From an uncultured Gammaproteobacteria bacterium (GTDB lineage Bacteria > Pseudomonadota > Gammaproteobacteria > Pseudomonadales > Azotimanducaceae), in the NCBI GenBank assembly GCA_913049815.1, contig CAJWYI010000002.1, forward strand, positions 1-60,820: a stretch of 60,820 nt of DNA, read 5' to 3'. Below are positions 1 to 60,820 of this stretch, piece after piece. The position numbers and the translations under genes were made by a program. A model generated the notes under the pieces. That model worked only from the letters and a program-made list of their open reading frames with translations. It was not told the origin of the DNA and searched no databases. Positions within the stretch are counted from its first letter, which is position 1. Each line of letters opens with the position of its first letter.

Positions 1-23
1 GGGCATCACGGTAGGCTTGAGGT

Positions 24-2507
24 TTGATTACTAGTGGCAGCAGGCTAACCACCCAACTCATCCTGGGGATTTTCTTTGCCTCCGGCGCTGCCGGACTGAT
101 CTACGAAATCCTCTGGATGAGACAGCTGGCCCAGTTATTTGGCAGCACCTCTCAAAGCGCGGCAGTCACTACTGCCGCGTTTTTTATTGGGATCTCCGCA
201 GGTTCGTACTACTTCGGTCGTCAGGCGGCCAGGCTCGTCAATCCGCTCCGAACGTATGCATGGCTTGAATTCGGTATCGTCCTGGCTGGCTTGTTTTTCT
301 ACCTGTTGTTCCAGATCTACTATTCCTTTTACGACACCATCTTCACGACATTCGCGGCGAGTAGCGTTGTTTTCATTGTTGTCAAAATCCTCCTGGCAAT
401 GTTGCTCATCTGCCCCGCCAGTTTCCTCATGGGCGGCACATTACCCGTCATGGGGGAGTACCTGATACAGGATCGCGCACAGCTTGGGCGATGGGCAGGC
501 ACGTTGTATGGCATCAATACGCTAGGCGCTGTATTCGGCGCCACAGCTGCTGGTTTTTTTCTACCTCGCCTGCTGGGTATTAACCTGACCTATGGTATTG
601 CTCTGGCGCTATCCTTGACGCTCGGTGTTGCTGCCTGGCTGCTTTCGATGCTGGCAAAACAATCCAACGAGACTGCACAGGTGCGCGTGCAAGAGTCCTC
701 AGCTCAAAGATGGTCTATTGGCCGATTTGGTCTCATGGAATTCGTCGCCTTACTTTCTGGCTTCTTGAGTCTCGGCATGCAGGTGCTGTGGATCAGAATG
801 TTAGTCCAGGTACTACAGAACTCGACGTACACATTCTCAGCAGTACTGGTTGTCTTCCTCTCAGCACTGGCTATTGGCGCATTCCTGGTGCGACTGATGG
901 TCTCGCGTATTCCTGCCAATCTGACGACCCTGATGTTTCTGATGGTCGCGGCGGGTGTTGCGTGCCTCATGACGCCACTCGTGTTTGTAGAATGGACTGA
1001 CGGCTTACGTTACCTCGGTAATCAAGACACCCTCGGGAGTTACCTGACACAGGTATTGTTCACAGTCGGGGTCATTGTGGGGATTCCAACGGTGCTCATG
1101 GGAATGGTGCTTCCTTACCTCTACCGTTACGCAGAACGCCTCGATGAGTCGCCGGGCAACACACTGGGCAGACTCAATGGCTGGAACACAGCCGGCGCGG
1201 TCATCGGTCCGCTGATCGCGAGCTTCCTGTTACTGCCCAGTCTCGGCCTCTGGACCAGCGTGTCGTTATTGGGACTAGTCTATTTGGCAGTGCCTTTGGT
1301 GTTGTTCGAGGGGACACGTGAACGTATTGCGGTCGTGGCCACCGTTGCGACGTTATTGGTCTTCGCCAATCCCACGGCATTACCGCTCGTGCGTATTAAT
1401 GTTGATACCGAGAAACTGCTGGCACTCTGGGAAGGTCCAGACGGCACCGTCGCTGTTGTCGAAAGAGATGGGAAACGTCGCATCAAACTCAATAACTGGT
1501 ATGCCCTCGGGGGCTCTGGTGCTTTGCGTATGGAACAGATCCAGACGCATCTGCCCATGCATCTGCACCCGGACCCCAGGACGGTCTACTACCTGGGAAT
1601 GGGTTCCGGTATCACCGCAGGTACGGTACTCAACTATCCGGTCGACTCGGTTACGGTCACAGAACTATCGGGTGAAGTCATTGAAGCGTCTGCGCAGTAC
1701 TTCGGTGAATACAGCAACCATTTCCACGAACACCCCGCGGTCAAAGTCGTTCACGAAGATGGTCGTAACTTCCTCGCCGGTACGACGTCGACCTTTGATC
1801 TCATCATCTCGGATCTATTTATCCCATGGCGGGCTGGTGTCGCCCTCCTCTATAGCCAGGAGCATTTTGAACGCGCACGAGCTCGGCTAAATGATGACGG
1901 CTTGTTTGTACAGTGGATTCCCCTTTACCAGATCAGCGAACGCGAACTCAAAATCATCGCCAAGACCATGTCACGGGTATTCCCAACTGTCAGTCTATGG
2001 CGCGGTGACTTCTATGCGCGCCAACCGATTTTGGCCATGGTTGGACATCTCGACACGAAGCCACTTGCCGCGACGACGCCTCTGGTTCAGCGATCACAAC
2101 GAGACATTGCTAATTTCCGAGATGGCGCCGCGGAGCAGATCCCCCTTGCCGCCTACTACCTCGGCACACTGTCGGCGTACTCAGAATGGTTTTCAGAAGC
2201 AGCGATGAATACCGACAATCTGCCAATCATTGAGTACCTCGCGCCTGAGTCCCACCGTGCGGAACGCGCAGGACTGGTTCAGTGGTTCACTGGTGAAGCA
2301 CTGATCGGGTTCATGCAACAGCTGCAACAACGTAGGGAGCCGACCGAGGATCCCTATCTCAGCGATCTCTCGCCAGATATTCATCGGGCCATCTACGCCG
2401 GTCTCTTCTTTCATATCGCGGCAGTTGCCCGGCATGAAGACAATGCGAGGGCCAACGCCGATGCAACAGCGATGGGACGTGCACTGATGGTCGGTCAGCA
2501 ACAATGA
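24..2507 (+). CDS. Membrane protein fused to spermidine synthase-like domain
   Basis: Two-part protein of 827 aa. The first ~450 residues are strongly hydrophobic with about a dozen membrane segments, resembling the membrane half of fused MFS/spermidine synthases. The second part is a cytosolic Rossmann domain: a glycine-rich SAM-type loop (GMGSGITAGT, near residue 523), an acidic strand end (VTELSGEVIE), EDGRNFL and DLIISD, the order seen in spermidine synthase-like enzymes. Start is TTG at 24 just after an AGG-containing stretch; no upstream sequence is available to test an earlier start. The family is widespread but its substrate is mostly unknown, and true aminopropyl transfer is not established. 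A PHP-domain gene follows 99 bases downstream on the same strand. Confidence 0.8.
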   Translation: MITSGSRLTTQLILGIFFASGAAGLIYEILWMRQLAQLFGSTSQSAAVTTAAFFIGISAGSYYFGRQAARLVNPLRTYAWLEFGIVLAGLFFYLLFQIYYSFYDTIFTTFAASSVVFIVVKILLAMLLICPASFLMGGTLPVMGEYLIQDRAQLGRWAGTLYGINTLGAVFGATAAGFFLPRLLGINLTYGIALALSLTLGVAAWLLSMLAKQSNETAQVRVQESSAQRWSIGRFGLMEFVALLSGFLSLGMQVLWIRMLVQVLQNSTYTFSAVLVVFLSALAIGAFLVRLMVSRIPANLTTLMFLMVAAGVACLMTPLVFVEWTDGLRYLGNQDTLGSYLTQVLFTVGVIVGIPTVLMGMVLPYLYRYAERLDESPGNTLGRLNGWNTAGAVIGPLIASFLLLPSLGLWTSVSLLGLVYLAVPLVLFEGTRERIAVVATVATLLVFANPTALPLVRINVDTEKLLALWEGPDGTVAVVERDGKRRIKLNNWYALGGSGALRMEQIQTHLPMHLHPDPRTVYYLGMGSGITAGTVLNYPVDSVTVTELSGEVIEASAQYFGEYSNHFHEHPAVKVVHEDGRNFLAGTTSTFDLIISDLFIPWRAGVALLYSQEHFERARARLNDDGLFVQWIPLYQISERELKIIAKTMSRVFPTVSLWRGDFYARQPILAMVGHLDTKPLAATTPLVQRSQRDIANFRDGAAEQIPLAAYYLGTLSAYSEWFSEAAMNTDNLPIIEYLAPESHRAERAGLVQWFTGEALIGFMQQLQQRREPTEDPYLSDLSPDIHRAIYAGLFFHIAAVARHEDNARANADATAMGRALMVGQQQ

Positions 2508-2606
2508 GGACCAACCAAACCCATTCAAGTCGATCTCAACACTTAATCGTCGCAAAAAGCGGCGTTTTTCGATACCTTTAGACGCAAGCAGAAGGATTGA
2601 ACCACC

Positions 2607-3233
2607 ATGATCATTGACATGCACAACCACTCCATCAAATCAGACGATGGCCGCGCCAAGGTAGAGAACTACTGCCAATGGATCCGTTCTCGCGATCTGC
2701 CGATCGATGGCATTGTGCTGACCGAACATCGTCAGTTTGACCCCACCGATTACTCGGGCCTCGCCAGCAAGTATGGTCTTGTCATTCTAGAAGGCAGTGA
2801 GGTGGAAACTGAGTACGGTCACGTACTCGTCTACGGAGTGACCGAAGGCCTGATGCGTGAGTTTGATTTTGAACGCGTCGATAACCCGTTGGCCGACGTG
2901 CTGGCTGCTGCTGAAAAACACGGTGCCATCGCTGCACCTTGCCATCCCGGTCGACCGAAGGTCGGTATGTTTGCACACACAGAAGAATACGGTAAACCAG
3001 ACGGAGTTCGAATCGTCGAGGTCTACAACGGCGGCAGTCGGGACGACGAAGATCAGATCGCTCTGGACAACGCCGACGAAGCTGGCTATTTGGGCATCGC
3101 TGGCAGTGACGCGCACATTGTCAGCCATATTGGTCGATGCGCAACTCGCTTCCCCGACCATATCGAATCAATGGGCGAGTTGGTTGAAGCGCTCGCGTCC
3201 GGTGAATTCGAGGCCGTGACCTTCAAAAACTAG
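2607..3233 (+). CDS. PHP-domain metal-dependent phosphoesterase
   Basis: 208 aa, a compact PHP (polymerase and histidinol phosphatase) domain. Metal-binding signatures are visible in order: DMHNHS at residues 4-9, TEH near 38-40, a glutamate in EGSEVE, PCHPGR near 111, and GSDAH near 170. These proteins are soluble hydrolases of phosphoester or nucleotide substrates using two or three metal ions. The length is typical of stand-alone PHP proteins and much shorter than a polymerase. ATG at 2607 is preceded by AAGGA. Substrate unknown; nothing ties it to the preceding fusion protein except strand and proximity. Confidence 0.8.
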   Translation: MIIDMHNHSIKSDDGRAKVENYCQWIRSRDLPIDGIVLTEHRQFDPTDYSGLASKYGLVILEGSEVETEYGHVLVYGVTEGLMREFDFERVDNPLADVLAAAEKHGAIAAPCHPGRPKVGMFAHTEEYGKPDGVRIVEVYNGGSRDDEDQIALDNADEAGYLGIAGSDAHIVSHIGRCATRFPDHIESMGELVEALASGEFEAVTFKN

Positions 3234-3251
3234 TCACGAAGACCGCTGAGG

Positions 3252-4631
3252 TCACGACGTTTTCTGCCAGATAGCACCATCCGGTCGGTCCTGAACCTCA
3301 ACCCCAAGGTCCGCAAGTTCATCACGAATTCGATCAGCTGTAGCATAATCCCGCTCTGATCGCGCGGTTGTCCGTGCTTCAACCAGTCGCTCGATCAGTT
3401 GCTCCTCCTCGTCGTTACCCTCGGGCTTGAACCAGGCCGCAGGATCCTCTTGCAACAGTCCCAGTAAGCGACCGGCTTCGCGTAACGCCGCGTAGTATTT
3501 CGCACGATCTCCTTCCGAAGTGACCTGGCGCGCTGCTTTTGAAAGTTGAAACAACTCGGCGATAGCCTTTGGTAAATTCAGGTCATCTTCCAGCGCACCA
3601 AGGATCCCATCCAGCAATTCAGTCGGACTTTCCGTCTCCGGAGCGGGACCAAGATCCCGAAGGACTCCATAGAGTCTATCGAGTCCGCGCTTCGCTTGTT
3701 CAAGTGTGCCCTTGCTCCAATCAAGTGGTTGTCGATAGTTCGCACTGAGCAGCGCGAAGCGGATCGCTTCACCCGGTGCTTCGCGGAGCAGATCGCGAAC
3801 AAGTAGCACATTGCCCAGCGATTTAGACATCTTCCGTCCATCCACGGTCACAAATCCATTGTGGACCCAATGCCGACAGTAAGTTTCCCCATCATGTGCA
3901 CATGTCCCTTGCGCGATCTCATTCTCGTGATGAGGGAAGATCGGATCCTGTCCGCCACCATGAATATCAATGGAGCTTCCCAAGTGCTCTTCGATCATGG
4001 CCGAACACTCGATATGCCATCCAGGACGCCCACGCCCCCAGGGACTCTCCCAACCTGGAAGGTCGTTACTTGACGGTTTCCAGAGTACGAAGTCGGCAGG
4101 ATCTCGCTTGTAGGGCGCGACCTCGACACGAGCGCCCGCAATCATCTCGTCACGTTGTCTTCCAGAAAGCGCACCGTAGGCAGCATACGAAGGCACATGG
4201 AAGAGGACATGTCCGTCAACCTCGTAGGCATGATCAAGCATGATCAAGCGCGAAACGAGATCGATAATCTCGTCGATGTGATGCGTCACGCAGGGTTCGA
4301 ATTCTGGCGTCAGAACGCCAAGTGCGGCCATATCATCATGGTAGGCATCAATATAGCGTTCTGTGATGACCGAAATCGGCTCACCGGTTTCCTTAGCCGC
4401 CGCGTTGATCTTGTCATCGACATCCGTGAAGTTTCGCGCGTAGGTAACTCGATCGAATCGTTGCCGGAGAAGTCGATACAGGACATCAAAAACAACGGCT
4501 GGTCGAGCGTTACCAATGTGCGCATAGTTGTAAACCGTCGGACCACAGACATACATCGTGACGCCGTCAGGATTGGCCGGAACGAAAACCTCTTTGGTTC
4601 GAGTCAGCGTGTTGGTGAGCATTAACGTCAC
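3252..4631 (-). CDS. cysS: Cysteinyl-tRNA synthetase
   Basis: 459 aa class I synthetase that charges tRNA-Cys. The HIGH-type motif is HIGNAR (near residue 37) and KMSKS is in DGRKMSKSLGN. All four zinc ligands of the family can be placed: C29 in YVCGPT, the Cys in GWHIEC, and the His and Glu in FPHHENE. The start is GTG at 4631, overlapping the stop of the upstream COG0523 gene as GTGA and preceded by GGAG at good spacing; the first ATG at 4622 is too far from this site. As the last gene of a zur-cobW-cysS operon it fits the zinc-regulated second copy of CysRS known beside COG0523 genes. Its intact zinc site means zinc-independence cannot be read from the sequence. Confidence 0.95.
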   Translation of the reverse strand: MTLMLTNTLTRTKEVFVPANPDGVTMYVCGPTVYNYAHIGNARPAVVFDVLYRLLRQRFDRVTYARNFTDVDDKINAAAKETGEPISVITERYIDAYHDDMAALGVLTPEFEPCVTHHIDEIIDLVSRLIMLDHAYEVDGHVLFHVPSYAAYGALSGRQRDEMIAGARVEVAPYKRDPADFVLWKPSSNDLPGWESPWGRGRPGWHIECSAMIEEHLGSSIDIHGGGQDPIFPHHENEIAQGTCAHDGETYCRHWVHNGFVTVDGRKMSKSLGNVLLVRDLLREAPGEAIRFALLSANYRQPLDWSKGTLEQAKRGLDRLYGVLRDLGPAPETESPTELLDGILGALEDDLNLPKAIAELFQLSKAARQVTSEGDRAKYYAALREAGRLLGLLQEDPAAWFKPEGNDEEEQLIERLVEARTTARSERDYATADRIRDELADLGVEVQDRPDGAIWQKTS

Positions 4632-5734
4632 GACCGTTCTCCAACGTTGACTTTAGCATCCGGCAATTCGACGGATTGCTGCGATGGAAGTCTAATGCCG
4701 GTGAACAGCCGTAATGTGTCCAGCAGTGTTGATTCTTTCATGTCCCGGGTAATGAAGACGATCCGAGAACGATGGTCGTCGTTTGGCCACTTCTCCAGCG
4801 CAACCGGGGGATGGAAGATATGCTGGACGCCATGGACGACAACCGGTACATCAAGTTCCGCGACATTGATGATTCCTTTGATGCGCAAGAGATTAGGGCC
4901 CTGAAATGTTTGCAGCGTATCCATCCAGGCTTCGAATTTCTGGCCATCAATCGGATCATCTATAGTCAGGCAGAACGCTCTGATGTGCTCGTCATGGCGA
5001 TTCACATCTTGATGGTCGCCATCGTGGCTGTGGCCGTGGTGATGATCGCTATAGGCTTCCGTCCGAAGCCATTTTTGCACGTCTGGCGTTTTTGTCTCTG
5101 GATCGAAAAGACCCGCCTCGAACAACGATGATGGATCAACCTGACCGTTGTTCGCGATCAACTGTGGCGCAGCTGGATTCAAGCCCCGCAAACGATCCTG
5201 CAATGTGCGTAATTCATCCTCATTTACCAGGTCGGTTTTAGTTAACAATAAGCGATCTGCGACCGCAGCTTGCTTTGCAGACTCTATCTGCATTCCCAGC
5301 GTATCTGCCCCGTTGACTGCATCCACCGTAGTGATAATACCGTCAAGGCGATAGCGACGAGAGATGCGTTGATCCGTCATCAACGTATGAAGAATCGGTG
5401 CGGGGTCCGCCAATCCAGTCGTCTCGATCACGACTCGATCGAACCACAGTTTCCCTTCACGTGCATAACGACCTGGCGCGTCGCGCAGGGTCTTCACCAG
5501 GTCGCCTCGAATGGTGCAACAGAGACAACCACTCGACATCTCGATAACCGTATTATCTTGGCTGATCGCCATCAGATCGTGATCCAGGCCGATCTCCCCG
5601 AATTCGTTGACGATCACCAGCGTCCGGTCGAGCATTGGTTGCCTGATGAGATGGTTCAGGACGGTCGTCTTTCCGCTGCCCAGAAATCCCGTCAGCACCG
5701 AGACCGGTAGTAAACGCCGTCGCTCACATTCCAT
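4628..5734 (-). CDS. COG0523 (CobW/ZigA-type) GTPase metallochaperone
   Basis: 368 aa P-loop GTPase of the G3E family. It shows GFLGSGKT at residues 16-23, the metal-binding CxCC at C70/C72/C73 (GCLCC), VNEFGEIGLD, ETTGLADP, a TKTDL guanine-specificity motif, and a C-terminal CobW_C domain. A histidine-rich linker near residues 226-245 (HHHGHSHDGDH) is typical of zinc-handling members. These proteins are thought to deliver zinc to client proteins when zinc is scarce. ATG at 5734 was chosen because AGAGA precedes it and the Walker A motif then sits at the usual place; an upstream frame extension looks non-coding. It lies 28 bases after zur and overlaps cysS, so the three are probably one transcript. 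Confidence 0.92.
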   Translation of the reverse strand: MECERRRLLPVSVLTGFLGSGKTTVLNHLIRQPMLDRTLVIVNEFGEIGLDHDLMAISQDNTVIEMSSGCLCCTIRGDLVKTLRDAPGRYAREGKLWFDRVVIETTGLADPAPILHTLMTDQRISRRYRLDGIITTVDAVNGADTLGMQIESAKQAAVADRLLLTKTDLVNEDELRTLQDRLRGLNPAAPQLIANNGQVDPSSLFEAGLFDPETKTPDVQKWLRTEAYSDHHHGHSHDGDHQDVNRHDEHIRAFCLTIDDPIDGQKFEAWMDTLQTFQGPNLLRIKGIINVAELDVPVVVHGVQHIFHPPVALEKWPNDDHRSRIVFITRDMKESTLLDTLRLFTGIRLPSQQSVELPDAKVNVGERS

Positions 5735-5762
5735 TGAATATTCTCTTTTGACCCAGGGCTGC

Positions 5763-6260
5763 TTAAGGCTCAGCAGGAGTGCACTGCCTGCAAGTGCCCT
5801 GCACTTCAACGACGCGACCCGTGACATGGAACCCGAGACGATCATTGGCGTCCTCATCGATCAAATCTGCAACCCGTTCATCCTCAAGCTCAGCAGACAC
5901 CCCACAATCCGCGCAGATGAAAAAGATACAGGCATGGCGTCGGTCGGGATGTATGCAAACCACATAAGCATTGCGGCTCTCGAGCTTGTGCACAAATCCC
6001 TGGGTGATCAGAAATTCCAGCGCCCGATAGACCGTAGGCGGATTCACCGGCCGCGCATTGCGTTGTTGCAACGTCTCTATTAATTCATACGCACCAGTCG
6101 GACAACCGGACTCCCAGAGCAATTCCAGAACTTGGCGCCTGGCCGCCGTCAACTTCACGCCCCGTTCATTACACAGCAACGTCGCCATCGTCACAGACGC
6201 TAGCTGTGAAGGCCGCTCGTGGCTGGGCCCCTCCGGCCCTGATACAATTGGGGGTTTCAA
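5763..6260 (-). CDS. zur: Fur-family zinc uptake regulator Zur
   Basis: 165 aa Fur-family repressor. The winged-helix part (LTAARRQVLELL ... NPPTVYRALEFL, about residues 37-85) is close to Zur proteins. The C-terminal dimerisation/metal part carries two CxxC pairs (C116/C119 and C157/C160) plus nearby His and Cys, consistent with structural and regulatory zinc sites. Zur bound to zinc represses uptake genes. The start is uncertain: TTG at 6260 gives the helix before the winged helix that the family needs, whereas ATG at 6188 would leave only about 11 residues ahead of it and lacks a clear ribosome site. Divergent from hisI, with Zur-box-like sites between, so autoregulation is likely. Confidence 0.9.
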   Translation of the reverse strand: MKPPIVSGPEGPSHERPSQLASVTMATLLCNERGVKLTAARRQVLELLWESGCPTGAYELIETLQQRNARPVNPPTVYRALEFLITQGFVHKLESRNAYVVCIHPDRRHACIFFICADCGVSAELEDERVADLIDEDANDRLGFHVTGRVVEVQGTCRQCTPAEP

Positions 6261-6293
6261 GACGATTTAACCTGTAGGCTGATTTTTTAAATA

Positions 6294-6308
6294 TGTTATA
6301 ATGTAACA
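6294..6308. promoter_or_regulatory. Putative Zur box 1 with embedded -10
   Basis: The 15-mer TGTTATAATGTAACA is an almost perfect palindrome: five-base arms TGTTA/TAACA and 12 of 14 non-central positions symmetric. It matches the known gammaproteobacterial Zur operator core. A consensus -10 hexamer TATAAT (6297-6302) lies inside it, so a bound repressor would block polymerase. It sits 34 bases upstream of the TTG start of zur. Confidence 0.75.
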
Positions 6309-6429
6309 CTTCTGTCATGAAGCGTTGACTCGTCGATTTCCCAGAGCTACGAAGAGAGTGCCCCACTTCCTCGTGAGCATAGCTCGGATCTCTCCTGAGA
6401 TCACGATGCAATTCTGTTTTCGCCGGTAT

Positions 6430-6444
6430 TGTTATGTTATATCA
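6430..6444. promoter_or_regulatory. Putative Zur box 2 upstream of hisI
   Basis: TGTTATGTTATATCA reads on the other strand as TGATATAACATAACA, which has the TGnTA/TAACA arms of the Zur operator with one arm mismatch. It lies 32 bases before the preferred hisI start (6477) and would cover a TTG start at 6429, one reason to reject that start. Weaker than box 1, but its pairing with box 1 in one divergent region supports it. Confidence 0.6.
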
Positions 6445-6476
6445 TTCGACCCGCTGAGGTCGCCGAGCTAAGCCAT

Positions 6477-6974
6477 ATGAGCACTCCAACCGTCGATTCG
6501 AAGCGTCTCTTCGCAGCACGTACGTCTGTCGAACAAGTAGAAGAAGGCCTCGTCCTGGCACCACGATTCGACGACGACGGTCTCCTCCCTTGCGTCACGA
6601 CCGACAACAGTACCGGTGATGTATTGATGTTGGGATACATGAACGAGGAGGCGCTGACACAAACCATCGTGACTGGTGAGGCACACTATTGGAGCCGAAG
6701 CCGCCAATGTCTCTGGCACAAAGGTGCGACCAGTGGCCTGACGCAGATCGTTGTGGATCTCAGGATCGACGACGACCAGGACGCGATCTGGCTTCGAGTT
6801 AACGTCGCCGGATCGGGCGCCAGTTGTCACGTGGGCTACCGTTCTTGTTTCTATCGATCAGTTGAAGTCGGGAACGCGCCAGGTGGACCAGTGCAACTCA
6901 CGTTTACAGAATCTGAACGTACTTTCGATCCTGAAGAAGTCTACGGCAACGCTCCCAATCCAACACAACTCTGA
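6477..6974 (+). CDS. hisI: Phosphoribosyl-AMP cyclohydrolase (probable low-zinc paralogue)
   Basis: 165 aa HisI-family enzyme, which opens the purine ring of phosphoribosyl-AMP in histidine synthesis. The family core is present: [24 protein letters not shown], and the C-terminal [10 protein letters not shown] holding two of the three zinc cysteines. The third, normally in DCDxD, is replaced: the sequence reads DDDQD, so Cys is Asp while the magnesium-binding aspartates stay. No other his gene is nearby; the gene lies between Zur and znuCBA. HisI is among enzymes known to have second copies in zinc-regulated COG0523 clusters. ATG at 6477 is preferred over an in-frame TTG at 6429, which lies within Zur box 2. 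Confidence 0.88.
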
Positions 6975-7075
6975 GTCTGTTTCCGAATCATGCACAAGTA
7001 CATGACTCACCGACTGGTAGATCCCAGGTGGCACCGGCGTTCATCAAACCGGTTTTCATCTTCTGGAGGACATTA

Positions 7076-7204
7076 GTGCGACCGCTGGCAGATGAATCAC
7101 AGAGCCGGGCTTTCTGCCTTTGTGAGGTCAGCACCTTCCACCTGATCGCAGGCGCTTCAGCGGTGTCAATATTTCTCTGGCTGCTCATTGTGCTGGTTGC
7201 GTGA
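7076..7204 (+). CDS. Small single-pass membrane protein upstream of znuC
   Basis: A 42-codon ORF that begins at GTG 7076 after an excellent ribosome site (GGAGG, seven bases away) and whose TGA overlaps the znuC ATG by one base, suggesting translational coupling. The predicted peptide has a polar N-terminal half with two cysteines (FCLCEV) and a hydrophobic C-terminal segment of about 20 residues ending IVLVA, so it could be one membrane helix. An alternative GTG at 7028 in the same frame would add 16 residues. No homologue is recognised. It might instead be only a leader that helps znuC translation. Confidence 0.42.
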   Translation: MRPLADESQSRAFCLCEVSTFHLIAGASAVSIFLWLLIVLVA

Positions 7205-7962
7205 TGACTGATGTTCTGCACGTCCGCAATTTATCCCTCGGCTATGGCCACCTGACGCTGTTTCGACAGTTGTCTCTCAATGTCGAAGCCGGGACCACGC
7301 TCGCTGTACTAGGCGCAAATGGTTCAGGTAAGAGCACTTTCGTCAAATCACTGCTCGGGCTCATTCCACCGTTGTCCGGCAAGTATATTTGGCCCGATGG
7401 TCGTCCGGACGATATCGGCTATCTCGCCCAGGCAACGGAGTTCGATCGACGATTCCCCATTCGTGTTCGTGATCTCGTCGCGATGGGGGCATGGCGAGGT
7501 TTTGGTTTGTGGTCTGGCCTTGGCCGCACTGCACGCTCACAAGTAAACGCAGCGCTCGCTGAGACAGGCGTATTGGCGCTTGCCGATCGGCCCCTACATA
7601 CGCTCTCCGGGGGTCAGCTTCAGCGTACCCTCTTCGCTCGCGTCATGTTGCAGGATGCACCGATCATTCTGTTGGACGAACCGTTCACAGCCGTCGATCA
7701 GAACACTGAGGCGCACTTGACATCGATCATCGACCAATGGCGTCACGAGAACCGTGCAGTCATCATGGTCGTCCACGACCTGTCAACGATACTAGACCAC
7801 TGCAGTCACGCCCTGCTTTTGGGGGGTGGAGAAGCAACCCATGGAACCGTCCAAGACGTAGTGGTACCAGAGCGCCTTGTTGCGCAAGGCTATCTCTCCC
7901 AGGGCCAGGCCAGTTGGATGTTCCGTGATTTATCAAGCTGTGGGGTGCAGTCCCATGTTTGA
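7204..7962 (+). CDS. znuC: Zinc ABC transporter ATP-binding protein
   Basis: 252 aa ABC ATPase energising zinc import at the inner membrane. Walker A is GANGSGKST (near residue 39), the ABC signature is LSGGQLQR, Walker B is IILLDEP, and the switch His is in VVHD. Closest by pattern to the Mn/Zn/Fe (ZnuC/MntB) class, with which the following membrane and binding-protein genes agree. The ATG at 7204 overlaps the stop of a small upstream ORF; GTG at 7201 is an equally possible start. The end overlaps znuB by 8 bases. Confidence 0.9.
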   Translation: MTDVLHVRNLSLGYGHLTLFRQLSLNVEAGTTLAVLGANGSGKSTFVKSLLGLIPPLSGKYIWPDGRPDDIGYLAQATEFDRRFPIRVRDLVAMGAWRGFGLWSGLGRTARSQVNAALAETGVLALADRPLHTLSGGQLQRTLFARVMLQDAPIILLDEPFTAVDQNTEAHLTSIIDQWRHENRAVIMVVHDLSTILDHCSHALLLGGGEATHGTVQDVVVPERLVAQGYLSQGQASWMFRDLSSCGVQSHV

Positions 7963-8857
7963 GTTTTTCACAGACATGTGGAACTACGTATTCATGCAGC
8001 GTGCCTTTGTTGCAACGACAATACTCTCGATCTCGGTCGCACCCGTCGGTGCCTTTCTCGTGCTTCGTCGACTATCCCTAGCGGGTGAAGCCATGGCACA
8101 TGCGATCACGCCAGGCATCGTGATCGGTTTCGTCGTGGCCGGGATGTCCGTGACATCGCTCCTCATAGGGGGGTTCATTGCAGGCATTGGGGTCGCCAGT
8201 CTTGCAGCGTTACTGGCGAGGAGAACGATTCTACGCGGTGATGCCAGCCTTGCATCGCTCTATCTCATCGCGTTGGCGATGGGCATCTTCATACTGTCGG
8301 CAGCCGGCTCAGCGATTCCCCTCAAGAGTTTCCTGTTTGGTTCAATTCTCGGGATCGACGATGCATCGATGCTGCTACTGGGTACGGTCGCAACAGTCAC
8401 CCTGATTTCATTTGCAGTTTTGCTGAGACCTTTGATCGTTAGTACCTGCGACCCTGTCTTCTTTGAGTCGCAGACACGGAGACCGTGGGTTGTGGAACAA
8501 GGATTCATGATACTCCTAGTGCTGAATCTATTGGCCGCGTTCAAGACTCTCGGCACTCTCATGGCGGTCGGTCTGATGATCCTTCCAGCAGCCGCTGCCC
8601 GATATTGGGTGAGCACAATTACTGCACAGATATTTCTAGGGTTCGTGTTCGCGCTTTCGAGCTGTTGGATTGGCCTAACGATGTCCTACCTGTTGCCCGA
8701 TACCCCTTCCGGTCCAGCCATTGTGCTAGTAGCGGGTGGCCTGTTTCTGGCATCCGCGCTGGTTGGTCCGCTCGGTTTTCTGAGGAACTATCGACAAGCT
8801 GCCGAACCCTCGGACAAGCCCGCCATGTACTCAATATCACACGGGAGAGCTTCATGA
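7955..8857 (+). CDS. znuB: Zinc ABC transporter permease
   Basis: 300 aa polytopic inner-membrane protein of the ABC-3 family, with about eight hydrophobic segments. LSLAGEAMAHAITPGI near residues 43-58 is the diagnostic cytoplasmic-loop pattern (SLxGDAxSHAxLPG in relatives), and LMAVGLMILPAAAAR is the usual C-terminal block. ATG at 7955 is used, since the open frame further upstream lies inside znuC. The stop overlaps the start of znuA as ATGA. Together with ZnuC and ZnuA it should form a complete high-affinity zinc importer. Confidence 0.9.
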   Translation: MFEFFTDMWNYVFMQRAFVATTILSISVAPVGAFLVLRRLSLAGEAMAHAITPGIVIGFVVAGMSVTSLLIGGFIAGIGVASLAALLARRTILRGDASLASLYLIALAMGIFILSAAGSAIPLKSFLFGSILGIDDASMLLLGTVATVTLISFAVLLRPLIVSTCDPVFFESQTRRPWVVEQGFMILLVLNLLAAFKTLGTLMAVGLMILPAAAARYWVSTITAQIFLGFVFALSSCWIGLTMSYLLPDTPSGPAIVLVAGGLFLASALVGPLGFLRNYRQAAEPSDKPAMYSISHGRAS

Positions 8858-9768
8858 CGCGCATCTGGGCGTTGATCCTCGCCGCAGTATCGCTCTCATC
8901 GCTTCCTGTCGCTGCTGAGCATCGGGATGTTCGTATCGTTGCGAGTTTCTCGATACTGGGTGACATGGTGAAACAAGTCGTCGGTGATCTTGCGACAGTC
9001 AGCACCATCGTCGGGCCCGACGCCGACGCGCACGTCTATCAACCCTCGGTCGCTGACGCTCGCGACGTGGTCGCTGCAGATGTAGTTTTTGTTAACGGTT
9101 TGGGCTTCGAGACGTGGGCGGGATCACTAATCTCGCAATCGGGTACTGAGGCAGTGGTCCAGGTGGTCACAGCGGGCATTACGCCAATCGAAGTCGATGG
9201 CTCCGTCGACCCACACGCCTGGAACTCGTTGGCGAATGGAACCATCTACGTTCAAAACATCGCATCCACCATGGCGAAGGCCATACCTGAACACCGCGAT
9301 ACGATCACTGCCAATGCGAACGCCTATATCGCCGAACTTGAGACACTACATGCACGGACACGCAAGCGAGTAGCTGCATTAACGCCCGATCGCCGCACTG
9401 TCGTCACGGCCCACGATGCATTCGGGTATCTGGCCGATGCCTATGGACTGACCTTCCTTGCACCTCAGGGAATCGACACCGAATCGGAACCTTCTGCTCA
9501 GGAACTGGCGACACTCATCGATCAGTTGAAGACCGAAGCGCCTGCCGCTCTGTTCGTCGAGAACATCGCCAGCCCCGAACTGGTCCAGCAAATCTCACAC
9601 GAGACGGGTTTAGCAATCGGTGGACAGCTATTTTCCGAAGCGCTCTCTGAACTTGGGGGTCCTGCGACCAGCTACCTTGCGATGTTCAGACACAATCTGG
9701 GTACGTTGCTAGATGCGTTAGAACAGCCGTCATGCGCAAACCCGAACACGCGGAATGACCCATGCTGA
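8854..9768 (+). CDS. znuA: Zinc ABC transporter substrate-binding protein
   Basis: 304 aa periplasmic cluster A-I binding protein. A signal peptide is clear (positive start, hydrophobic core, VAAE cleavage region near residue 22). Candidate metal ligands are the His of DAHVYQPS, of DPHAWN and of AHDAFGYL; three histidines favour zinc over manganese. The His/Asp-rich loop found in many ZnuA proteins is absent, as in AztC- or AdcA-like or short ZnuA forms, and the fourth-ligand region reads SEALS, not SDALS. ATG at 8854 follows GGGAGA; the longer open frame upstream is inside znuB. Confidence 0.9.
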   Translation: MTRIWALILAAVSLSSLPVAAEHRDVRIVASFSILGDMVKQVVGDLATVSTIVGPDADAHVYQPSVADARDVVAADVVFVNGLGFETWAGSLISQSGTEAVVQVVTAGITPIEVDGSVDPHAWNSLANGTIYVQNIASTMAKAIPEHRDTITANANAYIAELETLHARTRKRVAALTPDRRTVVTAHDAFGYLADAYGLTFLAPQGIDTESEPSAQELATLIDQLKTEAPAALFVENIASPELVQQISHETGLAIGGQLFSEALSELGGPATSYLAMFRHNLGTLLDALEQPSCANPNTRNDPC

Positions 9769-10070
9769 TCGGTCAGAGCGGGAGAAAACCTAACCTCGAT
9801 AAAATCCGCCACATCAAACAGGTGTTGCGAGATGCACTTGATTTGCCAGAGGACGCCACCATCACCCTGACGGAGTTGGCATGTATGGAAGAAGACTGCC
9901 CGCCGGTTGAAACGGTATTTGGTTTACTTCGATCTGACGCACCCCAACTTCAGCACAAGGTTCACAAGACGACGGAAGAAGTAGATGCAGATGATCTGTT
10001 GGAAATCTGCAAAGCTTGGGGCCTCGGCCTTCACGCAGACGCCTTTGAATCCTTTGTTAACGACCACTAG
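9762..10070 (+). CDS. Small conserved-looking protein with CMEEDCPP motif
   Basis: 102 aa soluble, acidic protein overlapping the end of znuA by 7 bases, with the second COG0523 gene 27 bases downstream, so almost certainly co-transcribed. The middle of the protein contains ELACMEEDCPPVETV (about residues 37-51), where two cysteines six positions apart plus acidic residues could bind a metal. The rest is predicted alpha-helical. I do not recognise a named family. Position between a zinc-binding protein and a zinc GTPase suggests a role in zinc handling, perhaps as partner or client of the GTPase, but this is inference. Confidence 0.75.
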   Translation: MLIGQSGRKPNLDKIRHIKQVLRDALDLPEDATITLTELACMEEDCPPVETVFGLLRSDAPQLQHKVHKTTEEVDADDLLEICKAWGLGLHADAFESFVNDH

Positions 10071-10097
10071 CTTTCATATCGACCCCAGGAGATTCAC

Positions 10098-11444
10098 ATG
10101 AACACGCCTCAAAAAGTGCCGGTCACCATCCTTACCGGCTTTCTTGGCTCAGGCAAAACGACCTTGCTCAATCGCATCCTGAGTGAAGAGCACGGCAAAC
10201 GGATTGCGGTCATCGAGAACGAGTACGGCGAGGTCGGTATCGATCAGGCGCTCGTCATTGATGCGGACGAGGAGATCTTCGAGATGTCTAACGGCTGCAT
10301 CTGTTGCACCGTACGCGGCGACCTGATCCGCGTACTCACCAACCTGATGAAGCGGCGAGACAAGTTTGACTATGTATTGGTCGAGACAACCGGACTTGCC
10401 GATCCCGGACCAGTTGCACAAACGTTCTTCATGGACGATGAGATCCGCGAGGAGTTCGCATTGGATGGCATCGTCACGCTGGTCGATGCTGCTCACATCG
10501 ACCAGCAACTAGGTCGCAGTGATGAGAGCACCGAACAAGTTGCCTTCGCGGATGTATTGGTCCTCAACAAAACCGATCTTGTCAGTGACGAAACGATCGA
10601 TGATATTGAAGTGCGACTCAAGGACATGAACAGAATGGCTCGGGTGGTGCGTAGTAAGCAGGCCGATGTATCTGTGGATACCGTCCTCAATCTCGATGCG
10701 TTCAATCTGGATGACGCACTGGAACGTAAGCCCACATTTCTCGAACCGGAGTACCCATTCGAGTGGACCGGCGTATATTCGCTAAAGGCGGGTCGCTATG
10801 AACTCGGTCTCGCAGAGGGTCCGGACCCCGAGATGTCACTAGTTGTTGCGGGTGATCAGGCTTCCGATGATGCCGCCCTACGTGAAGGGGCAGAATGGTG
10901 TGTCCGACGCTATGCCGAGCCACCGCAACACCTCCAGCCCAATGATGATATTCCCCTCTGGGACCATGTGAATCTGCATCTAGAAGCCTCAGGCCGGAAG
11001 TCGTTCTTCCTGGTTGTGGAAGAGGATCAGGATGTGGGTCTCTATACCCAACATACAGCCGAAGAATTCGACATCGAATTGAAAACCGAAGATGGCACCG
11101 TCATCTCCCCGAATGCGGAGCGTACGTGGGTGGCACAACACGAACACGACGACGAAGTAGGTTCGATAGCAATTGAAACCGACGGTGATGTGGATGCCGA
11201 TAAGCTCAACGACTGGATTGGCGAACTGCTCCGAGAGCGTGGCGTGGATATTTTCCGAATGAAGGGCTTTATCAGCATTGCAGATGAGCCAAGACGTTTT
11301 GTCTTCCAGGGTGTTCACATGCTCTTCGATAGCCAGCCTGATCGACCCTGGGGAAACACTCCCAGACGCAACCAACTCGTCTTCATCGGTCGCAACCTAG
11401 ATGAAACGAGCATGCGGGAAGGTTTTGAGGCATGTCTGATTTAA
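10098..11444 (+). CDS. COG0523 GTPase with a large inserted domain
   Basis: 448 aa, longer than the usual 320-400 aa of the family. The GTPase domain has GFLGSGKTT (residues 14-22), ENEYGEVGID, the CxCC metal motif at C67/C69/C70 (GCICC), ETTGLADPGP and NKTDL. The CobW_C domain starts near residue 353 and runs to the end (FRMKGFISI, FQGVHMLFD). Between them, about residues 215-350 form an extra, acidic, beta-rich segment rather than the short His-rich linker of the first COG0523 protein in this window. This is probably a zinc-responsive metallochaperone with a client-recognition module. ATG 10098 follows AGGAG. Its 3' end overlaps the WD40 gene by 13 bases. Confidence 0.9.
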   Translation: MNTPQKVPVTILTGFLGSGKTTLLNRILSEEHGKRIAVIENEYGEVGIDQALVIDADEEIFEMSNGCICCTVRGDLIRVLTNLMKRRDKFDYVLVETTGLADPGPVAQTFFMDDEIREEFALDGIVTLVDAAHIDQQLGRSDESTEQVAFADVLVLNKTDLVSDETIDDIEVRLKDMNRMARVVRSKQADVSVDTVLNLDAFNLDDALERKPTFLEPEYPFEWTGVYSLKAGRYELGLAEGPDPEMSLVVAGDQASDDAALREGAEWCVRRYAEPPQHLQPNDDIPLWDHVNLHLEASGRKSFFLVVEEDQDVGLYTQHTAEEFDIELKTEDGTVISPNAERTWVAQHEHDDEVGSIAIETDGDVDADKLNDWIGELLRERGVDIFRMKGFISIADEPRRFVFQGVHMLFDSQPDRPWGNTPRRNQLVFIGRNLDETSMREGFEACLI

Positions 11445-12469
11445 GTCCAGATCCAGAGGGGATCCTTAAGCGAGGCTGGTCAGCGGAAGTTGGCGACTAT
11501 GCAATCGCCGGTGGTTGGCTGCGTCGTGGCGCTGCCCTGGCTGTTGGGGATTCGGCGGGTGGTATTTACGTTTTCAAAGGCAAGTCTGGAGCGACTGCCT
11601 GGTGTCAAGAAGGGGCTCATGATGGTGGCCTGCTTGCCATGGCCGTCCGACCAAAAGGTGAACACTTCGCGACAGCAGGACAGGACGGTCGCGTACTGAT
11701 CTGGGACGTCGCCGATGCCAAAGTGACGAGGGCGATTGATGTTGGGAACGCATGGGTGGAGAAGCTTGCCTGGTCACCGGATGGGAAGTGGCTCGCAGTC
11801 GCTTGCGGCCGCCAGGTCCGCGCTTACAACCCAAAAGGTGAGGAAGTCTGGCACTCTGAAGATCACGCCAGCACGGTAAGCGCCGTCGCCTGGGCAAGCG
11901 CGGAGGAGTTGGCAACGGCCTGTTACGGACAAGTCACCTTCTATAGTGCGTCCAACGGTGAACCCGGCCAAACACTTGAATGGAAAGGTTCTTTGGTATC
12001 GATGGTGTTAAGTCCGGATGGCGACATTGTCGCTTGCGGCAGCCAAGACAACACTGTCCACTTCTGGCGTCGATCCACAGGCGAGGACTCCATGATGTCC
12101 GGCTATCCTGGTAAACCCTCCGCGCTGGCTTTTGATGGCAGCGGCACTTTACTCGCAACCGGCGGCGCGGAATCCGTCACAGTCTGGAGTTTCCACGAAG
12201 GCGGACCCGAAGGCACACGACCCGGGGTGCTAGAACTTCACGTCAAACCAGTCTCTACGCTTGCTTTCGAGCGGCGCGGCATGCACCTGGCGTCCGGTGG
12301 TCGAGACGGCGGCGTCGTGGTGTGGTCCATGAAGAAAGATGGCCAGGGCGGTGCCGTAGGTGCAGCCCTCGTGACAGGCGTGCTGTCGGAACTATATTGG
12401 CGACCTGACGGGCAGGCCCTAGCAGCGCTTGATGGGGACGCGGGCGTGACGGTTTGGCGGATCCAATGA
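11432..12469 (+). CDS. WD40-repeat beta-propeller protein
   Basis: 345 aa with about seven WD40-like blades; recognisable units include HFATAGQDGRVLIWDV, WSPDGKWLAVAC, IVACGSQDNTVHFW, LLATGGAESVTVWS and HLASGGRDGGVVVWS. There is no signal peptide or membrane segment, so it is probably cytoplasmic, which is uncommon for a bacterial WD40 protein of this size. It overlaps the COG0523 gene by 13 bases, so translation is coupled. Such propellers act as protein-interaction scaffolds; here it may dock clients for the GTPase, but no function can be assigned. Confidence 0.88.
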   Translation: MSDLSPDPEGILKRGWSAEVGDYAIAGGWLRRGAALAVGDSAGGIYVFKGKSGATAWCQEGAHDGGLLAMAVRPKGEHFATAGQDGRVLIWDVADAKVTRAIDVGNAWVEKLAWSPDGKWLAVACGRQVRAYNPKGEEVWHSEDHASTVSAVAWASAEELATACYGQVTFYSASNGEPGQTLEWKGSLVSMVLSPDGDIVACGSQDNTVHFWRRSTGEDSMMSGYPGKPSALAFDGSGTLLATGGAESVTVWSFHEGGPEGTRPGVLELHVKPVSTLAFERRGMHLASGGRDGGVVVWSMKKDGQGGAVGAALVTGVLSELYWRPDGQALAALDGDAGVTVWRIQ

Positions 12470-12490
12470 GCCATGAAGCAATGGCTCATT
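12465..12490. terminator. Bidirectional hairpin between converging WD40 and thrS genes
   Basis: Perfect 10-base stem AATGAGCCAT/ATGGCTCATT with a six-base loop (GAAGCA), placed exactly between two convergent genes; it includes the stop codon of the WD40 gene. No long T-run follows on either side, so termination strength is uncertain. Confidence 0.5.
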
Positions 12491-12497
12491 AGGCGCG

Positions 12498-14459
12498 CTA
12501 GCCCTCTGCAGCGGCCGCCATGGGGTTCGTTGCACCTTCTTGCGACATCTTCATAGCCTTTTGCTGCACGTGCGCAGCAAAGTCATCAATCGACATCGTA
12601 CCCAGGTCTTCGCCACTCTGCGTCCGCACTGCCACCTCGCCATTGGTCATTTCACGATCACCCACTACCAACATATACGGTATTGCCTGCAGCGTGTGCT
12701 CGCGAATCTTAAATCCGACCTTCTCATTCCGCAGGTCTGATATCACTCTGAGACCACTTCCTTTCAAGGTTTGCACCACGTCATGAGCGTAGTCCGCTTG
12801 CTTATCGGTAATGTTTAGTACGACTGCCTGCAGAGGTGACAGCCAGATTGGAAACTTGCCTTCATAATGCTCAACTAGAATACCGGTAAAGCGTTCCAAC
12901 GAACCAAAGAGTGCACGGTGCAACATCACTGGCCGTTTGTTGCGATCACCGCTCTCATCCACATAGGAAATATCAAACCGTTCCGGGAGGTTCATATCGA
13001 CTTGCAACGTTCCGCACTGCCATTCTCGACCGATCGCATCCCGCAAGACAAACTCCAGCTTCGGACCATAGAACGCACCTTCCCCAGGGAACAGGATGTA
13101 GTCCAGCCCCATGACTTCCAATGATCGACTGAGCGTACTCTCGAGCTTGTCCCAGATCTCATCACTACCGATGCGTTTTTCAGGCCGGGTGGATAACTTG
13201 ATCATCACGTCTTCAAAGCCAAAGTCCTTGTAGATGTCGAGCACCAGTGCAACCACGTCAATACACTCCTGCTCCATCTGCTCCTCGGTACAGTAGATGT
13301 GCGCATCGTCCTGCGTGAAATGACGCACCCGCATCAAGCCGTGCAATGCACCAGATGGCTCGTAGCGATGAACCTTGCCGAACTCGGCCATCCGCAATGG
13401 CAGATCGCGATAGCTCTTCAGTCCTTGTGCAAACATCATCACAGAGCCGGGACAGCTCATTGGCTTGAGTGCAAACACGCGCTCATCCTCCGTCTGCGTA
13501 GAAAACATGTGCTCGCGGTAGTTGTACCAGTGACCAGAGGTTTCCCACAAACCTCGATCCATCACATCCGGCGTATTCACCTCCTCATAACCTGCCGCTT
13601 CCTGACGCTTACGCATATAGTCGATCAGTTGCAGGAACAGAGTCCATCCCTTCGGGTGCCAGAACACTGAACCCGGCGCTTCATCACTGAAATGATACAG
13701 ATCCAGCTTGCGCCCGAGTTTGCGGTGATCTCGTTTTTCGGCTTCTTCCAATTGGAAGAGATGCGCCTTCAGCTCTTTTTTGTCTCGCCAGGCAGTACCG
13801 TAAATGCGCGTCAGCATCTCGTTGTCTGAGTTGCCTCGCCAGTACGCACCAGCCAGCTTCATCAGTTTGAAGGCCTTCGGCAGTTTTCCGGTGCTAGGGA
13901 GATGCGGACCACGGCACACGTCGAACCATTCACCCTGACGATAAACAGAGACTTCCTCACCCTCTGGAATGATGTCCTCGATGATCTCAACTTTGTATTT
14001 CTCACCAAGTTCACCAAAGGTCGCTTTCGCCTGATCCCGATTCCAGACTTCTCGTTCAATCGGGAGGTCACGTCCTACAATTTCACGCATTCTATCTTCA
14101 ATCTTTGCGAGATCCTCGGGGGAGAACGGTTCTTCCCGCGCAAAGTCGTAATAGAAACCGTCTTCGATCGCAGGACCGATGGTGACCTGCGTACCCGGGA
14201 ACAATTCCTGAACCGCTTGCGCCATCACATGCGCCGCGTCATGGCGAATGAGCTCCAACGCTTCATCACTTTTGTTGGTGATGATCGCTAGCTCAACGTC
14301 TTCCTGAATCAGGAACGAGGTATCCACCATTTCGCCGTCGACCTTACCGGCGAGCGCCGCTTTCGCGAGGCCTGTACCGATGTCAGCAGCAACGTCCAAG
14401 ACAGTCACTGGATTATCGAACGAACGTGAAGAACCGTCAGGCAGGGTAATTTGAGGCAT
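12498..14459 (-). CDS. thrS: Threonyl-tRNA synthetase (possible zinc-regulon copy)
   Basis: 653 aa class II synthetase with the usual order: TGS domain ([12 protein letters not shown]), editing/second additional domain ([16 protein letters not shown]), catalytic core and anticodon-binding domain. Zinc ligands are placed at the Cys of MSCPGS (~335), the His of DDAHIYC and the His of VMLHRA. The first motif is normally MNCPGH; here N and H are both Ser. ATG 14459 is preferred to an upstream frame extension because AGGAG precedes it. infC, rpmI and rplT, which usually follow thrS, are absent, so this may be a second ThrRS like those in zinc-limitation clusters. No clear Zur box was seen in its 227-base upstream region. 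Confidence 0.93.
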
Positions 14460-14686
14460 GTCTATGCTCCTGTCAGTGGCCGCCCTTACCAAAGGCCGCG
14501 TGTATGTCGAGTACTAAGATTTACTCGCGAGCGATAAAGTATATGTCTCTGAACTCAAATTTAAAGAGCAAGTTTCTCAACCCGAAGGTGGCGACTCACT
14601 CTGAGCCCGATTGTCGACGATTTCACCACATTCTTTACGGGATGCTCACTCTTCTTGAGGTAGGATCGTAACTCTTTGATCTATGG

Positions 14687-15709
14687 ATGATGACAATGCG
14701 TCGGTTAGCCTGTCTGTCACTATTGGTTTCGCTCCTCGTTGCATTACACGCACAGGGAGAGTCGCTTACCATCATGACTTTCAACGTTGAGAACCTGTTC
14801 GATACAACACACGACCAGGGGAAAAACGACGAGACATACTTGCCCAAACGCCAAAAGCAGTCGAAACAACATATCAACAAATGCAACAAGATTAACGTCA
14901 ACCGATGGCGCGATCAGTGCCTGTACTGGGACTGGAGCGAAGCCGTTGTCGAACAGAAACTGACCGTCATCGGTGATGCGATCAAACAGGTGGGTGACGG
15001 CGAAGGACCAGACATTATCGCCTTTCAGGAAGTGGAGAACGAACGCATCCTTGAACGGCTCCGGACCGAACAGTTAAAGGGACTGGGCTATCAACCGTCA
15101 GTACTGCTCGAAGGCAGCGATATTCGCGGAATCGATGTCGCGTTCCTGTCGAAGTTTCCGGTAACGGCCCCCAAACTTCACGAGATCACATTTCCCGCTT
15201 CTCAGCGTGCACGTGTGGGCGACACCCGGCCCATCCTAGAGGCCACCTTTCAGCTACCGGACGGCAGTCTACTAACTGGTTTTGCTGTGCACTTCCCTGC
15301 GCCGTTTCATCCCACAGAAATGCGTGAAAGTGCATACACGACGCTCAACAAATTGTTAAGGCGATTGCCAAACGAACGCGCCGTCTTTGCCGCAGGCGAC
15401 TTTAACACGACGCGTGAAGAAGATCGGGACAAGCGCATGCTGAATCGTTGGGTCCGGATCGATTGGCAGGTTGCACACGATCTGTGCGAGGGATGCCCGG
15501 GCACCAGTTACTACCCACCCCGGGACGACTGGTCCTTTCTGGATATGGTGATTTGGCGTGAGGCCGCGGGTTGGACCATGACGAGCAGCTATCTCGCCAA
15601 CAAGACAGCTGCCCAGATCACATCGGCAGGCACACCGAAGCGGTTCGAACTACCCGAAGCCACGGGGCTCTCCGATCACTGGCCCCTAGTGATGGTGATC
15701 GAAAAGTAG
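14687..15709 (+). CDS. Exported endonuclease/exonuclease/phosphatase-family protein
   Basis: 340 aa with an N-terminal signal peptide (residues 1-24, ending LHAQGE), so probably periplasmic or secreted. The EEP fold is indicated by TFNVENLFD, a catalytic Glu in AFQEVEN, DVAFLSKFP, the Asp/Asn of AAGDFNTTRE, and the terminal SDHWP His. The family cleaves phosphodiester bonds in nucleic acids, lipids or inositol phosphates, and substrate cannot be told from these motifs. ATG 14687 is followed immediately by a second ATG. Divergent from thrS. Confidence 0.85.
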   Translation: MMTMRRLACLSLLVSLLVALHAQGESLTIMTFNVENLFDTTHDQGKNDETYLPKRQKQSKQHINKCNKINVNRWRDQCLYWDWSEAVVEQKLTVIGDAIKQVGDGEGPDIIAFQEVENERILERLRTEQLKGLGYQPSVLLEGSDIRGIDVAFLSKFPVTAPKLHEITFPASQRARVGDTRPILEATFQLPDGSLLTGFAVHFPAPFHPTEMRESAYTTLNKLLRRLPNERAVFAAGDFNTTREEDRDKRMLNRWVRIDWQVAHDLCEGCPGTSYYPPRDDWSFLDMVIWREAAGWTMTSSYLANKTAAQITSAGTPKRFELPEATGLSDHWPLVMVIEK

Positions 15710-15718
15710 GTAGCCTGG

Positions 15719-16864
15719 TTACCAGGCAGCTCGGTACATCTTTTCGATGGAATCCGCATCGACCCGCTTAGGGTTCGAATAGTTGACGGGATCTGCAACC
15801 GCGTCCTCTATGAGGGTCGCAAGCAGGTCATCTTCTCCTCCCAGATCTGAGATGGAGTTATCAATCCCAATGTCGCTGCGAAGAGCAAGTGCGGCATCAA
15901 TCGCTCCCGTTCCCGTGGCAGGACCGGACGGTGCGAGCACGCGTGCAACCTGTTCGTACTTCTCTTCGCGCTCTGACATATTGAACTCCATCACATGGGG
16001 GAGCATGGTCGCGAGCGTTTGACCATGGGCCGCATTGAGCCGCGCTGAAATAGCATGACCAGTCCCGTGGACCGCGCCAAGACCTGCCACATTAAATGCA
16101 ATAGCTGCCATGGCAGAACCCAGCAACATCTGCGAACGAGCTTCAATATCCTCTCCATCGTTCACCGCATTCCGAAGGTGGGTTGCAACTTTACCGATAG
16201 CTTCGAGCGCAATCGCATCCGAATAGGCGCTTTGCCTGATGGAGACAAACGCCTCAATCGCGTGGGTCAGGACGTCATAGCCACAGGTCGCAGTGGGATA
16301 CTTTGGTAGCCCAACAGTTAGATCAGGATCCAGAACTGCAAACGACGGGGTGATGCTCGGATGCACCACGTAGGTCTTGCGGCCGAGTCGCGTATTCGTA
16401 ATGACGCAGGCATTGTTGGTTTCCGATCCCGTTCCTGCAGTGGTAGGTACCGCAATCACCGGCGCCTGTGCAGGTGTCGGAGAGGACGCCTGCATTTCCT
16501 CAACGGTGTCGTTGTTGTTGGCGGCAAACAGCGCAATAGATTTGCCACAGTCCATGGATGATCCACCACCGATCGGCACAACGCAGGCATCACCCAACGT
16601 ACGGAGCTTCTCAGCACCGGCTTTCACATTCTTGTCCGTTGGATTCGGTTCAACACCATCGAACACTTCGACACTCAGATTGGCCGCCCTCAGGGCATCA
16701 AGTACCGGCGTCAATACACCACTCTCTGCGAGATTCTTATCGGTCACAATGAGGGCCGCGCTCTTTCCTAAAGCCTGAATCTGATTGCTCAACTGTTGGC
16801 TGGCACCTCTGTTGAACACGATGGTCGGCAGCGGTGGTACGACAAAACTCTGGTCGGCTAACAT
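15719..16864 (-). CDS. Iron-containing (type III) alcohol dehydrogenase
   Basis: 381 aa NAD(P)-dependent oxidoreductase. The nucleotide-binding GGGSSMDCGK is near residue 98, followed by PTTAGTGSE. The metal ligands are the Asp and His of GYDVLTHAIEAF, the His of VHGTGHAI and the His of NAAHGQTLA. Substrate is probably a short-chain or hydroxy-acid alcohol. ATG 16864 follows AAGGAG. Its stop lies in a small perfect hairpin (GCCTGG/CCAGGC around 15713-15727) facing the convergent EEP gene. Confidence 0.9.
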   Translation of the reverse strand: MLADQSFVVPPLPTIVFNRGASQQLSNQIQALGKSAALIVTDKNLAESGVLTPVLDALRAANLSVEVFDGVEPNPTDKNVKAGAEKLRTLGDACVVPIGGGSSMDCGKSIALFAANNNDTVEEMQASSPTPAQAPVIAVPTTAGTGSETNNACVITNTRLGRKTYVVHPSITPSFAVLDPDLTVGLPKYPTATCGYDVLTHAIEAFVSIRQSAYSDAIALEAIGKVATHLRNAVNDGEDIEARSQMLLGSAMAAIAFNVAGLGAVHGTGHAISARLNAAHGQTLATMLPHVMEFNMSEREEKYEQVARVLAPSGPATGTGAIDAALALRSDIGIDNSISDLGGEDDLLATLIEDAVADPVNYSNPKRVDADSIEKMYRAAW

Positions 16865-16937
16865 TTCGACTCCTTCGGATGAGTATTGAATTCGAAAAAC
16901 AACACAACTTTACCATGTTGCGAGGAGTTAGAACGAC

Positions 16938-17414
16938 TTACTCTGGCTCGTAGCATAACGAAGAATGGTGCAACACAATACGCAAGGTTCCCGCATCGTC
17001 GCGCTGATAACCCCAGCTCTTGTCGACAGTCAGTAAAGCTCCCTCCTTGTCTGTGAATGTGACCCACCCCATCCACATGGCCACATCACCATCAATAAAG
17101 CTGGCCGCCGTCGTGCACACGACCTTTCGCCAACCCTTGATACCGAACCCACCGTCCAGTGGATAGTCATCGCTATGGCCAACGAAGTACGCGAGCGCGC
17201 CCTCTCGTGTTGTGCGGAAGGTCTGCTCACCGCTTGCCAAGGTGGGCTTGAACAGCACAGGTCCGAGGTTGTAGCCATATGCTGCATCAAGCGCTTCACT
17301 CGCGACGGATCTCGCCGCTTCGATACCATTTAGCTCAAAGGCCGACGAAATCGCAATCAAAGCATCACCCCATGCTTTTCGTGCCGCGACCAGATCAGAT
17401 TCCGTGATGGTCAT
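16938..17414 (-). CDS. NTF2-like/SnoaL-type protein
   Basis: 158 aa single-domain protein with the alpha+beta cone pattern of NTF2-like proteins: N-terminal helices, then strands ending in TLRIVLHHSS, the typical last strand in this group. No signal peptide. GGGAG precedes ATG 17414. The first 20 bases of the gene overlap the end of the PhyH dioxygenase gene, so the two are coupled. It could be a small enzyme or an accessory protein to the dioxygenase; function is unassigned. Confidence 0.75.
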   Translation of the reverse strand: MTITESDLVAARKAWGDALIAISSAFELNGIEAARSVASEALDAAYGYNLGPVLFKPTLASGEQTFRTTREGALAYFVGHSDDYPLDGGFGIKGWRKVVCTTAASFIDGDVAMWMGWVTFTDKEGALLTVDKSWGYQRDDAGTLRIVLHHSSLCYEPE

Positions 17415-18525
17415 GCCATCTCCCTACCTGCATTTCCCTCACAACGTCTGTCATCCCTTCCCATTCATCCCACATGTTGCACATCGCGTCCTTCGACTTC
17501 TCCCAGGGATTGTTGCCGTCCTCAAATTCCAGCCACTCCCCCATCTGACCACGATCCGGATGATCGGAAACACCATTCACCATGACATTCGGTTGTCGTG
17601 CCTTGTTCCGAATACGGAAGATGATTGTCTTACGTGATTCGGTACCGTGTTCATTACGCGTCCCAGAGTGGGGGATTTGATAAACGGTGATGCAAGCATC
17701 GCCCGGTTCCATCAGGATCTGCGTCGGACGTGGCCACTTACGGCCGTCGGGCGTGGATTCAGAATCCTCATCGATGAACTGTTCGCGGACTTCTTCCGGC
17801 AGGTAGACGAGACCACATCGATTCTCCGTCTTGTGATCGAGCCTTGGCCATCCCGGGCCCTCGACGCCAACGCAACCGTTCGTTTCCCGCTGCCATCGGA
17901 AAAACTTTTCAACCGCGTGGTGGGCTCCCGGAAGGAGTGCTGTCTGACCACAACCTTCACGCATTTGATCATTCAGACAGACAAAGACGAATGCGGTAAA
18001 ACTCCCCAGGCCTAGCGTCATCTCTGGGTCTTCAAACATCGGTACCATGTTGTGGCCCATTACATCGGGACTGCGTCCCAGGTCTCCTTTTGGACCCGTC
18101 GCAATATATCGATCATAGATCTCCTGATCGCTCCCTTCCTGAACATCCTGGGGCACCATGATGGTCATGCTTCCATCAACGTGAGACTCAGCACCGTAGT
18201 AGGGCATGTGCTTGTCGCGATAGCCGACGTTGTTGAAGTAATCGCCCGGTGGACTGACCTTGCGTACACCAACCTGGCTGGCGACTGGGGGATCAAAATA
18301 GCCCATGGCTTCGTGGAGCACAGGCGTTATGTCCGACTTGCTGACGAGGTTCGTCATTTCGGGGGTGCCGCCCAGATTTTCGCCCTTCTTGGCGGATTTG
18401 ATTCGGTCCAGCGCCGAATGTACCAGGTCGGGTGAAACCGCTTGCTTCAGAATGACGTAGCCATCCCGATAGAGCGTGCGTTTTTCTTCAAGCGTCAGGG
18501 TTCGGCCTTGTAAACGTTCGTTCAC
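17395..18525 (-). CDS. Phytanoyl-CoA dioxygenase family protein (PhyH 1)
   Basis: 376 aa Fe(II)/2-oxoglutarate oxygenase. The iron-binding HxD is HVD near residue 115 (ESHVDGSM); the distal His lies in QIPHSGTRNEHG, followed by an Arg-rich strand (RKTIIFRI) suited to binding 2-oxoglutarate. It is longer than most PhyH enzymes, with a C-terminal extension of about 60 residues. The start is GTG at 18525. It overlaps the NTF2-like gene and diverges from a second, unrelated-looking PhyH gene, 155 bases away. Substrate unknown. Confidence 0.85.
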   Translation of the reverse strand: MNERLQGRTLTLEEKRTLYRDGYVILKQAVSPDLVHSALDRIKSAKKGENLGGTPEMTNLVSKSDITPVLHEAMGYFDPPVASQVGVRKVSPPGDYFNNVGYRDKHMPYYGAESHVDGSMTIMVPQDVQEGSDQEIYDRYIATGPKGDLGRSPDVMGHNMVPMFEDPEMTLGLGSFTAFVFVCLNDQMREGCGQTALLPGAHHAVEKFFRWQRETNGCVGVEGPGWPRLDHKTENRCGLVYLPEEVREQFIDEDSESTPDGRKWPRPTQILMEPGDACITVYQIPHSGTRNEHGTESRKTIIFRIRNKARQPNVMVNGVSDHPDRGQMGEWLEFEDGNNPWEKSKDAMCNMWDEWEGMTDVVREMQVGRWHDHHGI

Positions 18526-18680
18526 GATAGTGCTCGATCAGATAGGTGATCCGGACTCTACTGTGGCGGATCTAGTCTCGCAACCACCGGATATTGTCCC
18601 GATTTCAGAACATTCTTACGGTTGACAACGGGTCGTCTCAATCGCACATTGGAGCGCGTGGAAACAGGTGCGGAGCCGTT

Positions 18681-19658
18681 ATGAGCATCAAACTAGTCAA
18701 ACATGAGAACGTCAGCGGGGACGCCAGCAAAGCCGACCAGGGTTTTGGTCGCGTCGCTGCCGACCAGCCACCGCAGTTTGATCCACACGGGCAAACCATG
18801 GCTGCATATGATTTCTTTGCAGAAACCGGCTATGTCGTGCTCGCTGATTGTCTGAACACGCAGGAAGTGGCTCACTTAAATGAGTTCTATGATCGCACTC
18901 AGGAACAGACCCCCGAGACGTGGGGTATTCGCGATAGGCCAAAGGTTCATCACCGCAATCAAGGTCTGATCTATTCGCAGCCGCTGCTGGATAACCCTGA
19001 ACTCGACCCCTATACACAGCATCCGCGCTCGTTCCCCGTCGTCTGCGAGATCCTAGGCGGAGAAGAGCACGTTCGATTCAGCGAGTTCAACTTTCGTGAA
19101 GCTCCGGAGAATGCTGGCGTTGGTGCGATGAACTTCCACCACGACGCGGTCAGGCCTGATCGCCTGGTTCGCAAACCCTATATGCCCGTGGATTGGGTAT
19201 GTGCCATCCACTATCTCACTGATGTCACCCACGAGACGCCGGCGTTCTGCGTCGTACCAGGCAGCAACCGTTTCAACAGTCTGCGGGAAGCATATGAAGC
19301 ACTGGAGGATGACTATCAGGAGGTGCCGATCCACGGTAAAGCCGGAACTTGTGTGCTCTATGACACGGCAACCTTCCACACCCGCTTCGACGGTGATGGC
19401 ATTAAAGGTCGGCGGACCTGGCACCAATACTACGCCCGAGGCGGGTTCCTGAGAAGTTCGTTGCCAACATCAGATCGTTATGTGCGACCACCAACCCCGG
19501 TGCTGACCGACTGGAATGTGTTCCCCGAACGACTCGCATTGAGCGAAGACCCCAAGAAGCGTCTGTTCTTTTCTCATTGGAATACCGCGCAATGCGAGTG
19601 GGTAGCTTCGGGATTTAGCAATGCCGTAAGAAATGCAATGCCGCGGGGCAGGGAATAA
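18681..19658 (+). CDS. Phytanoyl-CoA dioxygenase family protein (PhyH 2)
   Basis: 325 aa. The family start (FFAETGYVVLADCLN) and the iron motif HHD near residue 153 (NFHHDAV) are clear; a distal His in ATFHTRFDG and Arg in KGRRTWHQYY complete the site. ATG 18681 follows GGAG; an upstream in-frame ATG at 18594 has no good ribosome site. Sequence similarity to the neighbouring PhyH 1 is low by eye, so this is not a recent tandem duplication. A hairpin follows the stop. Confidence 0.85.
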   Translation: MSIKLVKHENVSGDASKADQGFGRVAADQPPQFDPHGQTMAAYDFFAETGYVVLADCLNTQEVAHLNEFYDRTQEQTPETWGIRDRPKVHHRNQGLIYSQPLLDNPELDPYTQHPRSFPVVCEILGGEEHVRFSEFNFREAPENAGVGAMNFHHDAVRPDRLVRKPYMPVDWVCAIHYLTDVTHETPAFCVVPGSNRFNSLREAYEALEDDYQEVPIHGKAGTCVLYDTATFHTRFDGDGIKGRRTWHQYYARGGFLRSSLPTSDRYVRPPTPVLTDWNVFPERLALSEDPKKRLFFSHWNTAQCEWVASGFSNAVRNAMPRGRE

Positions 19659-19690
19659 TTTTGGGATTAAAGAAAACAGCGATCCCAAAA
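19659..19690 (+). terminator. Hairpin after PhyH 2
   Basis: Nine-base perfect stem TTTTGGGAT (19659-19667) / ATCCCAAAA (19682-19690) with a 14-base loop, directly after the stop codon. There is no T-run downstream, but the stem begins with T4 and ends with A4. Probably stops or protects the transcript. Confidence 0.4.
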
Positions 19691-19838
19691 TCCGCCGCTA
19701 GAAAGTGTTGGCGACCCTATTTCTACCCTGAACCCAAATTAGCCTACATCTTTCCAAACCAAATAGAAGGCTCCGGATATGGCGCATAAATTGCATCAAA
19801 GAATAATGTCTCCCGTCCCATAACCCGGGGATCTATTT

Positions 19839-20969
19839 ATGCGCAGCACTTACATGACTTCAGCGATCATCGCTGTTGCAGTCCTCCTCTGGCTGAGTTC
19901 AGGACTCCTTCGCGAGCCCAGACCCGAACTTCCCCAGACAATTATTGAGCGCAACAATATCGTCTCAAGCCAACAATCTGATCGCGCTCCCACGCGAGTC
20001 CGTGCTCGCGTCATCCATGCGAAAGACACCAACCGCACAATAACAATTCGCGGACAAACCCAGAACAAACGAACCGTGGTCACACGGGCCCAGGTGCCTG
20101 GCACGCTGATGAGTCGACCCGTTGAGCGTGGCGATATCGTTCAGAAAGGTGACCTTCTATGCCGACTGTCTGAAGACGACAGACCAGCATTGCTGGCCGA
20201 GGCAAGAGACACCGTGGCACAAGCTGAGATCGAATATGAAGGCAGCCAACGACTCTCTAGGGAAGGCTTGCAATCAGAAACAGCCATTGCGCAAGCGAAG
20301 ACCCGCCTGACCAGTGCAAAGGCCAGATTGATGCAGACGCGGCTCAATTCTCAGCGGACTCGAATCAGCGCACCCTTCGACGGTGTGGTTGAAGATATCC
20401 ACGTTAATGAAGGCGACTACATCACGCCCGGTACGGGTTGCGCCACGGTGGTTGACCTGGATCCCATGCTCGTGACCGGACGTGTCCCAGAAAAGCTGGT
20501 GGATCGATTCAAGCCGGGCGGTCCTGCGACCGCGAGGCTGTCTACAGGGGTTGAAGTTACTGGCGCGATCACCTTCGTGGGCCGCCTGTCAGACCCAGCA
20601 ACTCGGACCTATGCTTTTGAGGTTCAGATCGACAATCCAGACAGCAGAATTCCCAGCGGTGTAACCGCGACTATCGAAGTTCCAACAGGGCGTGTCACAG
20701 CTCAACAAGTGCCTCCCTCCGTACTAGCTTTGAACGACGATGGACAACTGGGCGTACGTGCGGTTGATGACGATGGCGTCGTGGAGTTCCACATAATCGA
20801 TGTCGTCAATGAAGATGACTACGGCGCCTGGGTCACAGGGCTGCCTGAGGTGGCTACCATCATCACTGTCGGTCAGGAACTGGTCGTGCATGGCGAAGTG
20901 GTCGATGTTGTGCTCACTGAGCCTTTGGATACGCCATCCGCAGAACGCACGAGCATCGGCGCGCTGTAA
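19839..20969 (+). CDS. RND efflux periplasmic adaptor (membrane fusion protein)
   Basis: 376 aa HlyD/AcrA-type adaptor. Residues 6-23 form a signal anchor and no lipoprotein Cys follows, so it is held by a membrane helix. Lipoyl-like half-motifs (RGDIVQKGDLLCRL; APFDGVVEDIHVNEGDYI) flank a predicted coiled-coil hairpin at about residues 100-165. The C-terminal part is beta-rich. It links an inner-membrane RND pump to an outer-membrane channel. The RND pump gene begins 21 bases downstream. No outer-membrane factor gene is in the window. Confidence 0.88.
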   Translation: MRSTYMTSAIIAVAVLLWLSSGLLREPRPELPQTIIERNNIVSSQQSDRAPTRVRARVIHAKDTNRTITIRGQTQNKRTVVTRAQVPGTLMSRPVERGDIVQKGDLLCRLSEDDRPALLAEARDTVAQAEIEYEGSQRLSREGLQSETAIAQAKTRLTSAKARLMQTRLNSQRTRISAPFDGVVEDIHVNEGDYITPGTGCATVVDLDPMLVTGRVPEKLVDRFKPGGPATARLSTGVEVTGAITFVGRLSDPATRTYAFEVQIDNPDSRIPSGVTATIEVPTGRVTAQQVPPSVLALNDDGQLGVRAVDDDGVVEFHIIDVVNEDDYGAWVTGLPEVATIITVGQELVVHGEVVDVVLTEPLDTPSAERTSIGAL

Positions 20970-20990
20970 TCAATTGGATCGGGTACTTTT

Positions 20991-23900
20991 ATGAACGCAT
21001 TGATCGACGCCGCCGTTACGCGAACACGAACAACGCTGTTGCTGATGGGGATGGTCTTGATCGCCGGTCTGATCGGGCTCAACTCCATTTCCATTGAAGC
21101 AGAACCCACGATCGAAGTACCGTTCTTCGCGGTGATGATCTACCACGAGGGGATCTCTCCAGAGGACTCTGAGCGACTGCTCGTAATGCCCATGGAGAAG
21201 GAGCTCCGCAGCGTTGAGGGCGTCAGGGAATTAACCGCCTACGCCTCTGAGGGGAGTGCCAATCTCGTCGTTGAATTCGATGCAACCTTTGACCTAAACG
21301 AGGCGCTGGTTGACGTCCGTGAAGCCGTCGATCGCGCCAAACCCGAGCTACCATCGACCGCTGAAGAACCGATAATTCAGGAACAAACCGCCAGCGAATA
21401 CCCAATCCTCCAAATCAATTTTGTCGCTGAGGATGTTCCAGAACGTACGCTTTACAACCTTGCACTCGATATCCGCAACGAAATTGAAGCACTGCCAGAG
21501 GTCCTGGAAGCTCAGATGCAGGGACATCGGGAAGAAGTACTCGAAGTCATCATTAATCCAGCAGCGCTTGAGGCCTATGAGCTCTCCGCAGAAGAACTCA
21601 TCAACACAATCGTTCGTAACAATCGGCTGATTCCCGCCGGCGCCATCGATACCGGTGAAGGACGTTTCTCAGTCAAAGTACCGAGCGTCATCGAGACCGC
21701 ACGTGACGTCTACGACCTACCGGTTCGAGCGAACGGCGATGCAGTCGTCATGCTCCGTGATGTCGCGGAGGTTCGAAGAACGTTCAAAGACCGAGTCTCG
21801 TATGCACGAGTGAATGGCAAGCGCGCCATCTCACTGAATATGATCAAACGCGCTAATGCCAACATCATCGACACAGTTGATAAGGCCAAGGCAATTGTTG
21901 AACGTCATCGACCCAACTTGCCGAGCAAGATCGAAGTGTCCTATACACAGGAGCAGGCCCCCTTTGCAGAAAGACAGGTGGCGGAGCTGCAGGGCAATAT
22001 TCTAACAGCACTCGCGCTTGTCATGATTCTCGTGGTCGCCGCAATGGGCTTTCGAAGCGGGATCATTGTCGGGATGGGGATTCCAGTATCGTTCCTATTC
22101 TCGCTCGTCATCCTTACATACATCGGCTTCACTTTTAACTTCATGGTGATGTTCGGGATGTTGCTCGGTCTTGGCATGCTGATCGACGGCGCTATCGTTG
22201 TTACCGAATATGCCGATCGGAAGATGACCGAAGGACTACCTCGACAACAAGCGTTCTCCATTGCCGCAAAACGGATGTTCTGGCCGGTTGTTGCGTCTGT
22301 TGCGACGACGTTAGCAGCATTCCTGCCGCTTATGTTCTGGCCCGGAGTTCCTGGTAAGTTTATGCGGTATCTGCCCGTGACGGTCTTCTGTGTTTTGTCG
22401 GGGTCGCTGTTGTATGCATTGGTATTCGGGCCCGCACTGGGCGCCGTCCTCGGTAAGGCAGGCGCACGTAACCAGCACGCGGTCGATACCTTGAAGGAAC
22501 TAGAGGACGGCGACCCCACATTACTGGATGGCATTACTGGTGCTTATGCCCGGGCGCTACGCTGGTGTAGTCTCCATGCGGGACTCACGTTCCTCGTGAC
22601 ACTATCAGTTCTAATTGGCAGTTTCATGCTTTACGGTCAGACCGGTCGCGGCATCATCTTCTTCTCCGATACGCAGGCTATGTATGGCCGCATAACAGTC
22701 CGCGCACTCGGCAATCTCTCCGTCGACGACATCAACTATCTTGTCAAGGAAGTGGAACAGGAGGTACTGGATATCGAGGGTGTCAAAACGATGAACACCA
22801 TGACGCTCATGCCAGGAGAAGCCTCCCGCTTTGGCATGGACCGTATCGGCGTCATCTTCATAGAACTCCACGAAGAGTTTGATCGAGAGATGCTGGGGAA
22901 CGACATCTTCGAGCTAATCCGGGAACGCACACAAGACTTCCCCGGCATCAGCGTAGAACTGGCCCGAATGGAACAAGGACCACCGGTCGGTAAACCCATT
23001 CAGCTGGAGTTTTCTTCCCAAGAAAAGACGTTACTGGAGCCAACCGTCCGTCGTGTTCGCGACTTTATGAATACGCTAGATGGAGTGCGGGATATCGATG
23101 ACACCAGATCGCTTCCAGGTATTGAATGGAAGCTCAGCGTTGACCGTGCACAGGCAGCGCTATACGGCGCTGATGTCACGTTGGTTGGGATTGCCGTGCA
23201 ACTGGTCACCGGCGGCGTCAAGGTCGGTGAATATCGACCAGATCGTGCTGATGATGCTGTCGATATCCGTGTACGTTTCCCGGAGGAAAGTCGTGGAATC
23301 GGTGCGCTGGATGATCTTCGTATCATGACCGGGGGAGGCTCGATTCCTATCAGCAACTTCGTGACCCGAGAACCGGTACCCAACGTCGATACGATTCAAC
23401 GAATCGATGGCATCCCAGTCGAGTTTATTCGGGCGGACGTGGCACCCGGGGTTCTAGCCGACACGAAGGTGGGCGAGATACAGGCCTGGCTCAACACAGA
23501 GGAATTTGATGAGCGCATCGATATCTCTTTTCGGGGAGCAAATGAGGAACAGGCTGAATCCATAGGGTTTGTGACAGGAGCCTTTGGACTTTCGCTGCTG
23601 TTGATGTTTGTGCTACTGGTGACTCAGTTCAACAGCTTGTATCAATCCGTATTGATTCTTTTTGCCGTGGTGATGTCTACAGCTGGCGTGTTGTTGGGGC
23701 TCGTTATTCTCGGTTCCCCCTTCAGCGCAATCATGACAGGCACCGGTGTGGTGGCACTGGCCGGGATCGTGGTGAACAACAACATTGTACTCATCGACAC
23801 GTACAACAAGATCAAACAAGTGCACCCCGAACTAGACTACGTGTCGGTGATTGTCCGAACCGGCGCACAGCGCCTCAGACCGGTGGTACTCACGACCGTG

Positions 23901-24170
23901 ACGACCATATTTGGACTGCTGCCGCTGGCCAGCAATTTCAGTATCGACCTCGTGAATCGCAACATCATCTATGGTGGTCAGCTATCAACATTCTGGGTCC
24001 CACTTTCACAGGCCATCGTCTCAGGACTGGCGTTCGCGTCCATCCTGACACTCTTCGCAACCCCTGCCATGTTGGCGTTACCCTATCGACTCCGCGAGTT
24101 CACGGGTCGGATCCGTACACTATTCCCTCAGCGAACTACCACTGAACCGACGGTTCAACCCGGGGGTTAA
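20991..24170 (+). CDS. RND-family efflux pump (HAE1-like)
   Basis: 1059 aa, the usual size for AcrB-like pumps, with a membrane helix at residues ~12-30, two large periplasmic loops and two six-helix bundles. Conserved blocks include GMGIPVSFLFSLVIL, LGMLIDGAIVVTEYADRK near residue 395 and GIVVNNNIVLIDTYNK near 925. In AcrB the TM4 proton relay is Asp-Asp; here only one Asp (IDG) is present, as in some uncharacterised HAE1-like pumps. Operon partner of the adaptor just upstream. Substrate unknown. Confidence 0.9.
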   Translation: MNALIDAAVTRTRTTLLLMGMVLIAGLIGLNSISIEAEPTIEVPFFAVMIYHEGISPEDSERLLVMPMEKELRSVEGVRELTAYASEGSANLVVEFDATFDLNEALVDVREAVDRAKPELPSTAEEPIIQEQTASEYPILQINFVAEDVPERTLYNLALDIRNEIEALPEVLEAQMQGHREEVLEVIINPAALEAYELSAEELINTIVRNNRLIPAGAIDTGEGRFSVKVPSVIETARDVYDLPVRANGDAVVMLRDVAEVRRTFKDRVSYARVNGKRAISLNMIKRANANIIDTVDKAKAIVERHRPNLPSKIEVSYTQEQAPFAERQVAELQGNILTALALVMILVVAAMGFRSGIIVGMGIPVSFLFSLVILTYIGFTFNFMVMFGMLLGLGMLIDGAIVVTEYADRKMTEGLPRQQAFSIAAKRMFWPVVASVATTLAAFLPLMFWPGVPGKFMRYLPVTVFCVLSGSLLYALVFGPALGAVLGKAGARNQHAVDTLKELEDGDPTLLDGITGAYARALRWCSLHAGLTFLVTLSVLIGSFMLYGQTGRGIIFFSDTQAMYGRITVRALGNLSVDDINYLVKEVEQEVLDIEGVKTMNTMTLMPGEASRFGMDRIGVIFIELHEEFDREMLGNDIFELIRERTQDFPGISVELARMEQGPPVGKPIQLEFSSQEKTLLEPTVRRVRDFMNTLDGVRDIDDTRSLPGIEWKLSVDRAQAALYGADVTLVGIAVQLVTGGVKVGEYRPDRADDAVDIRVRFPEESRGIGALDDLRIMTGGGSIPISNFVTREPVPNVDTIQRIDGIPVEFIRADVAPGVLADTKVGEIQAWLNTEEFDERIDISFRGANEEQAESIGFVTGAFGLSLLLMFVLLVTQFNSLYQSVLILFAVVMSTAGVLLGLVILGSPFSAIMTGTGVVALAGIVVNNNIVLIDTYNKIKQVHPELDYVSVIVRTGAQRLRPVVLTTVTTIFGLLPLASNFSIDLVNRNIIYGGQLSTFWVPLSQAIVSGLAFASILTLFATPAMLALPYRLREFTGRIRTLFPQRTTTEPTVQPGG

Positions 24171-24179
24171 CCGGCGGCG

Positions 24180-25163
24180 CTAAACGGCCGCAATCGCTGC
24201 TTGCATGGTCTCCTGGGTCACGGCCCAGCGATCTTCTCCCCAGGGCATCGGCATAAGCACGGGATGTTCAACACCCGCCCCAATGTACCCTTTCACGAAA
24301 CCCGTCACCTCTTCGGAGGACCCGATAAAATCGATCGCTTGGATCATCCGCTCTGACACAGCAGCCACCGCGCCATCGCGATCCCGTTTGGCTTGGTGCG
24401 CACGCAAGTCGTCAACCTCATCGGCAAACCCAGCCGCACGAAACATATTGGCGTAGCCATCTGCCATCGCATAATTAAAGAGATCCCGTCGTGCGGAACG
24501 TGCCGACACTTCCAACTCACCGACGGCTGCATGGACGTAAGAGAAGATGCGAGCGTCCCCACCTGCGCGCACTTGTTCGATCGAGGGACCGATGTGGTTG
24601 ACCGGGATATAGTTGAGCAGCACACCATCTGCCACGCTCCCAGCAAGCCTCAACATCTGTGGTCCCAGCGCCGCAAGCACAATCTTCGGCCTACGTTCAC
24701 CCAGGCGGACACCCAGGCGAAAACGTTTCACGGAATAGTAATCGCCTTCAAACGTGACCGATTCGCCTGAAAGACACTCACGTAGTAGAGCGACGTATTC
24801 ACGCATCATTCCAATTGGACGATCCGACAGAGGAATCCCGTGTTGCTTCAGTATGGCTGGCGCAGAAACCCCCAGACCCAGCCAGATATCCCGTTCCGGG
24901 CACAACGCCTGCAAGGTCGCTGCCGTCATCGCCGTCAATGCAGGTGTCCGCAATTGAATGGGAATGATGCCGGTCCCCAGTGACAGACCAGGCGCCGCTT
25001 GCGCGACGCTTCCTAACAGGGTGAATGCGTCGGTGGCCGTGGCTTCGACAGTCCAGATGGATTCATAACCCATGTCCTGCGCCGTCGTGGCTACCTTTGT
25101 AATGGCATCCGGGCCGAGAACGCCCAAACTGCCAAACGTTACGCCCAAGGGTGTTTTACTCAT
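24180..25163 (-). CDS. LLM-class (luciferase-like) flavin-dependent oxidoreductase
   Basis: 327 aa TIM-barrel protein of the F420/FMN luciferase-like family. Characteristic stretches are MGYESIWTVEA, LSLGTGIIPIQLRTP, LGLGVSAPAI, PIGMMREYVALLREC, and PKIVLAALGPQMLRLAG. No signal peptide. It converges with the RND gene and diverges from the SDR gene. Whether it uses F420 or FMN cannot be told. Confidence 0.88.
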   Translation of the reverse strand: MSKTPLGVTFGSLGVLGPDAITKVATTAQDMGYESIWTVEATATDAFTLLGSVAQAAPGLSLGTGIIPIQLRTPALTAMTAATLQALCPERDIWLGLGVSAPAILKQHGIPLSDRPIGMMREYVALLRECLSGESVTFEGDYYSVKRFRLGVRLGERRPKIVLAALGPQMLRLAGSVADGVLLNYIPVNHIGPSIEQVRAGGDARIFSYVHAAVGELEVSARSARRDLFNYAMADGYANMFRAAGFADEVDDLRAHQAKRDRDGAVAAVSERMIQAIDFIGSSEEVTGFVKGYIGAGVEHPVLMPMPWGEDRWAVTQETMQAAIAAV

Positions 25164-25243
25164 TGCTACAGTGCCGCTGTTACGAAATCGGCAGGCAGGA
25201 TACTATGCGGCCCCACTTTGTACACCTACAGACAGGAGTCCCC

Positions 25244-26050
25244 ATGGGAGAGAGATTGAAGGACAAGGTCGCCATTGTGACCGGTGGTAATAGCGGCATT
25301 GGCGCCGAGACGGGTCGAACATTCGCACGAGAAGGTGCCAAAGTGATCTTGATGGCTCGACGCGAGGAACAGGGCAAAGCAGTTGCTCAGGAAATCCGCG
25401 ATGCCGGGGGTGAGGCTCATTTCGTAGGCTGTGATGTTGGCGATAACGACGGCGTTCAGGCGGCCGTGGCGGAAGCCGCTGGGATCTACGGGCGTATTGA
25501 TGTGCTGTTTAATAACGCCGGTGGTGGTGCGGGTAGTAGTTTTCCTAACGAACCGATCGAAGAATTCCAACGTGTCATTCAGATCAACCTCACCGGGACA
25601 TTTTTTGTCAGCCAGGCTGTGTGGCCACACATTGTCGCTGCGGGCGGTGGTGCCGTCGTCAACATGTCTTCCCTGGCAGCACAGCGCGGCTTTAGTCCTG
25701 CAATGAAAGCAGAATATGGTGCAACCGCTTCGTCTTACTACGCCGCCAAAGCAGGGGTGGATGCGTTAACTCGTTACATGGCAGGTGTCGGCGGCGAGGT
25801 CAATATTCGCGTGAACTGTGTGCGACCAGGCCAGATCCTGACACCTGGTGCAACAGGGGGTACCTACAAGAGTGAGGAAGAGGGTGGCAATCACGTTTTT
25901 AAGCGTATGTTCGACTTCAACCAGATTCTTCCTGGTGCCGGACGTTCAGAAGACGTCGCCAATCTCGTGTTGTTTCTGTCTTGCGATGAATCGAAGTTCA
26001 TCACGGGAGAGATGATCAACGTAGATGGAGGGGTGCCTGCCAAACTCTAG
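25244..26050 (+). CDS. Short-chain dehydrogenase/reductase
   Basis: 268 aa classical SDR. The cofactor motif is TGGNSGIG (residues 13-20), the NNAG motif is NNAGGG, the catalytic Ser is in NMSSLAA and Tyr/Lys in SYYAAKAG. C-terminal ITGEMINVDGG is typical of the fabG-like subgroup. ATG 25244 follows CAGGAG at good spacing; the frame stays open upstream but lacks a site. Oxidises or reduces a secondary alcohol or keto group; substrate unknown. Confidence 0.9.
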   Translation: MGERLKDKVAIVTGGNSGIGAETGRTFAREGAKVILMARREEQGKAVAQEIRDAGGEAHFVGCDVGDNDGVQAAVAEAAGIYGRIDVLFNNAGGGAGSSFPNEPIEEFQRVIQINLTGTFFVSQAVWPHIVAAGGGAVVNMSSLAAQRGFSPAMKAEYGATASSYYAAKAGVDALTRYMAGVGGEVNIRVNCVRPGQILTPGATGGTYKSEEEGGNHVFKRMFDFNQILPGAGRSEDVANLVLFLSCDESKFITGEMINVDGGVPAKL

Positions 26051-26080
26051 GCGCATTAGTCCAACCAAAGAAAGCGTCAG

Positions 26081-26098
26081 CGGTTCCTTGAGGAACCG
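26081..26098. terminator. Hairpin between converging SDR and DUF2147 genes
   Basis: Perfect seven-base stem CGGTTCC/GGAACCG with loop TTGA, in the 60-base space between two convergent stop codons. No T-run, so it may be Rho-assisted or only structural. Confidence 0.4.
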
Positions 26099-26111
26099 TC
26101 GACCTTTGGAC

Positions 26112-26564
26112 CTACTTCGTTGCACGCGGGAATACCTGCGTTTGTCCCATCAAAGGTGTTCCGATAAATCCACGAACCGATAGATCATCGCTACCTTTTT
26201 CGAACCAAACCCAACACCGGTATGTACGACCACTTCGAGCATCGTAAAGGGTACCGTCTTCCCAACGACCGCTGTTTGCGTTAAACGTCAAGTCTGTGAA
26301 CATATCGATCCCGACCAGTCGACGTTTACGCATTGACTCATTCTGATTATTAGCATCAGTCGCCTCTGAATCGGGCAAGTCGACAATCTTGCCGAAGTAC
26401 GTACCGTTTTTCGTGTAGAACTCGACCAGCCCCGGTTGTTCCGGGAAACTGAAACGGCCGATCAATCTGCTTGACTCCACTGCACTCGCTAACGCACACG
26501 TCAACGAGAGGAAGCCAACTACCAGACATTGGCATATCACATGCCGAATTGAAGATGGTCGCAT
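26112..26564 (-). CDS. DUF2147 exported protein
   Basis: 150 aa with a signal peptide (MRPSSIRHVICQCLVVGFLS..., cleavage near ALASA). The mature part matches the DUF2147 pattern: LIGRFSFP, GTYFGKIVDLP, a D/N-rich turn, KRRLVGIDMFTDL, WEDGTLYDARSGRTYRCWV and LSVRGFIGTPLMGQTQVFPR. Periplasmic protein of unknown function. ATG 26564 was chosen for the signal peptide and an AGGAA site; an upstream in-frame ATG adds a non-natural stretch. Confidence 0.85.
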   Translation of the reverse strand: MRPSSIRHVICQCLVVGFLSLTCALASAVESSRLIGRFSFPEQPGLVEFYTKNGTYFGKIVDLPDSEATDANNQNESMRKRRLVGIDMFTDLTFNANSGRWEDGTLYDARSGRTYRCWVWFEKGSDDLSVRGFIGTPLMGQTQVFPRATK

Positions 26565-27094
26565 AAGGGTTCCTGGAAAAGGATGTCTCGGTCGCTCTTT
26601 GACTTTCGCCACTTTCACGATATTCATCATCTTCACTACGTTTGGCGCTTTTGACACACTGTATGCCATATTCCACTTGGGGCATTGAGCCCCAATAGCG
26701 CTTCGATGGGTGGGTTGGACTGATCGGCTGACGACAGGACCAACGTTATAAGCCACAGTACAGGAAAATCTATGTCTACTCGATCCAACGGGTCGGTAGT
26801 GCGCTTACATGCCCTAACCAACGGTGCCGAAACGTAAACACTCGGCATCGCCTTTTTTGACTTCTCCCGATTCAACGAATGGTTCTCAAGTGAGCAGGCA
26901 GAAGTCGCAGCATTTGCGCTGAGCGCGTTCAGCGGACGGGGTCGCGACTATACACCGGTCGTGGGTTTCGATAGCTGGTGCAACATCAACATCCATGTCG
27001 GTTAGGTTCTAACAGGTAGTTTCGGTTCGCCCGGCCGGGAACAGTCTGATGTGCTAGGTAAAGCTGTCAGCGTTGACGCGCGATTGGGACGACG

Positions 27095-27113
27095 AGGTGT
27101 CATGATGTCACCT
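27095..27113. promoter_or_regulatory. Possible operator palindrome
   Basis: AGGTGTCATGATGTCACCT is symmetric except at two paired positions and the centre. It lies about 210 bases before the SSF symporter start, where an operator for a substrate-responsive regulator could be. No regulator gene is adjacent, so this is a weak call. Confidence 0.3.
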
Positions 27114-27234
27114 ATAGTTTAAGGAGATTATCGACACGGGCTCATTATCGTTGTCAAAACATCACGCGACCCGTGACCTACGCATTTCGAGGGTAGGAAC
27201 GGAATGCTTGGTTACCACTGCTTCGCCTCAATAT

Positions 27235-27277
27235 GAGGTGAATATCCATGCACCTGCTTGCATGGATGTTTCACCTC
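27235..27277 (+). promoter_or_regulatory. Hairpin around a ribosome-site-like sequence before the symporter
   Basis: The arms GAGGTGAA + ATCCATGCA and TGCATGGAT + TTCACCTC pair with only a small internal bulge, about 17 base pairs with a six-base loop. The left arm contains GAGGTG and ATG 27248, an in-frame start that would be buried. GAGG can also pair with CCTCA at 27227-27231 (CCTCA-ATA-TGAGG), giving two mutually exclusive stems. Could control translation of the symporter. Confidence 0.4.
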
Positions 27278-27322
27278 ACTTCTGATACATATGCGCATCG
27301 TGGTCTGACGTACGGATTACCG

Positions 27323-28900
27323 ATGTCTCTGTTTGCCTGGTCTTGGTTGTTTCTCATGCTATACGTGGGAGGTATGCTGTTTATCGGCTACCTCGCGACA
27401 AAACGCGTCAAAGACGCAGACGGTTATGCCACGGCTCGAGGAAGCTACGGGCCTTTCTTCCTAGCCCTCGCATTCGCAGCAACCACCGCGAGCGGCGCCA
27501 CCTTTCTGGGAGGTCCCGGTCTCGCCTATTCCTACGGTACAGCCACCATGTGGGGCATGTTGTATCCCTGCGGCGTCTACCTGGGTCTCCTGATCTGCTT
27601 GAAACTGGTCTCAACCGCCGGTAACAAATTCGCAAATCGGTCCATCCCTGAGTTCCTGGGTGATCGTTATGGATCCGATGGGATCCGCATTCTTGTCTCC
27701 ATCTTCTCGCTCGTCCTGTTCTTCTACCTGGCGGGTCAACTCGTTTCCGGCCTCGTCATGTTCGAGATCATGCTAGGGCTGTCCCAGGAATGGGCACTGA
27801 TCATCACAACGGTCGTTCTGCTGTTCTATGTCACGATGGGAGGCGCACATGCCGACATCCTCACCGACGGTGTGCAGGGATTTATCATGTTACTACTCGC
27901 GCTTGTCATCATCGTGATGTTCCTGATGGGCGCAGGTATTGATGGCAACTTCATGGCAGTGATCGACAATCTAAAAGAGCAGGATCCGAATCTGGTTGGC
28001 GTTTTGAATACGTCCACGCCGCTTTATCACAACTGGTGGTCGATGCTGTCCTGGTCCCTTGCGCTAATTCCTCTTGGCATGCTGCCGCACATCGGCAACA
28101 AGATCTGGGCACTCGATGATAACCGAGAACGCATCCGGTTCGTAAAGTACGCCTTCATTGCAGGGATGTTGATGGCCACGATGGGTCTGGGAGGATTGCT
28201 GGCGCGTGCGGTTCTGGGCGATTCACTACTGCAGGAAGGCATGTCACCGAACCAGGCACTCCCTGCCCTCTTCATTGAACTCTTCCCCACCTGGCTCGCG
28301 GCCCTGATCGGCGTCGGCGTCCTTGCCGCCATAATGTCAACCGCTGACGGACTGGTGGTCTCCAGTTCGCAAGTGATCGCGAACGATCTGTATCGGCGCA
28401 GCTACGTTCCCAAGTTTCAGCCTCAACTTTCCTCCGACGAGGTCGATCGTCGTGTGCTGAACATCAGTAGGATCAGTACTGGCGTTGTGCTGCTGATCTG
28501 TATGGGGCTCGCGTGGATGCTCGTGGATCAGAATATCGCACTGATTATCATGATCGGTACCGGCGGGATGATGGCAGCCTTCGCAGGACCGTTAGTGATG
28601 GGCGCCGTCTGGCATGGCGTGACTCGTGCTGGCGCATACGCGGGTCTCGTGAGCGGCATGGCTGCATTCCTGATTCTGCACAGCGGTTCGCTATCATACA
28701 TCTACATTCCGGATACATTCCTGGAACCAGTATTCTCGTTCCTGATGGGAGAAATGCACAATCCCTACTCTTGTGCAGGTCTGGGCGAAATCGTCTCAGT
28801 CGCAGTGACCTGGGGCGTCTCAAAACTCACCGCACCGTTACCTGCGGACCATATTGAGAAGCTGTTTGGTGACACCCCCACAACATCGGAAGCATCATGA
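27323..28900 (+). CDS. Sodium:solute symporter (SSF family)
   Basis: 525 aa, about 13 membrane segments, typical of SSF transporters using the sodium gradient to import organic solutes. Signature parts: GYATARGSYGPFFLALAF, AATTASGATFLGGPGLAYSYG near the start, NRSIPEFLGDRYGS, and LAAIMSTADGLVVSSSQVIANDLYRR in the middle, the SSF core pattern. ATG 27323 gives the N-terminus seen in relatives; ATG 27248 would add 25 unusual residues, although GAGGTG lies upstream of it. The last codons overlap the carboxylesterase gene as ATGA, so an ester or acid released by that enzyme may be related to the transported solute. Confidence 0.88.
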   Translation: MSLFAWSWLFLMLYVGGMLFIGYLATKRVKDADGYATARGSYGPFFLALAFAATTASGATFLGGPGLAYSYGTATMWGMLYPCGVYLGLLICLKLVSTAGNKFANRSIPEFLGDRYGSDGIRILVSIFSLVLFFYLAGQLVSGLVMFEIMLGLSQEWALIITTVVLLFYVTMGGAHADILTDGVQGFIMLLLALVIIVMFLMGAGIDGNFMAVIDNLKEQDPNLVGVLNTSTPLYHNWWSMLSWSLALIPLGMLPHIGNKIWALDDNRERIRFVKYAFIAGMLMATMGLGGLLARAVLGDSLLQEGMSPNQALPALFIELFPTWLAALIGVGVLAAIMSTADGLVVSSSQVIANDLYRRSYVPKFQPQLSSDEVDRRVLNISRISTGVVLLICMGLAWMLVDQNIALIIMIGTGGMMAAFAGPLVMGAVWHGVTRAGAYAGLVSGMAAFLILHSGSLSYIYIPDTFLEPVFSFLMGEMHNPYSCAGLGEIVSVAVTWGVSKLTAPLPADHIEKLFGDTPTTSEAS

Positions 28901-30381
28901 TTATTGAATCTCCGCTAGGACAGATAGAAGGCGTCGAAAAAGACGGCGTCATTGCCTTTCGAGGCATTCGTTATGCACTGGCACCGACCGGTGACCGTCG
29001 GTTCTGCCCACCCGAACCGATACCTGCCTGGAGCGATGTTTACGACGCCAAGACGTTTGGTCCCGCGGCACCCCAACTGCCACCCGAGCAAGGTCCCGCA
29101 GAGCCTACCAGTGAAGACTGCCTTTTCTTGAACGTGTACACGGGTGCGTGTGATGACAAACGTCGACCCGTCTTGTTCTGGATTCACGGTGGCGGTTACG
29201 TCAGCGGTTCTGGACGCTTCTATAACGGTCGCCCGTTTGTTTCTGAACATGATGTCGTAATCGTGACCATCAACTACAGGATGGGTGCGCTCGGTTTCAT
29301 GCACGTCGGTCACCTGGACCCTGCCCTCAGTGAATCCGTTAACAATGGCATACTGGACCAGCTCTGCGCCCTGCAGTGGACGCGCGACAACATCACGGCG
29401 TTCGGGGGAGACCCCGACAACATCACCATCTTCGGAGAATCCGCAGGTGGTACATCAACCGCCATGATCCTGGGTTGTCCACGTGCCGAAGGTATGTTCG
29501 ACAAGGCCGTTGTGCACAGTCCTCATGTCGATCTGATTCCCGTCGGTAAAGGGAACGAGACATTCACCAACAAAATCATTCAGCGGCTCGGCGGTGATCC
29601 CGACACCGATGGCTTGGAAACCCTCCGTGCTGCCAGCGTTGAGGATCTCGTCGCTCAGAACGCAGGGGGAAGCGCAGTATCATCTACAAAACCAACACTC
29701 GGGATTCGACGTCCTGACAAGGTATCCTTTTCACCCGCGATCGACGGTAACCTCATCCCTCGCGCTATCGCCGACACCATTCGTGAACGCGGCCCCAACA
29801 ACCCCGTGTTCATGGGAGGTGGCTGCCGACATGAGGGCACCATGTTTGCAGGTGTCGCAGGAGCTGGCGATGTCTCCGAGCAGGATGCGATCAACATCAT
29901 CGATGACGAAGGGTTCGATGGAAAAAAAGCGGTGGCTGCCTATGAGATCTTCGCGCCGGGAGCTTCACCTCGCGAGAAATTGACCTACGCGCTCACTGAC
30001 ACGATGTTCCGTAACTCCATGGTTCGCCTTCTAAACGCAGCAGCGGAGTCTGGAGCAACTTGCTACGATTGGATGTGTACATTCGAGAACGACCTGACAG
30101 GCATGCGCGCCACCCATGCGATCGAACTGGGTTTCCTTTGGAACTGGGTCGAAGGTCTGCCAGAGATGGCAGGTAGCAACCCGCCGAAAGACCTCGGCCC
30201 TGCCATGCGGGCCTTGTGGGTCAGCTTTGCCACCAACGGCGTGCCTAATGTTGAAGGAGAACCTTCATGGCCCGCCTACAACACGAACGATCGGCCAACC
30301 ATGGTGCTCGATGCCAAACGGGAGGTTACCAATCGGCTCGATGATGAGGTCCGCCGATTCTGGTTCGAGGGCCAAGACTGA
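28897..30381 (+). CDS. Type B carboxylesterase
   Basis: 494 aa alpha/beta hydrolase of the esterase/lipase B family. Oxyanion hole is FWIHGGGYVSGSG, the nucleophile Ser is in GESAGG near residue 182, the acid is Glu in CRHEGTMF near 312, and the His is in ATHAIELGF near 405. EDCLFLNVY and IAFRGIRYA are also family marks. No signal peptide is seen, so it is cytoplasmic, acting on an ester that is brought in, plausibly by the coupled symporter (4-base overlap). Confidence 0.9.
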   Translation: MIIESPLGQIEGVEKDGVIAFRGIRYALAPTGDRRFCPPEPIPAWSDVYDAKTFGPAAPQLPPEQGPAEPTSEDCLFLNVYTGACDDKRRPVLFWIHGGGYVSGSGRFYNGRPFVSEHDVVIVTINYRMGALGFMHVGHLDPALSESVNNGILDQLCALQWTRDNITAFGGDPDNITIFGESAGGTSTAMILGCPRAEGMFDKAVVHSPHVDLIPVGKGNETFTNKIIQRLGGDPDTDGLETLRAASVEDLVAQNAGGSAVSSTKPTLGIRRPDKVSFSPAIDGNLIPRAIADTIRERGPNNPVFMGGGCRHEGTMFAGVAGAGDVSEQDAINIIDDEGFDGKKAVAAYEIFAPGASPREKLTYALTDTMFRNSMVRLLNAAAESGATCYDWMCTFENDLTGMRATHAIELGFLWNWVEGLPEMAGSNPPKDLGPAMRALWVSFATNGVPNVEGEPSWPAYNTNDRPTMVLDAKREVTNRLDDEVRRFWFEGQD

Positions 30382-30433
30382 TTACCAATATGCGCAAGAC
30401 TACCAATGCCCGGTATTTCGCCGTTTGTCGTCG

Positions 30434-30925
30434 CTACTCGTCACCACGGACGCTGCGCGACATGTCCCTGACCATCGCTTCCAGGCTATCGCGATAGGCG
30501 GCGAGTCGCGTCTGGAGCCCAGGATCAAAAGCGCCCAGTATTTGCGCTGCCAACAAACCGGCATTCGCACTGTTGTCGATGGCGACGGTGGCCACGGGAA
30601 CACCTTTTGGCATCTGAACGATAGAGAGCAGCGAATCCTGACCGTCAAGTTTGGTGGCTGCAACGGGAACGCCAATGACCGGCAGCACCGTCAGCGCGGC
30701 AACCATGCCCGGCAGGTGCGCTGCTCCCCCGGCACCTGCAATGATGATCTTGTAGCCATTGTCGATAGCACTGCGAGCGAAGGCAAACATCTTCTCCGGC
30801 GTTCGATGAGCTGAGACGATATCGACGTCACTGGCAACACCGAGCTCCGATAGGATGTCGGCAGCAGGCTGCATGACCGGCAGATCAGAGTCACTACCCA
30901 TAATGATCGCTACGTTGGCACTCAT
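30434..30925 (-). CDS. purE: N5-carboxyaminoimidazole ribonucleotide mutase
   Basis: 163 aa class I PurE. Conserved GSDSDLPVM (residues 10-18), [10 protein letters not shown] (38-47) and [14 protein letters not shown] form the nucleotide pocket. It converts N5-CAIR to CAIR in purine synthesis. It overlaps purK by 4 bases (ATGA), the usual purK-purE pair in which PurK supplies its substrate. Confidence 0.95.
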
Positions 30926-32076
30926 AACGGGTTACTGCCTCTGATGTGGACCTGTTCCCGAACGGCCGTCGCACGGACAATGGCAGACTCAACGGTATCT
31001 GAAGTGACGGTTACGTGACCCATTTTTCGGCCCGGATTACAGGTTGTTTTTCCGTACGTATGGATAAAGACATCCGAAGCCCTTTCCAGGCTATCGTCTG
31101 CTTCGACCACCGTATTTCCCTGCCAGCCATCTAGCCCCAACAGATTGAACATGACCGCGGGGGTTTCCTGGGTGGTTGGCAAGAGCGGTTCGCCAGCAAT
31201 GATACGTCGTTGCTGATCGAACTGGGAGTAGGTGCAGGCTTCCATCGTGTAATGCCCACTGTTATGTGCTCGCGGTGAAATCTCATTAACCAGCAAGGTG
31301 TTGTCAGGGGTCAGGAACATTTCGATGCCATAGAGGCCCGGGTCGCCCAGCGCCCTGATCGTGCGGTTGGCGAGCGCGACTGCCGCATCCGCAATGTCGT
31401 TCTCGATCCGTGCTGGTGCAATTAGGTAGTCAAGGATATTGCCGGATTCCCGGAACACCATTTCGACCGGGGCATAAGGGAAGACTTCGCCGTCTGCACC
31501 CGCAGCAACCATAACAGACACTTCCATCCTGCGTTCGACGTACTGCTCAAGGAATCCATCAGTGCGAAGACGATTTTCCATATCTGCTTCGTTGTGAAGG
31601 ACGAACACACCCCGACCGTCATAGCCACCACGCGCCGCCTTTTGTACAACGGGATAACCCCATGGCGACTCAAACGACTGACGGCCGTCTGTAGCGACGA
31701 ACGGTGCCGTAGGGATGTCCAGTGATTGAAGCAGCCGTTTCTGTTCAAGCTTGTCAGTCATTCGCTCAAGGAGGACCGGACCGGGTATGACCCGGACACC
31801 AGCGGTCGCCAGGTCTTCGAGACCCGCGACCGCTACGTTCTCAAGATCCAGGGTAACCACGCTGGCATATTCACTGAGTGTGGCAATGGCAGAACGATCA
31901 GTTGGACTACCAGGAACATGATTTCCGCCAGCTAGTGCCGCTGGGCAACCGGGATCGGGATCAAGTACCCAGTAGTCGGATTCATGTTTACCAGCAGCGA
32001 TCAGCATCGCGGCAAGCTGGCCGCCACCGACGATACCAATCTGTCGTCGCTCTGATTGTGAGGAAACTCGAGGCAT
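30922..32076 (-). CDS. purK: N5-carboxyaminoimidazole ribonucleotide synthase
   Basis: 384 aa ATP-grasp enzyme making N5-CAIR from AIR, ATP and bicarbonate. [13 protein letters not shown] (residues 13-25), [17 protein letters not shown] (the ATP-grasp loop), and [19 protein letters not shown] are diagnostic. Full length. Upstream of and coupled to purE. ATG 32076 starts the only plausible N-terminus. A 150-base region separates it from a PhyH gene on the same strand. Confidence 0.95.
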
Positions 32077-32227
32077 AGTCTCTCGCCGAACGTTTGGGCT
32101 ACAGAAAATGAAACGTGGAGCTTATGGATTGCCCCCTAGCCTCGCAACCGGTCAATACATTTTATTCACAGGCCAGGGATCTAGTTGAAACTGACTATAA
32201 ACAAAGAGGAAGTAGCGCCACGGGTGG

Positions 32228-33106
32228 CTAACCTGCAACGACGTCCACCTCGTTCTTTATGTCCTCAGTTTTCTCCTTATCGGCTTTTGCTTTGCGATAC
32301 TGTTCAGGATAGAGCGCCCTAAACATACTATCGCCGTCCTCCTTCGGACGCCGACCCAGGACCATCATGCCTGTTCGATCCATGTTCTGACCACTCAGTT
32401 GATGATTGGTTGGATCACGATAGCCGAGTCTCACCATCCGCCGAATCGCGTCGCTCCGATTCAGATACGAACCATGAATCGTATTGATGTTCATCACGAC
32501 CACGTCACCCGCTTTTGCGGGCACAGCCACGGTATCCTCAAGCTTCCACTCGTCGGTTGGTAGATGCGGTGTACACGGAGTTCCGTCTGGATTGCTGGTA
32601 ACGTGTTGCAGCGGACCCAGTTTATGAGAACCATCGAGGAATCTGATCTCACCGTTCACGTCTGACGTGTTATCCAGGTGGACCAGAACATCGACAAATC
32701 GATCGTTGGTGTGCGGGTAGAACGGATAGTCCTGATGGACAGGAAATGGTTGTCCGGTACTGGGCGGTTTTGCATGCAGGGTCGACTGCTGCAATTCGAC
32801 GTTGGGCGTGTCCAACAATTGTGAGATGGCTTCTGCGAGTGCAGGCTTCGCCACAGCGCGCGTCCAAGCTGCTGAAAACAATTGGAACTCAAAGAGCACA
32901 ACAAGCTTGGAGCGCGCCTCAGTATCTGCATCCATGTAGACCTTGCGCCACGGACCAGTCCAACCCATCACCTCCTGAGTCCATGCTTGGATGAGCGATT
33001 CCGTGTCTGCATCGAGTTCGCGAAATTCCTCGCCCGTGAAGATCTGCGGAATCCGCAACCAGCCGTGTTCGTTGTAAAAGGCAACCTGTTCTTCCGTCAG
33101 CATCAT
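32228..33106 (-). CDS. Phytanoyl-CoA dioxygenase family protein (PhyH 3)
   Basis: 292 aa. N-terminal MMLTEEQVAFYNEHGWLRIPQIF is the classic PhyH opening. Iron ligands are HQD near residue 122 (PVHQDYPFYPH) and the distal His of NTIHGSYLNRS, with Arg in AIRRMVRLGYRD. The C-terminus is lysine/glutamate-rich. The Met pair at 33106/33103 is chosen over an upstream frame extension. Divergent from a TIR-domain gene. The order of motifs near the iron site resembles ectoine-hydroxylase-like PhyH proteins, but the substrate is unknown. Confidence 0.87.
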   Translation of the reverse strand: MMLTEEQVAFYNEHGWLRIPQIFTGEEFRELDADTESLIQAWTQEVMGWTGPWRKVYMDADTEARSKLVVLFEFQLFSAAWTRAVAKPALAEAISQLLDTPNVELQQSTLHAKPPSTGQPFPVHQDYPFYPHTNDRFVDVLVHLDNTSDVNGEIRFLDGSHKLGPLQHVTSNPDGTPCTPHLPTDEWKLEDTVAVPAKAGDVVVMNINTIHGSYLNRSDAIRRMVRLGYRDPTNHQLSGQNMDRTGMMVLGRRPKEDGDSMFRALYPEQYRKAKADKEKTEDIKNEVDVVAG

Positions 33107-33308
33107 CCTGCTCTCTAGTGGTCCTTGTGCGAATCGTAGTCGATTCGATGTATGCAGACTACTCCGCACCAGCGGTAACAGGCGCGACTATTCGCCTTCG
33201 CTGCCCGGGTCAGACATTGGCAATCACCCGCTGAACAATGGCAAACTACCACTGCCTCGTCCCAGGTGGAAAAGGGACACTACACCTGTTCGATGGGCCC
33301 TATCCAGA

Positions 33309-33956
33309 TTGATGAACAAACCGTTTCCAGCCTACCGAGGGGACGATCCCTATGTGTTTGTCAGTTATACACACCCCGACGGTACCATCGTATATCCGGA
33401 ACTGACGCGCCTCAACGAACTCGGTTACAATATCTTGTACGACGGAGGTATCAGTCCAGGTTCGAGCTGGCGCAATGATATGGCGGAGTCCATCAATCAG
33501 TGCAGTCTGTTCGTGATCTTCATTACACCTCAATCGGCAGGGTCCGAGACCTGCGTTCGAGAGGTTCGCTTCGCATTGGAACATGGTAGGCCTGTTCTCG
33601 CCATCCACCTTGTCGAAACGGATCTACCGATGGAGCTAGAATTGAGCCTTGCGGATCAGCAAGCCGTTCTCAAACACGAGCTGACCGAGTCGGAGTACAA
33701 CGACAAAATAAGCGGAGGGATGGCAACCCTATTCGAGGGAGAACGCCCTGAGACCACCGCGACACATCGATCCGTTCACGCCGCAGGAATTCCAGCCACT
33801 AACCCTGCGCCAACCAGGTCACGTCATGTCGGCATCGGCATCATTGTGCTCATCGTCGCCATCGGGATCGGTTTCTTCATCGTGTTCGATCGTCCCACCA
33901 CAGAATCTGACCAGCCACAAACTGCCGTCACCGAAGCGGTCGATCCACCAACTTAA
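33309..33956 (+). CDS. TIR-domain protein with C-terminal membrane anchor
   Basis: 215 aa. The first ~125 residues are a TIR domain: YVFVSYTHPD near residue 15, a loop ISPGSSWRNDM, LFVIFITPQSAGS, and VREVRFAL where Glu85 aligns with the catalytic Glu of NAD-cleaving TIR domains such as SARM1. A linker follows and then one hydrophobic helix at about 171-192 (GIGIIVLIVAIGIGFFIVF), leaving a short polar tail. In bacteria TIR proteins are often part of immunity or signalling. No usual defence partner (Thoeris ThsA, SIR2, STING, Argonaute) is beside it, so its role is open. Confidence 0.8.
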   Translation: MMNKPFPAYRGDDPYVFVSYTHPDGTIVYPELTRLNELGYNILYDGGISPGSSWRNDMAESINQCSLFVIFITPQSAGSETCVREVRFALEHGRPVLAIHLVETDLPMELELSLADQQAVLKHELTESEYNDKISGGMATLFEGERPETTATHRSVHAAGIPATNPAPTRSRHVGIGIIVLIVAIGIGFFIVFDRPTTESDQPQTAVTEAVDPPT

Positions 33957-34052
33957 TCGCCTGGCCAATACAAGACAGGCACATCAACGCATATGGACTT
34001 CATTCCTTGACTTGCCTAGTCTTCGTGCCTCAAACGAATAACGGAAACAGCC

Positions 34053-35084
34053 ATGGTCGACCTCCCCCTCAGTACCCCACTCGATGTTCGCCAGGGCCTG
34101 ACGAAAGCGGAGGACGTGGCACACCCACTCAACTGGGGGATCATCGGCAGCGGCAACATCTCATCCCAGTGGGTTAAATCCCTGCAGCCTGTACCTGGAT
34201 CCAACATTGTTGCCATTGCTGCACGCGAACAGGAAAAAGCACAAAAGTTCGCTGATCGGCACGACATCGCGTCAGCCTACGGCGACTACGAGGAACTGCT
34301 CGCGTTAGATGAGGTTCAGGTTGTCTACATCGGGACCATCACGCCCCTCCACAAAGAGCACACATTGATGGCCATTGAGGCCGGTAAACACGTCCTTTGC
34401 GAGAAACCGCTCGCCGCCAATATCGAGGACTCAAAAGAAATGTATGCCGCTGCAGAGGCGAAGGGCGTCATGCTACAGGACGCAATGTGGACACGTTTTT
34501 TCCCCGCCGTTGAACACGCGCGTGCAGCGATCGAGGCAGGGCTAATCGGCGATCCAGTAATGGTACAGTCTGACTTCTTTGACCCTATTTACTGCATACA
34601 GGCAGCACCCCTCGCATTCGGCGCAGACGCCGCAGTCACCAATGTTGTCGCAGCCGGCAAACGATCCGCAGCAGCGGTGGTCGAGTTTGGCGAGAATGCC
34701 TGTGCGGTTTTCACATTTCCGCCATTCACGAGTGAACTCGCGGAAGTCACGGAAATCGTGGGGACCAAGGGCAGGATCACCCTGGAGCGCCCTAGTCATT
34801 GCCCGACAAAGGTCACGTTGAATATTCCACCTGAAAACGGTGTGCCGTCGCAGTATCGTACAGGTAACGCACCTGCTCCGTCGCAGACGTTTGAGTATCC
34901 GCTACCGGAGCAGGTGGCCATTAGACATGCATTTCCCAATCAGCATGGGTTCTTATATCAGGCCGAAGCGGTCCACCGCTGTCTCGCCGCTGGGCTCACA
35001 GAATGCCCGCAGTATGGTAAAGCAGAGTCTCTGGCAGCGATGCAGATCCTCACCGAGATCAACGAGGCGCGCAGCGGTAAGTAA
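34053..35084 (+). CDS. Gfo/Idh/MocA-family oxidoreductase
   Basis: 343 aa NAD(P)-dependent dehydrogenase. Rossmann motif NWGIIGSGNIS near residue 27, and the family EKPLA near 113. Overall it is closest in pattern to the dihydrodiol dehydrogenase-like subgroup. No signal peptide. Only two bases separate it from PhyH 4, so the pair is a probable operon: a hydroxylase and a sugar- or polyol-type dehydrogenase acting on one pathway. Substrate unknown. Confidence 0.88.
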   Translation: MVDLPLSTPLDVRQGLTKAEDVAHPLNWGIIGSGNISSQWVKSLQPVPGSNIVAIAAREQEKAQKFADRHDIASAYGDYEELLALDEVQVVYIGTITPLHKEHTLMAIEAGKHVLCEKPLAANIEDSKEMYAAAEAKGVMLQDAMWTRFFPAVEHARAAIEAGLIGDPVMVQSDFFDPIYCIQAAPLAFGADAAVTNVVAAGKRSAAAVVEFGENACAVFTFPPFTSELAEVTEIVGTKGRITLERPSHCPTKVTLNIPPENGVPSQYRTGNAPAPSQTFEYPLPEQVAIRHAFPNQHGFLYQAEAVHRCLAAGLTECPQYGKAESLAAMQILTEINEARSGK

Positions 35085-35086
35085 CT

Positions 35087-35935
35087 GTGGCTGGTGAGCT
35101 GAAAACCGATGCCTACCCAGATCTTGAGCGAGACCTGACGTTCTACCCACTGGGCGTGGATACGCCAGGTATCCTGACTCGTGACCAGATCGATCAGTAC
35201 AACCGGGATGGATACCTCGCTCCCTTCAAAATCTTTTCCACCAATGAAATGACGGGTGTACGCGCCTATTTTGATGATCTGCTTGAGCGTGGTATGCAAG
35301 CGGGCTGGAGCAACTATGACCTCACGAACTGGCATAAGTACTGTCGTGGCGTCTGGGATCTCGTCACCAACCAACGGATTCTGGATATCGTAAATGATCT
35401 GCTCGGGGATACATTGATTCTTCGTCACAGCCATTTTTTCGCCAAACTGCCAGGTGATGGGAAGAAGGTCAGCTGGCACCAGGACGCAAGTTACTGGCCG
35501 CTTTCGAAAAGCCGTGTCGTTTCCGCATGGCTCGCGATTGATGACGTGGATGAGGACAATGGCGCGATGCATGTAATTCCAGGGAGCCATAAACGTGCGC
35601 AGCTGGCCTTCGCGGACAGTTGGCCACCGGAAGAGAACGTACTGGATCAAGTGGTTGAAGATGCACTCAGCTATGGTGACCCGGTTCCGCTCATCCTGAA
35701 AGCAGGAGAGATATCGTTGCACTCCGACTGGATCCTGCATGGATCAGAGACCAACACGTCGAGTCGTCGCCGTTGTGGGCTAGCGATGCGTTTTCTCTCA
35801 GGCGATGTTCAGGCGTATCTCGGCTGGAATCAGCATTCCATTGTGTGTCGCGGCGCTGAAGCGACAGGACACTGGGCTGATCACCCTCGACCCGAAGACG
35901 AAAGCATCCCCGCTCTGGACGCCATCACCAAATAG
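35087..35935 (+). CDS. Phytanoyl-CoA dioxygenase family protein (PhyH 4)
   Basis: 282 aa. The iron site is HQD near residue 130 (SWHQDASYWPL), with a distal His in LHGSETNTSSRRRCGLAMRF, where the Arg cluster is suited to bind 2-oxoglutarate. NRDGYLAPFKIFS is the family N-terminus. The start is GTG at 35087, two bases after the stop of the Gfo/Idh gene, so coupled. Converges with a ferredoxin gene. Confidence 0.87.
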   Translation: MAGELKTDAYPDLERDLTFYPLGVDTPGILTRDQIDQYNRDGYLAPFKIFSTNEMTGVRAYFDDLLERGMQAGWSNYDLTNWHKYCRGVWDLVTNQRILDIVNDLLGDTLILRHSHFFAKLPGDGKKVSWHQDASYWPLSKSRVVSAWLAIDDVDEDNGAMHVIPGSHKRAQLAFADSWPPEENVLDQVVEDALSYGDPVPLILKAGEISLHSDWILHGSETNTSSRRRCGLAMRFLSGDVQAYLGWNQHSIVCRGAEATGHWADHPRPEDESIPALDAITK

Positions 35936-35941
35936 GCATGT

Positions 35942-36220
35942 CTAGAGATCGAGTTCGATTTCCGGCGTCTTGGAACCCGAACAGCATATCATGATGACCT
36001 CGCCGGACTCCCTCTCTGAATCCGTGAGCACAAAATCACGATGGTCAGGCTCGCCAGACAGCACTGCAGTCTCACAGGTACCACAGATACCATGTCCGCA
36101 GGAGAACGGTGCCATCACGCCCGCCTCCATCAGACTGAAAAGGATACTCCCGCCCTCCTTCACGAATACGCTCTTGTTGGACCGGGCTAGTTTGACGGTG
36201 AAACCTGCTTCGTCAGACAT
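35942..36220 (-). CDS. Plant-type [2Fe-2S] ferredoxin
   Basis: 92 aa. The cluster motif is SCGHGICGTCETAV, i.e. Cys-x4-Cys-x2-Cys, with a fourth Cys in MICCSG about 30 residues later. It looks like the C-terminal ferredoxin part of phthalate-dioxygenase-reductase-type proteins but stands alone. ATG 36220 is used; the open frame upstream is rich in Cys but has no ribosome site. Likely gives electrons to an oxygenase elsewhere; PhyH enzymes do not need one. Confidence 0.85.
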   Translation of the reverse strand: MSDEAGFTVKLARSNKSVFVKEGGSILFSLMEAGVMAPFSCGHGICGTCETAVLSGEPDHRDFVLTDSERESGEVIMICCSGSKTPEIELDL

Positions 36221-36546
36221 GCTCAACTTTTTCAATTTGTAGGATCGGCACGGATTTAAGCATGTTGCTGGTTCGGCATCCACCTGGCATGACGATCCGG
36301 GGCGGCGAGCTTCGATTTGCGAGAGGGACCGGTTCCTTTTCGCAGGATCGTTGTGAATACCTGCCTGTGCGCTCGACGTCGGACGTCCTGTCCAACATCG
36401 CTCCTCGCGCAGTTATCGGACCCCCTCGCTGACCGCGTCGCGCCATCTGGCAATGCCACAAAGACCGTTGTTTATCGAGGTACTATCAATCGTCTGGACA
36501 TCACACCTCGCATCCGCAACGATCAATCCCAACAGGAGCACACATC
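36221..36546. other. Intergenic region with a 47-codon open frame
   Basis: 326 bases between divergent ferredoxin and VOC genes. An ORF on the plus strand (36289-36432, 47 codons) reads MTIRGGELRFARGTGSFSQD and onward in protein-like fashion but lacks a ribosome site; it may be a remnant. Nothing else was recognised. AGGAG precedes the VOC start. Confidence 0.4.
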
Positions 36547-36981
36547 ATGAAAATTGAAGGTCTCGGACACGTTGTCATCAAGGTCAGCAACCTTGAGAGG
36601 GCAGAAGCTTTCTACGGGGGAATCCTGGGAATGCCACTCGTCGCACGTACTGACGAAGGCAATATGAGTTTTTTCTCTCTGGGCAATCACCATGATTTTG
36701 CACTGATGGCTATTGGTGATGACGCGGAGCATCCATCGGCAAGGTCAACTGGTCTCGCACACATCGCCTTCAAAATAGGCAACGATCTGGACACACTCCG
36801 CGAAGCGCGCTCACATCTTGATGAAGCGGGTATCAAGTCTGTGCCGATCGATCATGAGGTCACGCAGTCGCTGTACTTCAAGGACCCCGACGAGAATCAA
36901 GTTGAGCTATACGTTGACGTATCTGATGCCTGGAAGGAAGATCCACAGGAAGTCCTCCAAGGAAAAGCACTCGAGCTGTAG
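36547..36981 (+). CDS. Glyoxalase/VOC-superfamily protein
   Basis: 144 aa, two beta-alpha-beta-beta-beta units of the vicinal oxygen chelate fold. Candidate metal ligands are His8 (LGHVVIKV), the His of GLAHIAFKI and the Glu of NQVELYVD, like extradiol dioxygenases and glyoxalase I. FKDPDENQVELYV is the typical C-terminal block. AGGAG precedes ATG 36547. The next gene, on the other strand, is a flavin monooxygenase. Substrate unknown. Confidence 0.87.
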   Translation: MKIEGLGHVVIKVSNLERAEAFYGGILGMPLVARTDEGNMSFFSLGNHHDFALMAIGDDAEHPSARSTGLAHIAFKIGNDLDTLREARSHLDEAGIKSVPIDHEVTQSLYFKDPDENQVELYVDVSDAWKEDPQEVLQGKALEL

Positions 36982-37135
36982 CGTTCCGTGAACGACGGCC
37001 ACGAAAGTAATCCACTACAACGCATCTTTTGCGGCGTCAGTGCTGATTGCACGCACGCCGCACTGCGTTGGTAACAACGAGTACTGGACTGGGCGCGTTT
37101 GAGCACCCAATCCAAAGAAATTCCCAGCTGAACAA

Positions 37136-38278
37136 TTACTCCGAAACCAGGTCCGCCATCCGTTCAGCAGCGGTGGCAAAGTCTTCCATAAAGTCATAAA
37201 CGACCTGCCGCGCTGAAATCGGCTGATTCATCAGCCCAACGGCTTGACCAACAAAATAGGTCGTTAGCTGTTTGGCACCTTCATGACCACCTTCCGCCAA
37301 CTGCGCGATGCGACCCAGCGCAGGTTCACTAATCAGTTGCTGTAAGGGCATGGGCAATGGATCCGGCGCATCCTCCACGTCGGTCCAGGCATCAGTCCAA
37401 GCAGATCTCAGCTGACGAGTGTATTTACCCGTTCGGCTGCGTGAACGCACCGTCTGACGCGAGTTCGCTGTCAGCATCTTGGCCTTCACCGCCGGGGCGG
37501 TTTCCGCCTCCGCGGTCGTCAACCAGACAGACCCACACCATGCGCCTGCTGCGCCCATCGCCATGGCTGCAGCCATCTGACGACCGGTTGCGATACCACC
37601 CGCTGCCAATACAGGAATGTTGCCATAGGGTTTCAGTGCTTCTATGACTTCCGGAACCACGACCATCGTGGAAATCTCACCGCAGTGTCCGCCGGCTTCT
37701 GTGCCGGAGACGACGATTACATCCAGCCCCGCCTCTGCATGTTTGATCGCATGCTCTTTCGCGCCAGCCAGTGCGCCCACCAACGCGCCCGCATCACGCG
37801 CTTTCTGACGCATGAATTCAGGCGGTACACCCAACGCGTTCACAAGCATCCTGCAGTTCTTATGAGACAAGGCGGTGTCCAGCACCGGTGCAGCACCCGC
37901 TTCTCGCAGGTTGTCCCCATGGTGTTCACTGATTTTTCGATCCCACAGACCGTTGGTATCTATATTGTGGCGAGCCAGAATGCCTTCGATGTAGCGTCGA
38001 TGCTCATCCGGAATCGCGGCCTGGATCTGATCGGCGGCCTGTGCTTCTTCCTTACTCGCCAGACTGGCCGGCACCAGGATGTCGACGCCATAAGGCTTAC
38101 CATCTACATGTTCATCGATCCAAGACAGCTCAACCTCCAATGACTCGGGCGTATGTCCCGTCGCACCAAGGACCCCAAAGCCACCAGCTTTACTCACTTC
38201 CGCGATAACGTTCCGACAGTGACTGAACGCGAACAGTGGAAATTCTATACCCAGCTTGTCACATAACTCTGATTTCAT
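37136..38278 (-). CDS. Nitronate monooxygenase-like flavoprotein
   Basis: 380 aa TIM-barrel FMN protein of the 2-nitropropane dioxygenase/nitronate monooxygenase family. VSGTEAGGHCGE, VLAAGGIATGRQMAAAMAMGAAGAWCGS and FPLFAFSHCRNVIAEVSKAGGFGVLG are family blocks binding FMN. Members oxidise propionate 3-nitronate or act as enoyl reductases; the substrate is open. AAGGAGGAA-type bases precede ATG 38278. Confidence 0.88.
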   Translation of the reverse strand: MKSELCDKLGIEFPLFAFSHCRNVIAEVSKAGGFGVLGATGHTPESLEVELSWIDEHVDGKPYGVDILVPASLASKEEAQAADQIQAAIPDEHRRYIEGILARHNIDTNGLWDRKISEHHGDNLREAGAAPVLDTALSHKNCRMLVNALGVPPEFMRQKARDAGALVGALAGAKEHAIKHAEAGLDVIVVSGTEAGGHCGEISTMVVVPEVIEALKPYGNIPVLAAGGIATGRQMAAAMAMGAAGAWCGSVWLTTAEAETAPAVKAKMLTANSRQTVRSRSRTGKYTRQLRSAWTDAWTDVEDAPDPLPMPLQQLISEPALGRIAQLAEGGHEGAKQLTTYFVGQAVGLMNQPISARQVVYDFMEDFATAAERMADLVSE

Positions 38279-38487
38279 TCATTCCTCCTTCCTGACTCTT
38301 GTGCATTTGCGTTCGATAACGCACCGAATATAACAAGATCGTATGGTAAGAGTGTAGCCGCTACTACCCTAACAGCAAGGATCCACCAGTGCCTGGCGGG
38401 TTGGCGGTGAGACCGTTTCTAGATTACTCTCAGCGGTTCAGCCGAAATCACATCACCGGTCAAAGCCGGGACTCGAGGGAGGAAACT

Positions 38488-39582
38488 ATGGCATTGCCAG
38501 AATCCGTCATCATCACCGACGACACCATGCGAGAAGGTCTTCAAATCGAAGACGCCGATATTCCAGTCTCCGAGAAGCTCAAGCTTCTGGATGCACTCGG
38601 GGAAACGGGAGCCAAAACCATCTCCATCGGTTCATTCGCGCACCCGAAATGGACACCACAGATGGCCTGCATCGACGAAATTGCAGAGAAGTTTGAGCCT
38701 AAACCGGGGATCACCTATACCGCAGCGGTCTTCAACAAAAAAGGTTTTGATCGTGCGGACGCTTACTACCCCAAACTCAACGTACGCGGCCGCGGTCGGC
38801 CCTCCACGCACGTAGAGCTATGCGATACATTTGCTCGTCGCAACTACAACCGTTCACAGGCCCAGCAAATCGCCAGTATTGCTGGCACCGTCAAGGCGGC
38901 AGCCGCCAGCGGTGTCACTGAGGGGGCAGTTGCTTTGGGCAATCCGTTCGGGAGTAATTTTGAAGGCCCGTACAGTCTGCAACAGAGACTGGATATGATG
39001 GAGCTGATGGTTGGCAAGTGGAACGAAGCGGGCATCAAGGTCACGCGATGCTCCTTTGTGGAAGCGATGGGATGGAACATGCCTCACCTGGTGGCAGAGA
39101 CCATGGAAGCCATCAAGGAGCGCTGGCCCGAGATCACTGATTTCCACATGCACCTGCACAATTCTCGTGGCACGACGATTGCCAGCTACTATGAGGCACT
39201 CAAGCTGGGGGCCCGGGAATTCGACACCTGTCTTGGCGGGATGGGCGGATGCCCATACTGTGGCAATGGCCGGGCCGCGGGTCACGTCCCCACCGAGGAC
39301 TTTGTGGATCTGTGCCACGAACTGGGTATTGAAACCGGCTATAACCTCGACAAACTGATTGAAGCGGCCGCAATCGCAGAAGAGGTTGTCGGCCATTCAC
39401 TCTGGGGTCACATCTCCAAGGCCGGGGCGCGCCCTCGCGACGACAGGCTGTATCCCGCGATGATGCCTTTTGTTGAGACGCTCGATGAAGCCGCGCATTT
39501 CCGCAAAGGATCTGAGGTCTACGAGGGTCAGTTAATGCCGTGGAAACCTGGTGACCCTATCATGGAGATGGCGGAATCATAG
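38488..39582 (+). CDS. HMG-CoA lyase-like (DRE-TIM metallolyase family) enzyme
   Basis: 364 aa. The metal-binding DDTMREGLQ near residue 11 and HMHLHNSRG, plus GGMGGCPYCGNGRAAGHVPTEDFV, match the HMG-CoA lyase-like branch of the DRE-TIM superfamily. The family cleaves or forms C-C bonds of acyl-CoA substrates. It is longer than HMG-CoA lyase (about 300 aa), with an extra C-terminal part. ATG 38488 has GAGG at the correct distance; an upstream in-frame ATG (38389) has none. Diverges from the nitronate monooxygenase-like gene. Confidence 0.87.
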   Translation: MALPESVIITDDTMREGLQIEDADIPVSEKLKLLDALGETGAKTISIGSFAHPKWTPQMACIDEIAEKFEPKPGITYTAAVFNKKGFDRADAYYPKLNVRGRGRPSTHVELCDTFARRNYNRSQAQQIASIAGTVKAAAASGVTEGAVALGNPFGSNFEGPYSLQQRLDMMELMVGKWNEAGIKVTRCSFVEAMGWNMPHLVAETMEAIKERWPEITDFHMHLHNSRGTTIASYYEALKLGAREFDTCLGGMGGCPYCGNGRAAGHVPTEDFVDLCHELGIETGYNLDKLIEAAAIAEEVVGHSLWGHISKAGARPRDDRLYPAMMPFVETLDEAAHFRKGSEVYEGQLMPWKPGDPIMEMAES

Positions 39583-39789
39583 TCCGCAATCGGGCAGTCT
39601 TGACCTGAATCGGATTCAGGATTAGGTTAGTGAATGGCGCTGTCCGGCGCCCAGCTACGGTGAGACTGCCCGGCCAGACTCACTTCTCGTAGTAAAGGGA
39701 AGAGGATTCTCGGGACGACAATCTCAACATGCACTCTCTTAGCGTTCGTGTTCTCCGGGGCACACCTGCGTTCGCTAAAGGAGGATGGC

Positions 39790-39942
39790 ATGACTGCCAA
39801 CAGTGACTTTAAACGTCTCGTCCGACAACGAATGTCTGACACCGGCGAATCCTAGACCCAGGCACGCGAACTTGTAGCCAGGCAAACCCAGCAGCAGATC
39901 GAAGATCTGTTTCGACAGTTCCGCGAACCCGAAGGAGACTAC
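39790..39942 (+). pseudogene. 5' part of hypothetical gene, split by an amber codon
   Basis: ATG 39790 follows a strong GGAGG site. It encodes MTANSDFKRLVRQRMSDTGE and then meets TAG at 39853-39855. The same frame continues without another stop through TQARELVARQ and straight into the next gene (39943), 51 codons downstream. The interrupted motif FKRLVRQRMSDTGES(Y)TQAR resembles a recurrent N-terminal motif, KxLVRxRMxxTGExYTxAR, in which the residue at the stop is Tyr, one base change from TAG. So the gene probably began here. Sequencing error or real decay cannot be told apart. Confidence 0.6.
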
Positions 39943-40920
39943 ATGGATCGTGAGAAATTTCTGATTGAGGCTGCAAACCTCGCGACCACCATCGAAGGGC
40001 ACATGCTCGATAAGGTGTTTGTCGAATCCGTCTTGTGGATGATTCCTGAATACAAGCGAATGCCGATGCTCGAGAGTTTCCTCAAACGAGATGACCTCTC
40101 AATCGATGATCAGGCATGGGCACGCGAACATCAGCTGATTGTCATGGCATCAGTTCGGAACGAGTTCAAATTCCAGGAGTTCGTGGAGGCTCATCTCGCG
40201 TTTATGGACTGGGTGTCAGAGCATCTGCCCGCCGAACAACAAGCGATTGCGTTCAGTAACTCATCTGTATGGGGATGGTGGCTGGAAGAGGGTCGCGATG
40301 ACATCCTCGATAAAATGGACGCATGCCTCACCACTATTGAGACGACTCAGGACAACAAACAGGAGCGTCTGTTTCTCGCGCGCGACATCACAATGTCTAT
40401 CGCCTACCGGAAGGATCCGGAGAAACTTACACACTACCAGAACATCTGGCAGAAGATTCTGGAGGAACCTGGCGATCTCCCTGAGATGGGGCCTGGCTCA
40501 CCGATTGTCATCTGGCGGTTCTGGTTGAAGATCACCTCCTTGATGTCTGCTAAAGGTGATAGAGAACGGGCGGGCGTTGTGGCTGCCCAGATCGTCGATT
40601 GGATAAGAGGTCTCGACGACTCAGAAGAGTTGATCGGCGAGGTCGCAGCCCAATGCATGTTTCAGGAACAGTACGACCTCGCCGAGCAGTACGGCGACGA
40701 AGCGCTTCAGAAGGGACAAGCGGAAAAGAATCCCTACATCTACGTCTGGCACGCGGGAGGGCATCTGGGTGCAACTGGGGATGTCGAAAGCACGGTACCC
40801 CTCATGAAAGAGGCACGCCGGTACATTTCCTCCCAGGACATGGAACGTTTTCTGACAGAACAGATGCCGTTTTCAGACTACAAGAACGATCCGCGACTGC
40901 GTGCGATTGCCGAGATGTAA
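39943..40920 (+). CDS. Hypothetical helical (TPR-like) protein
   Basis: 325 aa, mostly alpha-helical, rich in Trp, Glu and Asp, with TPR-like segments in its C-terminal third (FQEQYDLAEQYGDEALQKGQ, HLGATGDVESTVPLMKEARRYI). No signal peptide or catalytic motif. ATG 39943 has AAGGAG in front, so the ORF may be translated alone, but the frame is continuous with an upstream segment (39790) interrupted by TAG. A small hairpin (CACGCT/AGCGTG at 40941-40955) follows the stop. Not recognised. Confidence 0.75.
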   Translation: MDREKFLIEAANLATTIEGHMLDKVFVESVLWMIPEYKRMPMLESFLKRDDLSIDDQAWAREHQLIVMASVRNEFKFQEFVEAHLAFMDWVSEHLPAEQQAIAFSNSSVWGWWLEEGRDDILDKMDACLTTIETTQDNKQERLFLARDITMSIAYRKDPEKLTHYQNIWQKILEEPGDLPEMGPGSPIVIWRFWLKITSLMSAKGDRERAGVVAAQIVDWIRGLDDSEELIGEVAAQCMFQEQYDLAEQYGDEALQKGQAEKNPYIYVWHAGGHLGATGDVESTVPLMKEARRYISSQDMERFLTEQMPFSDYKNDPRLRAIAEM

Positions 40921-41009
40921 GCCTGAGTCATTCTCTGACGCACGCTGACAGCGTGAGGATCTTCAGCCTGTGGTTTGTGGCAGTACCACGTATCATGCGT
41001 CCGTGAGCC

Positions 41010-41039
41010 GGAGATCCTTGCGCCTGCGGCTCAGGATTA
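41010..41039. repeat. REP-like intergenic repeat, copy 1
   Basis: GGAGATCCTTGCGCCTGCGG followed by CTCAGGATT; related to a second copy at 43817-43853, sharing GGAGATCC, a GC-rich hairpin centre and CTCAGGAT. GAGCCG/CGGCTC (41005-41010 and 41027-41032) forms a stem. Typical of dispersed palindromic repeats in gammaproteobacteria. Confidence 0.5.
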
Positions 41040-41057
41040 CCAATAAGAGATTGGGGT

Positions 41058-41146
41058 TATAGATTGGGGTCAGAGTAAAAACTCTGACTACCTTTTTTGA
41101 AAACTGGCACTCGCGCTATGAGTTTTTACTCTGACCCCAATCTATA
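41058..41146. mobile_element. Perfect 27-bp inverted repeat, MITE- or RAYT-type element
   Basis: The left arm (41058-41084) contains GATTGGGGTCAGAGTAAAAA and its exact reverse complement is at 41120-41146, with a 35-base loop containing T6. The arms are perfect over 27 bases. The sequence ATTGGGGTCAGAGTAAAAAC is a form I associate with small non-autonomous elements and REP-associated (IS200-like) transposases in proteobacteria. No transposase is present. An extra partial copy, GATTGGGG, lies just to the left (41049-41056). Confidence 0.7.
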
Positions 41147-41150
41147 CAAT

Positions 41151-42011
41151 CTATAAACCCAGTCTATGTCGACCAATCTCCGGTTTACGCCACTGCGTCG
41201 ACCCACCGCGTGCTGTCAACACAGCGAGGCCCTCCTCAAAACCACCTCCAACATCATTCACCCCGTGTGCATCATCACCCGGCACCATCGCAATATTGTT
41301 GGCAATAGCGTACTCCATGAATGGCGCAGAGATATACGGTTCGGACGCACCTTTCTTCATAGCCCTCATATTCAGGTCCAGAATCAGGCCCAGCTCTCTA
41401 ATACGATCAAGATTTCGCAGCGCTCGCTCCATGATTTCCGGGACTTCCCACCTGACATGGTAGTCCTCGTCCAGCAGACGAATGAGATCAAAATGGCCAA
41501 CAACAGCAGGCTCGAACCGTTCGATCAGTTCAAGCTGCTTATCAAAGTAATCACAATAGAGTTGCTCAATACTACCGGACAACAGTGTTGCTTCCCGATA
41601 TCGATCGTCATCGAAGTCGATGTACAGATCGTGTACGTGATGCACCGACCCGACAATCATGTCTGGCTCATACTCTTCAATGAGAGAGGCGACCGCGTCC
41701 TGGTAGCCTGAGTAAGCATCTGTTTCGAACCCCACCAGGATATCCATGCGACCAGCGTACTTCGATTTCAATCGCCGCGCCTCAGCCATATAGTCAGAGA
41801 AGTTCTTTCGCCAACTATCAACTGTAAAGCCGTTCTCTGCTTCCTCTGGCGCCATCATCGCTTCTGAAGGGGACGGCATATGCTCAGTCAGACAGACCCA
41901 CTCAAAACCGGCTTCCGCGTAGCGGGCGACAATGTCCGTAAGCTGATCTTTTGCATGGCCGCAGTAGCCACCACTATGACCACCATGCACGGAGACGTAT
42001 GGGATGGTCAT
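41151..42011 (-). CDS. PHP-domain histidinol-phosphatase-like protein
   Basis: 286 aa. The PHP metal motifs are clear: VHGGHSGGYC near residue 5, LTEHMPSP, GFETD, GSVHHVHD, VVGHFDL and GDDAHGV near the C-terminus. This is the order of the HisK/histidinol-phosphate phosphatase class, where the first motif is usually DxHxHS; here it is HGGHSG. No his gene is nearby, so another phosphoester may be the substrate. ATG 42011 is used with GGGAG just in front. The upstream gene, a truncated dehydrogenase, ends 12 bases away. Confidence 0.82.
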   Translation of the reverse strand: MTIPYVSVHGGHSGGYCGHAKDQLTDIVARYAEAGFEWVCLTEHMPSPSEAMMAPEEAENGFTVDSWRKNFSDYMAEARRLKSKYAGRMDILVGFETDAYSGYQDAVASLIEEYEPDMIVGSVHHVHDLYIDFDDDRYREATLLSGSIEQLYCDYFDKQLELIERFEPAVVGHFDLIRLLDEDYHVRWEVPEIMERALRNLDRIRELGLILDLNMRAMKKGASEPYISAPFMEYAIANNIAMVPGDDAHGVNDVGGGFEEGLAVLTARGGSTQWRKPEIGRHRLGL

Positions 42012-42023
42012 CCTCTCCCTCAA

Positions 42024-42530
42024 TCAGAAGGTCAACGTGACCTTCAGCGCATCTTCATCTCGCTCATGGGCAAGCAGCAACGCCTCGTCTACGTCCTCCA
42101 GAGCCAATCGATGGCTGACCATTTGGGTCACATCAATCTGACGGCGCGCAATGCAGCCCAGCGCCTTTTGAAAAGAGCTCAGATCATCCTCTCCTTGCGC
42201 ACCGACAACCGCATACATCTGCAACTGCTTGTGCAAGAACTTGGCATAGGAAAAGGGTATGGGATTGTTTTCAGCAGGTAACCCAAAGAACACAAGATTG
42301 CCCCGAGGATGCGCGATATCGATCGCTTGAAAAATCGTCTCACTGCGGCCAACGGCCTCAATCACAATATGCGCACCTCGCCCTCCAGTGTGCCGGCAGC
42401 GTCTGATAGCCTGCAAAGCATCGCTGGAATCCCCCACCGGGAATGGTGAGCACCTTTCCTCTGGATCTGTCTCTTCGACGAATCGAACCAGCGACTCAAC
42501 GGGCTCATCAAAGGTGACTGGTTTGAACAT
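42024..42530 (-). CDS. N-terminally truncated MDR (zinc-type) dehydrogenase
   Basis: 168 aa that match only the C-terminal half of medium-chain dehydrogenases: GGRGAHIVIEAVG, HPRGNLVFFGLPAENNPIPF, and a final helix-strand tail. The catalytic GroES-like domain, zinc ligands and the glycine-rich start of the Rossmann fold are missing (about 170 residues). Still, ATG 42530 has GAGAGGA in front, so it might be translated. Probably a decayed gene; a split-gene product is possible. Divergent from the Ldh2 gene. Confidence 0.6.
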   Translation of the reverse strand: MFKPVTFDEPVESLVRFVEETDPEERCSPFPVGDSSDALQAIRRCRHTGGRGAHIVIEAVGRSETIFQAIDIAHPRGNLVFFGLPAENNPIPFSYAKFLHKQLQMYAVVGAQGEDDLSSFQKALGCIARRQIDVTQMVSHRLALEDVDEALLLAHERDEDALKVTLTF

Positions 42531-42692
42531 GTCTGTCCTCTCTATGTGGTATGCCCAGCAGCACAGCGATCTCGCCTTCTGTCAGGTGCTGACAGGTGAA
42601 GTCTATGCATATCAGTGTACCAACATTGGTCAAAACGCGCCCAACTGGCATATTATCGCCCCTCTTCAGACAAGGACCAACGACAGGACACC

Positions 42693-43784
42693 ATGCTCAA
42701 GCGATTTCTAGTACCCGAAAAAGACCAGGTCATGGTCTCCGAAGCCGACGCCCGTGCAGCCACAGAAGCCATCTTTGTGAAGATGGGACTGCCTGAAGAC
42801 GATGCAGTACTCGCCACTGACGTACTGATTACCAGTGACCTCCGCGGCTGCGAGTCTCATGGGGTCTCCAACATGTTGCGTAACTACGTCGCCATGTACG
42901 GCGCCAATCGTATGAACCCAAACCCCGACTGGAAAATCGAACGTGAGTCCGCCGTTTCAGCCACCATCGATGGTGACCAGGGTGTAGGCATTCAGATTGG
43001 CCCGAAGGCGATGCAGATCGCCATCGATAAAGCGGAACAGACCGGTATGGGCGCAGTCGGTGTTAGAAACTGTGGCCACTTTGGCATGTTGGCATACTAC
43101 TCATTGATGGCCATCAAACACGACATGATTGGCGTTGCCATGGTCTCAGCGGGCGGCAACCTGCAGGTGCCACTCTGGGGTACCGAGCCAATCTTTGGCA
43201 CCCAACCCATCGCCTGGGGTGCGCCCAGTGAGAAAATGCCACCTTTCGTCTTTGATGTTGCAACCACACAGGTGGCCGCCAACAAACTGATGCTGACGCG
43301 ACGCATCGGTTCACAACTGGAACCCGCATGGATTACAGACCTTGAGGGCAATCCCGTGATGAACCCCGTTGATTCACCTGACTATGGTGGTTTTTTCATG
43401 TTGCCATTCGGTGGCACGCGGGAAAACGGCGGGCACAAGGGCTACGGTTTCGCGACCATCGTCGACATGATGGCTGGCATCCTGTCCGGCAATGGACCCG
43501 GCTATATCGCCGGCGGTCTGAAGCACTCCCAGTTTGTCATGGCCATCAAGGTCGATGCCTTCCTGGACGTGGCGAAGTTCAAGACCGACATGGACACTTT
43601 GCTCGATAAACTGGCCAACATGAAGCCGATCCCGGAACAGGAGCGGGTGTATTACGCCGGCCTGATTGAGCATGAGGAAGTTGCTAAGCGGAAGGCGGAA
43701 GGTATTCCATATCACCGAGAGGTGGTTGAGTGGTTTCACAAGGCGGGGAGTGATTTGGACCTGACGTTCAATTTGCCGACCTGA
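42693..43784 (+). CDS. Malate/L-lactate (Ldh2-type) dehydrogenase family protein
   Basis: 363 aa, Ldh2/MDH2 family, NAD(P)-dependent oxidation of a 2-hydroxy acid or reduction of an imine/2-oxo acid. DLRGCESHGVSNM and the catalytic-His region VRNCGHFGMLAYY are clear, as is GGTRENGGHKGYG in the cofactor part. ATG 42693 follows ACAGGA; an upstream in-frame ATG (42615) is unlikely. The next element downstream is a REP-like repeat. Confidence 0.88.
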   Translation: MLKRFLVPEKDQVMVSEADARAATEAIFVKMGLPEDDAVLATDVLITSDLRGCESHGVSNMLRNYVAMYGANRMNPNPDWKIERESAVSATIDGDQGVGIQIGPKAMQIAIDKAEQTGMGAVGVRNCGHFGMLAYYSLMAIKHDMIGVAMVSAGGNLQVPLWGTEPIFGTQPIAWGAPSEKMPPFVFDVATTQVAANKLMLTRRIGSQLEPAWITDLEGNPVMNPVDSPDYGGFFMLPFGGTRENGGHKGYGFATIVDMMAGILSGNGPGYIAGGLKHSQFVMAIKVDAFLDVAKFKTDMDTLLDKLANMKPIPEQERVYYAGLIEHEEVAKRKAEGIPYHREVVEWFHKAGSDLDLTFNLPT

Positions 43785-43816
43785 GGTCGTGCGGTAGATC
43801 GCAGGAACTGTTAGCT

Positions 43817-43853
43817 GGAGATCCCTACGGCGCTTCGCGCCTCAGGATGACGG
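43817..43853. repeat. REP-like intergenic repeat, copy 2
   Basis: GGAGATCCCTACGGCGCTTC continuing to CTCAGGATGACGG, with a perfect five-base stem GGCGC/GCGCC (43829-43841) and a TTC loop. Same family as the copy at 41010. Sits between the convergent Ldh2 and PhyH 5 genes. Confidence 0.55.
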
Positions 43854-43939
43854 ATATTCGTCAACCCCCGGAGCCGAAACCGACGGACTCTACGGCACTG
43901 GACACTGCGATCTTTACTTCGCAGCGGCGCAACAAAACC

Positions 43940-45202
43940 TCAACGCGACCATTGTGGCAGCGGACCAGACTGCGCGAACCCGGACCGGGCTGCATAACCC
44001 ATCCGTTCGAAGTCAGCGCCTTCATAACCGCTCTTGCCGAATGCGTCATCCAGTGCACACAGGCTCGACAGCATCGGTGGATTGCGCGAAAGGATCGCCG
44101 GATCAATATCCTGATACTGTTCCAGGGGACGAATATAGTTCCGGCAGTACGTATTGTGCAGCGAGGTTCGTTTCCCTGCCACAGTGCGAGGCGTTGAGCC
44201 ATGCCAGGTCGCACCGTTCCACATCGCGATCGATCCTTGTGGCATTTCAATGCGTGTTGTTCCCTCCTGCGTCGTACCTGCAGGGACCTGACGTCGCTCT
44301 CGAAAGCTACCCGGCTTGATCACCGTTGGACCATGCTCAGACAGGAAGTCATCGATTGCCCAGACCGCAACGGTCAGAATGCAGAACTCAGGAAAGGGTT
44401 CGGTTATACGGGACGCTGCATAGTCTGAATGAAGACCTGGGTGGGTTTCCTGGCCAGTCGTTTTCACAATGGTGTCCGTCTGATAGAGCAGGCAGCCCCT
44501 TCCCACCAGGTATTCGGCAGCAGTCAGGATCCAGGGATGCAGCAACGCCTCCTCCCAGAGGCTACCGCGCTTCAGTAGCATCGTTGCACGAAAACTCCCG
44601 CCTTCGGGTCGCCCGGCGTGGTTCCGTGCCGCCTCTTCTCTCATCGCGTCTGCAAAGTCATCACTGAATGCATCGTGAAATACCGTATAGCCGGTCTCCT
44701 CGAAATCATCCGCGCATTGCTGTAGACCGAACGAGGCGATCTTGTGGGTAATGTCCGGATTGTCCACGGTTCGGCGCGCCATGTGATCACCAATAGCATC
44801 CAGCGCTTGCTGTACCGGTTTCGGCATGTCGGTCTGGTCAGATTTCTTGGATTGGATGCCGAAAAGTCGTCGATATTCACGCTCTCGGCGCGCCGCAGAA
44901 GCCTCGTTATCGTTCTTGACAATACTATGTAGCCAGAGCGCAGCGTTATAGTCCAGATCCTGCGACAGATTAGCCTCGTTAGTCGCACTTCGCGTCAACG
45001 TGACACCTGAGCCCCTAAAGTCCAGCGTGTAGCCCACCACTTCTGAACTGATATGAGCCGGCGGATTCGCACAACGAAGGCTTACGGAGAAGTTCGGCCA
45101 GGATCCCTGCAAACCACCCACAAACGTCTCGACGGTATTGAGGTAGGCGTCAGACAAAAATTCGACGCGCTCGCCGAGCGGCACCGGTGGTTGTGTAAAC
45201 AC
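43940..45202 (-). CDS. SCP2-like domain fused to phytanoyl-CoA dioxygenase (PhyH 5)
   Basis: 420 aa. Residues 1-110 (VGYTLDFRGSGVTLTRS, ANLSQDLDYNAALWL) have the beta-strand pattern of SCP2 sterol-carrier-like domains, which bind lipids or CoA esters. Residues 160-420 are PhyH: FEETGYTVFHDAF, iron motif HSD near residue 257 (GLHSDYAASR), distal His in ATWHGSTPRT and Arg in GKRTSLHNTY. Fusion suggests a lipid-like or carrier-bound substrate. The gene lies 77 bases after the hydrolase on the same strand. Confidence 0.78.
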   Translation of the reverse strand: MFTQPPVPLGERVEFLSDAYLNTVETFVGGLQGSWPNFSVSLRCANPPAHISSEVVGYTLDFRGSGVTLTRSATNEANLSQDLDYNAALWLHSIVKNDNEASAARREREYRRLFGIQSKKSDQTDMPKPVQQALDAIGDHMARRTVDNPDITHKIASFGLQQCADDFEETGYTVFHDAFSDDFADAMREEAARNHAGRPEGGSFRATMLLKRGSLWEEALLHPWILTAAEYLVGRGCLLYQTDTIVKTTGQETHPGLHSDYAASRITEPFPEFCILTVAVWAIDDFLSEHGPTVIKPGSFRERRQVPAGTTQEGTTRIEMPQGSIAMWNGATWHGSTPRTVAGKRTSLHNTYCRNYIRPLEQYQDIDPAILSRNPPMLSSLCALDDAFGKSGYEGADFERMGYAARSGFAQSGPLPQWSR

Positions 45203-45279
45203 ACGCTCACTCCAGATACAGAATCAGCCTCGAATGTAGCGCATATCGGCGTAAGCGGCGAGCCGATGTCACCGGTGAG

Positions 45280-46215
45280 TCACGGCAGCGACATCATCGC
45301 CACTGCAAACCACAACGCGAACCCACCGCCGCGTGCATCAACCCCATCGCTCGCTGGCCGCTCCAGATAGTCGTCGATAGACGCCATGGGTCCCGTGCCT
45401 ATACAAACCCGGACGATCTCACCATTTCTTCCAATACCGCTGGCAGCAGCTTCCCAGGCGCGTTCGACAATAGGGGTCCACTGCGCCGCAGGGAGCCATC
45501 CGCCAGTAATTCCCCGTGCAATGGCATAACCGATCATCGTGGTCGCACTATGTTCAAGATAGCTGTGTTCGTCGTCAACCACCTGGTGCCAGAAGCCGCT
45601 CTCATGCTGATATCCTGCCAGCGCCGCCAGGTGCGTCGTCGCCATCGTGGCAAGACGGGACCTGAGGGCGTCGTCAAGCACATAGGTCAACGCCTCCGCC
45701 AGTCCGAGCGCCGCAAATGCATTACCACGCCCCCAAAAATAGGGTGCCTGATGACAGTGCCAGAACAAGCCGTTGTCCTGCATGGTATCCACTGCTGCGT
45801 AGAACGCTGACAAACGTGACTCGAAACTGGCGTTTCCCGTGGCACGGAAGGCGCGCCCCAGCAACGTCGATGCGAAGAAGAAATCCTCCACGCGAATATC
45901 CGGATCCGCTTCAAATCGGTCCGCTTGCGCTGCCAGGAACACTGCTGCTGTGCTATCGGGTTTCACCTCAGCCAGTTCGTCAGAAAAACAGGCGAGCGCG
46001 AGACACGGTGCCTGGTCAGGCAAAACCTCGTCGCCCGCAAACAATGGCTGAGCGATTTCTGCCGCCAAAGTGCTGACAGGCTCGATCTCATTCTCTAACG
46101 CGGCCAGGCGCAATCGTCCCGACAACGCCACACCGGTGGGGTAAGTTCTGTGTGGATCGATTTCATGACCGTAGATCTCGGCCAGCCTGATCGCCAGTTC
46201 CCGGGGAGTAGGCAT
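45280..46215 (-). CDS. GH88/GH105-like unsaturated uronide hydrolase family protein
   Basis: 311 aa. WGRGNAFAALGLAEALTYV, FWHQVVDDEHSYLEHSATTMIGYAIARGI, and the ending CIGTGP ... GGGFALWFAVAMM follow the (alpha/alpha)6 barrel of unsaturated glucuronyl/rhamnogalacturonyl hydrolases (GH88/GH105). These cut unsaturated uronic acids made by polysaccharide lyases. ATG 46215 is used (AAAGG in front); the longer frame from 46317 has extra unusual residues. No signal peptide, so a cytoplasmic disaccharide-cleaving role is likely. No lyase is in the window. Confidence 0.78.
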   Translation of the reverse strand: MPTPRELAIRLAEIYGHEIDPHRTYPTGVALSGRLRLAALENEIEPVSTLAAEIAQPLFAGDEVLPDQAPCLALACFSDELAEVKPDSTAAVFLAAQADRFEADPDIRVEDFFFASTLLGRAFRATGNASFESRLSAFYAAVDTMQDNGLFWHCHQAPYFWGRGNAFAALGLAEALTYVLDDALRSRLATMATTHLAALAGYQHESGFWHQVVDDEHSYLEHSATTMIGYAIARGITGGWLPAAQWTPIVERAWEAAASGIGRNGEIVRVCIGTGPMASIDDYLERPASDGVDARGGGFALWFAVAMMSLP

Positions 46216-46382
46216 CCAAACACCTTTGCTGCATTCTCTGAATGTTCCAGCATGATATTGCATCCAATCAGTCACGTCGGCTATACCGTGTTGCTGAAGT
46301 ACGAAAAAATTGAACATCCATCTGCGAGAACGCGAGCCATCGCGTCTCGATAGGCTGATGGCGGTCTTGGAGTCCCCGTGAT

Positions 46383-48740
46383 ATGAACCATCCCAGGGTT
46401 GTTGAGATTGGTGCCGGTATCGGCGCTGCCTGGGCCTCGCGGCTGCTGGCCGACGAAGGTGCTGATATCATTAAAGTAGAACCCACGGAAGGTGATCCAA
46501 CCCGTGCACGAGGTCCGTTCCCCAAGGACAAGCCGCATCCGGAACACAGCGGACTCTTCCTTGCATTGAATGCAAACAAGCGCGGGGTTGCGATCAATCT
46601 GAGTGAAGAGCGCGAGCAACTCAATTCGCTGATCGCCTGGGCAGATATCCTGGTGTTGTCCCTGCAACCGACCCAGGCGATAGATCTTGGTTTGGACGCC
46701 GCCACATTGACGTCTGCACGGCCAGATCTCGTCATTCTGTCTGTCACGCCATTCGGTATGAGCGGTCCTTACGCAGATCTCGCCGCCACAGAACTCATTG
46801 TTCACAACGCGGGTGGATGGGCCAGCATGTGCCCTATGACACATCCCTGGGATACCAGTCTTGCGCCACTCAAGAATCACGGACATCAGTGTGCGCTCAT
46901 GAGTGGCATCGCAGCCGCAATGACAGCGCTCGCGGTTTACCGCAGCACGCGCGACACCGGGCAGGGTGACTATATCGACTTTTCAGAACAGGACTACGTG
47001 GCCGGGGTTCTGGAGTTCGGTGTCTGTGCGTTTTCATACAGCGGCGTACTGATGAGTCGACTCAGTCCCCGCGGCTTGAATCCCTGGCGTTTTTTTGAAG
47101 CCAAAGACGGACAGATATTTCTTGTTTGCATTGAACAGGATCAGTGGGAGCGACTGGTCCAATTCATGGGCAATCCCGAGTGGGCAACCGATGAGCGGTT
47201 TCAAACACCGCGCGCACGACGAGAGAATGTAGAGCTGCTGAATACGCACCTCGAGACCTTTGTTCGGGAATGGAACGTCATGGACCTCTACCATGAAGCC
47301 CAGAAGAGCCGAATCTGTATGGCGCCGGTCATGACGTTTGCACAGCTCGATGAGAATGATCATCTCGCCGACCGGCGGCTGTTTACAGAGGTTCAGATCG
47401 ACGGTCTCGGCACCACCTGCATGATGCAATCTGCGGCCATGTACAACGGGCAGCGTAGACCTATTGAAAGAGCTGCGCCCAAACTCGGTGAACACAACGA
47501 CGTGCTTGAGTCCCTCCCACCGAAGGTCGTGTTGTCATCATTGACACAGGACGTCGTCAAGCCGCTGTCCGACATTCGTGTCCTGGACATGACCTGGGTC
47601 TGGGCAGGTCCCTTCGCAGGTATGAACCTCGCGCACCTGGGTGCCGATGTCATTCGCCTCGAGTCAGAAGGCCGCCTCGACCTGTATCGACGAGGTGCAG
47701 GTCCCAACTTCAATCAAGCCTCAATGTTCAACCAGTGGAACCTCGGCAAACGCAGCATGGCCCTGGATCTGCGCCAGGACCGCGCCAGAGAGATGGTTAA
47801 GGACCTGGTGTCCACCGTCGATGTACTCGTACAGAACTTCGCCACGGGTGTCATGGATCGCCTGGGATTGGGCTACGATGTGTTGAAGGAAATCAATCCG
47901 AACCTCGTCATGGCCAGTATTTCCGGGTATGGGCAGTCTGGACCGTACCGCGAGTACATGGGCTATGGCCCCGCAAGCTCTCCTCTATCAGGATTGTCCA
48001 GCGCGACCGGTTACGTGGGGGGTGCACCCGAAGAAATGGGGTTGGCCATGCCAGACCCGACGGCCGGGATTACCGCCGCGCTGGCCGTAGTGTCAGCGTT
48101 GTTGGAACGCGATACCACCGGCAAAGGGCAACACATCGACGTGACACTCTGGGAGGCGAGCACGGTGCTGGGCCTTGAAGGTTGGATGCAACACGCCATG
48201 AACGGCACGCAAGCCGATCGGATTGGTAACCGTGATCCTCATATGTGCCCTCATGGTGTATTCCGTTGTGCCGGTGATGATGAGTGGGTCGCAATTGCCT
48301 GCCGCAATGACGCCGACTGGCGTGTCCTGAGCGAGGTGATCGACGGCCTTGATCACGCCGATTTCGCGACCTTCGAACGCCGAAAAGCCAATGAGGACGC
48401 TCTGGAGTCAGCGATCGGTGCCTGGACCGCCACGCGTGATCGATGGGATATTGCCGCACGCCTACAGGGCCGCAAGGTTCCCGCGATGCCGACGCTGAAC
48501 TGCGCTGAGGTACTGGGCGATGTCCATATGAACGAACGCGGCTTCATAGAATTCCTGGAACATCCTGAGGTAGGAGTCAAAGGATACACAGGTATTCCGT
48601 GGCGCCTGCACAATCGGCCAAATGGCGTCGATAGACCTGCGCCCTGCCTGGGTGAACACACTGATGCGGTGCTAAGGGAGATATTGATCTACTCTGACGA
48701 TGAAATTGAGGCGCTTAGAGAAGCAGGACTGTTCTACTAG
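46383..48740 (+). CDS. Two-domain family III CoA-transferase (CaiB/BaiF)
   Basis: 785 aa, two CoA-transferase family III units in tandem: about 1-375 (VVEIGAGIGAAWASRLLADEGADIIKVEP; NANKRGVAINL) and 390-785 (VLDMTWVWAGPFAGMNLAHLGADVIRLES; QWNLGKRSMALDLRQDRARE). Normal members are about 400 aa and dimerise as interlocked rings, so this is a fused pair. The catalytic Asp normally in GYDxxxQAxSG is not evident in either half: the second reads MGYGPASSPLSGL. Substrates unknown. ATG 46383 follows GTGAT; ribosome site weak. Confidence 0.88.
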   Translation: MNHPRVVEIGAGIGAAWASRLLADEGADIIKVEPTEGDPTRARGPFPKDKPHPEHSGLFLALNANKRGVAINLSEEREQLNSLIAWADILVLSLQPTQAIDLGLDAATLTSARPDLVILSVTPFGMSGPYADLAATELIVHNAGGWASMCPMTHPWDTSLAPLKNHGHQCALMSGIAAAMTALAVYRSTRDTGQGDYIDFSEQDYVAGVLEFGVCAFSYSGVLMSRLSPRGLNPWRFFEAKDGQIFLVCIEQDQWERLVQFMGNPEWATDERFQTPRARRENVELLNTHLETFVREWNVMDLYHEAQKSRICMAPVMTFAQLDENDHLADRRLFTEVQIDGLGTTCMMQSAAMYNGQRRPIERAAPKLGEHNDVLESLPPKVVLSSLTQDVVKPLSDIRVLDMTWVWAGPFAGMNLAHLGADVIRLESEGRLDLYRRGAGPNFNQASMFNQWNLGKRSMALDLRQDRAREMVKDLVSTVDVLVQNFATGVMDRLGLGYDVLKEINPNLVMASISGYGQSGPYREYMGYGPASSPLSGLSSATGYVGGAPEEMGLAMPDPTAGITAALAVVSALLERDTTGKGQHIDVTLWEASTVLGLEGWMQHAMNGTQADRIGNRDPHMCPHGVFRCAGDDEWVAIACRNDADWRVLSEVIDGLDHADFATFERRKANEDALESAIGAWTATRDRWDIAARLQGRKVPAMPTLNCAEVLGDVHMNERGFIEFLEHPEVGVKGYTGIPWRLHNRPNGVDRPAPCLGEHTDAVLREILIYSDDEIEALREAGLFY

Positions 48741-48768
48741 GTAGCACCATTGCAAGACGGAGAATGAC

Positions 48769-49170
48769 ATGAAACTCGCTATACGAATCATCGGCATCCT
48801 GTTCGGGATCTACATTCTAATCGTCGTCGCTTTTGAATCACTGCTTGGTTATTACCAACCGCAGGGTGTCAACACCATCGTGATCACGACCTATGACGAT
48901 GAGGAAGGCGCCGATCGCGTCGTCACCGAACTCGCCAGCAACGGAAAACGCTACATCGCGGTGAACCACTGGCCGCGCGCCTGGTACTGCCGCCTGCTCG
49001 ACAATCCGAGAATCACCGTCACCAAAGACGAGATGACCAACGAACACATTGCGATCTCTGTTGAGGGCGAGGAACACGACCGGGTTCAAGCCGACAATCC
49101 TACCGGGATCGTCTTTCGACTACTCACCGGTTTTCCACCACGCTATTTCGTGAGATTGGACGACGCATGA
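48769..49170 (+). CDS. Small membrane-anchored protein, DUF385/nitroreductase-like
   Basis: 133 aa. A hydrophobic segment at residues 5-28 anchors it to the membrane. The rest, VITTYDDEEGADRVV, RYIAVNHWPRAWYCRLLDNPRITVTKDE, resembles F420/DDN-type split-barrel proteins (the WY..L..NP.I.V pattern), but the match is partial. It follows the CoA-transferase by 28 bases and is probably co-transcribed. Low certainty on family, good on coding. Confidence 0.7.
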   Translation: MKLAIRIIGILFGIYILIVVAFESLLGYYQPQGVNTIVITTYDDEEGADRVVTELASNGKRYIAVNHWPRAWYCRLLDNPRITVTKDEMTNEHIAISVEGEEHDRVQADNPTGIVFRLLTGFPPRYFVRLDDA

Positions 49171-49263
49171 GTCTGTTGACGAGATAACGCGTGTTGCGAA
49201 CTTGGTGCCTGGACCATTGCGAGGCAAGCTGAAATTCCCACGCCAGATTCTCCGGAGCACCTC

Positions 49264-49670
49264 ATGCTGCACAACCCGGACCGACACGAGACCTTATTGG
49301 ACATCCCTTGGTCAGTAAGCGGGGTGCGTTCAACGATCGACCGGATCGTTGAGAACGGAGTGACCACACTGGACAACGAGGTGAGGTATCACAAACATCC
49401 TCGTGACGAAGAACTCGAGGACCGGGCGGGGATGAGCCACTATATCGGCACTGGCGGGGTCCTCTGGGCGCTGGACTACCTAAGCAAAGAACGTGATGCC
49501 GCTGTTGACGAGTCCTGGCTGATCGCAAACCTGACCGCCGTCGCAGAGTATATGGAAGCTGTGTTCAATAAGACGCCTCTGGCGGCGGATGTCACTATGA
49601 TCTGCCGATTGCCATGCAACTGCTTGAGCTGACGGGTGAATCCAGATTCGACGCCAAGATACCAAAATGA
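49264..49670 (+). pseudogene. LanC-like gene remnant with frameshift
   Basis: The first frame (from ATG 49264, about 108 codons) reads MLHNPDRHETLLDIPWSVSG... SHYIGTGGVLWALDYLSKE, which matches the opening of LanC-like (lanthionine synthetase C-like) proteins. From about 49590 the sense continues in another frame: CHYDLPIAMQLLELTGES up to TGA 49668-49670. So one small indel lies near 49590, and the zinc-binding C-terminal two thirds are missing. A decayed gene, cut off next to PhyH 6. Confidence 0.65.
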
Positions 49671-49714
49671 TTTACCCGTCCGTTTACGAACATCCAACAT
49701 CCAAGGAAGTTACG

Positions 49715-50533
49715 TCATCCAGGGGACTTCAAAGCCGACTCGGGCTGCTTGATGCTCGGATGCCCATAGGGGTCGGTATAGTAACCGAGTGCCGGACCAC
49801 TGGACGTGTACCCCAACAATGCCTGTAGTTCAGGATCCAGATCTTTGGCCACCTCTGGCGGACAGGACAAATACTGATTTTCTTCCTGGCGAAGCCAGCC
49901 AAGACAGTAGGTCAGGTTAATGCCTATGCGAGTTTCATCGGTCTGGTTGGCGCCACCACTGTGCAGGACGCTACCGCTGTAAATCAGTACAGAACCGGCT
50001 GTCATCGTCGCACGATCGAATTCGTCCGCCTCCGCTCGCTGTTCGTCAGGCCATCGATGACTACCCGGGACCACACGAGTTGCGCCATTCTCCTCGGTGA
50101 AATCAGTGAGTGCCCAGATGGTATTGAACTGTGGTTCGATATCTCGCGGTAGATAGCCTCCCCATGCGAGACGATCACGATGGATTATCTGGGCGGGTTG
50201 ACCTGGTCCAATGCTGATCACCTGCGTCAAATGCAGGAGGATTTTTTCCGTCCAGGGCGACAGGAATGCCCTTGCCGCGCCTAACATCGTGTTATCCATC
50301 ACCAATTCACGCACCGCAGAACTTCGCGCCATGAGACCACCTGTCCTGCGTGTCTGAAGACCACTGAAATTGTCCCTCCCATGATGGGTTGCCTCAATGA
50401 GCGGTGCCATCTGGTCTTGGACGTCCATAAGACGCGCGGAATCCAGCACGTCCTCGACAATCAGCGCGCCATCTTCACCAAGTGTCGCGGCAATGGCCTC
50501 GGCGGTTGGACTTTTGAGTCTACGTAGTGGCAT
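49715..50533 (-). CDS. Phytanoyl-CoA dioxygenase family protein (PhyH 6)
   Basis: 272 aa. Iron motif HRD near residue 117 (IIHRDRLAWGGYL), then WALTDFTEENGATRVVPGSHRW, and a distal His in GSVLHSGGANQTDETRIGINLTY. ATG 50533 with GGAG in front is used; the frame is open a little further. The ENGATRVVPGSHRW block is a strong PhyH mark. Next to it on the plus strand lie a LanC-like remnant (downstream) and the DUF3450 gene (divergent). Confidence 0.87.
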   Translation of the reverse strand: MPLRRLKSPTAEAIAATLGEDGALIVEDVLDSARLMDVQDQMAPLIEATHHGRDNFSGLQTRRTGGLMARSSAVRELVMDNTMLGAARAFLSPWTEKILLHLTQVISIGPGQPAQIIHRDRLAWGGYLPRDIEPQFNTIWALTDFTEENGATRVVPGSHRWPDEQRAEADEFDRATMTAGSVLIYSGSVLHSGGANQTDETRIGINLTYCLGWLRQEENQYLSCPPEVAKDLDPELQALLGYTSSGPALGYYTDPYGHPSIKQPESALKSPG

Positions 50534-50679
50534 AAGAGGACTCCGGGAGGCGTAACCATGAGACTGAACCATGCCCAGATTGATGTAAAGCTAATCTCAT
50601 GGTGCCGTATTGACAATCCGGGGGTTGACTTCCATCATCTCGACCCCGACTTTATCAAGCACAGCGACGCGGAGATCGC

Positions 50680-51396
50680 ATGAGTCGAGAGAGCATGTTC
50701 AAAAGAGCGACCACAGCGGCGACGACGCTGATTATCGGTGTCTTACTAAGCCATACCGCCGTGGCAGACAACCATGGTGCGGAAGATCCTGATGCTGAGA
50801 AGCTCAAGGAATATATGGGTGTTGCCAACCTCGTCGATGGCTTAAGGGTCTATAACCGTCAGCAGGAAGCCCTGCTCGCAGACCAGCAGGCTGAGATCGA
50901 TGTGCTAGAACAGTCTATTGACGATATCGCCACAATCAAACGTCAATTGGGGCCTCTGACCGAGCGGATGATTCTGTCTCTTGAGGCGTTCATCAAGCTG
51001 GATATTCCCTTTCGCACCGAACAGCGCCTCGGCGTTGTCGATACCTTGAAATATGATCTCGACCGCGCAGATCTGAACTCAATAGAGAAATTCAGGCGCG
51101 TCATGGAGGCCTATGCCTCCGAGGTCGAGTACGCCACCACAAAAGAAACCTACGCGGGAACCGTCGAGGTGGACGGTCAATCTCGGCAGGTGAATATTCT
51201 GCGCTGGGGTCGCGTCCTTCTCGCGTTCCAAACGCCTGACCATAGTCTCACCGGAGTGTGGGACAACGAATCCCGTGGCTGGAAGTCATTAGGTTCCGAA
51301 TACAATGACGGTGTTCGTGACGCGATGCGTATGGCACGAGGAACAATGACCGAGGACATTGTTCTTTTACCGCTTTCGACGCCTCTTTCAGACTGA
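50680..51396 (+). CDS. DUF3450 periplasmic protein
   Basis: 238 aa with a signal peptide (residues 1-30, ending AVADN). The mature protein is a coiled coil (YNRQQEALLADQQAEIDVLEQSIDDI) followed by the DUF3450 body: IPFRTEQR, RADLNSIEKFRRVMEAYASEVEY, RQVNILRWGRVLLAFQT, GVWDNESRGWKSL. DUF3450 genes usually sit in TonB/ExbB/ExbD operons, but here none of those is present and a PhyH gene follows after 31 bases. GGAG precedes ATG 50680. Gene function unknown. Confidence 0.85.
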   Translation: MSRESMFKRATTAATTLIIGVLLSHTAVADNHGAEDPDAEKLKEYMGVANLVDGLRVYNRQQEALLADQQAEIDVLEQSIDDIATIKRQLGPLTERMILSLEAFIKLDIPFRTEQRLGVVDTLKYDLDRADLNSIEKFRRVMEAYASEVEYATTKETYAGTVEVDGQSRQVNILRWGRVLLAFQTPDHSLTGVWDNESRGWKSLGSEYNDGVRDAMRMARGTMTEDIVLLPLSTPLSD

Positions 51397-51427
51397 ATGA
51401 ATCCAATTCGGTTATGAAGTCCACATC

Positions 51428-52375
51428 ATGACCGCTCTCACGGCTGAAGAACTGTCGTTCTTCAAAAACTATGGCTATCTACTGAAATCAAATGCCATAC
51501 CAACTTCTCTATGTCAGCGATTGGTTGATCGCATGTGGGAGTCAGCACCTGCACACCTGGATCGCGACAATCCAAAGACCTGGACAAAGATCTCATTAGA
51601 GAACGCATCGAACGATCCCTTGCTTGTGCACCAGGGCACACGTTGGCAACTGCGTTCCGCCAGTACAGAGCAATTGCTGATCGATGCCGCATGGCACCCC
51701 ACGATTGTCGGTTGGGCCGAGCAACTATTAGGCGAAGGCACGCTACGCAAGCATACGGTCGGTGGTAAACCGATGGGATCCTGGGGCGTAGCCTGGCCAG
51801 GCGGACCGGTGGATCCTCAACTGGGAGAAGGCGTTCGCGGTATCTACGCAACGCTACCGCTCGGTGACGAGCCATCTCCCGATGCATTGCATACGGACGG
51901 CCATCCGTTTCACCTCGGTGTGGTCCTGCTGCTTGAAGACAGTCCATCTAATGGCGGTGCCTTTAAGATCTGGCCGGGGAGTCATCGACGCTTCTATCCA
52001 CTCTTCCCCATGCAATACGACCAGGCGCGCATTCCATTCTACGAGCACCTGCCGTCATTCAAGGGACTGATCCATCCCAAAGAATATCTCGAAGAAGTCA
52101 GGGCAGTGGAAGCAGACACGGATCCCGTGGATTGTCACGGCAAGGCAGGCGACCTGGTATTCTGGCACCACCGCATGGGACATATGGCTGGACACAACAC
52201 TGCCGTGCCTCCCTGTATTCGACAAGCGATGTTGTACGACTTTTGCAAAACCGATCTGGATACCATGCGCCTGACACCACCCCACGAAGATATGTGGCAA
52301 GACTGGGGCCAGGCCTTACAGAACGCGGATGCGCCTGTTTCTAACGCTCTGAAACAGGCGCAACGACTGACCTAA
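51428..52375 (+). CDS. Phytanoyl-CoA dioxygenase family protein (PhyH 7)
   Basis: 315 aa. Begins LTAEELSFFKNYGYLLKSNAI. The iron motif is HTD near residue 154 (ALHTDGHPFHLG), followed by GGAFKIWPGSHRRFYP; a distal His is in HRMGHMAGHNTA, with Arg in IRQAMLYDF. 31 bases after DUF3450, so possibly one transcript. Sequence differs from the other six PhyH proteins, which suggests old divergence, not recent copying. Confidence 0.85.
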   Translation: MTALTAEELSFFKNYGYLLKSNAIPTSLCQRLVDRMWESAPAHLDRDNPKTWTKISLENASNDPLLVHQGTRWQLRSASTEQLLIDAAWHPTIVGWAEQLLGEGTLRKHTVGGKPMGSWGVAWPGGPVDPQLGEGVRGIYATLPLGDEPSPDALHTDGHPFHLGVVLLLEDSPSNGGAFKIWPGSHRRFYPLFPMQYDQARIPFYEHLPSFKGLIHPKEYLEEVRAVEADTDPVDCHGKAGDLVFWHHRMGHMAGHNTAVPPCIRQAMLYDFCKTDLDTMRLTPPHEDMWQDWGQALQNADAPVSNALKQAQRLT

Positions 52376-52424
52376 CCCTCATGCTCCGCGAAAACGAGTG
52401 GCAACTGCCAAGTCGCTACGATTG

Positions 52425-53456
52425 TCATCCCGCCAGTAATGGCAAATCGATCCGCCGCCCTTCACGAAGACTCATCTGAACAGCTTCGGTGAACTCCATA
52501 TAGCGAACGCCGTCTGCAAAACTGGTATGAGTCACCGGCTGACCATCGCGGATCGCATCGATGAAGTCTGCCTCAACGCGCCAACCGCCGCGTTTCTCCG
52601 GCGCAACCTCCAATGCCTTGAATTCACGGTCACCTTTTTCTGCAATCCACGCTTGACCATTCTCGTACTTGAAAGACCCCTTCGTACCAAAGAACTCCAA
52701 CACCCCGTTTTGCCCCATGTGCGAGACCGTACTGAAGTGGTAGACCGATATCGTGCCGCCTTCATGTTCTGAAACGATACCCAGTGACTCTGGGACTTCC
52801 ACAGGTTGCATCTGATCCCGCTCATCTTTACGTTCCGTCGTGAACACCTTGCCATGTGCAACCACGCGTTGCTCGTGGCCTGCGTATCTGCGGATCGTCT
52901 CATTGATGATCCCCATCGACATGATATTGTTTCCCGATAGTTCTCGACTTTGGCGCCAGGTCAACGGTGCGTCGGGAAAGTAACCACCACCCATGCCACG
53001 TGCATGAATTTCTAGCAGCTCACCGAAAAAGCCTGCAGACAACATCTCAAGAACGGTCGGTTCGTACTCGAGGTAGAACGGCGCAGGAACAATCATCGAG
53101 ATAACATCAGCAGACTCTGATGCAACCAGCATCTCGCGCGCCTGCACGAGATCCATCGCCATACGGGCCTCAGTCAAAACGTGTTTACCGGCTGCCAGTG
53201 ATGCCAGCACCATAGGATGATGCATGTAAGGCCATGTTCCAATGCAGATCGCATCGATATCTGGATCGGCGATCAACGCCTGCCAGTCATCCATCACACG
53301 CGGGATATCGAACTCGTCAGCTGCTTTTTTCCCCGAAGCTATGCTCCTGTTGCAAACGGCGTCTACGGAGACGCCTTCGATAGTCTTAAACCCGGGGATA
53401 TGTCGGGATCGTGTATTGGCGCCCGCACCGATGACGCCAATTCTGATGTTGTCCAT
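52425..53456 (-). CDS. Gfo/Idh/MocA-family oxidoreductase
   Basis: 343 aa. Rossmann motif IGVIGAGANTRSRHIPGF at the start; the second family motif, usually EKP, is TEARMAMD here, so the Lys is missing. In this superfamily that Lys takes part in catalysis or cofactor placement, so the protein may differ in reaction or be mainly binding. Otherwise full length, with no signal peptide. Converges with PhyH 7. Confidence 0.86.
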   Translation of the reverse strand: MDNIRIGVIGAGANTRSRHIPGFKTIEGVSVDAVCNRSIASGKKAADEFDIPRVMDDWQALIADPDIDAICIGTWPYMHHPMVLASLAAGKHVLTEARMAMDLVQAREMLVASESADVISMIVPAPFYLEYEPTVLEMLSAGFFGELLEIHARGMGGGYFPDAPLTWRQSRELSGNNIMSMGIINETIRRYAGHEQRVVAHGKVFTTERKDERDQMQPVEVPESLGIVSEHEGGTISVYHFSTVSHMGQNGVLEFFGTKGSFKYENGQAWIAEKGDREFKALEVAPEKRGGWRVEADFIDAIRDGQPVTHTSFADGVRYMEFTEAVQMSLREGRRIDLPLLAG

Positions 53457-53969
53457 AGTCGCACATACTCAAAAAAGCGACACCCTACCCCTCGCCAGGC
53501 AATGTATACAAGAGCCCTTTACCGTGACACGTGAGCCAACAAGCGACTATGCCTTCAGGTCTCCTAGGTTTTCTGCGAGTGCACGTTTTTGCGTTCGGCA
53601 CGCACTATAGTTAACCGATCCGGGTTACTCCCCCCAAGGTTAACCGTTCGTCATGACGGTTCGATAATGGCCTGGTTCGTTCGATAACGATCTCCATTCG
53701 CTTTCCTGTGAAGTAGCCAGTAATCCACCATGTAACGTCGTGCCGTCACGTGATCCAAGCGACGTTAGTCACAAGCACCAGATATCCATTTCATAATGAC
53801 TCGGTTCATCTCGACCTTATCGTAAACGCGTTGAGGGTCTGCCATAGCAGCCCCGCGCACAAGGACAACGACCGTGTCAGGCAAGGTACGTAGCAGCAGC
53901 CGCAACGCACCTACTTCATTAGTCGAGACAACAGCCGCTCTAACTCCCTGGCCGTCTTTAGATTCACTG
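53457..53969. other. Intergenic region with only a weak small ORF
   Basis: 513 bases between two minus-strand genes. A minus-strand open frame at 53765-54010 (81 codons, GALRLLLRTLPDTVVVLVRG) overlaps the end of the NHL gene by 41 bases; it has no clear family or ribosome site. The sequence GTTAACCG appears twice (53611-53618, 53639-53646) and GTTCGATAA twice (53659-53667, 53679-53687). Nothing else is recognised. Confidence 0.4.
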
Positions 53970-55013
53970 TCAACGTCCCTCGGGATCGGATAATGGCCGA
54001 CCATCGTCACCTAACGGCAAGCATCGAATCCGATGGTTATCAGAATCACCTATCCATAACCGGTTCTGCGCATCTACGTGCACACCGTGAGGCCGAGCCA
54101 GGCCACACGTTGCTGGATCGCCATCTGGACCATCATGTTGGGTGCCGTCGCCCAATACCGTATCGATCGTGCCATCCGGGAAAACACATCGAACAGTGTG
54201 GCTCTCAGTATCCGCAAGGTAAATACACCCATTCTCAGCAACAGCCAGCCCTTTTGGGCCCGCAAGCCTGGCGGCGGTCGCCGGCCCACGATCGCCTTCA
54301 TAGCCAAACTTGCCCGTACCCGCCAGATGCGCGACATGGCCGTCGGTTATCCGATACAACGCATTCCCCTCCCGCAACGCAAGAATCATAGATCCATCTT
54401 TATCAAATACCATCGTTCGCGGACCGTACAAGTCCACCTCACCGATGGCGCTTCCATCCGACGTCATGCCTTTCTTACCCGACCCACCCCACGTTTCAAT
54501 TAGATCCGTATCGGGGTCGTATCGCCTAATTCTGTGGTTGCCAATGTCTGCAATGTACAGTTTGCCGTCCGGCCCAAATGCGATGCTATGAGGTTGGCAC
54601 AGTTGCGCTTTTCTTGCATCGTCACCGTCGCCTGAGAAACCTGCCCGACCGCTACCCACAACCGTTTCTATGATGCCGCTCGTAGCATCGACCTTTCTAA
54701 CCACATGCGCCTTCATGTCCACGAACCATAGATTGCCCTCACGATCGAAACATAGCTCATAGGGTTCGGTAATGGCCGCGTCTTCTGCGACGCCACCGCT
54801 GCCATCGTTGCCCGCCATATCGCGCCCAACAACTTTCTCGCTAAGGCCATCGATGAATCGACAAATCTTGTGATTCCCAAGATCGCAGTAATAGAGCGCT
54901 CCATCAGGCCCCGTTGCCAACCCGAACGGTTCTGATGTCAACGGTCTGCCGTCAGCTTGGTGGCTTCCTCTTTCACCGTTACCAATCAACGTGTATACAT
55001 GACCTGTACTCAT
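53970..55013 (-). CDS. NHL-repeat beta-propeller protein
   Basis: 347 aa with about six NHL repeats: PFGLATGPDGALYYCDLGNHKICRF, PYELCFDREGNLWFVDMKAHVVRKV, PHSIAFGPDGKLYIADIGNHRIRRY, PKGLAVAENGCIYLADTESHTVRCV and PHGVHVDAQNRLWIGDSDNHRIRCL. No signal peptide from ATG 55013, which has AGGAGA in front; an upstream in-frame start lacks a site. NHL propellers include lyases and lactonases as well as binding proteins; no catalytic residue can be assigned. Divergent from the kinase/enolase-like pair. Confidence 0.87.
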   Translation of the reverse strand: MSTGHVYTLIGNGERGSHQADGRPLTSEPFGLATGPDGALYYCDLGNHKICRFIDGLSEKVVGRDMAGNDGSGGVAEDAAITEPYELCFDREGNLWFVDMKAHVVRKVDATSGIIETVVGSGRAGFSGDGDDARKAQLCQPHSIAFGPDGKLYIADIGNHRIRRYDPDTDLIETWGGSGKKGMTSDGSAIGEVDLYGPRTMVFDKDGSMILALREGNALYRITDGHVAHLAGTGKFGYEGDRGPATAARLAGPKGLAVAENGCIYLADTESHTVRCVFPDGTIDTVLGDGTQHDGPDGDPATCGLARPHGVHVDAQNRLWIGDSDNHRIRCLPLGDDGRPLSDPEGR

Positions 55014-55288
55014 AAGATCTCCTGCACGCATCAACATCGACGCGAGAGCATTCTCGCTCGCATGACATATGGAGTCATCAGTTGACATCAATGGTAAGGG
55101 AACATGCATTACAACCTCACTCGATCGACTCAGCAACTCGTACTACTGATTTCCAGCGCATTTCTGCGGACTCACTCAGTCTTGGCTGGAACACCAGACT
55201 TGCGGTGTTATCGACCCGCCATGCTCGAGGATCTATCGGAACCGCCCCACATCCAACGTGAGGTACGGATTCTCTCCGACCGCTGAAC

Positions 55289-56293
55289 GTGGATATCGAA
55301 GAGCACCCGCAGCTTGTCAAATGGCTTCGGTCGCGTTCGTTGATTGACGACCACGCACCAGATTGTGAGAACCTGACTGGCGGTGTTTCCAACAAAACGG
55401 TACTTGTGACATCATCGTCAGGATCAGTCGTCGTCAAACAAGCGTTATCAGAATTGCGCGTGGCCACTAGCTGGACCTGCAGTCCTGAGCGTATTCATCG
55501 GGAGGGTCTGGGGCTACGTGTGCTCAAGTCGGTTTTACCGTCCGGTGCAACACCCAACTGGCTGGCGGAGGACGAGACGGACCATATCCTCGTAATGTCA
55601 GCCATTCCCAAACCACACGTCAACTGGAAATCGCTACTATTTACGGGACAAAGCGAGACTGGTCAGATCGATCAGTTCGCTGCCTTGCTTGCTGCAATTC
55701 ATACAGCCCCCATTACGGAGGCCATGGCACCGTTTCGCGATACACAGTTTTTCGAAGACCTACGGCTCTCACCCTACTACGGATATACGGCTTCCCGGGT
55801 CGCTGAATCAGCCACGTTCCTCCACGATCTGACTGAAGAGACTCGGCAGCAGACGGATCATCTTGTCCATGGTGACTACAGCCCGAAAAACGTCCTGGTC
55901 CACAATGGCCAACTCATTCTGCTCGATCACGAGGTGATGCATGTCGGTGATCCTGCTTTTGACGTCGGATTTGCTATGACCCACCTACTCAGCAAAGCGC
56001 ACCACCTGACGCCACATCGACGGATATTCGTTAACGCGGCACACCAGTTTTGGTCGCGATACGCTACCCAAACCGACGCTGACCGAGATCTGGCAGAACG
56101 CGCGGCACGACATACCCTCGCTTGTCTGCTCGCCCGCGTGTCAGGTCAATCGCCCCTAGAGTATCTAAGCGCACAAGAGCAGCAGCGGCAAAAGGCAGTC
56201 TGTCTTGAAATCATGCAAGCATCGGCCGTAACGCACATGGACGTAACAATGGTTATCGAATGGTTCATCAAAGGGCTTGGAGGAACCTCATGA
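55289..56293 (+). CDS. APH/methylthioribose-kinase-like phosphotransferase
   Basis: 334 aa. Nucleotide loop GGVSNKTVLV near residue 31, Lys50 (VVVKQAL), the catalytic loop HGDYSPKNVLV near residue 193, and the metal-binding LLDHEVMHVGDPAFDVGF. It belongs to the APH (aminoglycoside/choline/methylthioribose kinase) fold. The stop overlaps the start of an enolase paralogue (ATGA), so the two are translationally coupled, and the kinase most likely makes the phosphorylated substrate for it. GTG 55289 is the start; no strong ribosome site. Alternative: a resistance-type phosphotransferase, less likely here. Confidence 0.85.
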   Translation: MDIEEHPQLVKWLRSRSLIDDHAPDCENLTGGVSNKTVLVTSSSGSVVVKQALSELRVATSWTCSPERIHREGLGLRVLKSVLPSGATPNWLAEDETDHILVMSAIPKPHVNWKSLLFTGQSETGQIDQFAALLAAIHTAPITEAMAPFRDTQFFEDLRLSPYYGYTASRVAESATFLHDLTEETRQQTDHLVHGDYSPKNVLVHNGQLILLDHEVMHVGDPAFDVGFAMTHLLSKAHHLTPHRRIFVNAAHQFWSRYATQTDADRDLAERAARHTLACLLARVSGQSPLEYLSAQEQQRQKAVCLEIMQASAVTHMDVTMVIEWFIKGLGGTS

Positions 56294-57552
56294 AGATTTC
56301 AGAGCTGTCTGCCCTGGAAATTCTGGATAGTCGGGGACGCCCAACCCTAGAAGTCAGTTGTATGTTCGACAGCGGTCACGAGGGTTACGCTCAGGTACCT
56401 TCCGGGGCATCCACGGGGCGTGCGGAAGCTTATGAACTGCGTGACAACGACCCAAAACGCTATCGCGGGCTGGGCTGTCTCAAAGCTGTGGCTCATGTGA
56501 AAGGAGAATTTCGAAACCAGCTAGTAGGTGAATCGTTCAGTGATCAGGCGACGCTCGATCAACGATTACTCGATATCGATGGCACCCACAACAAGTCACG
56601 GTTGGGGGCGAATACGATTCTCGGAATCTCGCTCGCATTTGCGAGAGCTTCCGCCGCTGCCCACAAACAAGCACTCTACGAATACTTCGCCACACTGAAC
56701 GGTCAATCGATCACTACGCTTCCACGGCTCATGGTCAATCTCTTCAGCGGTGGTAAACACGCCGGCGGACAGGTCGCGCTGCAGGACGTGTTGGTAGTAC
56801 CAGGCGGTGCGGCCAGCATCCATAGAAGCCTGCAGGATGTTGTTGCAGTCTACAATACAGCAACGGATCAGATGCTCGAAGACTATGAGATGCGAAAGCT
56901 CACCGCGGATGAGGGCGGTCTGGCGCCGGCATTCCCGAATATTGATGCCATGTTCAAAGGCGCGATTCGGGCCATAAACGTCGCAGGGCTGTCCGGCGAC
57001 GTACAGCTGGCACTTGATGTGGCTGCTTCACATTTCTATTCAGATGCCGGATACATCTTAAACGGCAGAGATTCGATTAATGCCACCGAGATGATCGAAA
57101 CAATGGGCGCATGGGCGCACCAGTACCCAATCGTCAGTATCGAGGACGGACTAGCCGAAGATGACTGGTCGCACTGGCCGCAACTGACAGCAACGCTCGG
57201 AGAACGTTGCCTGACCCTTGGCGATGATCTGCTTTGTACGAATCCTGAGAGAATCCAGAAAGCGATCGACATAAAAGCCTGCAACGCGCTACTGCTAAAG
57301 GTGAATCAGATCGGTACGCTCACAGAGGCTCTGCAAGCATTGAAGCTAGCGCGACGTGCTGGATGGCATGTCACCATCAGTGCACGTAGCGGTGAGACAG
57401 AAGACAATTGGCTCGCGGATCTTGCTGTTGGATGGAGTGCAGATCAGATCAAGGTGGGATCGATCAATCAGTCGGAGCGTCTGGCAAAGTACAACCGGCT
57501 GCTTGCGATTGAACGCGACTTGGAACGAGGTGTGGTGTCGTGGCCAGCTTAG
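56290..57552 (+). CDS. Enolase paralogue lacking the catalytic His
   Basis: 420 aa, the enolase fold over the full length: SALEILDSRGRPTLEV, GASTGRAEAYELRD, GGKHAGG, ADEGGLAP, SIEDGLAEDDW and GDDLLCTN. Magnesium ligands are kept (D243, E285, D312), as are catalytic Lys337 (LLLKVNQIG), E208, His157 and Lys388. Changed are yeast-E168 -> Asp166 (LQDVLV) and catalytic His373 -> Ala365 (SARSGETED, normally SHRSGETED). So it is unlikely to be the glycolytic enolase. Coupled to the kinase gene, overlap 4 bases. Compare the enolase-like CPEP synthase of bialaphos synthesis for precedent. Substrate unknown. Confidence 0.88.
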   Translation: MKISELSALEILDSRGRPTLEVSCMFDSGHEGYAQVPSGASTGRAEAYELRDNDPKRYRGLGCLKAVAHVKGEFRNQLVGESFSDQATLDQRLLDIDGTHNKSRLGANTILGISLAFARASAAAHKQALYEYFATLNGQSITTLPRLMVNLFSGGKHAGGQVALQDVLVVPGGAASIHRSLQDVVAVYNTATDQMLEDYEMRKLTADEGGLAPAFPNIDAMFKGAIRAINVAGLSGDVQLALDVAASHFYSDAGYILNGRDSINATEMIETMGAWAHQYPIVSIEDGLAEDDWSHWPQLTATLGERCLTLGDDLLCTNPERIQKAIDIKACNALLLKVNQIGTLTEALQALKLARRAGWHVTISARSGETEDNWLADLAVGWSADQIKVGSINQSERLAKYNRLLAIERDLERGVVSWPA

Positions 57553-57763
57553 CACTGAACGGACACATCGATGAACGCCGCATGGCGGACCTCTACTGAT
57601 GACCCACGTTGGAAGGCACTCAGCGGAAAAAAGTATTCAGACAGTCTACTCAACCGCAAGATCACCAATGTCGCGTTGCGCCTGCTTCCCATGAGCCACC
57701 TGTGACATAGACACAACAATGACGTGCTAGGATGCTGAGACTTCTCAGCTAACGAGCTCTGAT

Positions 57764-58570
57764 ATGAGTGCTGTACTGACTGAAAATACGGTAACGAAGG
57801 CCAGTGTTGCCATGGGCGCGCGGGTCGAAGGCCTGAACCTGACACGGGAAATGACAGGTGAGGCTGTCGAGCATCTGCGTTCATTGATAAATGAACATCA
57901 TCTCCTGGTTTTACCGGACCAGAATCTTGAGGCACTGGAACTGGAACGTTTCGGCCGCCTCTGGGGTGACCTGCTCACACATCCTTCGACACAACACCGG
58001 GACACGCCTCACGTTCAGTGGATTGCGGGCAAGGATCGTATGTTCAAGTTTTTCCCAGGCACATTCCCTGGTTTTGATGGTTGGCATTCCGATATGACCT
58101 GGCATTCAACGCCCCCGATCTACACCGGTCTTCATGCACGCCGCATGCCGAAGTCCGGCGGCAATACTGCTTTTGCTAATCAGCATCTCGCTTACGAAAT
58201 GTTGAGCGATGAGATGAAGACACGCCTCAATGGTCTAGAGGCATTCCACACAGGCAAGGTGTTCGGACCCGATGTTGAAGATTCCACCCACCCTGTCATA
58301 CGTACCCATGATGACACCGGAAGGAAAGCACTGTTCGTGAATGCTAATTTCACGAAACAGATCATCGGGATGTCTGACACCGAGAGCCAGCTGCTGCTGT
58401 TTGAATTGTTTGCACACTCGGTACGACCAGAGTTCACGTATCGACACCAGTGGGCAGTGAATGACCTGGTTCTATGGGACAACCGGTCAGTCATGCATTA
58501 CGCGATCCAGGACTATGCAGAAAGTCGCGTCATGCACCGCATTGTCGTCAAGGGCGGTGTACCCCGCTGA
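57764..58570 (+). CDS. TauD/TfdA-family dioxygenase
   Basis: 268 aa Fe(II)/2-oxoglutarate oxygenase of the TauD/TfdA type. HSD near residue 107 (GWHSDMTWHSTPP) gives two iron ligands, the distal His is in RVMHRIVVKG (~ residue 260), and 2-oxoglutarate is held by the nearby Arg. DLVLWDNRSVMHYAIQDY is the standard C-terminal block. 211 bases after the enolase-like gene on the same strand, perhaps its own promoter. Substrate may be a sulfonate, a phenoxy acid, a phosphonate or another acid. Confidence 0.9.
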   Translation: MSAVLTENTVTKASVAMGARVEGLNLTREMTGEAVEHLRSLINEHHLLVLPDQNLEALELERFGRLWGDLLTHPSTQHRDTPHVQWIAGKDRMFKFFPGTFPGFDGWHSDMTWHSTPPIYTGLHARRMPKSGGNTAFANQHLAYEMLSDEMKTRLNGLEAFHTGKVFGPDVEDSTHPVIRTHDDTGRKALFVNANFTKQIIGMSDTESQLLLFELFAHSVRPEFTYRHQWAVNDLVLWDNRSVMHYAIQDYAESRVMHRIVVKGGVPR

Positions 58571-58965
58571 TATCTTAGGTTCCTGTCGACGGATCAACCC
58601 AGTCGAGCAGCATTGATCTCTGCCCTCACCAGTTCCTGAACCTGCCTTTCGTATTCAGCACGACACGACTTAAAGCGATCAAACTGGAACTTGATCGACA
58701 CGCACGCGGCCGCTGCTTCCATCATGGTCAGGCGGGATCTCCAACCCGCACAGGAACAGGTAACTACCTCGTCTTCGGGGATCGAAGCGGTCAACTTCAC
58801 GAGCCTCACTGTCGTTAAGGTTCAGATGACTATATGCGGGCATCAGGTCTGATTCCGTTTCACCAGAACTATTTGGTCAGCAACCCCTCAATGCAGTCTC
58901 GATCACCGTTGCAACGGTGGGCCGCGTCTTGAGACTCATAATCCGGATGGGTCTCGCCATCGAAC
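58571..58965. other. Intergenic region with small open frames
   Basis: 395 bases after TauD, before the convergent aldo/keto reductase gene. A minus-strand open frame at 58594-58809 (GTG start, 71 codons, with CSCAGW and a helical ending) looks mildly protein-like, and so does a short reading HRCNGDRDCIEGLLTK at about 58873-58920 in another frame. Both lack ribosome sites. They may be pieces of one decayed gene. Confidence 0.35.
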
Positions 58966-60156
58966 TCAGCTGTCGCTGCGCAGGTCCGTCCTCAGAAGAT
59001 CGCCCTCATGATCCCAAACCGGTCCGGAGATCTCTCCGGTCTCCAGCTCCTTGTGGGCTTCCCACAGCAGCTGCGGGATATCGAGGTTCTCCGGGCAACG
59101 CGGTATGCAATCTCCACACTTCGTGCACTGGTCACCTTTCTGTCCGAGAATCCAGGCACCTCCGCTGCCCACTTTGGCGTACCGCCCCTGGGCATAGCCC
59201 GTCATATCAAACGCCTTGTCCATCTGGCGCCAGTTGAGCAGTCCTGGAATGTTGATGTTTTCGGGGCAGGGCAAACACTCATTGCAGACGGTGCAGAATT
59301 CAGCACCCAACTTATTGCGATACGCACCTTCAACCTGACCCAGGACCTGGTCAAAGACCGTTCGCTCAGGCCCAGTGCCATCGTAGTCCTGCGCGATCAG
59401 ATTCGCATCAATCTGTTGTGGAGAATTTGGTCCGAAAGATAGTGTGTGTACTTCCGGCTGATTCAGTAGCCACATGTGATTGAACGTCATTGGTGTGAGC
59501 GGCCGACACGCGCGACTCAGTGATTCTGTTGGATCCTGTAGCTTGCCCCCCTGGTTATTGGGACTGATGATGAACACCCCCATGTCCAGCTCAGCTGCGC
59601 GATCAACCACGTGACGAAGGCCCTGGTAGAAATAGTAGTAGTGCAGGTTGATGGACTCGAACTCATTTGTGTTCACCAGCTCCATTACTCCCTTGGGATA
59701 ACCATGGGTCGAGAAACCAAAGTGTCGCACGACACCTTCAGCCATCAGCTTGCGCACGTATCCGAGACAACCGCGTTCCGTCATCGCTGGTGCGACGGTC
59801 TCGTAACTGCCCGGCCCATGGAAGTCGAGGTTGTCCAGGTAATCGATGCCCAGATTTTTCATGGAAATGTCGAAGTTCCGTTTGAACTCATCCACATCAG
59901 AGGACGGTCCAATCTTCGTGGTGATGTAGAGCTCTTCCCTTGGCACTTTCTTCAGGATCTTCTTCAGCGCCTTGCCGACCCGTTCTTCCGAGTTCCCGTA
60001 GCCACGCGCGGTTTCCAGGTGGTTCACACCCAGTTCTACGGCCCGTTCAACGGTGCGGATAGCGTTGCTTTCTTTCGATTTTCCCGTGAATTGCATACAC
60101 CCCAGGGAGTACTGGGACAACATCATTTCGGTGCGGCCAAATCGGCGATATTTCAT
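58966..60156 (-). CDS. Aldo/keto reductase with two C-terminal 4Fe-4S motifs
   Basis: 396 aa. Residues 1-290 form the AKR barrel: YRRFGRTEMMLSQYSLG, VNHLETARGYGNSEERVG, YITTKIG, LDFHGPGS. The tetrad has Tyr53, Lys81 and a His, but the usual Asp is Glu48 (ETA not DTA). The C-terminus has two iron-sulphur motifs: CTVCNECLPCPENINIP and CTKCGDCIPRCPENLDIP. Such AKR-ferredoxin fusions are known in bacteria and archaea, but the function is unclear; electron transfer from NADPH to the clusters is plausible. Confidence 0.88.
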   Translation of the reverse strand: MKYRRFGRTEMMLSQYSLGCMQFTGKSKESNAIRTVERAVELGVNHLETARGYGNSEERVGKALKKILKKVPREELYITTKIGPSSDVDEFKRNFDISMKNLGIDYLDNLDFHGPGSYETVAPAMTERGCLGYVRKLMAEGVVRHFGFSTHGYPKGVMELVNTNEFESINLHYYYFYQGLRHVVDRAAELDMGVFIISPNNQGGKLQDPTESLSRACRPLTPMTFNHMWLLNQPEVHTLSFGPNSPQQIDANLIAQDYDGTGPERTVFDQVLGQVEGAYRNKLGAEFCTVCNECLPCPENINIPGLLNWRQMDKAFDMTGYAQGRYAKVGSGGAWILGQKGDQCTKCGDCIPRCPENLDIPQLLWEAHKELETGEISGPVWDHEGDLLRTDLRSDS

Positions 60157-60820
60157 GGGTGGTATTCCGCTGATCGGTCGCTTAATTAGGCCACGCTGGA
60201 CCGGTCCTATTCAAGCTATAGAGGAGTAACGAAACCTGTAATAGTGTGACTTTATTGATGAAACAGACTGCGTCGCACTGATCCGTGAGCGGGCACTCCG
60301 CAACGGTATCGTGCAGGTGGTAGAGGGGTAGTCTCGATTAACGCGCGGGGAAGTCGCCCGTCAACGGCAGTCGGAAGTTGCCACCGACCTCCCTGAAAAG
60401 GCCTTTCCATGAATCTTTGGGATAGTTGAGCTTATGCGGCAGTCTCGGCAGGTGCTGCCGAACCTCTCAGCCACCTGTCACCATCCCGATGGACGCAATG
60501 CCGTCCGGATATCGCCCGTGGAGATAGCGCGCCACCAAAAAAGGTTGTCGCCGCCAGGACTGAGGAATCGCTTCCTCGGCATGGCGCTAGATCGAGTTCT
60601 CACGAAATGACATGGCTGGATTCATTCCTTCATAGGTCCCGGCAGGATTGACCAATTGGATGTACGCTTGAGCATCGGCCAGGGATTCGACGTCAGTCGA
60701 TCCCTCGTTGGCGTCAGCAAAGGAACGTAGACATTCCATACATTACTTTATCGCGAGCACCGCACATCGATAATACGTGAATGTTTCGGATCACATCGGT
60801 CAAACAAATCGCAGCCCCTG
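60157..60820. other. End region without a clear gene
   Basis: 664 bases up to the end of the window. The only protein-like stretch is a 50-codon minus-strand ORF, listed separately. Elsewhere short frames such as CVALIRERALRNGIVQVVEG (plus strand, near 60270-60330) look like pieces of a decayed gene. Confidence 0.4.
60587..60739 (-). CDS. Small ORF, 50 aa, possible gene end fragment
   Basis: ATG 60739 to TAG 60587, acidic N-terminal half then YIQLVNPAGTYEGMNPAMSF and a short tail. The codon use and the conserved-looking ending suggest coding DNA, but an in-frame TAA lies two codons upstream and no ribosome site is seen. It may be the last part of a truncated protein. Family not recognised. 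Confidence 0.3.
   Translation of the reverse strand: MECLRSFADANEGSTDVESLADAQAYIQLVNPAGTYEGMNPAMSFRENSI

Follow-up and report, generated by a model that had tools for sequence, protein, structure and literature searches.

An APH-fold kinase and an altered enolase form a conserved gene pair, probably an undescribed pathway that leads from a glycerate-like compound towards phosphoenolpyruvate

The window (the whole stretch of DNA that was analysed, 60,820 nucleotides) carries a kinase gene followed directly by an enolase paralogue gene, and these two genes are a real and widely conserved pair. The pair probably provides a pathway, not described so far, by which a glycerate-like compound is taken towards phosphoenolpyruvate (PEP); our search of one literature library, which included passages of PMC13302981 and PMC6946804, returned no description of a kinase with an altered enolase. 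As far as sequence comparison can indicate, the pair may be a dedicated two-step module converting a glycerate-like acid, not D-glycerate, to a 2-phospho acid and then to PEP, a reading that we favour tentatively, with somewhat less than even confidence.

Reading of the open frames located the propeller, kinase, enolase paralogue and TauD genes where the first-pass annotation had placed them (Table 1), and the short overlap that it reported between the kinase and enolase genes is present. Open frames, confident structure models and conserved residues rule out an artefact or a pseudogene as the explanation of the pair.

Table 1. Coordinates of the pair and its neighbours in the window
Feature	Position	Strand	Remarks
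NHL/SGL beta-propeller gene	53970..55136	-	Pfam NHL and SGL; divergent neighbour
APH-fold small-molecule kinase gene	55289..56293	+	334 aa, predicted GTG start; Pfam APH
Enolase paralogue gene	56290..57552	+	420 aa, ATG start preceded by ggagg
Overlap of kinase stop and enolase start (ATGA)	56290..56293	+	4 bases, ggagg just 5'; read directly
TauD/TfdA-family dioxygenase gene	57764..58570	+	Pfam TauD 190.8 bits; 211 bp downstream of the enolase paralogue

The kinase was matched by the Pfam APH model (63.9 bits, 2.5e-17) and has the HGD...N and D catalytic motifs of APH/choline-kinase-like phosphotransferases, with HGD-x-SPKN and D-x-E invariant in 26 of 26 aligned kinase sequences. The best PDB match of its AF2 model (pLDDT 96.3) was the 5-methylthioribose kinase 2pyw (TM 0.80, 18% identity). 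The kinase did not reach the cut-off of the 5-methylthioribose kinase model (47.5 bits versus 275) or that of the LxmK lanthionine synthetase kinase (54 bits versus 315).

The second gene product has the fold and family membership of an enolase, with Enolase_N (158.6 bits) and Enolase_C (275 bits) matches in Pfam and an AF2 model (pLDDT 92.4) whose best PDB match is the enolase 4z17 (TM 0.94). With the TIGR01060 enolase model of NCBIfam it scores 446.7 bits, so far above the cut-off of 300 that automatic annotation would name it a plain enolase. Alignment to solved enolases bore out the active site that had been claimed from the sequence: Lys337, Glu208, Asp243, Glu285, Asp312 and Lys388 are kept, Ala365 replaces the catalytic His (H373 in yeast; ISARSGE versus SHRSGE), and Asp166 replaces one catalytic Glu (E168 in yeast; LQDVLV versus QEF). 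In what we take to be yeast-enolase numbering, used here for K345, E211, K396, E168 and H373, the paralogue thus has the metal ligands together with K345, E211 and K396, and has Asp and Ala in place of the catalytic Glu168 and His373. Among the solved structures compared, none stands out as a member of the same altered family.

The Ala motif is present a single time in the window, and 100 shuffles never gave it. When genomes were scanned for this motif, the scan returned at least 116 stretches, at least 113 of them enolase homologues. Among the altered enolases listed, D168 was found in all 105 that cover the site, and K345 (113/113), K396 (113/113) and E211 (109 of the 109 covering it), which the scan pattern left free, were likewise constant; the phosphate-side residues R374 and S375 are also kept, as the pattern demanded. 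Canonical enolases used for comparison have E and H at positions 168 and 373 in 31 of 31 cases, and those from carrier genomes have E in 20/20 and H in the 19/19 covered. The paired Asp/Ala change is not due to chance, because the motif is absent from the shuffles and the change is fixed in the family; as judged from the sequences sampled, it is a signature of the altered enolases. These were also split from the canonical rows by a tree branch with an SH-aLRT of 100 when both signature columns were masked. Two trees were built, both without rows shorter than 380 aa; the second, which is the masked one, also omitted the long-branched L060 and included L055, L056 and 6 of the relatives' 30 canonical rows.

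A survey of genome neighbourhoods, which had been named as a check, found the pair to be widely conserved. A same-strand kinase lies upstream of the altered enolase at 75 of the 87 testable loci among the matches listed (and is missing there at the other 12), versus 0 of 30 canonical enolase loci. The four-base overlap recurs at 22 of the 64 listed loci in which both genes were called. When plasmids were searched starting from the kinase, an enolase was present within about 6 kb in all 25 listed of 33 records; plasmid loci with the kinase showed the D/A signature in 14/14 cases, and those without it showed E/H in 3/3. The pair is spread over many bacterial phyla and haloarchaea. No enolase was found within 1.5 kb of four kinase relatives in the window's own family, or in either of the two hits of a viral-contig scan.

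The proposal had been a pathway of kinase, enolase paralogue and TauD oxygenase beside an NHL propeller, and it held for the recurring pair and not for the other two genes. At the other loci examined, no homologue of the window's TauD was found near the pair, and a homologue of its NHL protein was found at one of them at most. TauD and the propeller were therefore dropped as parts of the module. An SMP-30-type propeller adjoins the pair in L189.

It had also been asked whether the genome encodes a canonical enolase elsewhere. None was found in the window's own assembly, which is 85.8% complete and whose single Enolase_C match is the paralogue itself; neither the GarK-type nor the GckA-type glycerate kinase family was found in this incomplete genome. 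Under the refuting condition set in the first-pass annotation, lack of any other enolase, this assembly would thus count against the proposal, with the reservation that it is incomplete. The search covered 58 genomes, and each of the 57 besides the window's own has a high-scoring enolase (at least 361 bits); G001, the only relative of the same genus, has a canonical enolase and no match to the kinase. For carriers at large the expectation was borne out: 50 of the at least 116 loci were taken for this count, a second enolase match was found in 46 of the 50 carriers, and the 20 of these additional enolases whose sequences were inspected all proved canonical. A known glycerate kinase family was present in all 23 carriers tested (GarK-type in 12, GckA-type, for which we take PF13660 to be the marker, in the other 11). 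Such families are common elsewhere too, the GarK type occurring in 5 and the GckA type in 4 of 14 control genomes. Since these carriers have a second enolase and a glycerate kinase family, they do not need the pair as a substitute for the steps from D-glycerate to PEP, and we reject the idea that the pair generally stands in for a glycerate kinase or an enolase that carriers lack. From the active site and the glycerate kinase families of the 23 carriers, we infer that the substrate would be other than 2-phosphoglycerate.

Phosphorylation followed by elimination had been suggested from the window, and the neighbours of the pair in other genomes fit such steps on a carboxylic acid. By their annotated names, these neighbours often include FAH hydrolase, HpaI aldolase and RraA-like enzymes, which release pyruvate together with another fragment, as well as dehydrogenases (2-hydroxyacid, Zn or short-chain) and sugar-acid dehydratases. 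In Cohnella (L195) the order is FAH, ADH, kinase, paralogue and galactonate dehydratase, the last scoring 675.9 bits versus a cut-off of 311. At least one tested sugar-acid enzyme lies within 5 genes at only 28 of 54 loci, with none within that distance of the window pair or the Methylobacterium pair, and no single family was significant in an enrichment test whose seed families had been picked after the neighbourhoods were viewed.

In the proposed module, the kinase would transfer phosphate from ATP to the C2 hydroxyl of a 2-hydroxy acid resembling glycerate, namely the piece that remains after a sugar acid is cleaved to pyruvate and a second fragment. The two metals of the paralogue would then hold the 2-phospho carboxylate in the manner of enolase, K345 would take the C2 proton, and E211 would protonate the leaving group at C3, giving PEP. 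E168D and H373A may reshape the pocket at C3 for a substrate that the housekeeping enolase refuses, so that an otherwise unusable fragment would reach PEP. The likeliest substrate of the paralogue would be the L enantiomer or a 3-O-substituted (e.g., 3-O-methyl) glycerate 2-phosphate. The pair may be a second and dedicated entry to PEP, common among bacteria and found in haloarchaea, from L-glycerate or a 3-O-alkyl glycerate with loss of water or an alcohol, although our confidence in this wording is fairly low. D-isomer 2-hydroxyacid dehydrogenases, which stand beside the pair at some loci, and the D-galactonate dehydratase suggest a D-configured fragment and argue against L-glycerate; with L-glycerate disfavoured, our guess would be the 3-O-substituted compound. 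On two Rhizobium plasmids, PEP carboxylase adjoins the kinase and dehydrogenase genes, with the paralogue about 4.5 kb away, which suggests that PEP itself would be the product. On a Cupriavidus plasmid, PEP carboxylase is found beside a canonical (E/H) enolase without the pair's kinase.

The substrate could instead be a longer acid. The kinase product would then be a 2-phospho-tetronate or 2-phospho-aldonate, which the paralogue would dehydrate to a 3-substituted PEP, yielding a 2-keto-3-deoxy acid for an aldolase. The smaller side chains of E168D and H373A would accommodate a C3 substituent, HpaI aldolases adjoin the pair, and four-carbon-acid genes lie near some copies, namely a DUF1537 gene in L097 (best match D-threonate kinase) and a dehydrogenase in L167 (best match L-threonate dehydrogenase), both under the respective cut-offs. 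We nevertheless consider it unlikely, as the L195 and L219 operons already encode an MR/MLE enzyme that resembles sugar-acid dehydratases, no recurrent enzyme for removal of the enol phosphate was seen in the neighbourhoods, and the PEP carboxylase neighbours favour PEP itself.

An ordinary shunt from D-glycerate to PEP, with a D-glycerate 2-kinase and a specialised enolase isozyme, appears still less likely. Galactonate dehydratase and FAH provide an established route to D-glycerate, which the L195 operon should therefore yield, and the D-isomer dehydrogenases, a relative of tartronate semialdehyde reductase beside the pair in L167 and the nearby PEP carboxylase would all suit this shunt. It is at odds with the second enolases and glycerate kinases of the carriers, and with changes at two catalytic residues that every covered sequence listed shares.

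A racemase or epimerase, in which K345 and E211 or D168 would exchange the C2 proton (e.g., from L- to D-2-phosphoglycerate) and the canonical enolase would dehydrate the product, seems improbable. The bases are kept while E168 and H373, which we take to lie by the leaving group in enolase, are changed; E211, which presumably acts on the leaving hydroxyl in enolase, is nonetheless kept in all covered sequences listed. Transfer of a proton at a single carbon (1,1-proton transfer) is common across the enolase superfamily, as a passage of PMC6946804 also says, and would suit such a reaction. A biosynthetic or transfer reaction of the bialaphos kind, the precedent given in the first-pass annotation, is very improbable, as transporters and LacI, LysR or GntR regulators give several of the neighbourhoods a catabolic look.

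If the proposed module is correct, a catabolic step has been overlooked, its genes are misnamed phosphopyruvate hydratase in many genomes, and naming by annotation pipelines hides a second entry to PEP. To our knowledge, enolase is usually regarded as a single-function enzyme. Carboxyphosphonoenolpyruvate synthase (PhpH) of bialaphos synthesis is an enolase-like enzyme with another reaction.

Compared with known systems, the paralogue shares the fold, the metal ligands, K345, E211 and K396 with enolase (phosphopyruvate hydratase; TIGR01060, PF03952/PF00113), and the solved enolases listed as matches to its model are 40-47% identical to it; the altered family differs in Asp for E168, Ala for H373, a kinase partner of its own and a separate tree branch. 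The kinase shares the APH fold and the HGD...N motif with 5-methylthioribose kinase (MtnK), its distant best structural match. Class V lanthipeptide LxmK with its lyase LxmY, presumably not an enolase, is likewise an APH-fold kinase with a lyase partner, and LxmKY was among the structural matches. The proposed logic, in which a hydroxy acid first becomes a 2-phospho acid and this in turn becomes PEP, is that of glycerate 2-kinase (GarK or GckA) followed by enolase, with GarK (PF02595) and GckA (PF13660) belonging to kinase families distinct from the APH-fold kinase of the pair.

The enolase paralogue would be labelled phosphopyruvate hydratase by an automatic pipeline, since its score with the NCBIfam enolase model is well above the cut-off. 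Aligned with solved enolases, it has alanine in place of His373 and aspartate in place of Glu168 (yeast enolase numbering), with the remaining catalytic and metal residues kept. The kinase and paralogue genes share the 4 bases ATGA, preceded by a ggagg motif.

Kinase-enolase pair and surrounding genes in the window
Feature	Position	Strand	Remarks
PhyH-family dioxygenase	49715-50572	-	just upstream of the propeller
DUF3450 protein	50680-51396	+	upstream of the propeller, in the 49715-53456 group
PhyH-family dioxygenase	51428-52375	+	just upstream of the propeller
Gfo/Idh/MocA dehydrogenase	52425-53456	-	just upstream of the propeller
NHL/SGL propeller	53970-55136	-	Pfam/NCBIfam NHL; upstream of the pair, divergent
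Kinase	55289-56293	+	intact frame; Pfam/NCBIfam APH
Enolase paralogue	56290-57552	+	intact frame; Pfam/NCBIfam enolase
TauD dioxygenase	57764-58570	+	Pfam/NCBIfam TauD; 211 bases downstream of the paralogue
Aldo-keto reductase	58966-60156	-	C-terminal 4Fe-4S dicluster region within one frame

The Asp168/Ala373 signature is fixed among the enolase homologues sampled. When 84,980 species genomes were searched with the motif [IV]-S-A-R-S-G-E-T-E-D, which itself fixed Ala373, R374 and S375 and left E168, K345, E211 and K396 free, there were at least 116 matching stretches; in 113 of the 116 listed, the match lay in an enolase homologue (37-61% identical to the window paralogue). Among these 113, position 168 was aspartate in all 105 covering sequences, and K345 (113/113), E211 (109/109 covered) and K396 (113/113) were kept. 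Canonical enolases had E168 and H373 in 31/31 sequences from relatives, and in 20 variant-carrying genomes E168 in 20/20 and H373 in 19/19 covered. In a tree of 131 rows with both signature columns masked, a branch with SH-aLRT 100 separated the 28 Glu168/His373 rows from all others. Among 17 plasmid loci, a non-random sample chosen by similarity to the variant enolase or to the kinase, Asp168/Ala373 was found in all 14 with the kinase and Glu168/His373 in all 3 without it. A second enolase in one genome of the window's family (G014, L052:600-1829) aligns with Asp168 and Ala373 but has changed catalytic Lys and His159 columns; it is possibly decayed or misaligned. A second, divergent enolase in a genome of the window's order (G043, L056) retains Glu168 and His373 and falls on the canonical side.

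Of the 113 loci, 87 could be tested for a neighbouring kinase, having an intact 5' end and 600 or more bases of upstream sequence. In 75 of them the kinase gene lay on the same strand, no more than 2.6 kb upstream; the other 12 had no such kinase, one having it on the opposite strand. No kinase was found near canonical enolases (0/30 loci, with flanks of 1.5 kb or as much as the contig held). The exact 4-base overlap occurred in 22 of 64 loci with both genes called. The kinase matched 33 plasmid records, and by positions and annotation an enolase lay within about 6 kb in all 25 listed. Gene order is reversed in Methylobacterium and Rhodococcus, and in rhizobia the genes are on opposite strands some 4.5 kb apart, so the association outlives any single arrangement.

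Carriers of the variant enolase include Pseudomonadota, Bacteroidota, Chloroflexota, Verrucomicrobiota, Planctomycetota, Acidobacteriota, Actinomycetota, Bacillota, Armatimonadota, Spirochaetota, Myxococcota and haloarchaea. The pair is patchy within the window's own family: when 200 genomes of the family, the window's own among them, were searched for the kinase, four of the eight best other matches adjoined an enolase (G021 and G134, with kinases 52 and 49% and enolase 62% identical; G016 and G105, with a more distantly related pair), four had none within 1.5 kb (G014, G070, G088, G122), and same-genus G001 lacked a kinase match.

The window is one entire contig of a 2.78 Mb assembly, 85.8% complete, in which the paralogue was the only enolase match. 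The missing canonical enolase is most simply explained by incompleteness, since the 57 other genomes of the 58 searched, the same-genus one included, all have a high-scoring enolase. At least two Enolase_N matches were found in 46 of 50 carrier genomes (the second match in G247 being a contig-end fragment). Glycerate kinases were sought in 23 carriers: 12 had the GarK type and the remaining 11 the GckA type, the two being mutually exclusive; the same searches gave 5 and 4 in 14 control genomes, and neither type in the window's incomplete genome. With a second enolase and a glycerate kinase, the tested carriers should already be able to turn D-glycerate into PEP and, judged from gene content, the pair should be no spare glycolytic step there. 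The paralogue may also be a plain enolase isozyme or a racemase.

Neighbouring genes are often of sugar-acid type. The pair is accompanied by MFS, 2-hydroxyacid dehydrogenase, FAH and HpaI aldolase genes in Enterobacter sp. BIGb0383; by LacI, FAH, SDRs and a sugar ABC transporter in Paracoccus and Roseibium; by FAH and a Zn-ADH before the pair and galactonate dehydratase and a second Zn-ADH (by similarity) after it in Cohnella; by a GMC oxidoreductase, a small protein without Pfam match and an MR/MLE enzyme in G134 of the window's family; and by a dehydrogenase and two FAH genes in Rhodococcus (order FAH, dehydrogenase, paralogue, kinase, FAH). Haloarchaea have MR/MLE enzymes nearby, Haladaptatus also an aldolase/citrate-lyase-family protein, and Halomarina dgoD, a C-terminal-binding-protein dehydrogenase and RraA. 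In Rhizobium, a dehydrogenase and the kinase adjoin PEP carboxylase. Two observations speak against this pattern: a canonical Glu168/His373 enolase on a Cupriavidus plasmid adjoins PEP carboxylase as well, and the Methylobacterium pair had no sugar-acid-type neighbour. Across 54 loci, 13 sugar-acid families, picked after the neighbourhoods were read and drawn from the same loci, made up 50/460 genes within five positions (kinase excluded) versus 13/320 at positions 6-10 (Fisher p 0.0005); any of them was present at 28 loci, and no single family was significant alone. At these 54 loci, the TauD gene, which the first-pass annotation had counted into the pathway, did not recur, nor did the propeller except for one NHL match. 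Partly shared combinations of the following genes accompany the pair in rhizobia, Cupriavidus, Paraburkholderia and Rhodococcus (L175, L233-L235, L264, L267): FAH, Zn-ADH, a cupin, an extradiol-dioxygenase-like VOC protein and a carboxymuconolactone-decarboxylase-family protein. A Zn-alcohol dehydrogenase two genes past the paralogue (L206:12354-13463) resembles by eye the glutathione-dependent formaldehyde type; this single case would fit released methanol.

In enolase, K345 is the general base and E211 the general acid. The paralogue keeps both, together with metal and phosphate-side residues, and its two changed residues presumably lie by the C3 leaving group, as in enolase structures. Some clusters have enzymes that release pyruvate upstream and PEP carboxylase downstream. 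On that basis, the simplest reading is that a glycerate-like fragment would be phosphorylated by the kinase to a 2-phospho acid, from which the paralogue would form PEP by elimination. Since D-glycerate should have a route of its own, L-glycerate or a 3-O-substituted glycerate is the probable fragment; D-specific neighbour genes weaken the case for L-glycerate. The pair may also act on longer acids.

We found no description of the pair in the open-access library searched, which covers few subscription papers; the pair may have been described elsewhere. Fold models of both proteins were confident, the paralogue matching enolase 4z17 (TM 0.94) and the kinase 5-methylthioribose kinase (TM 0.80, 18% identity).
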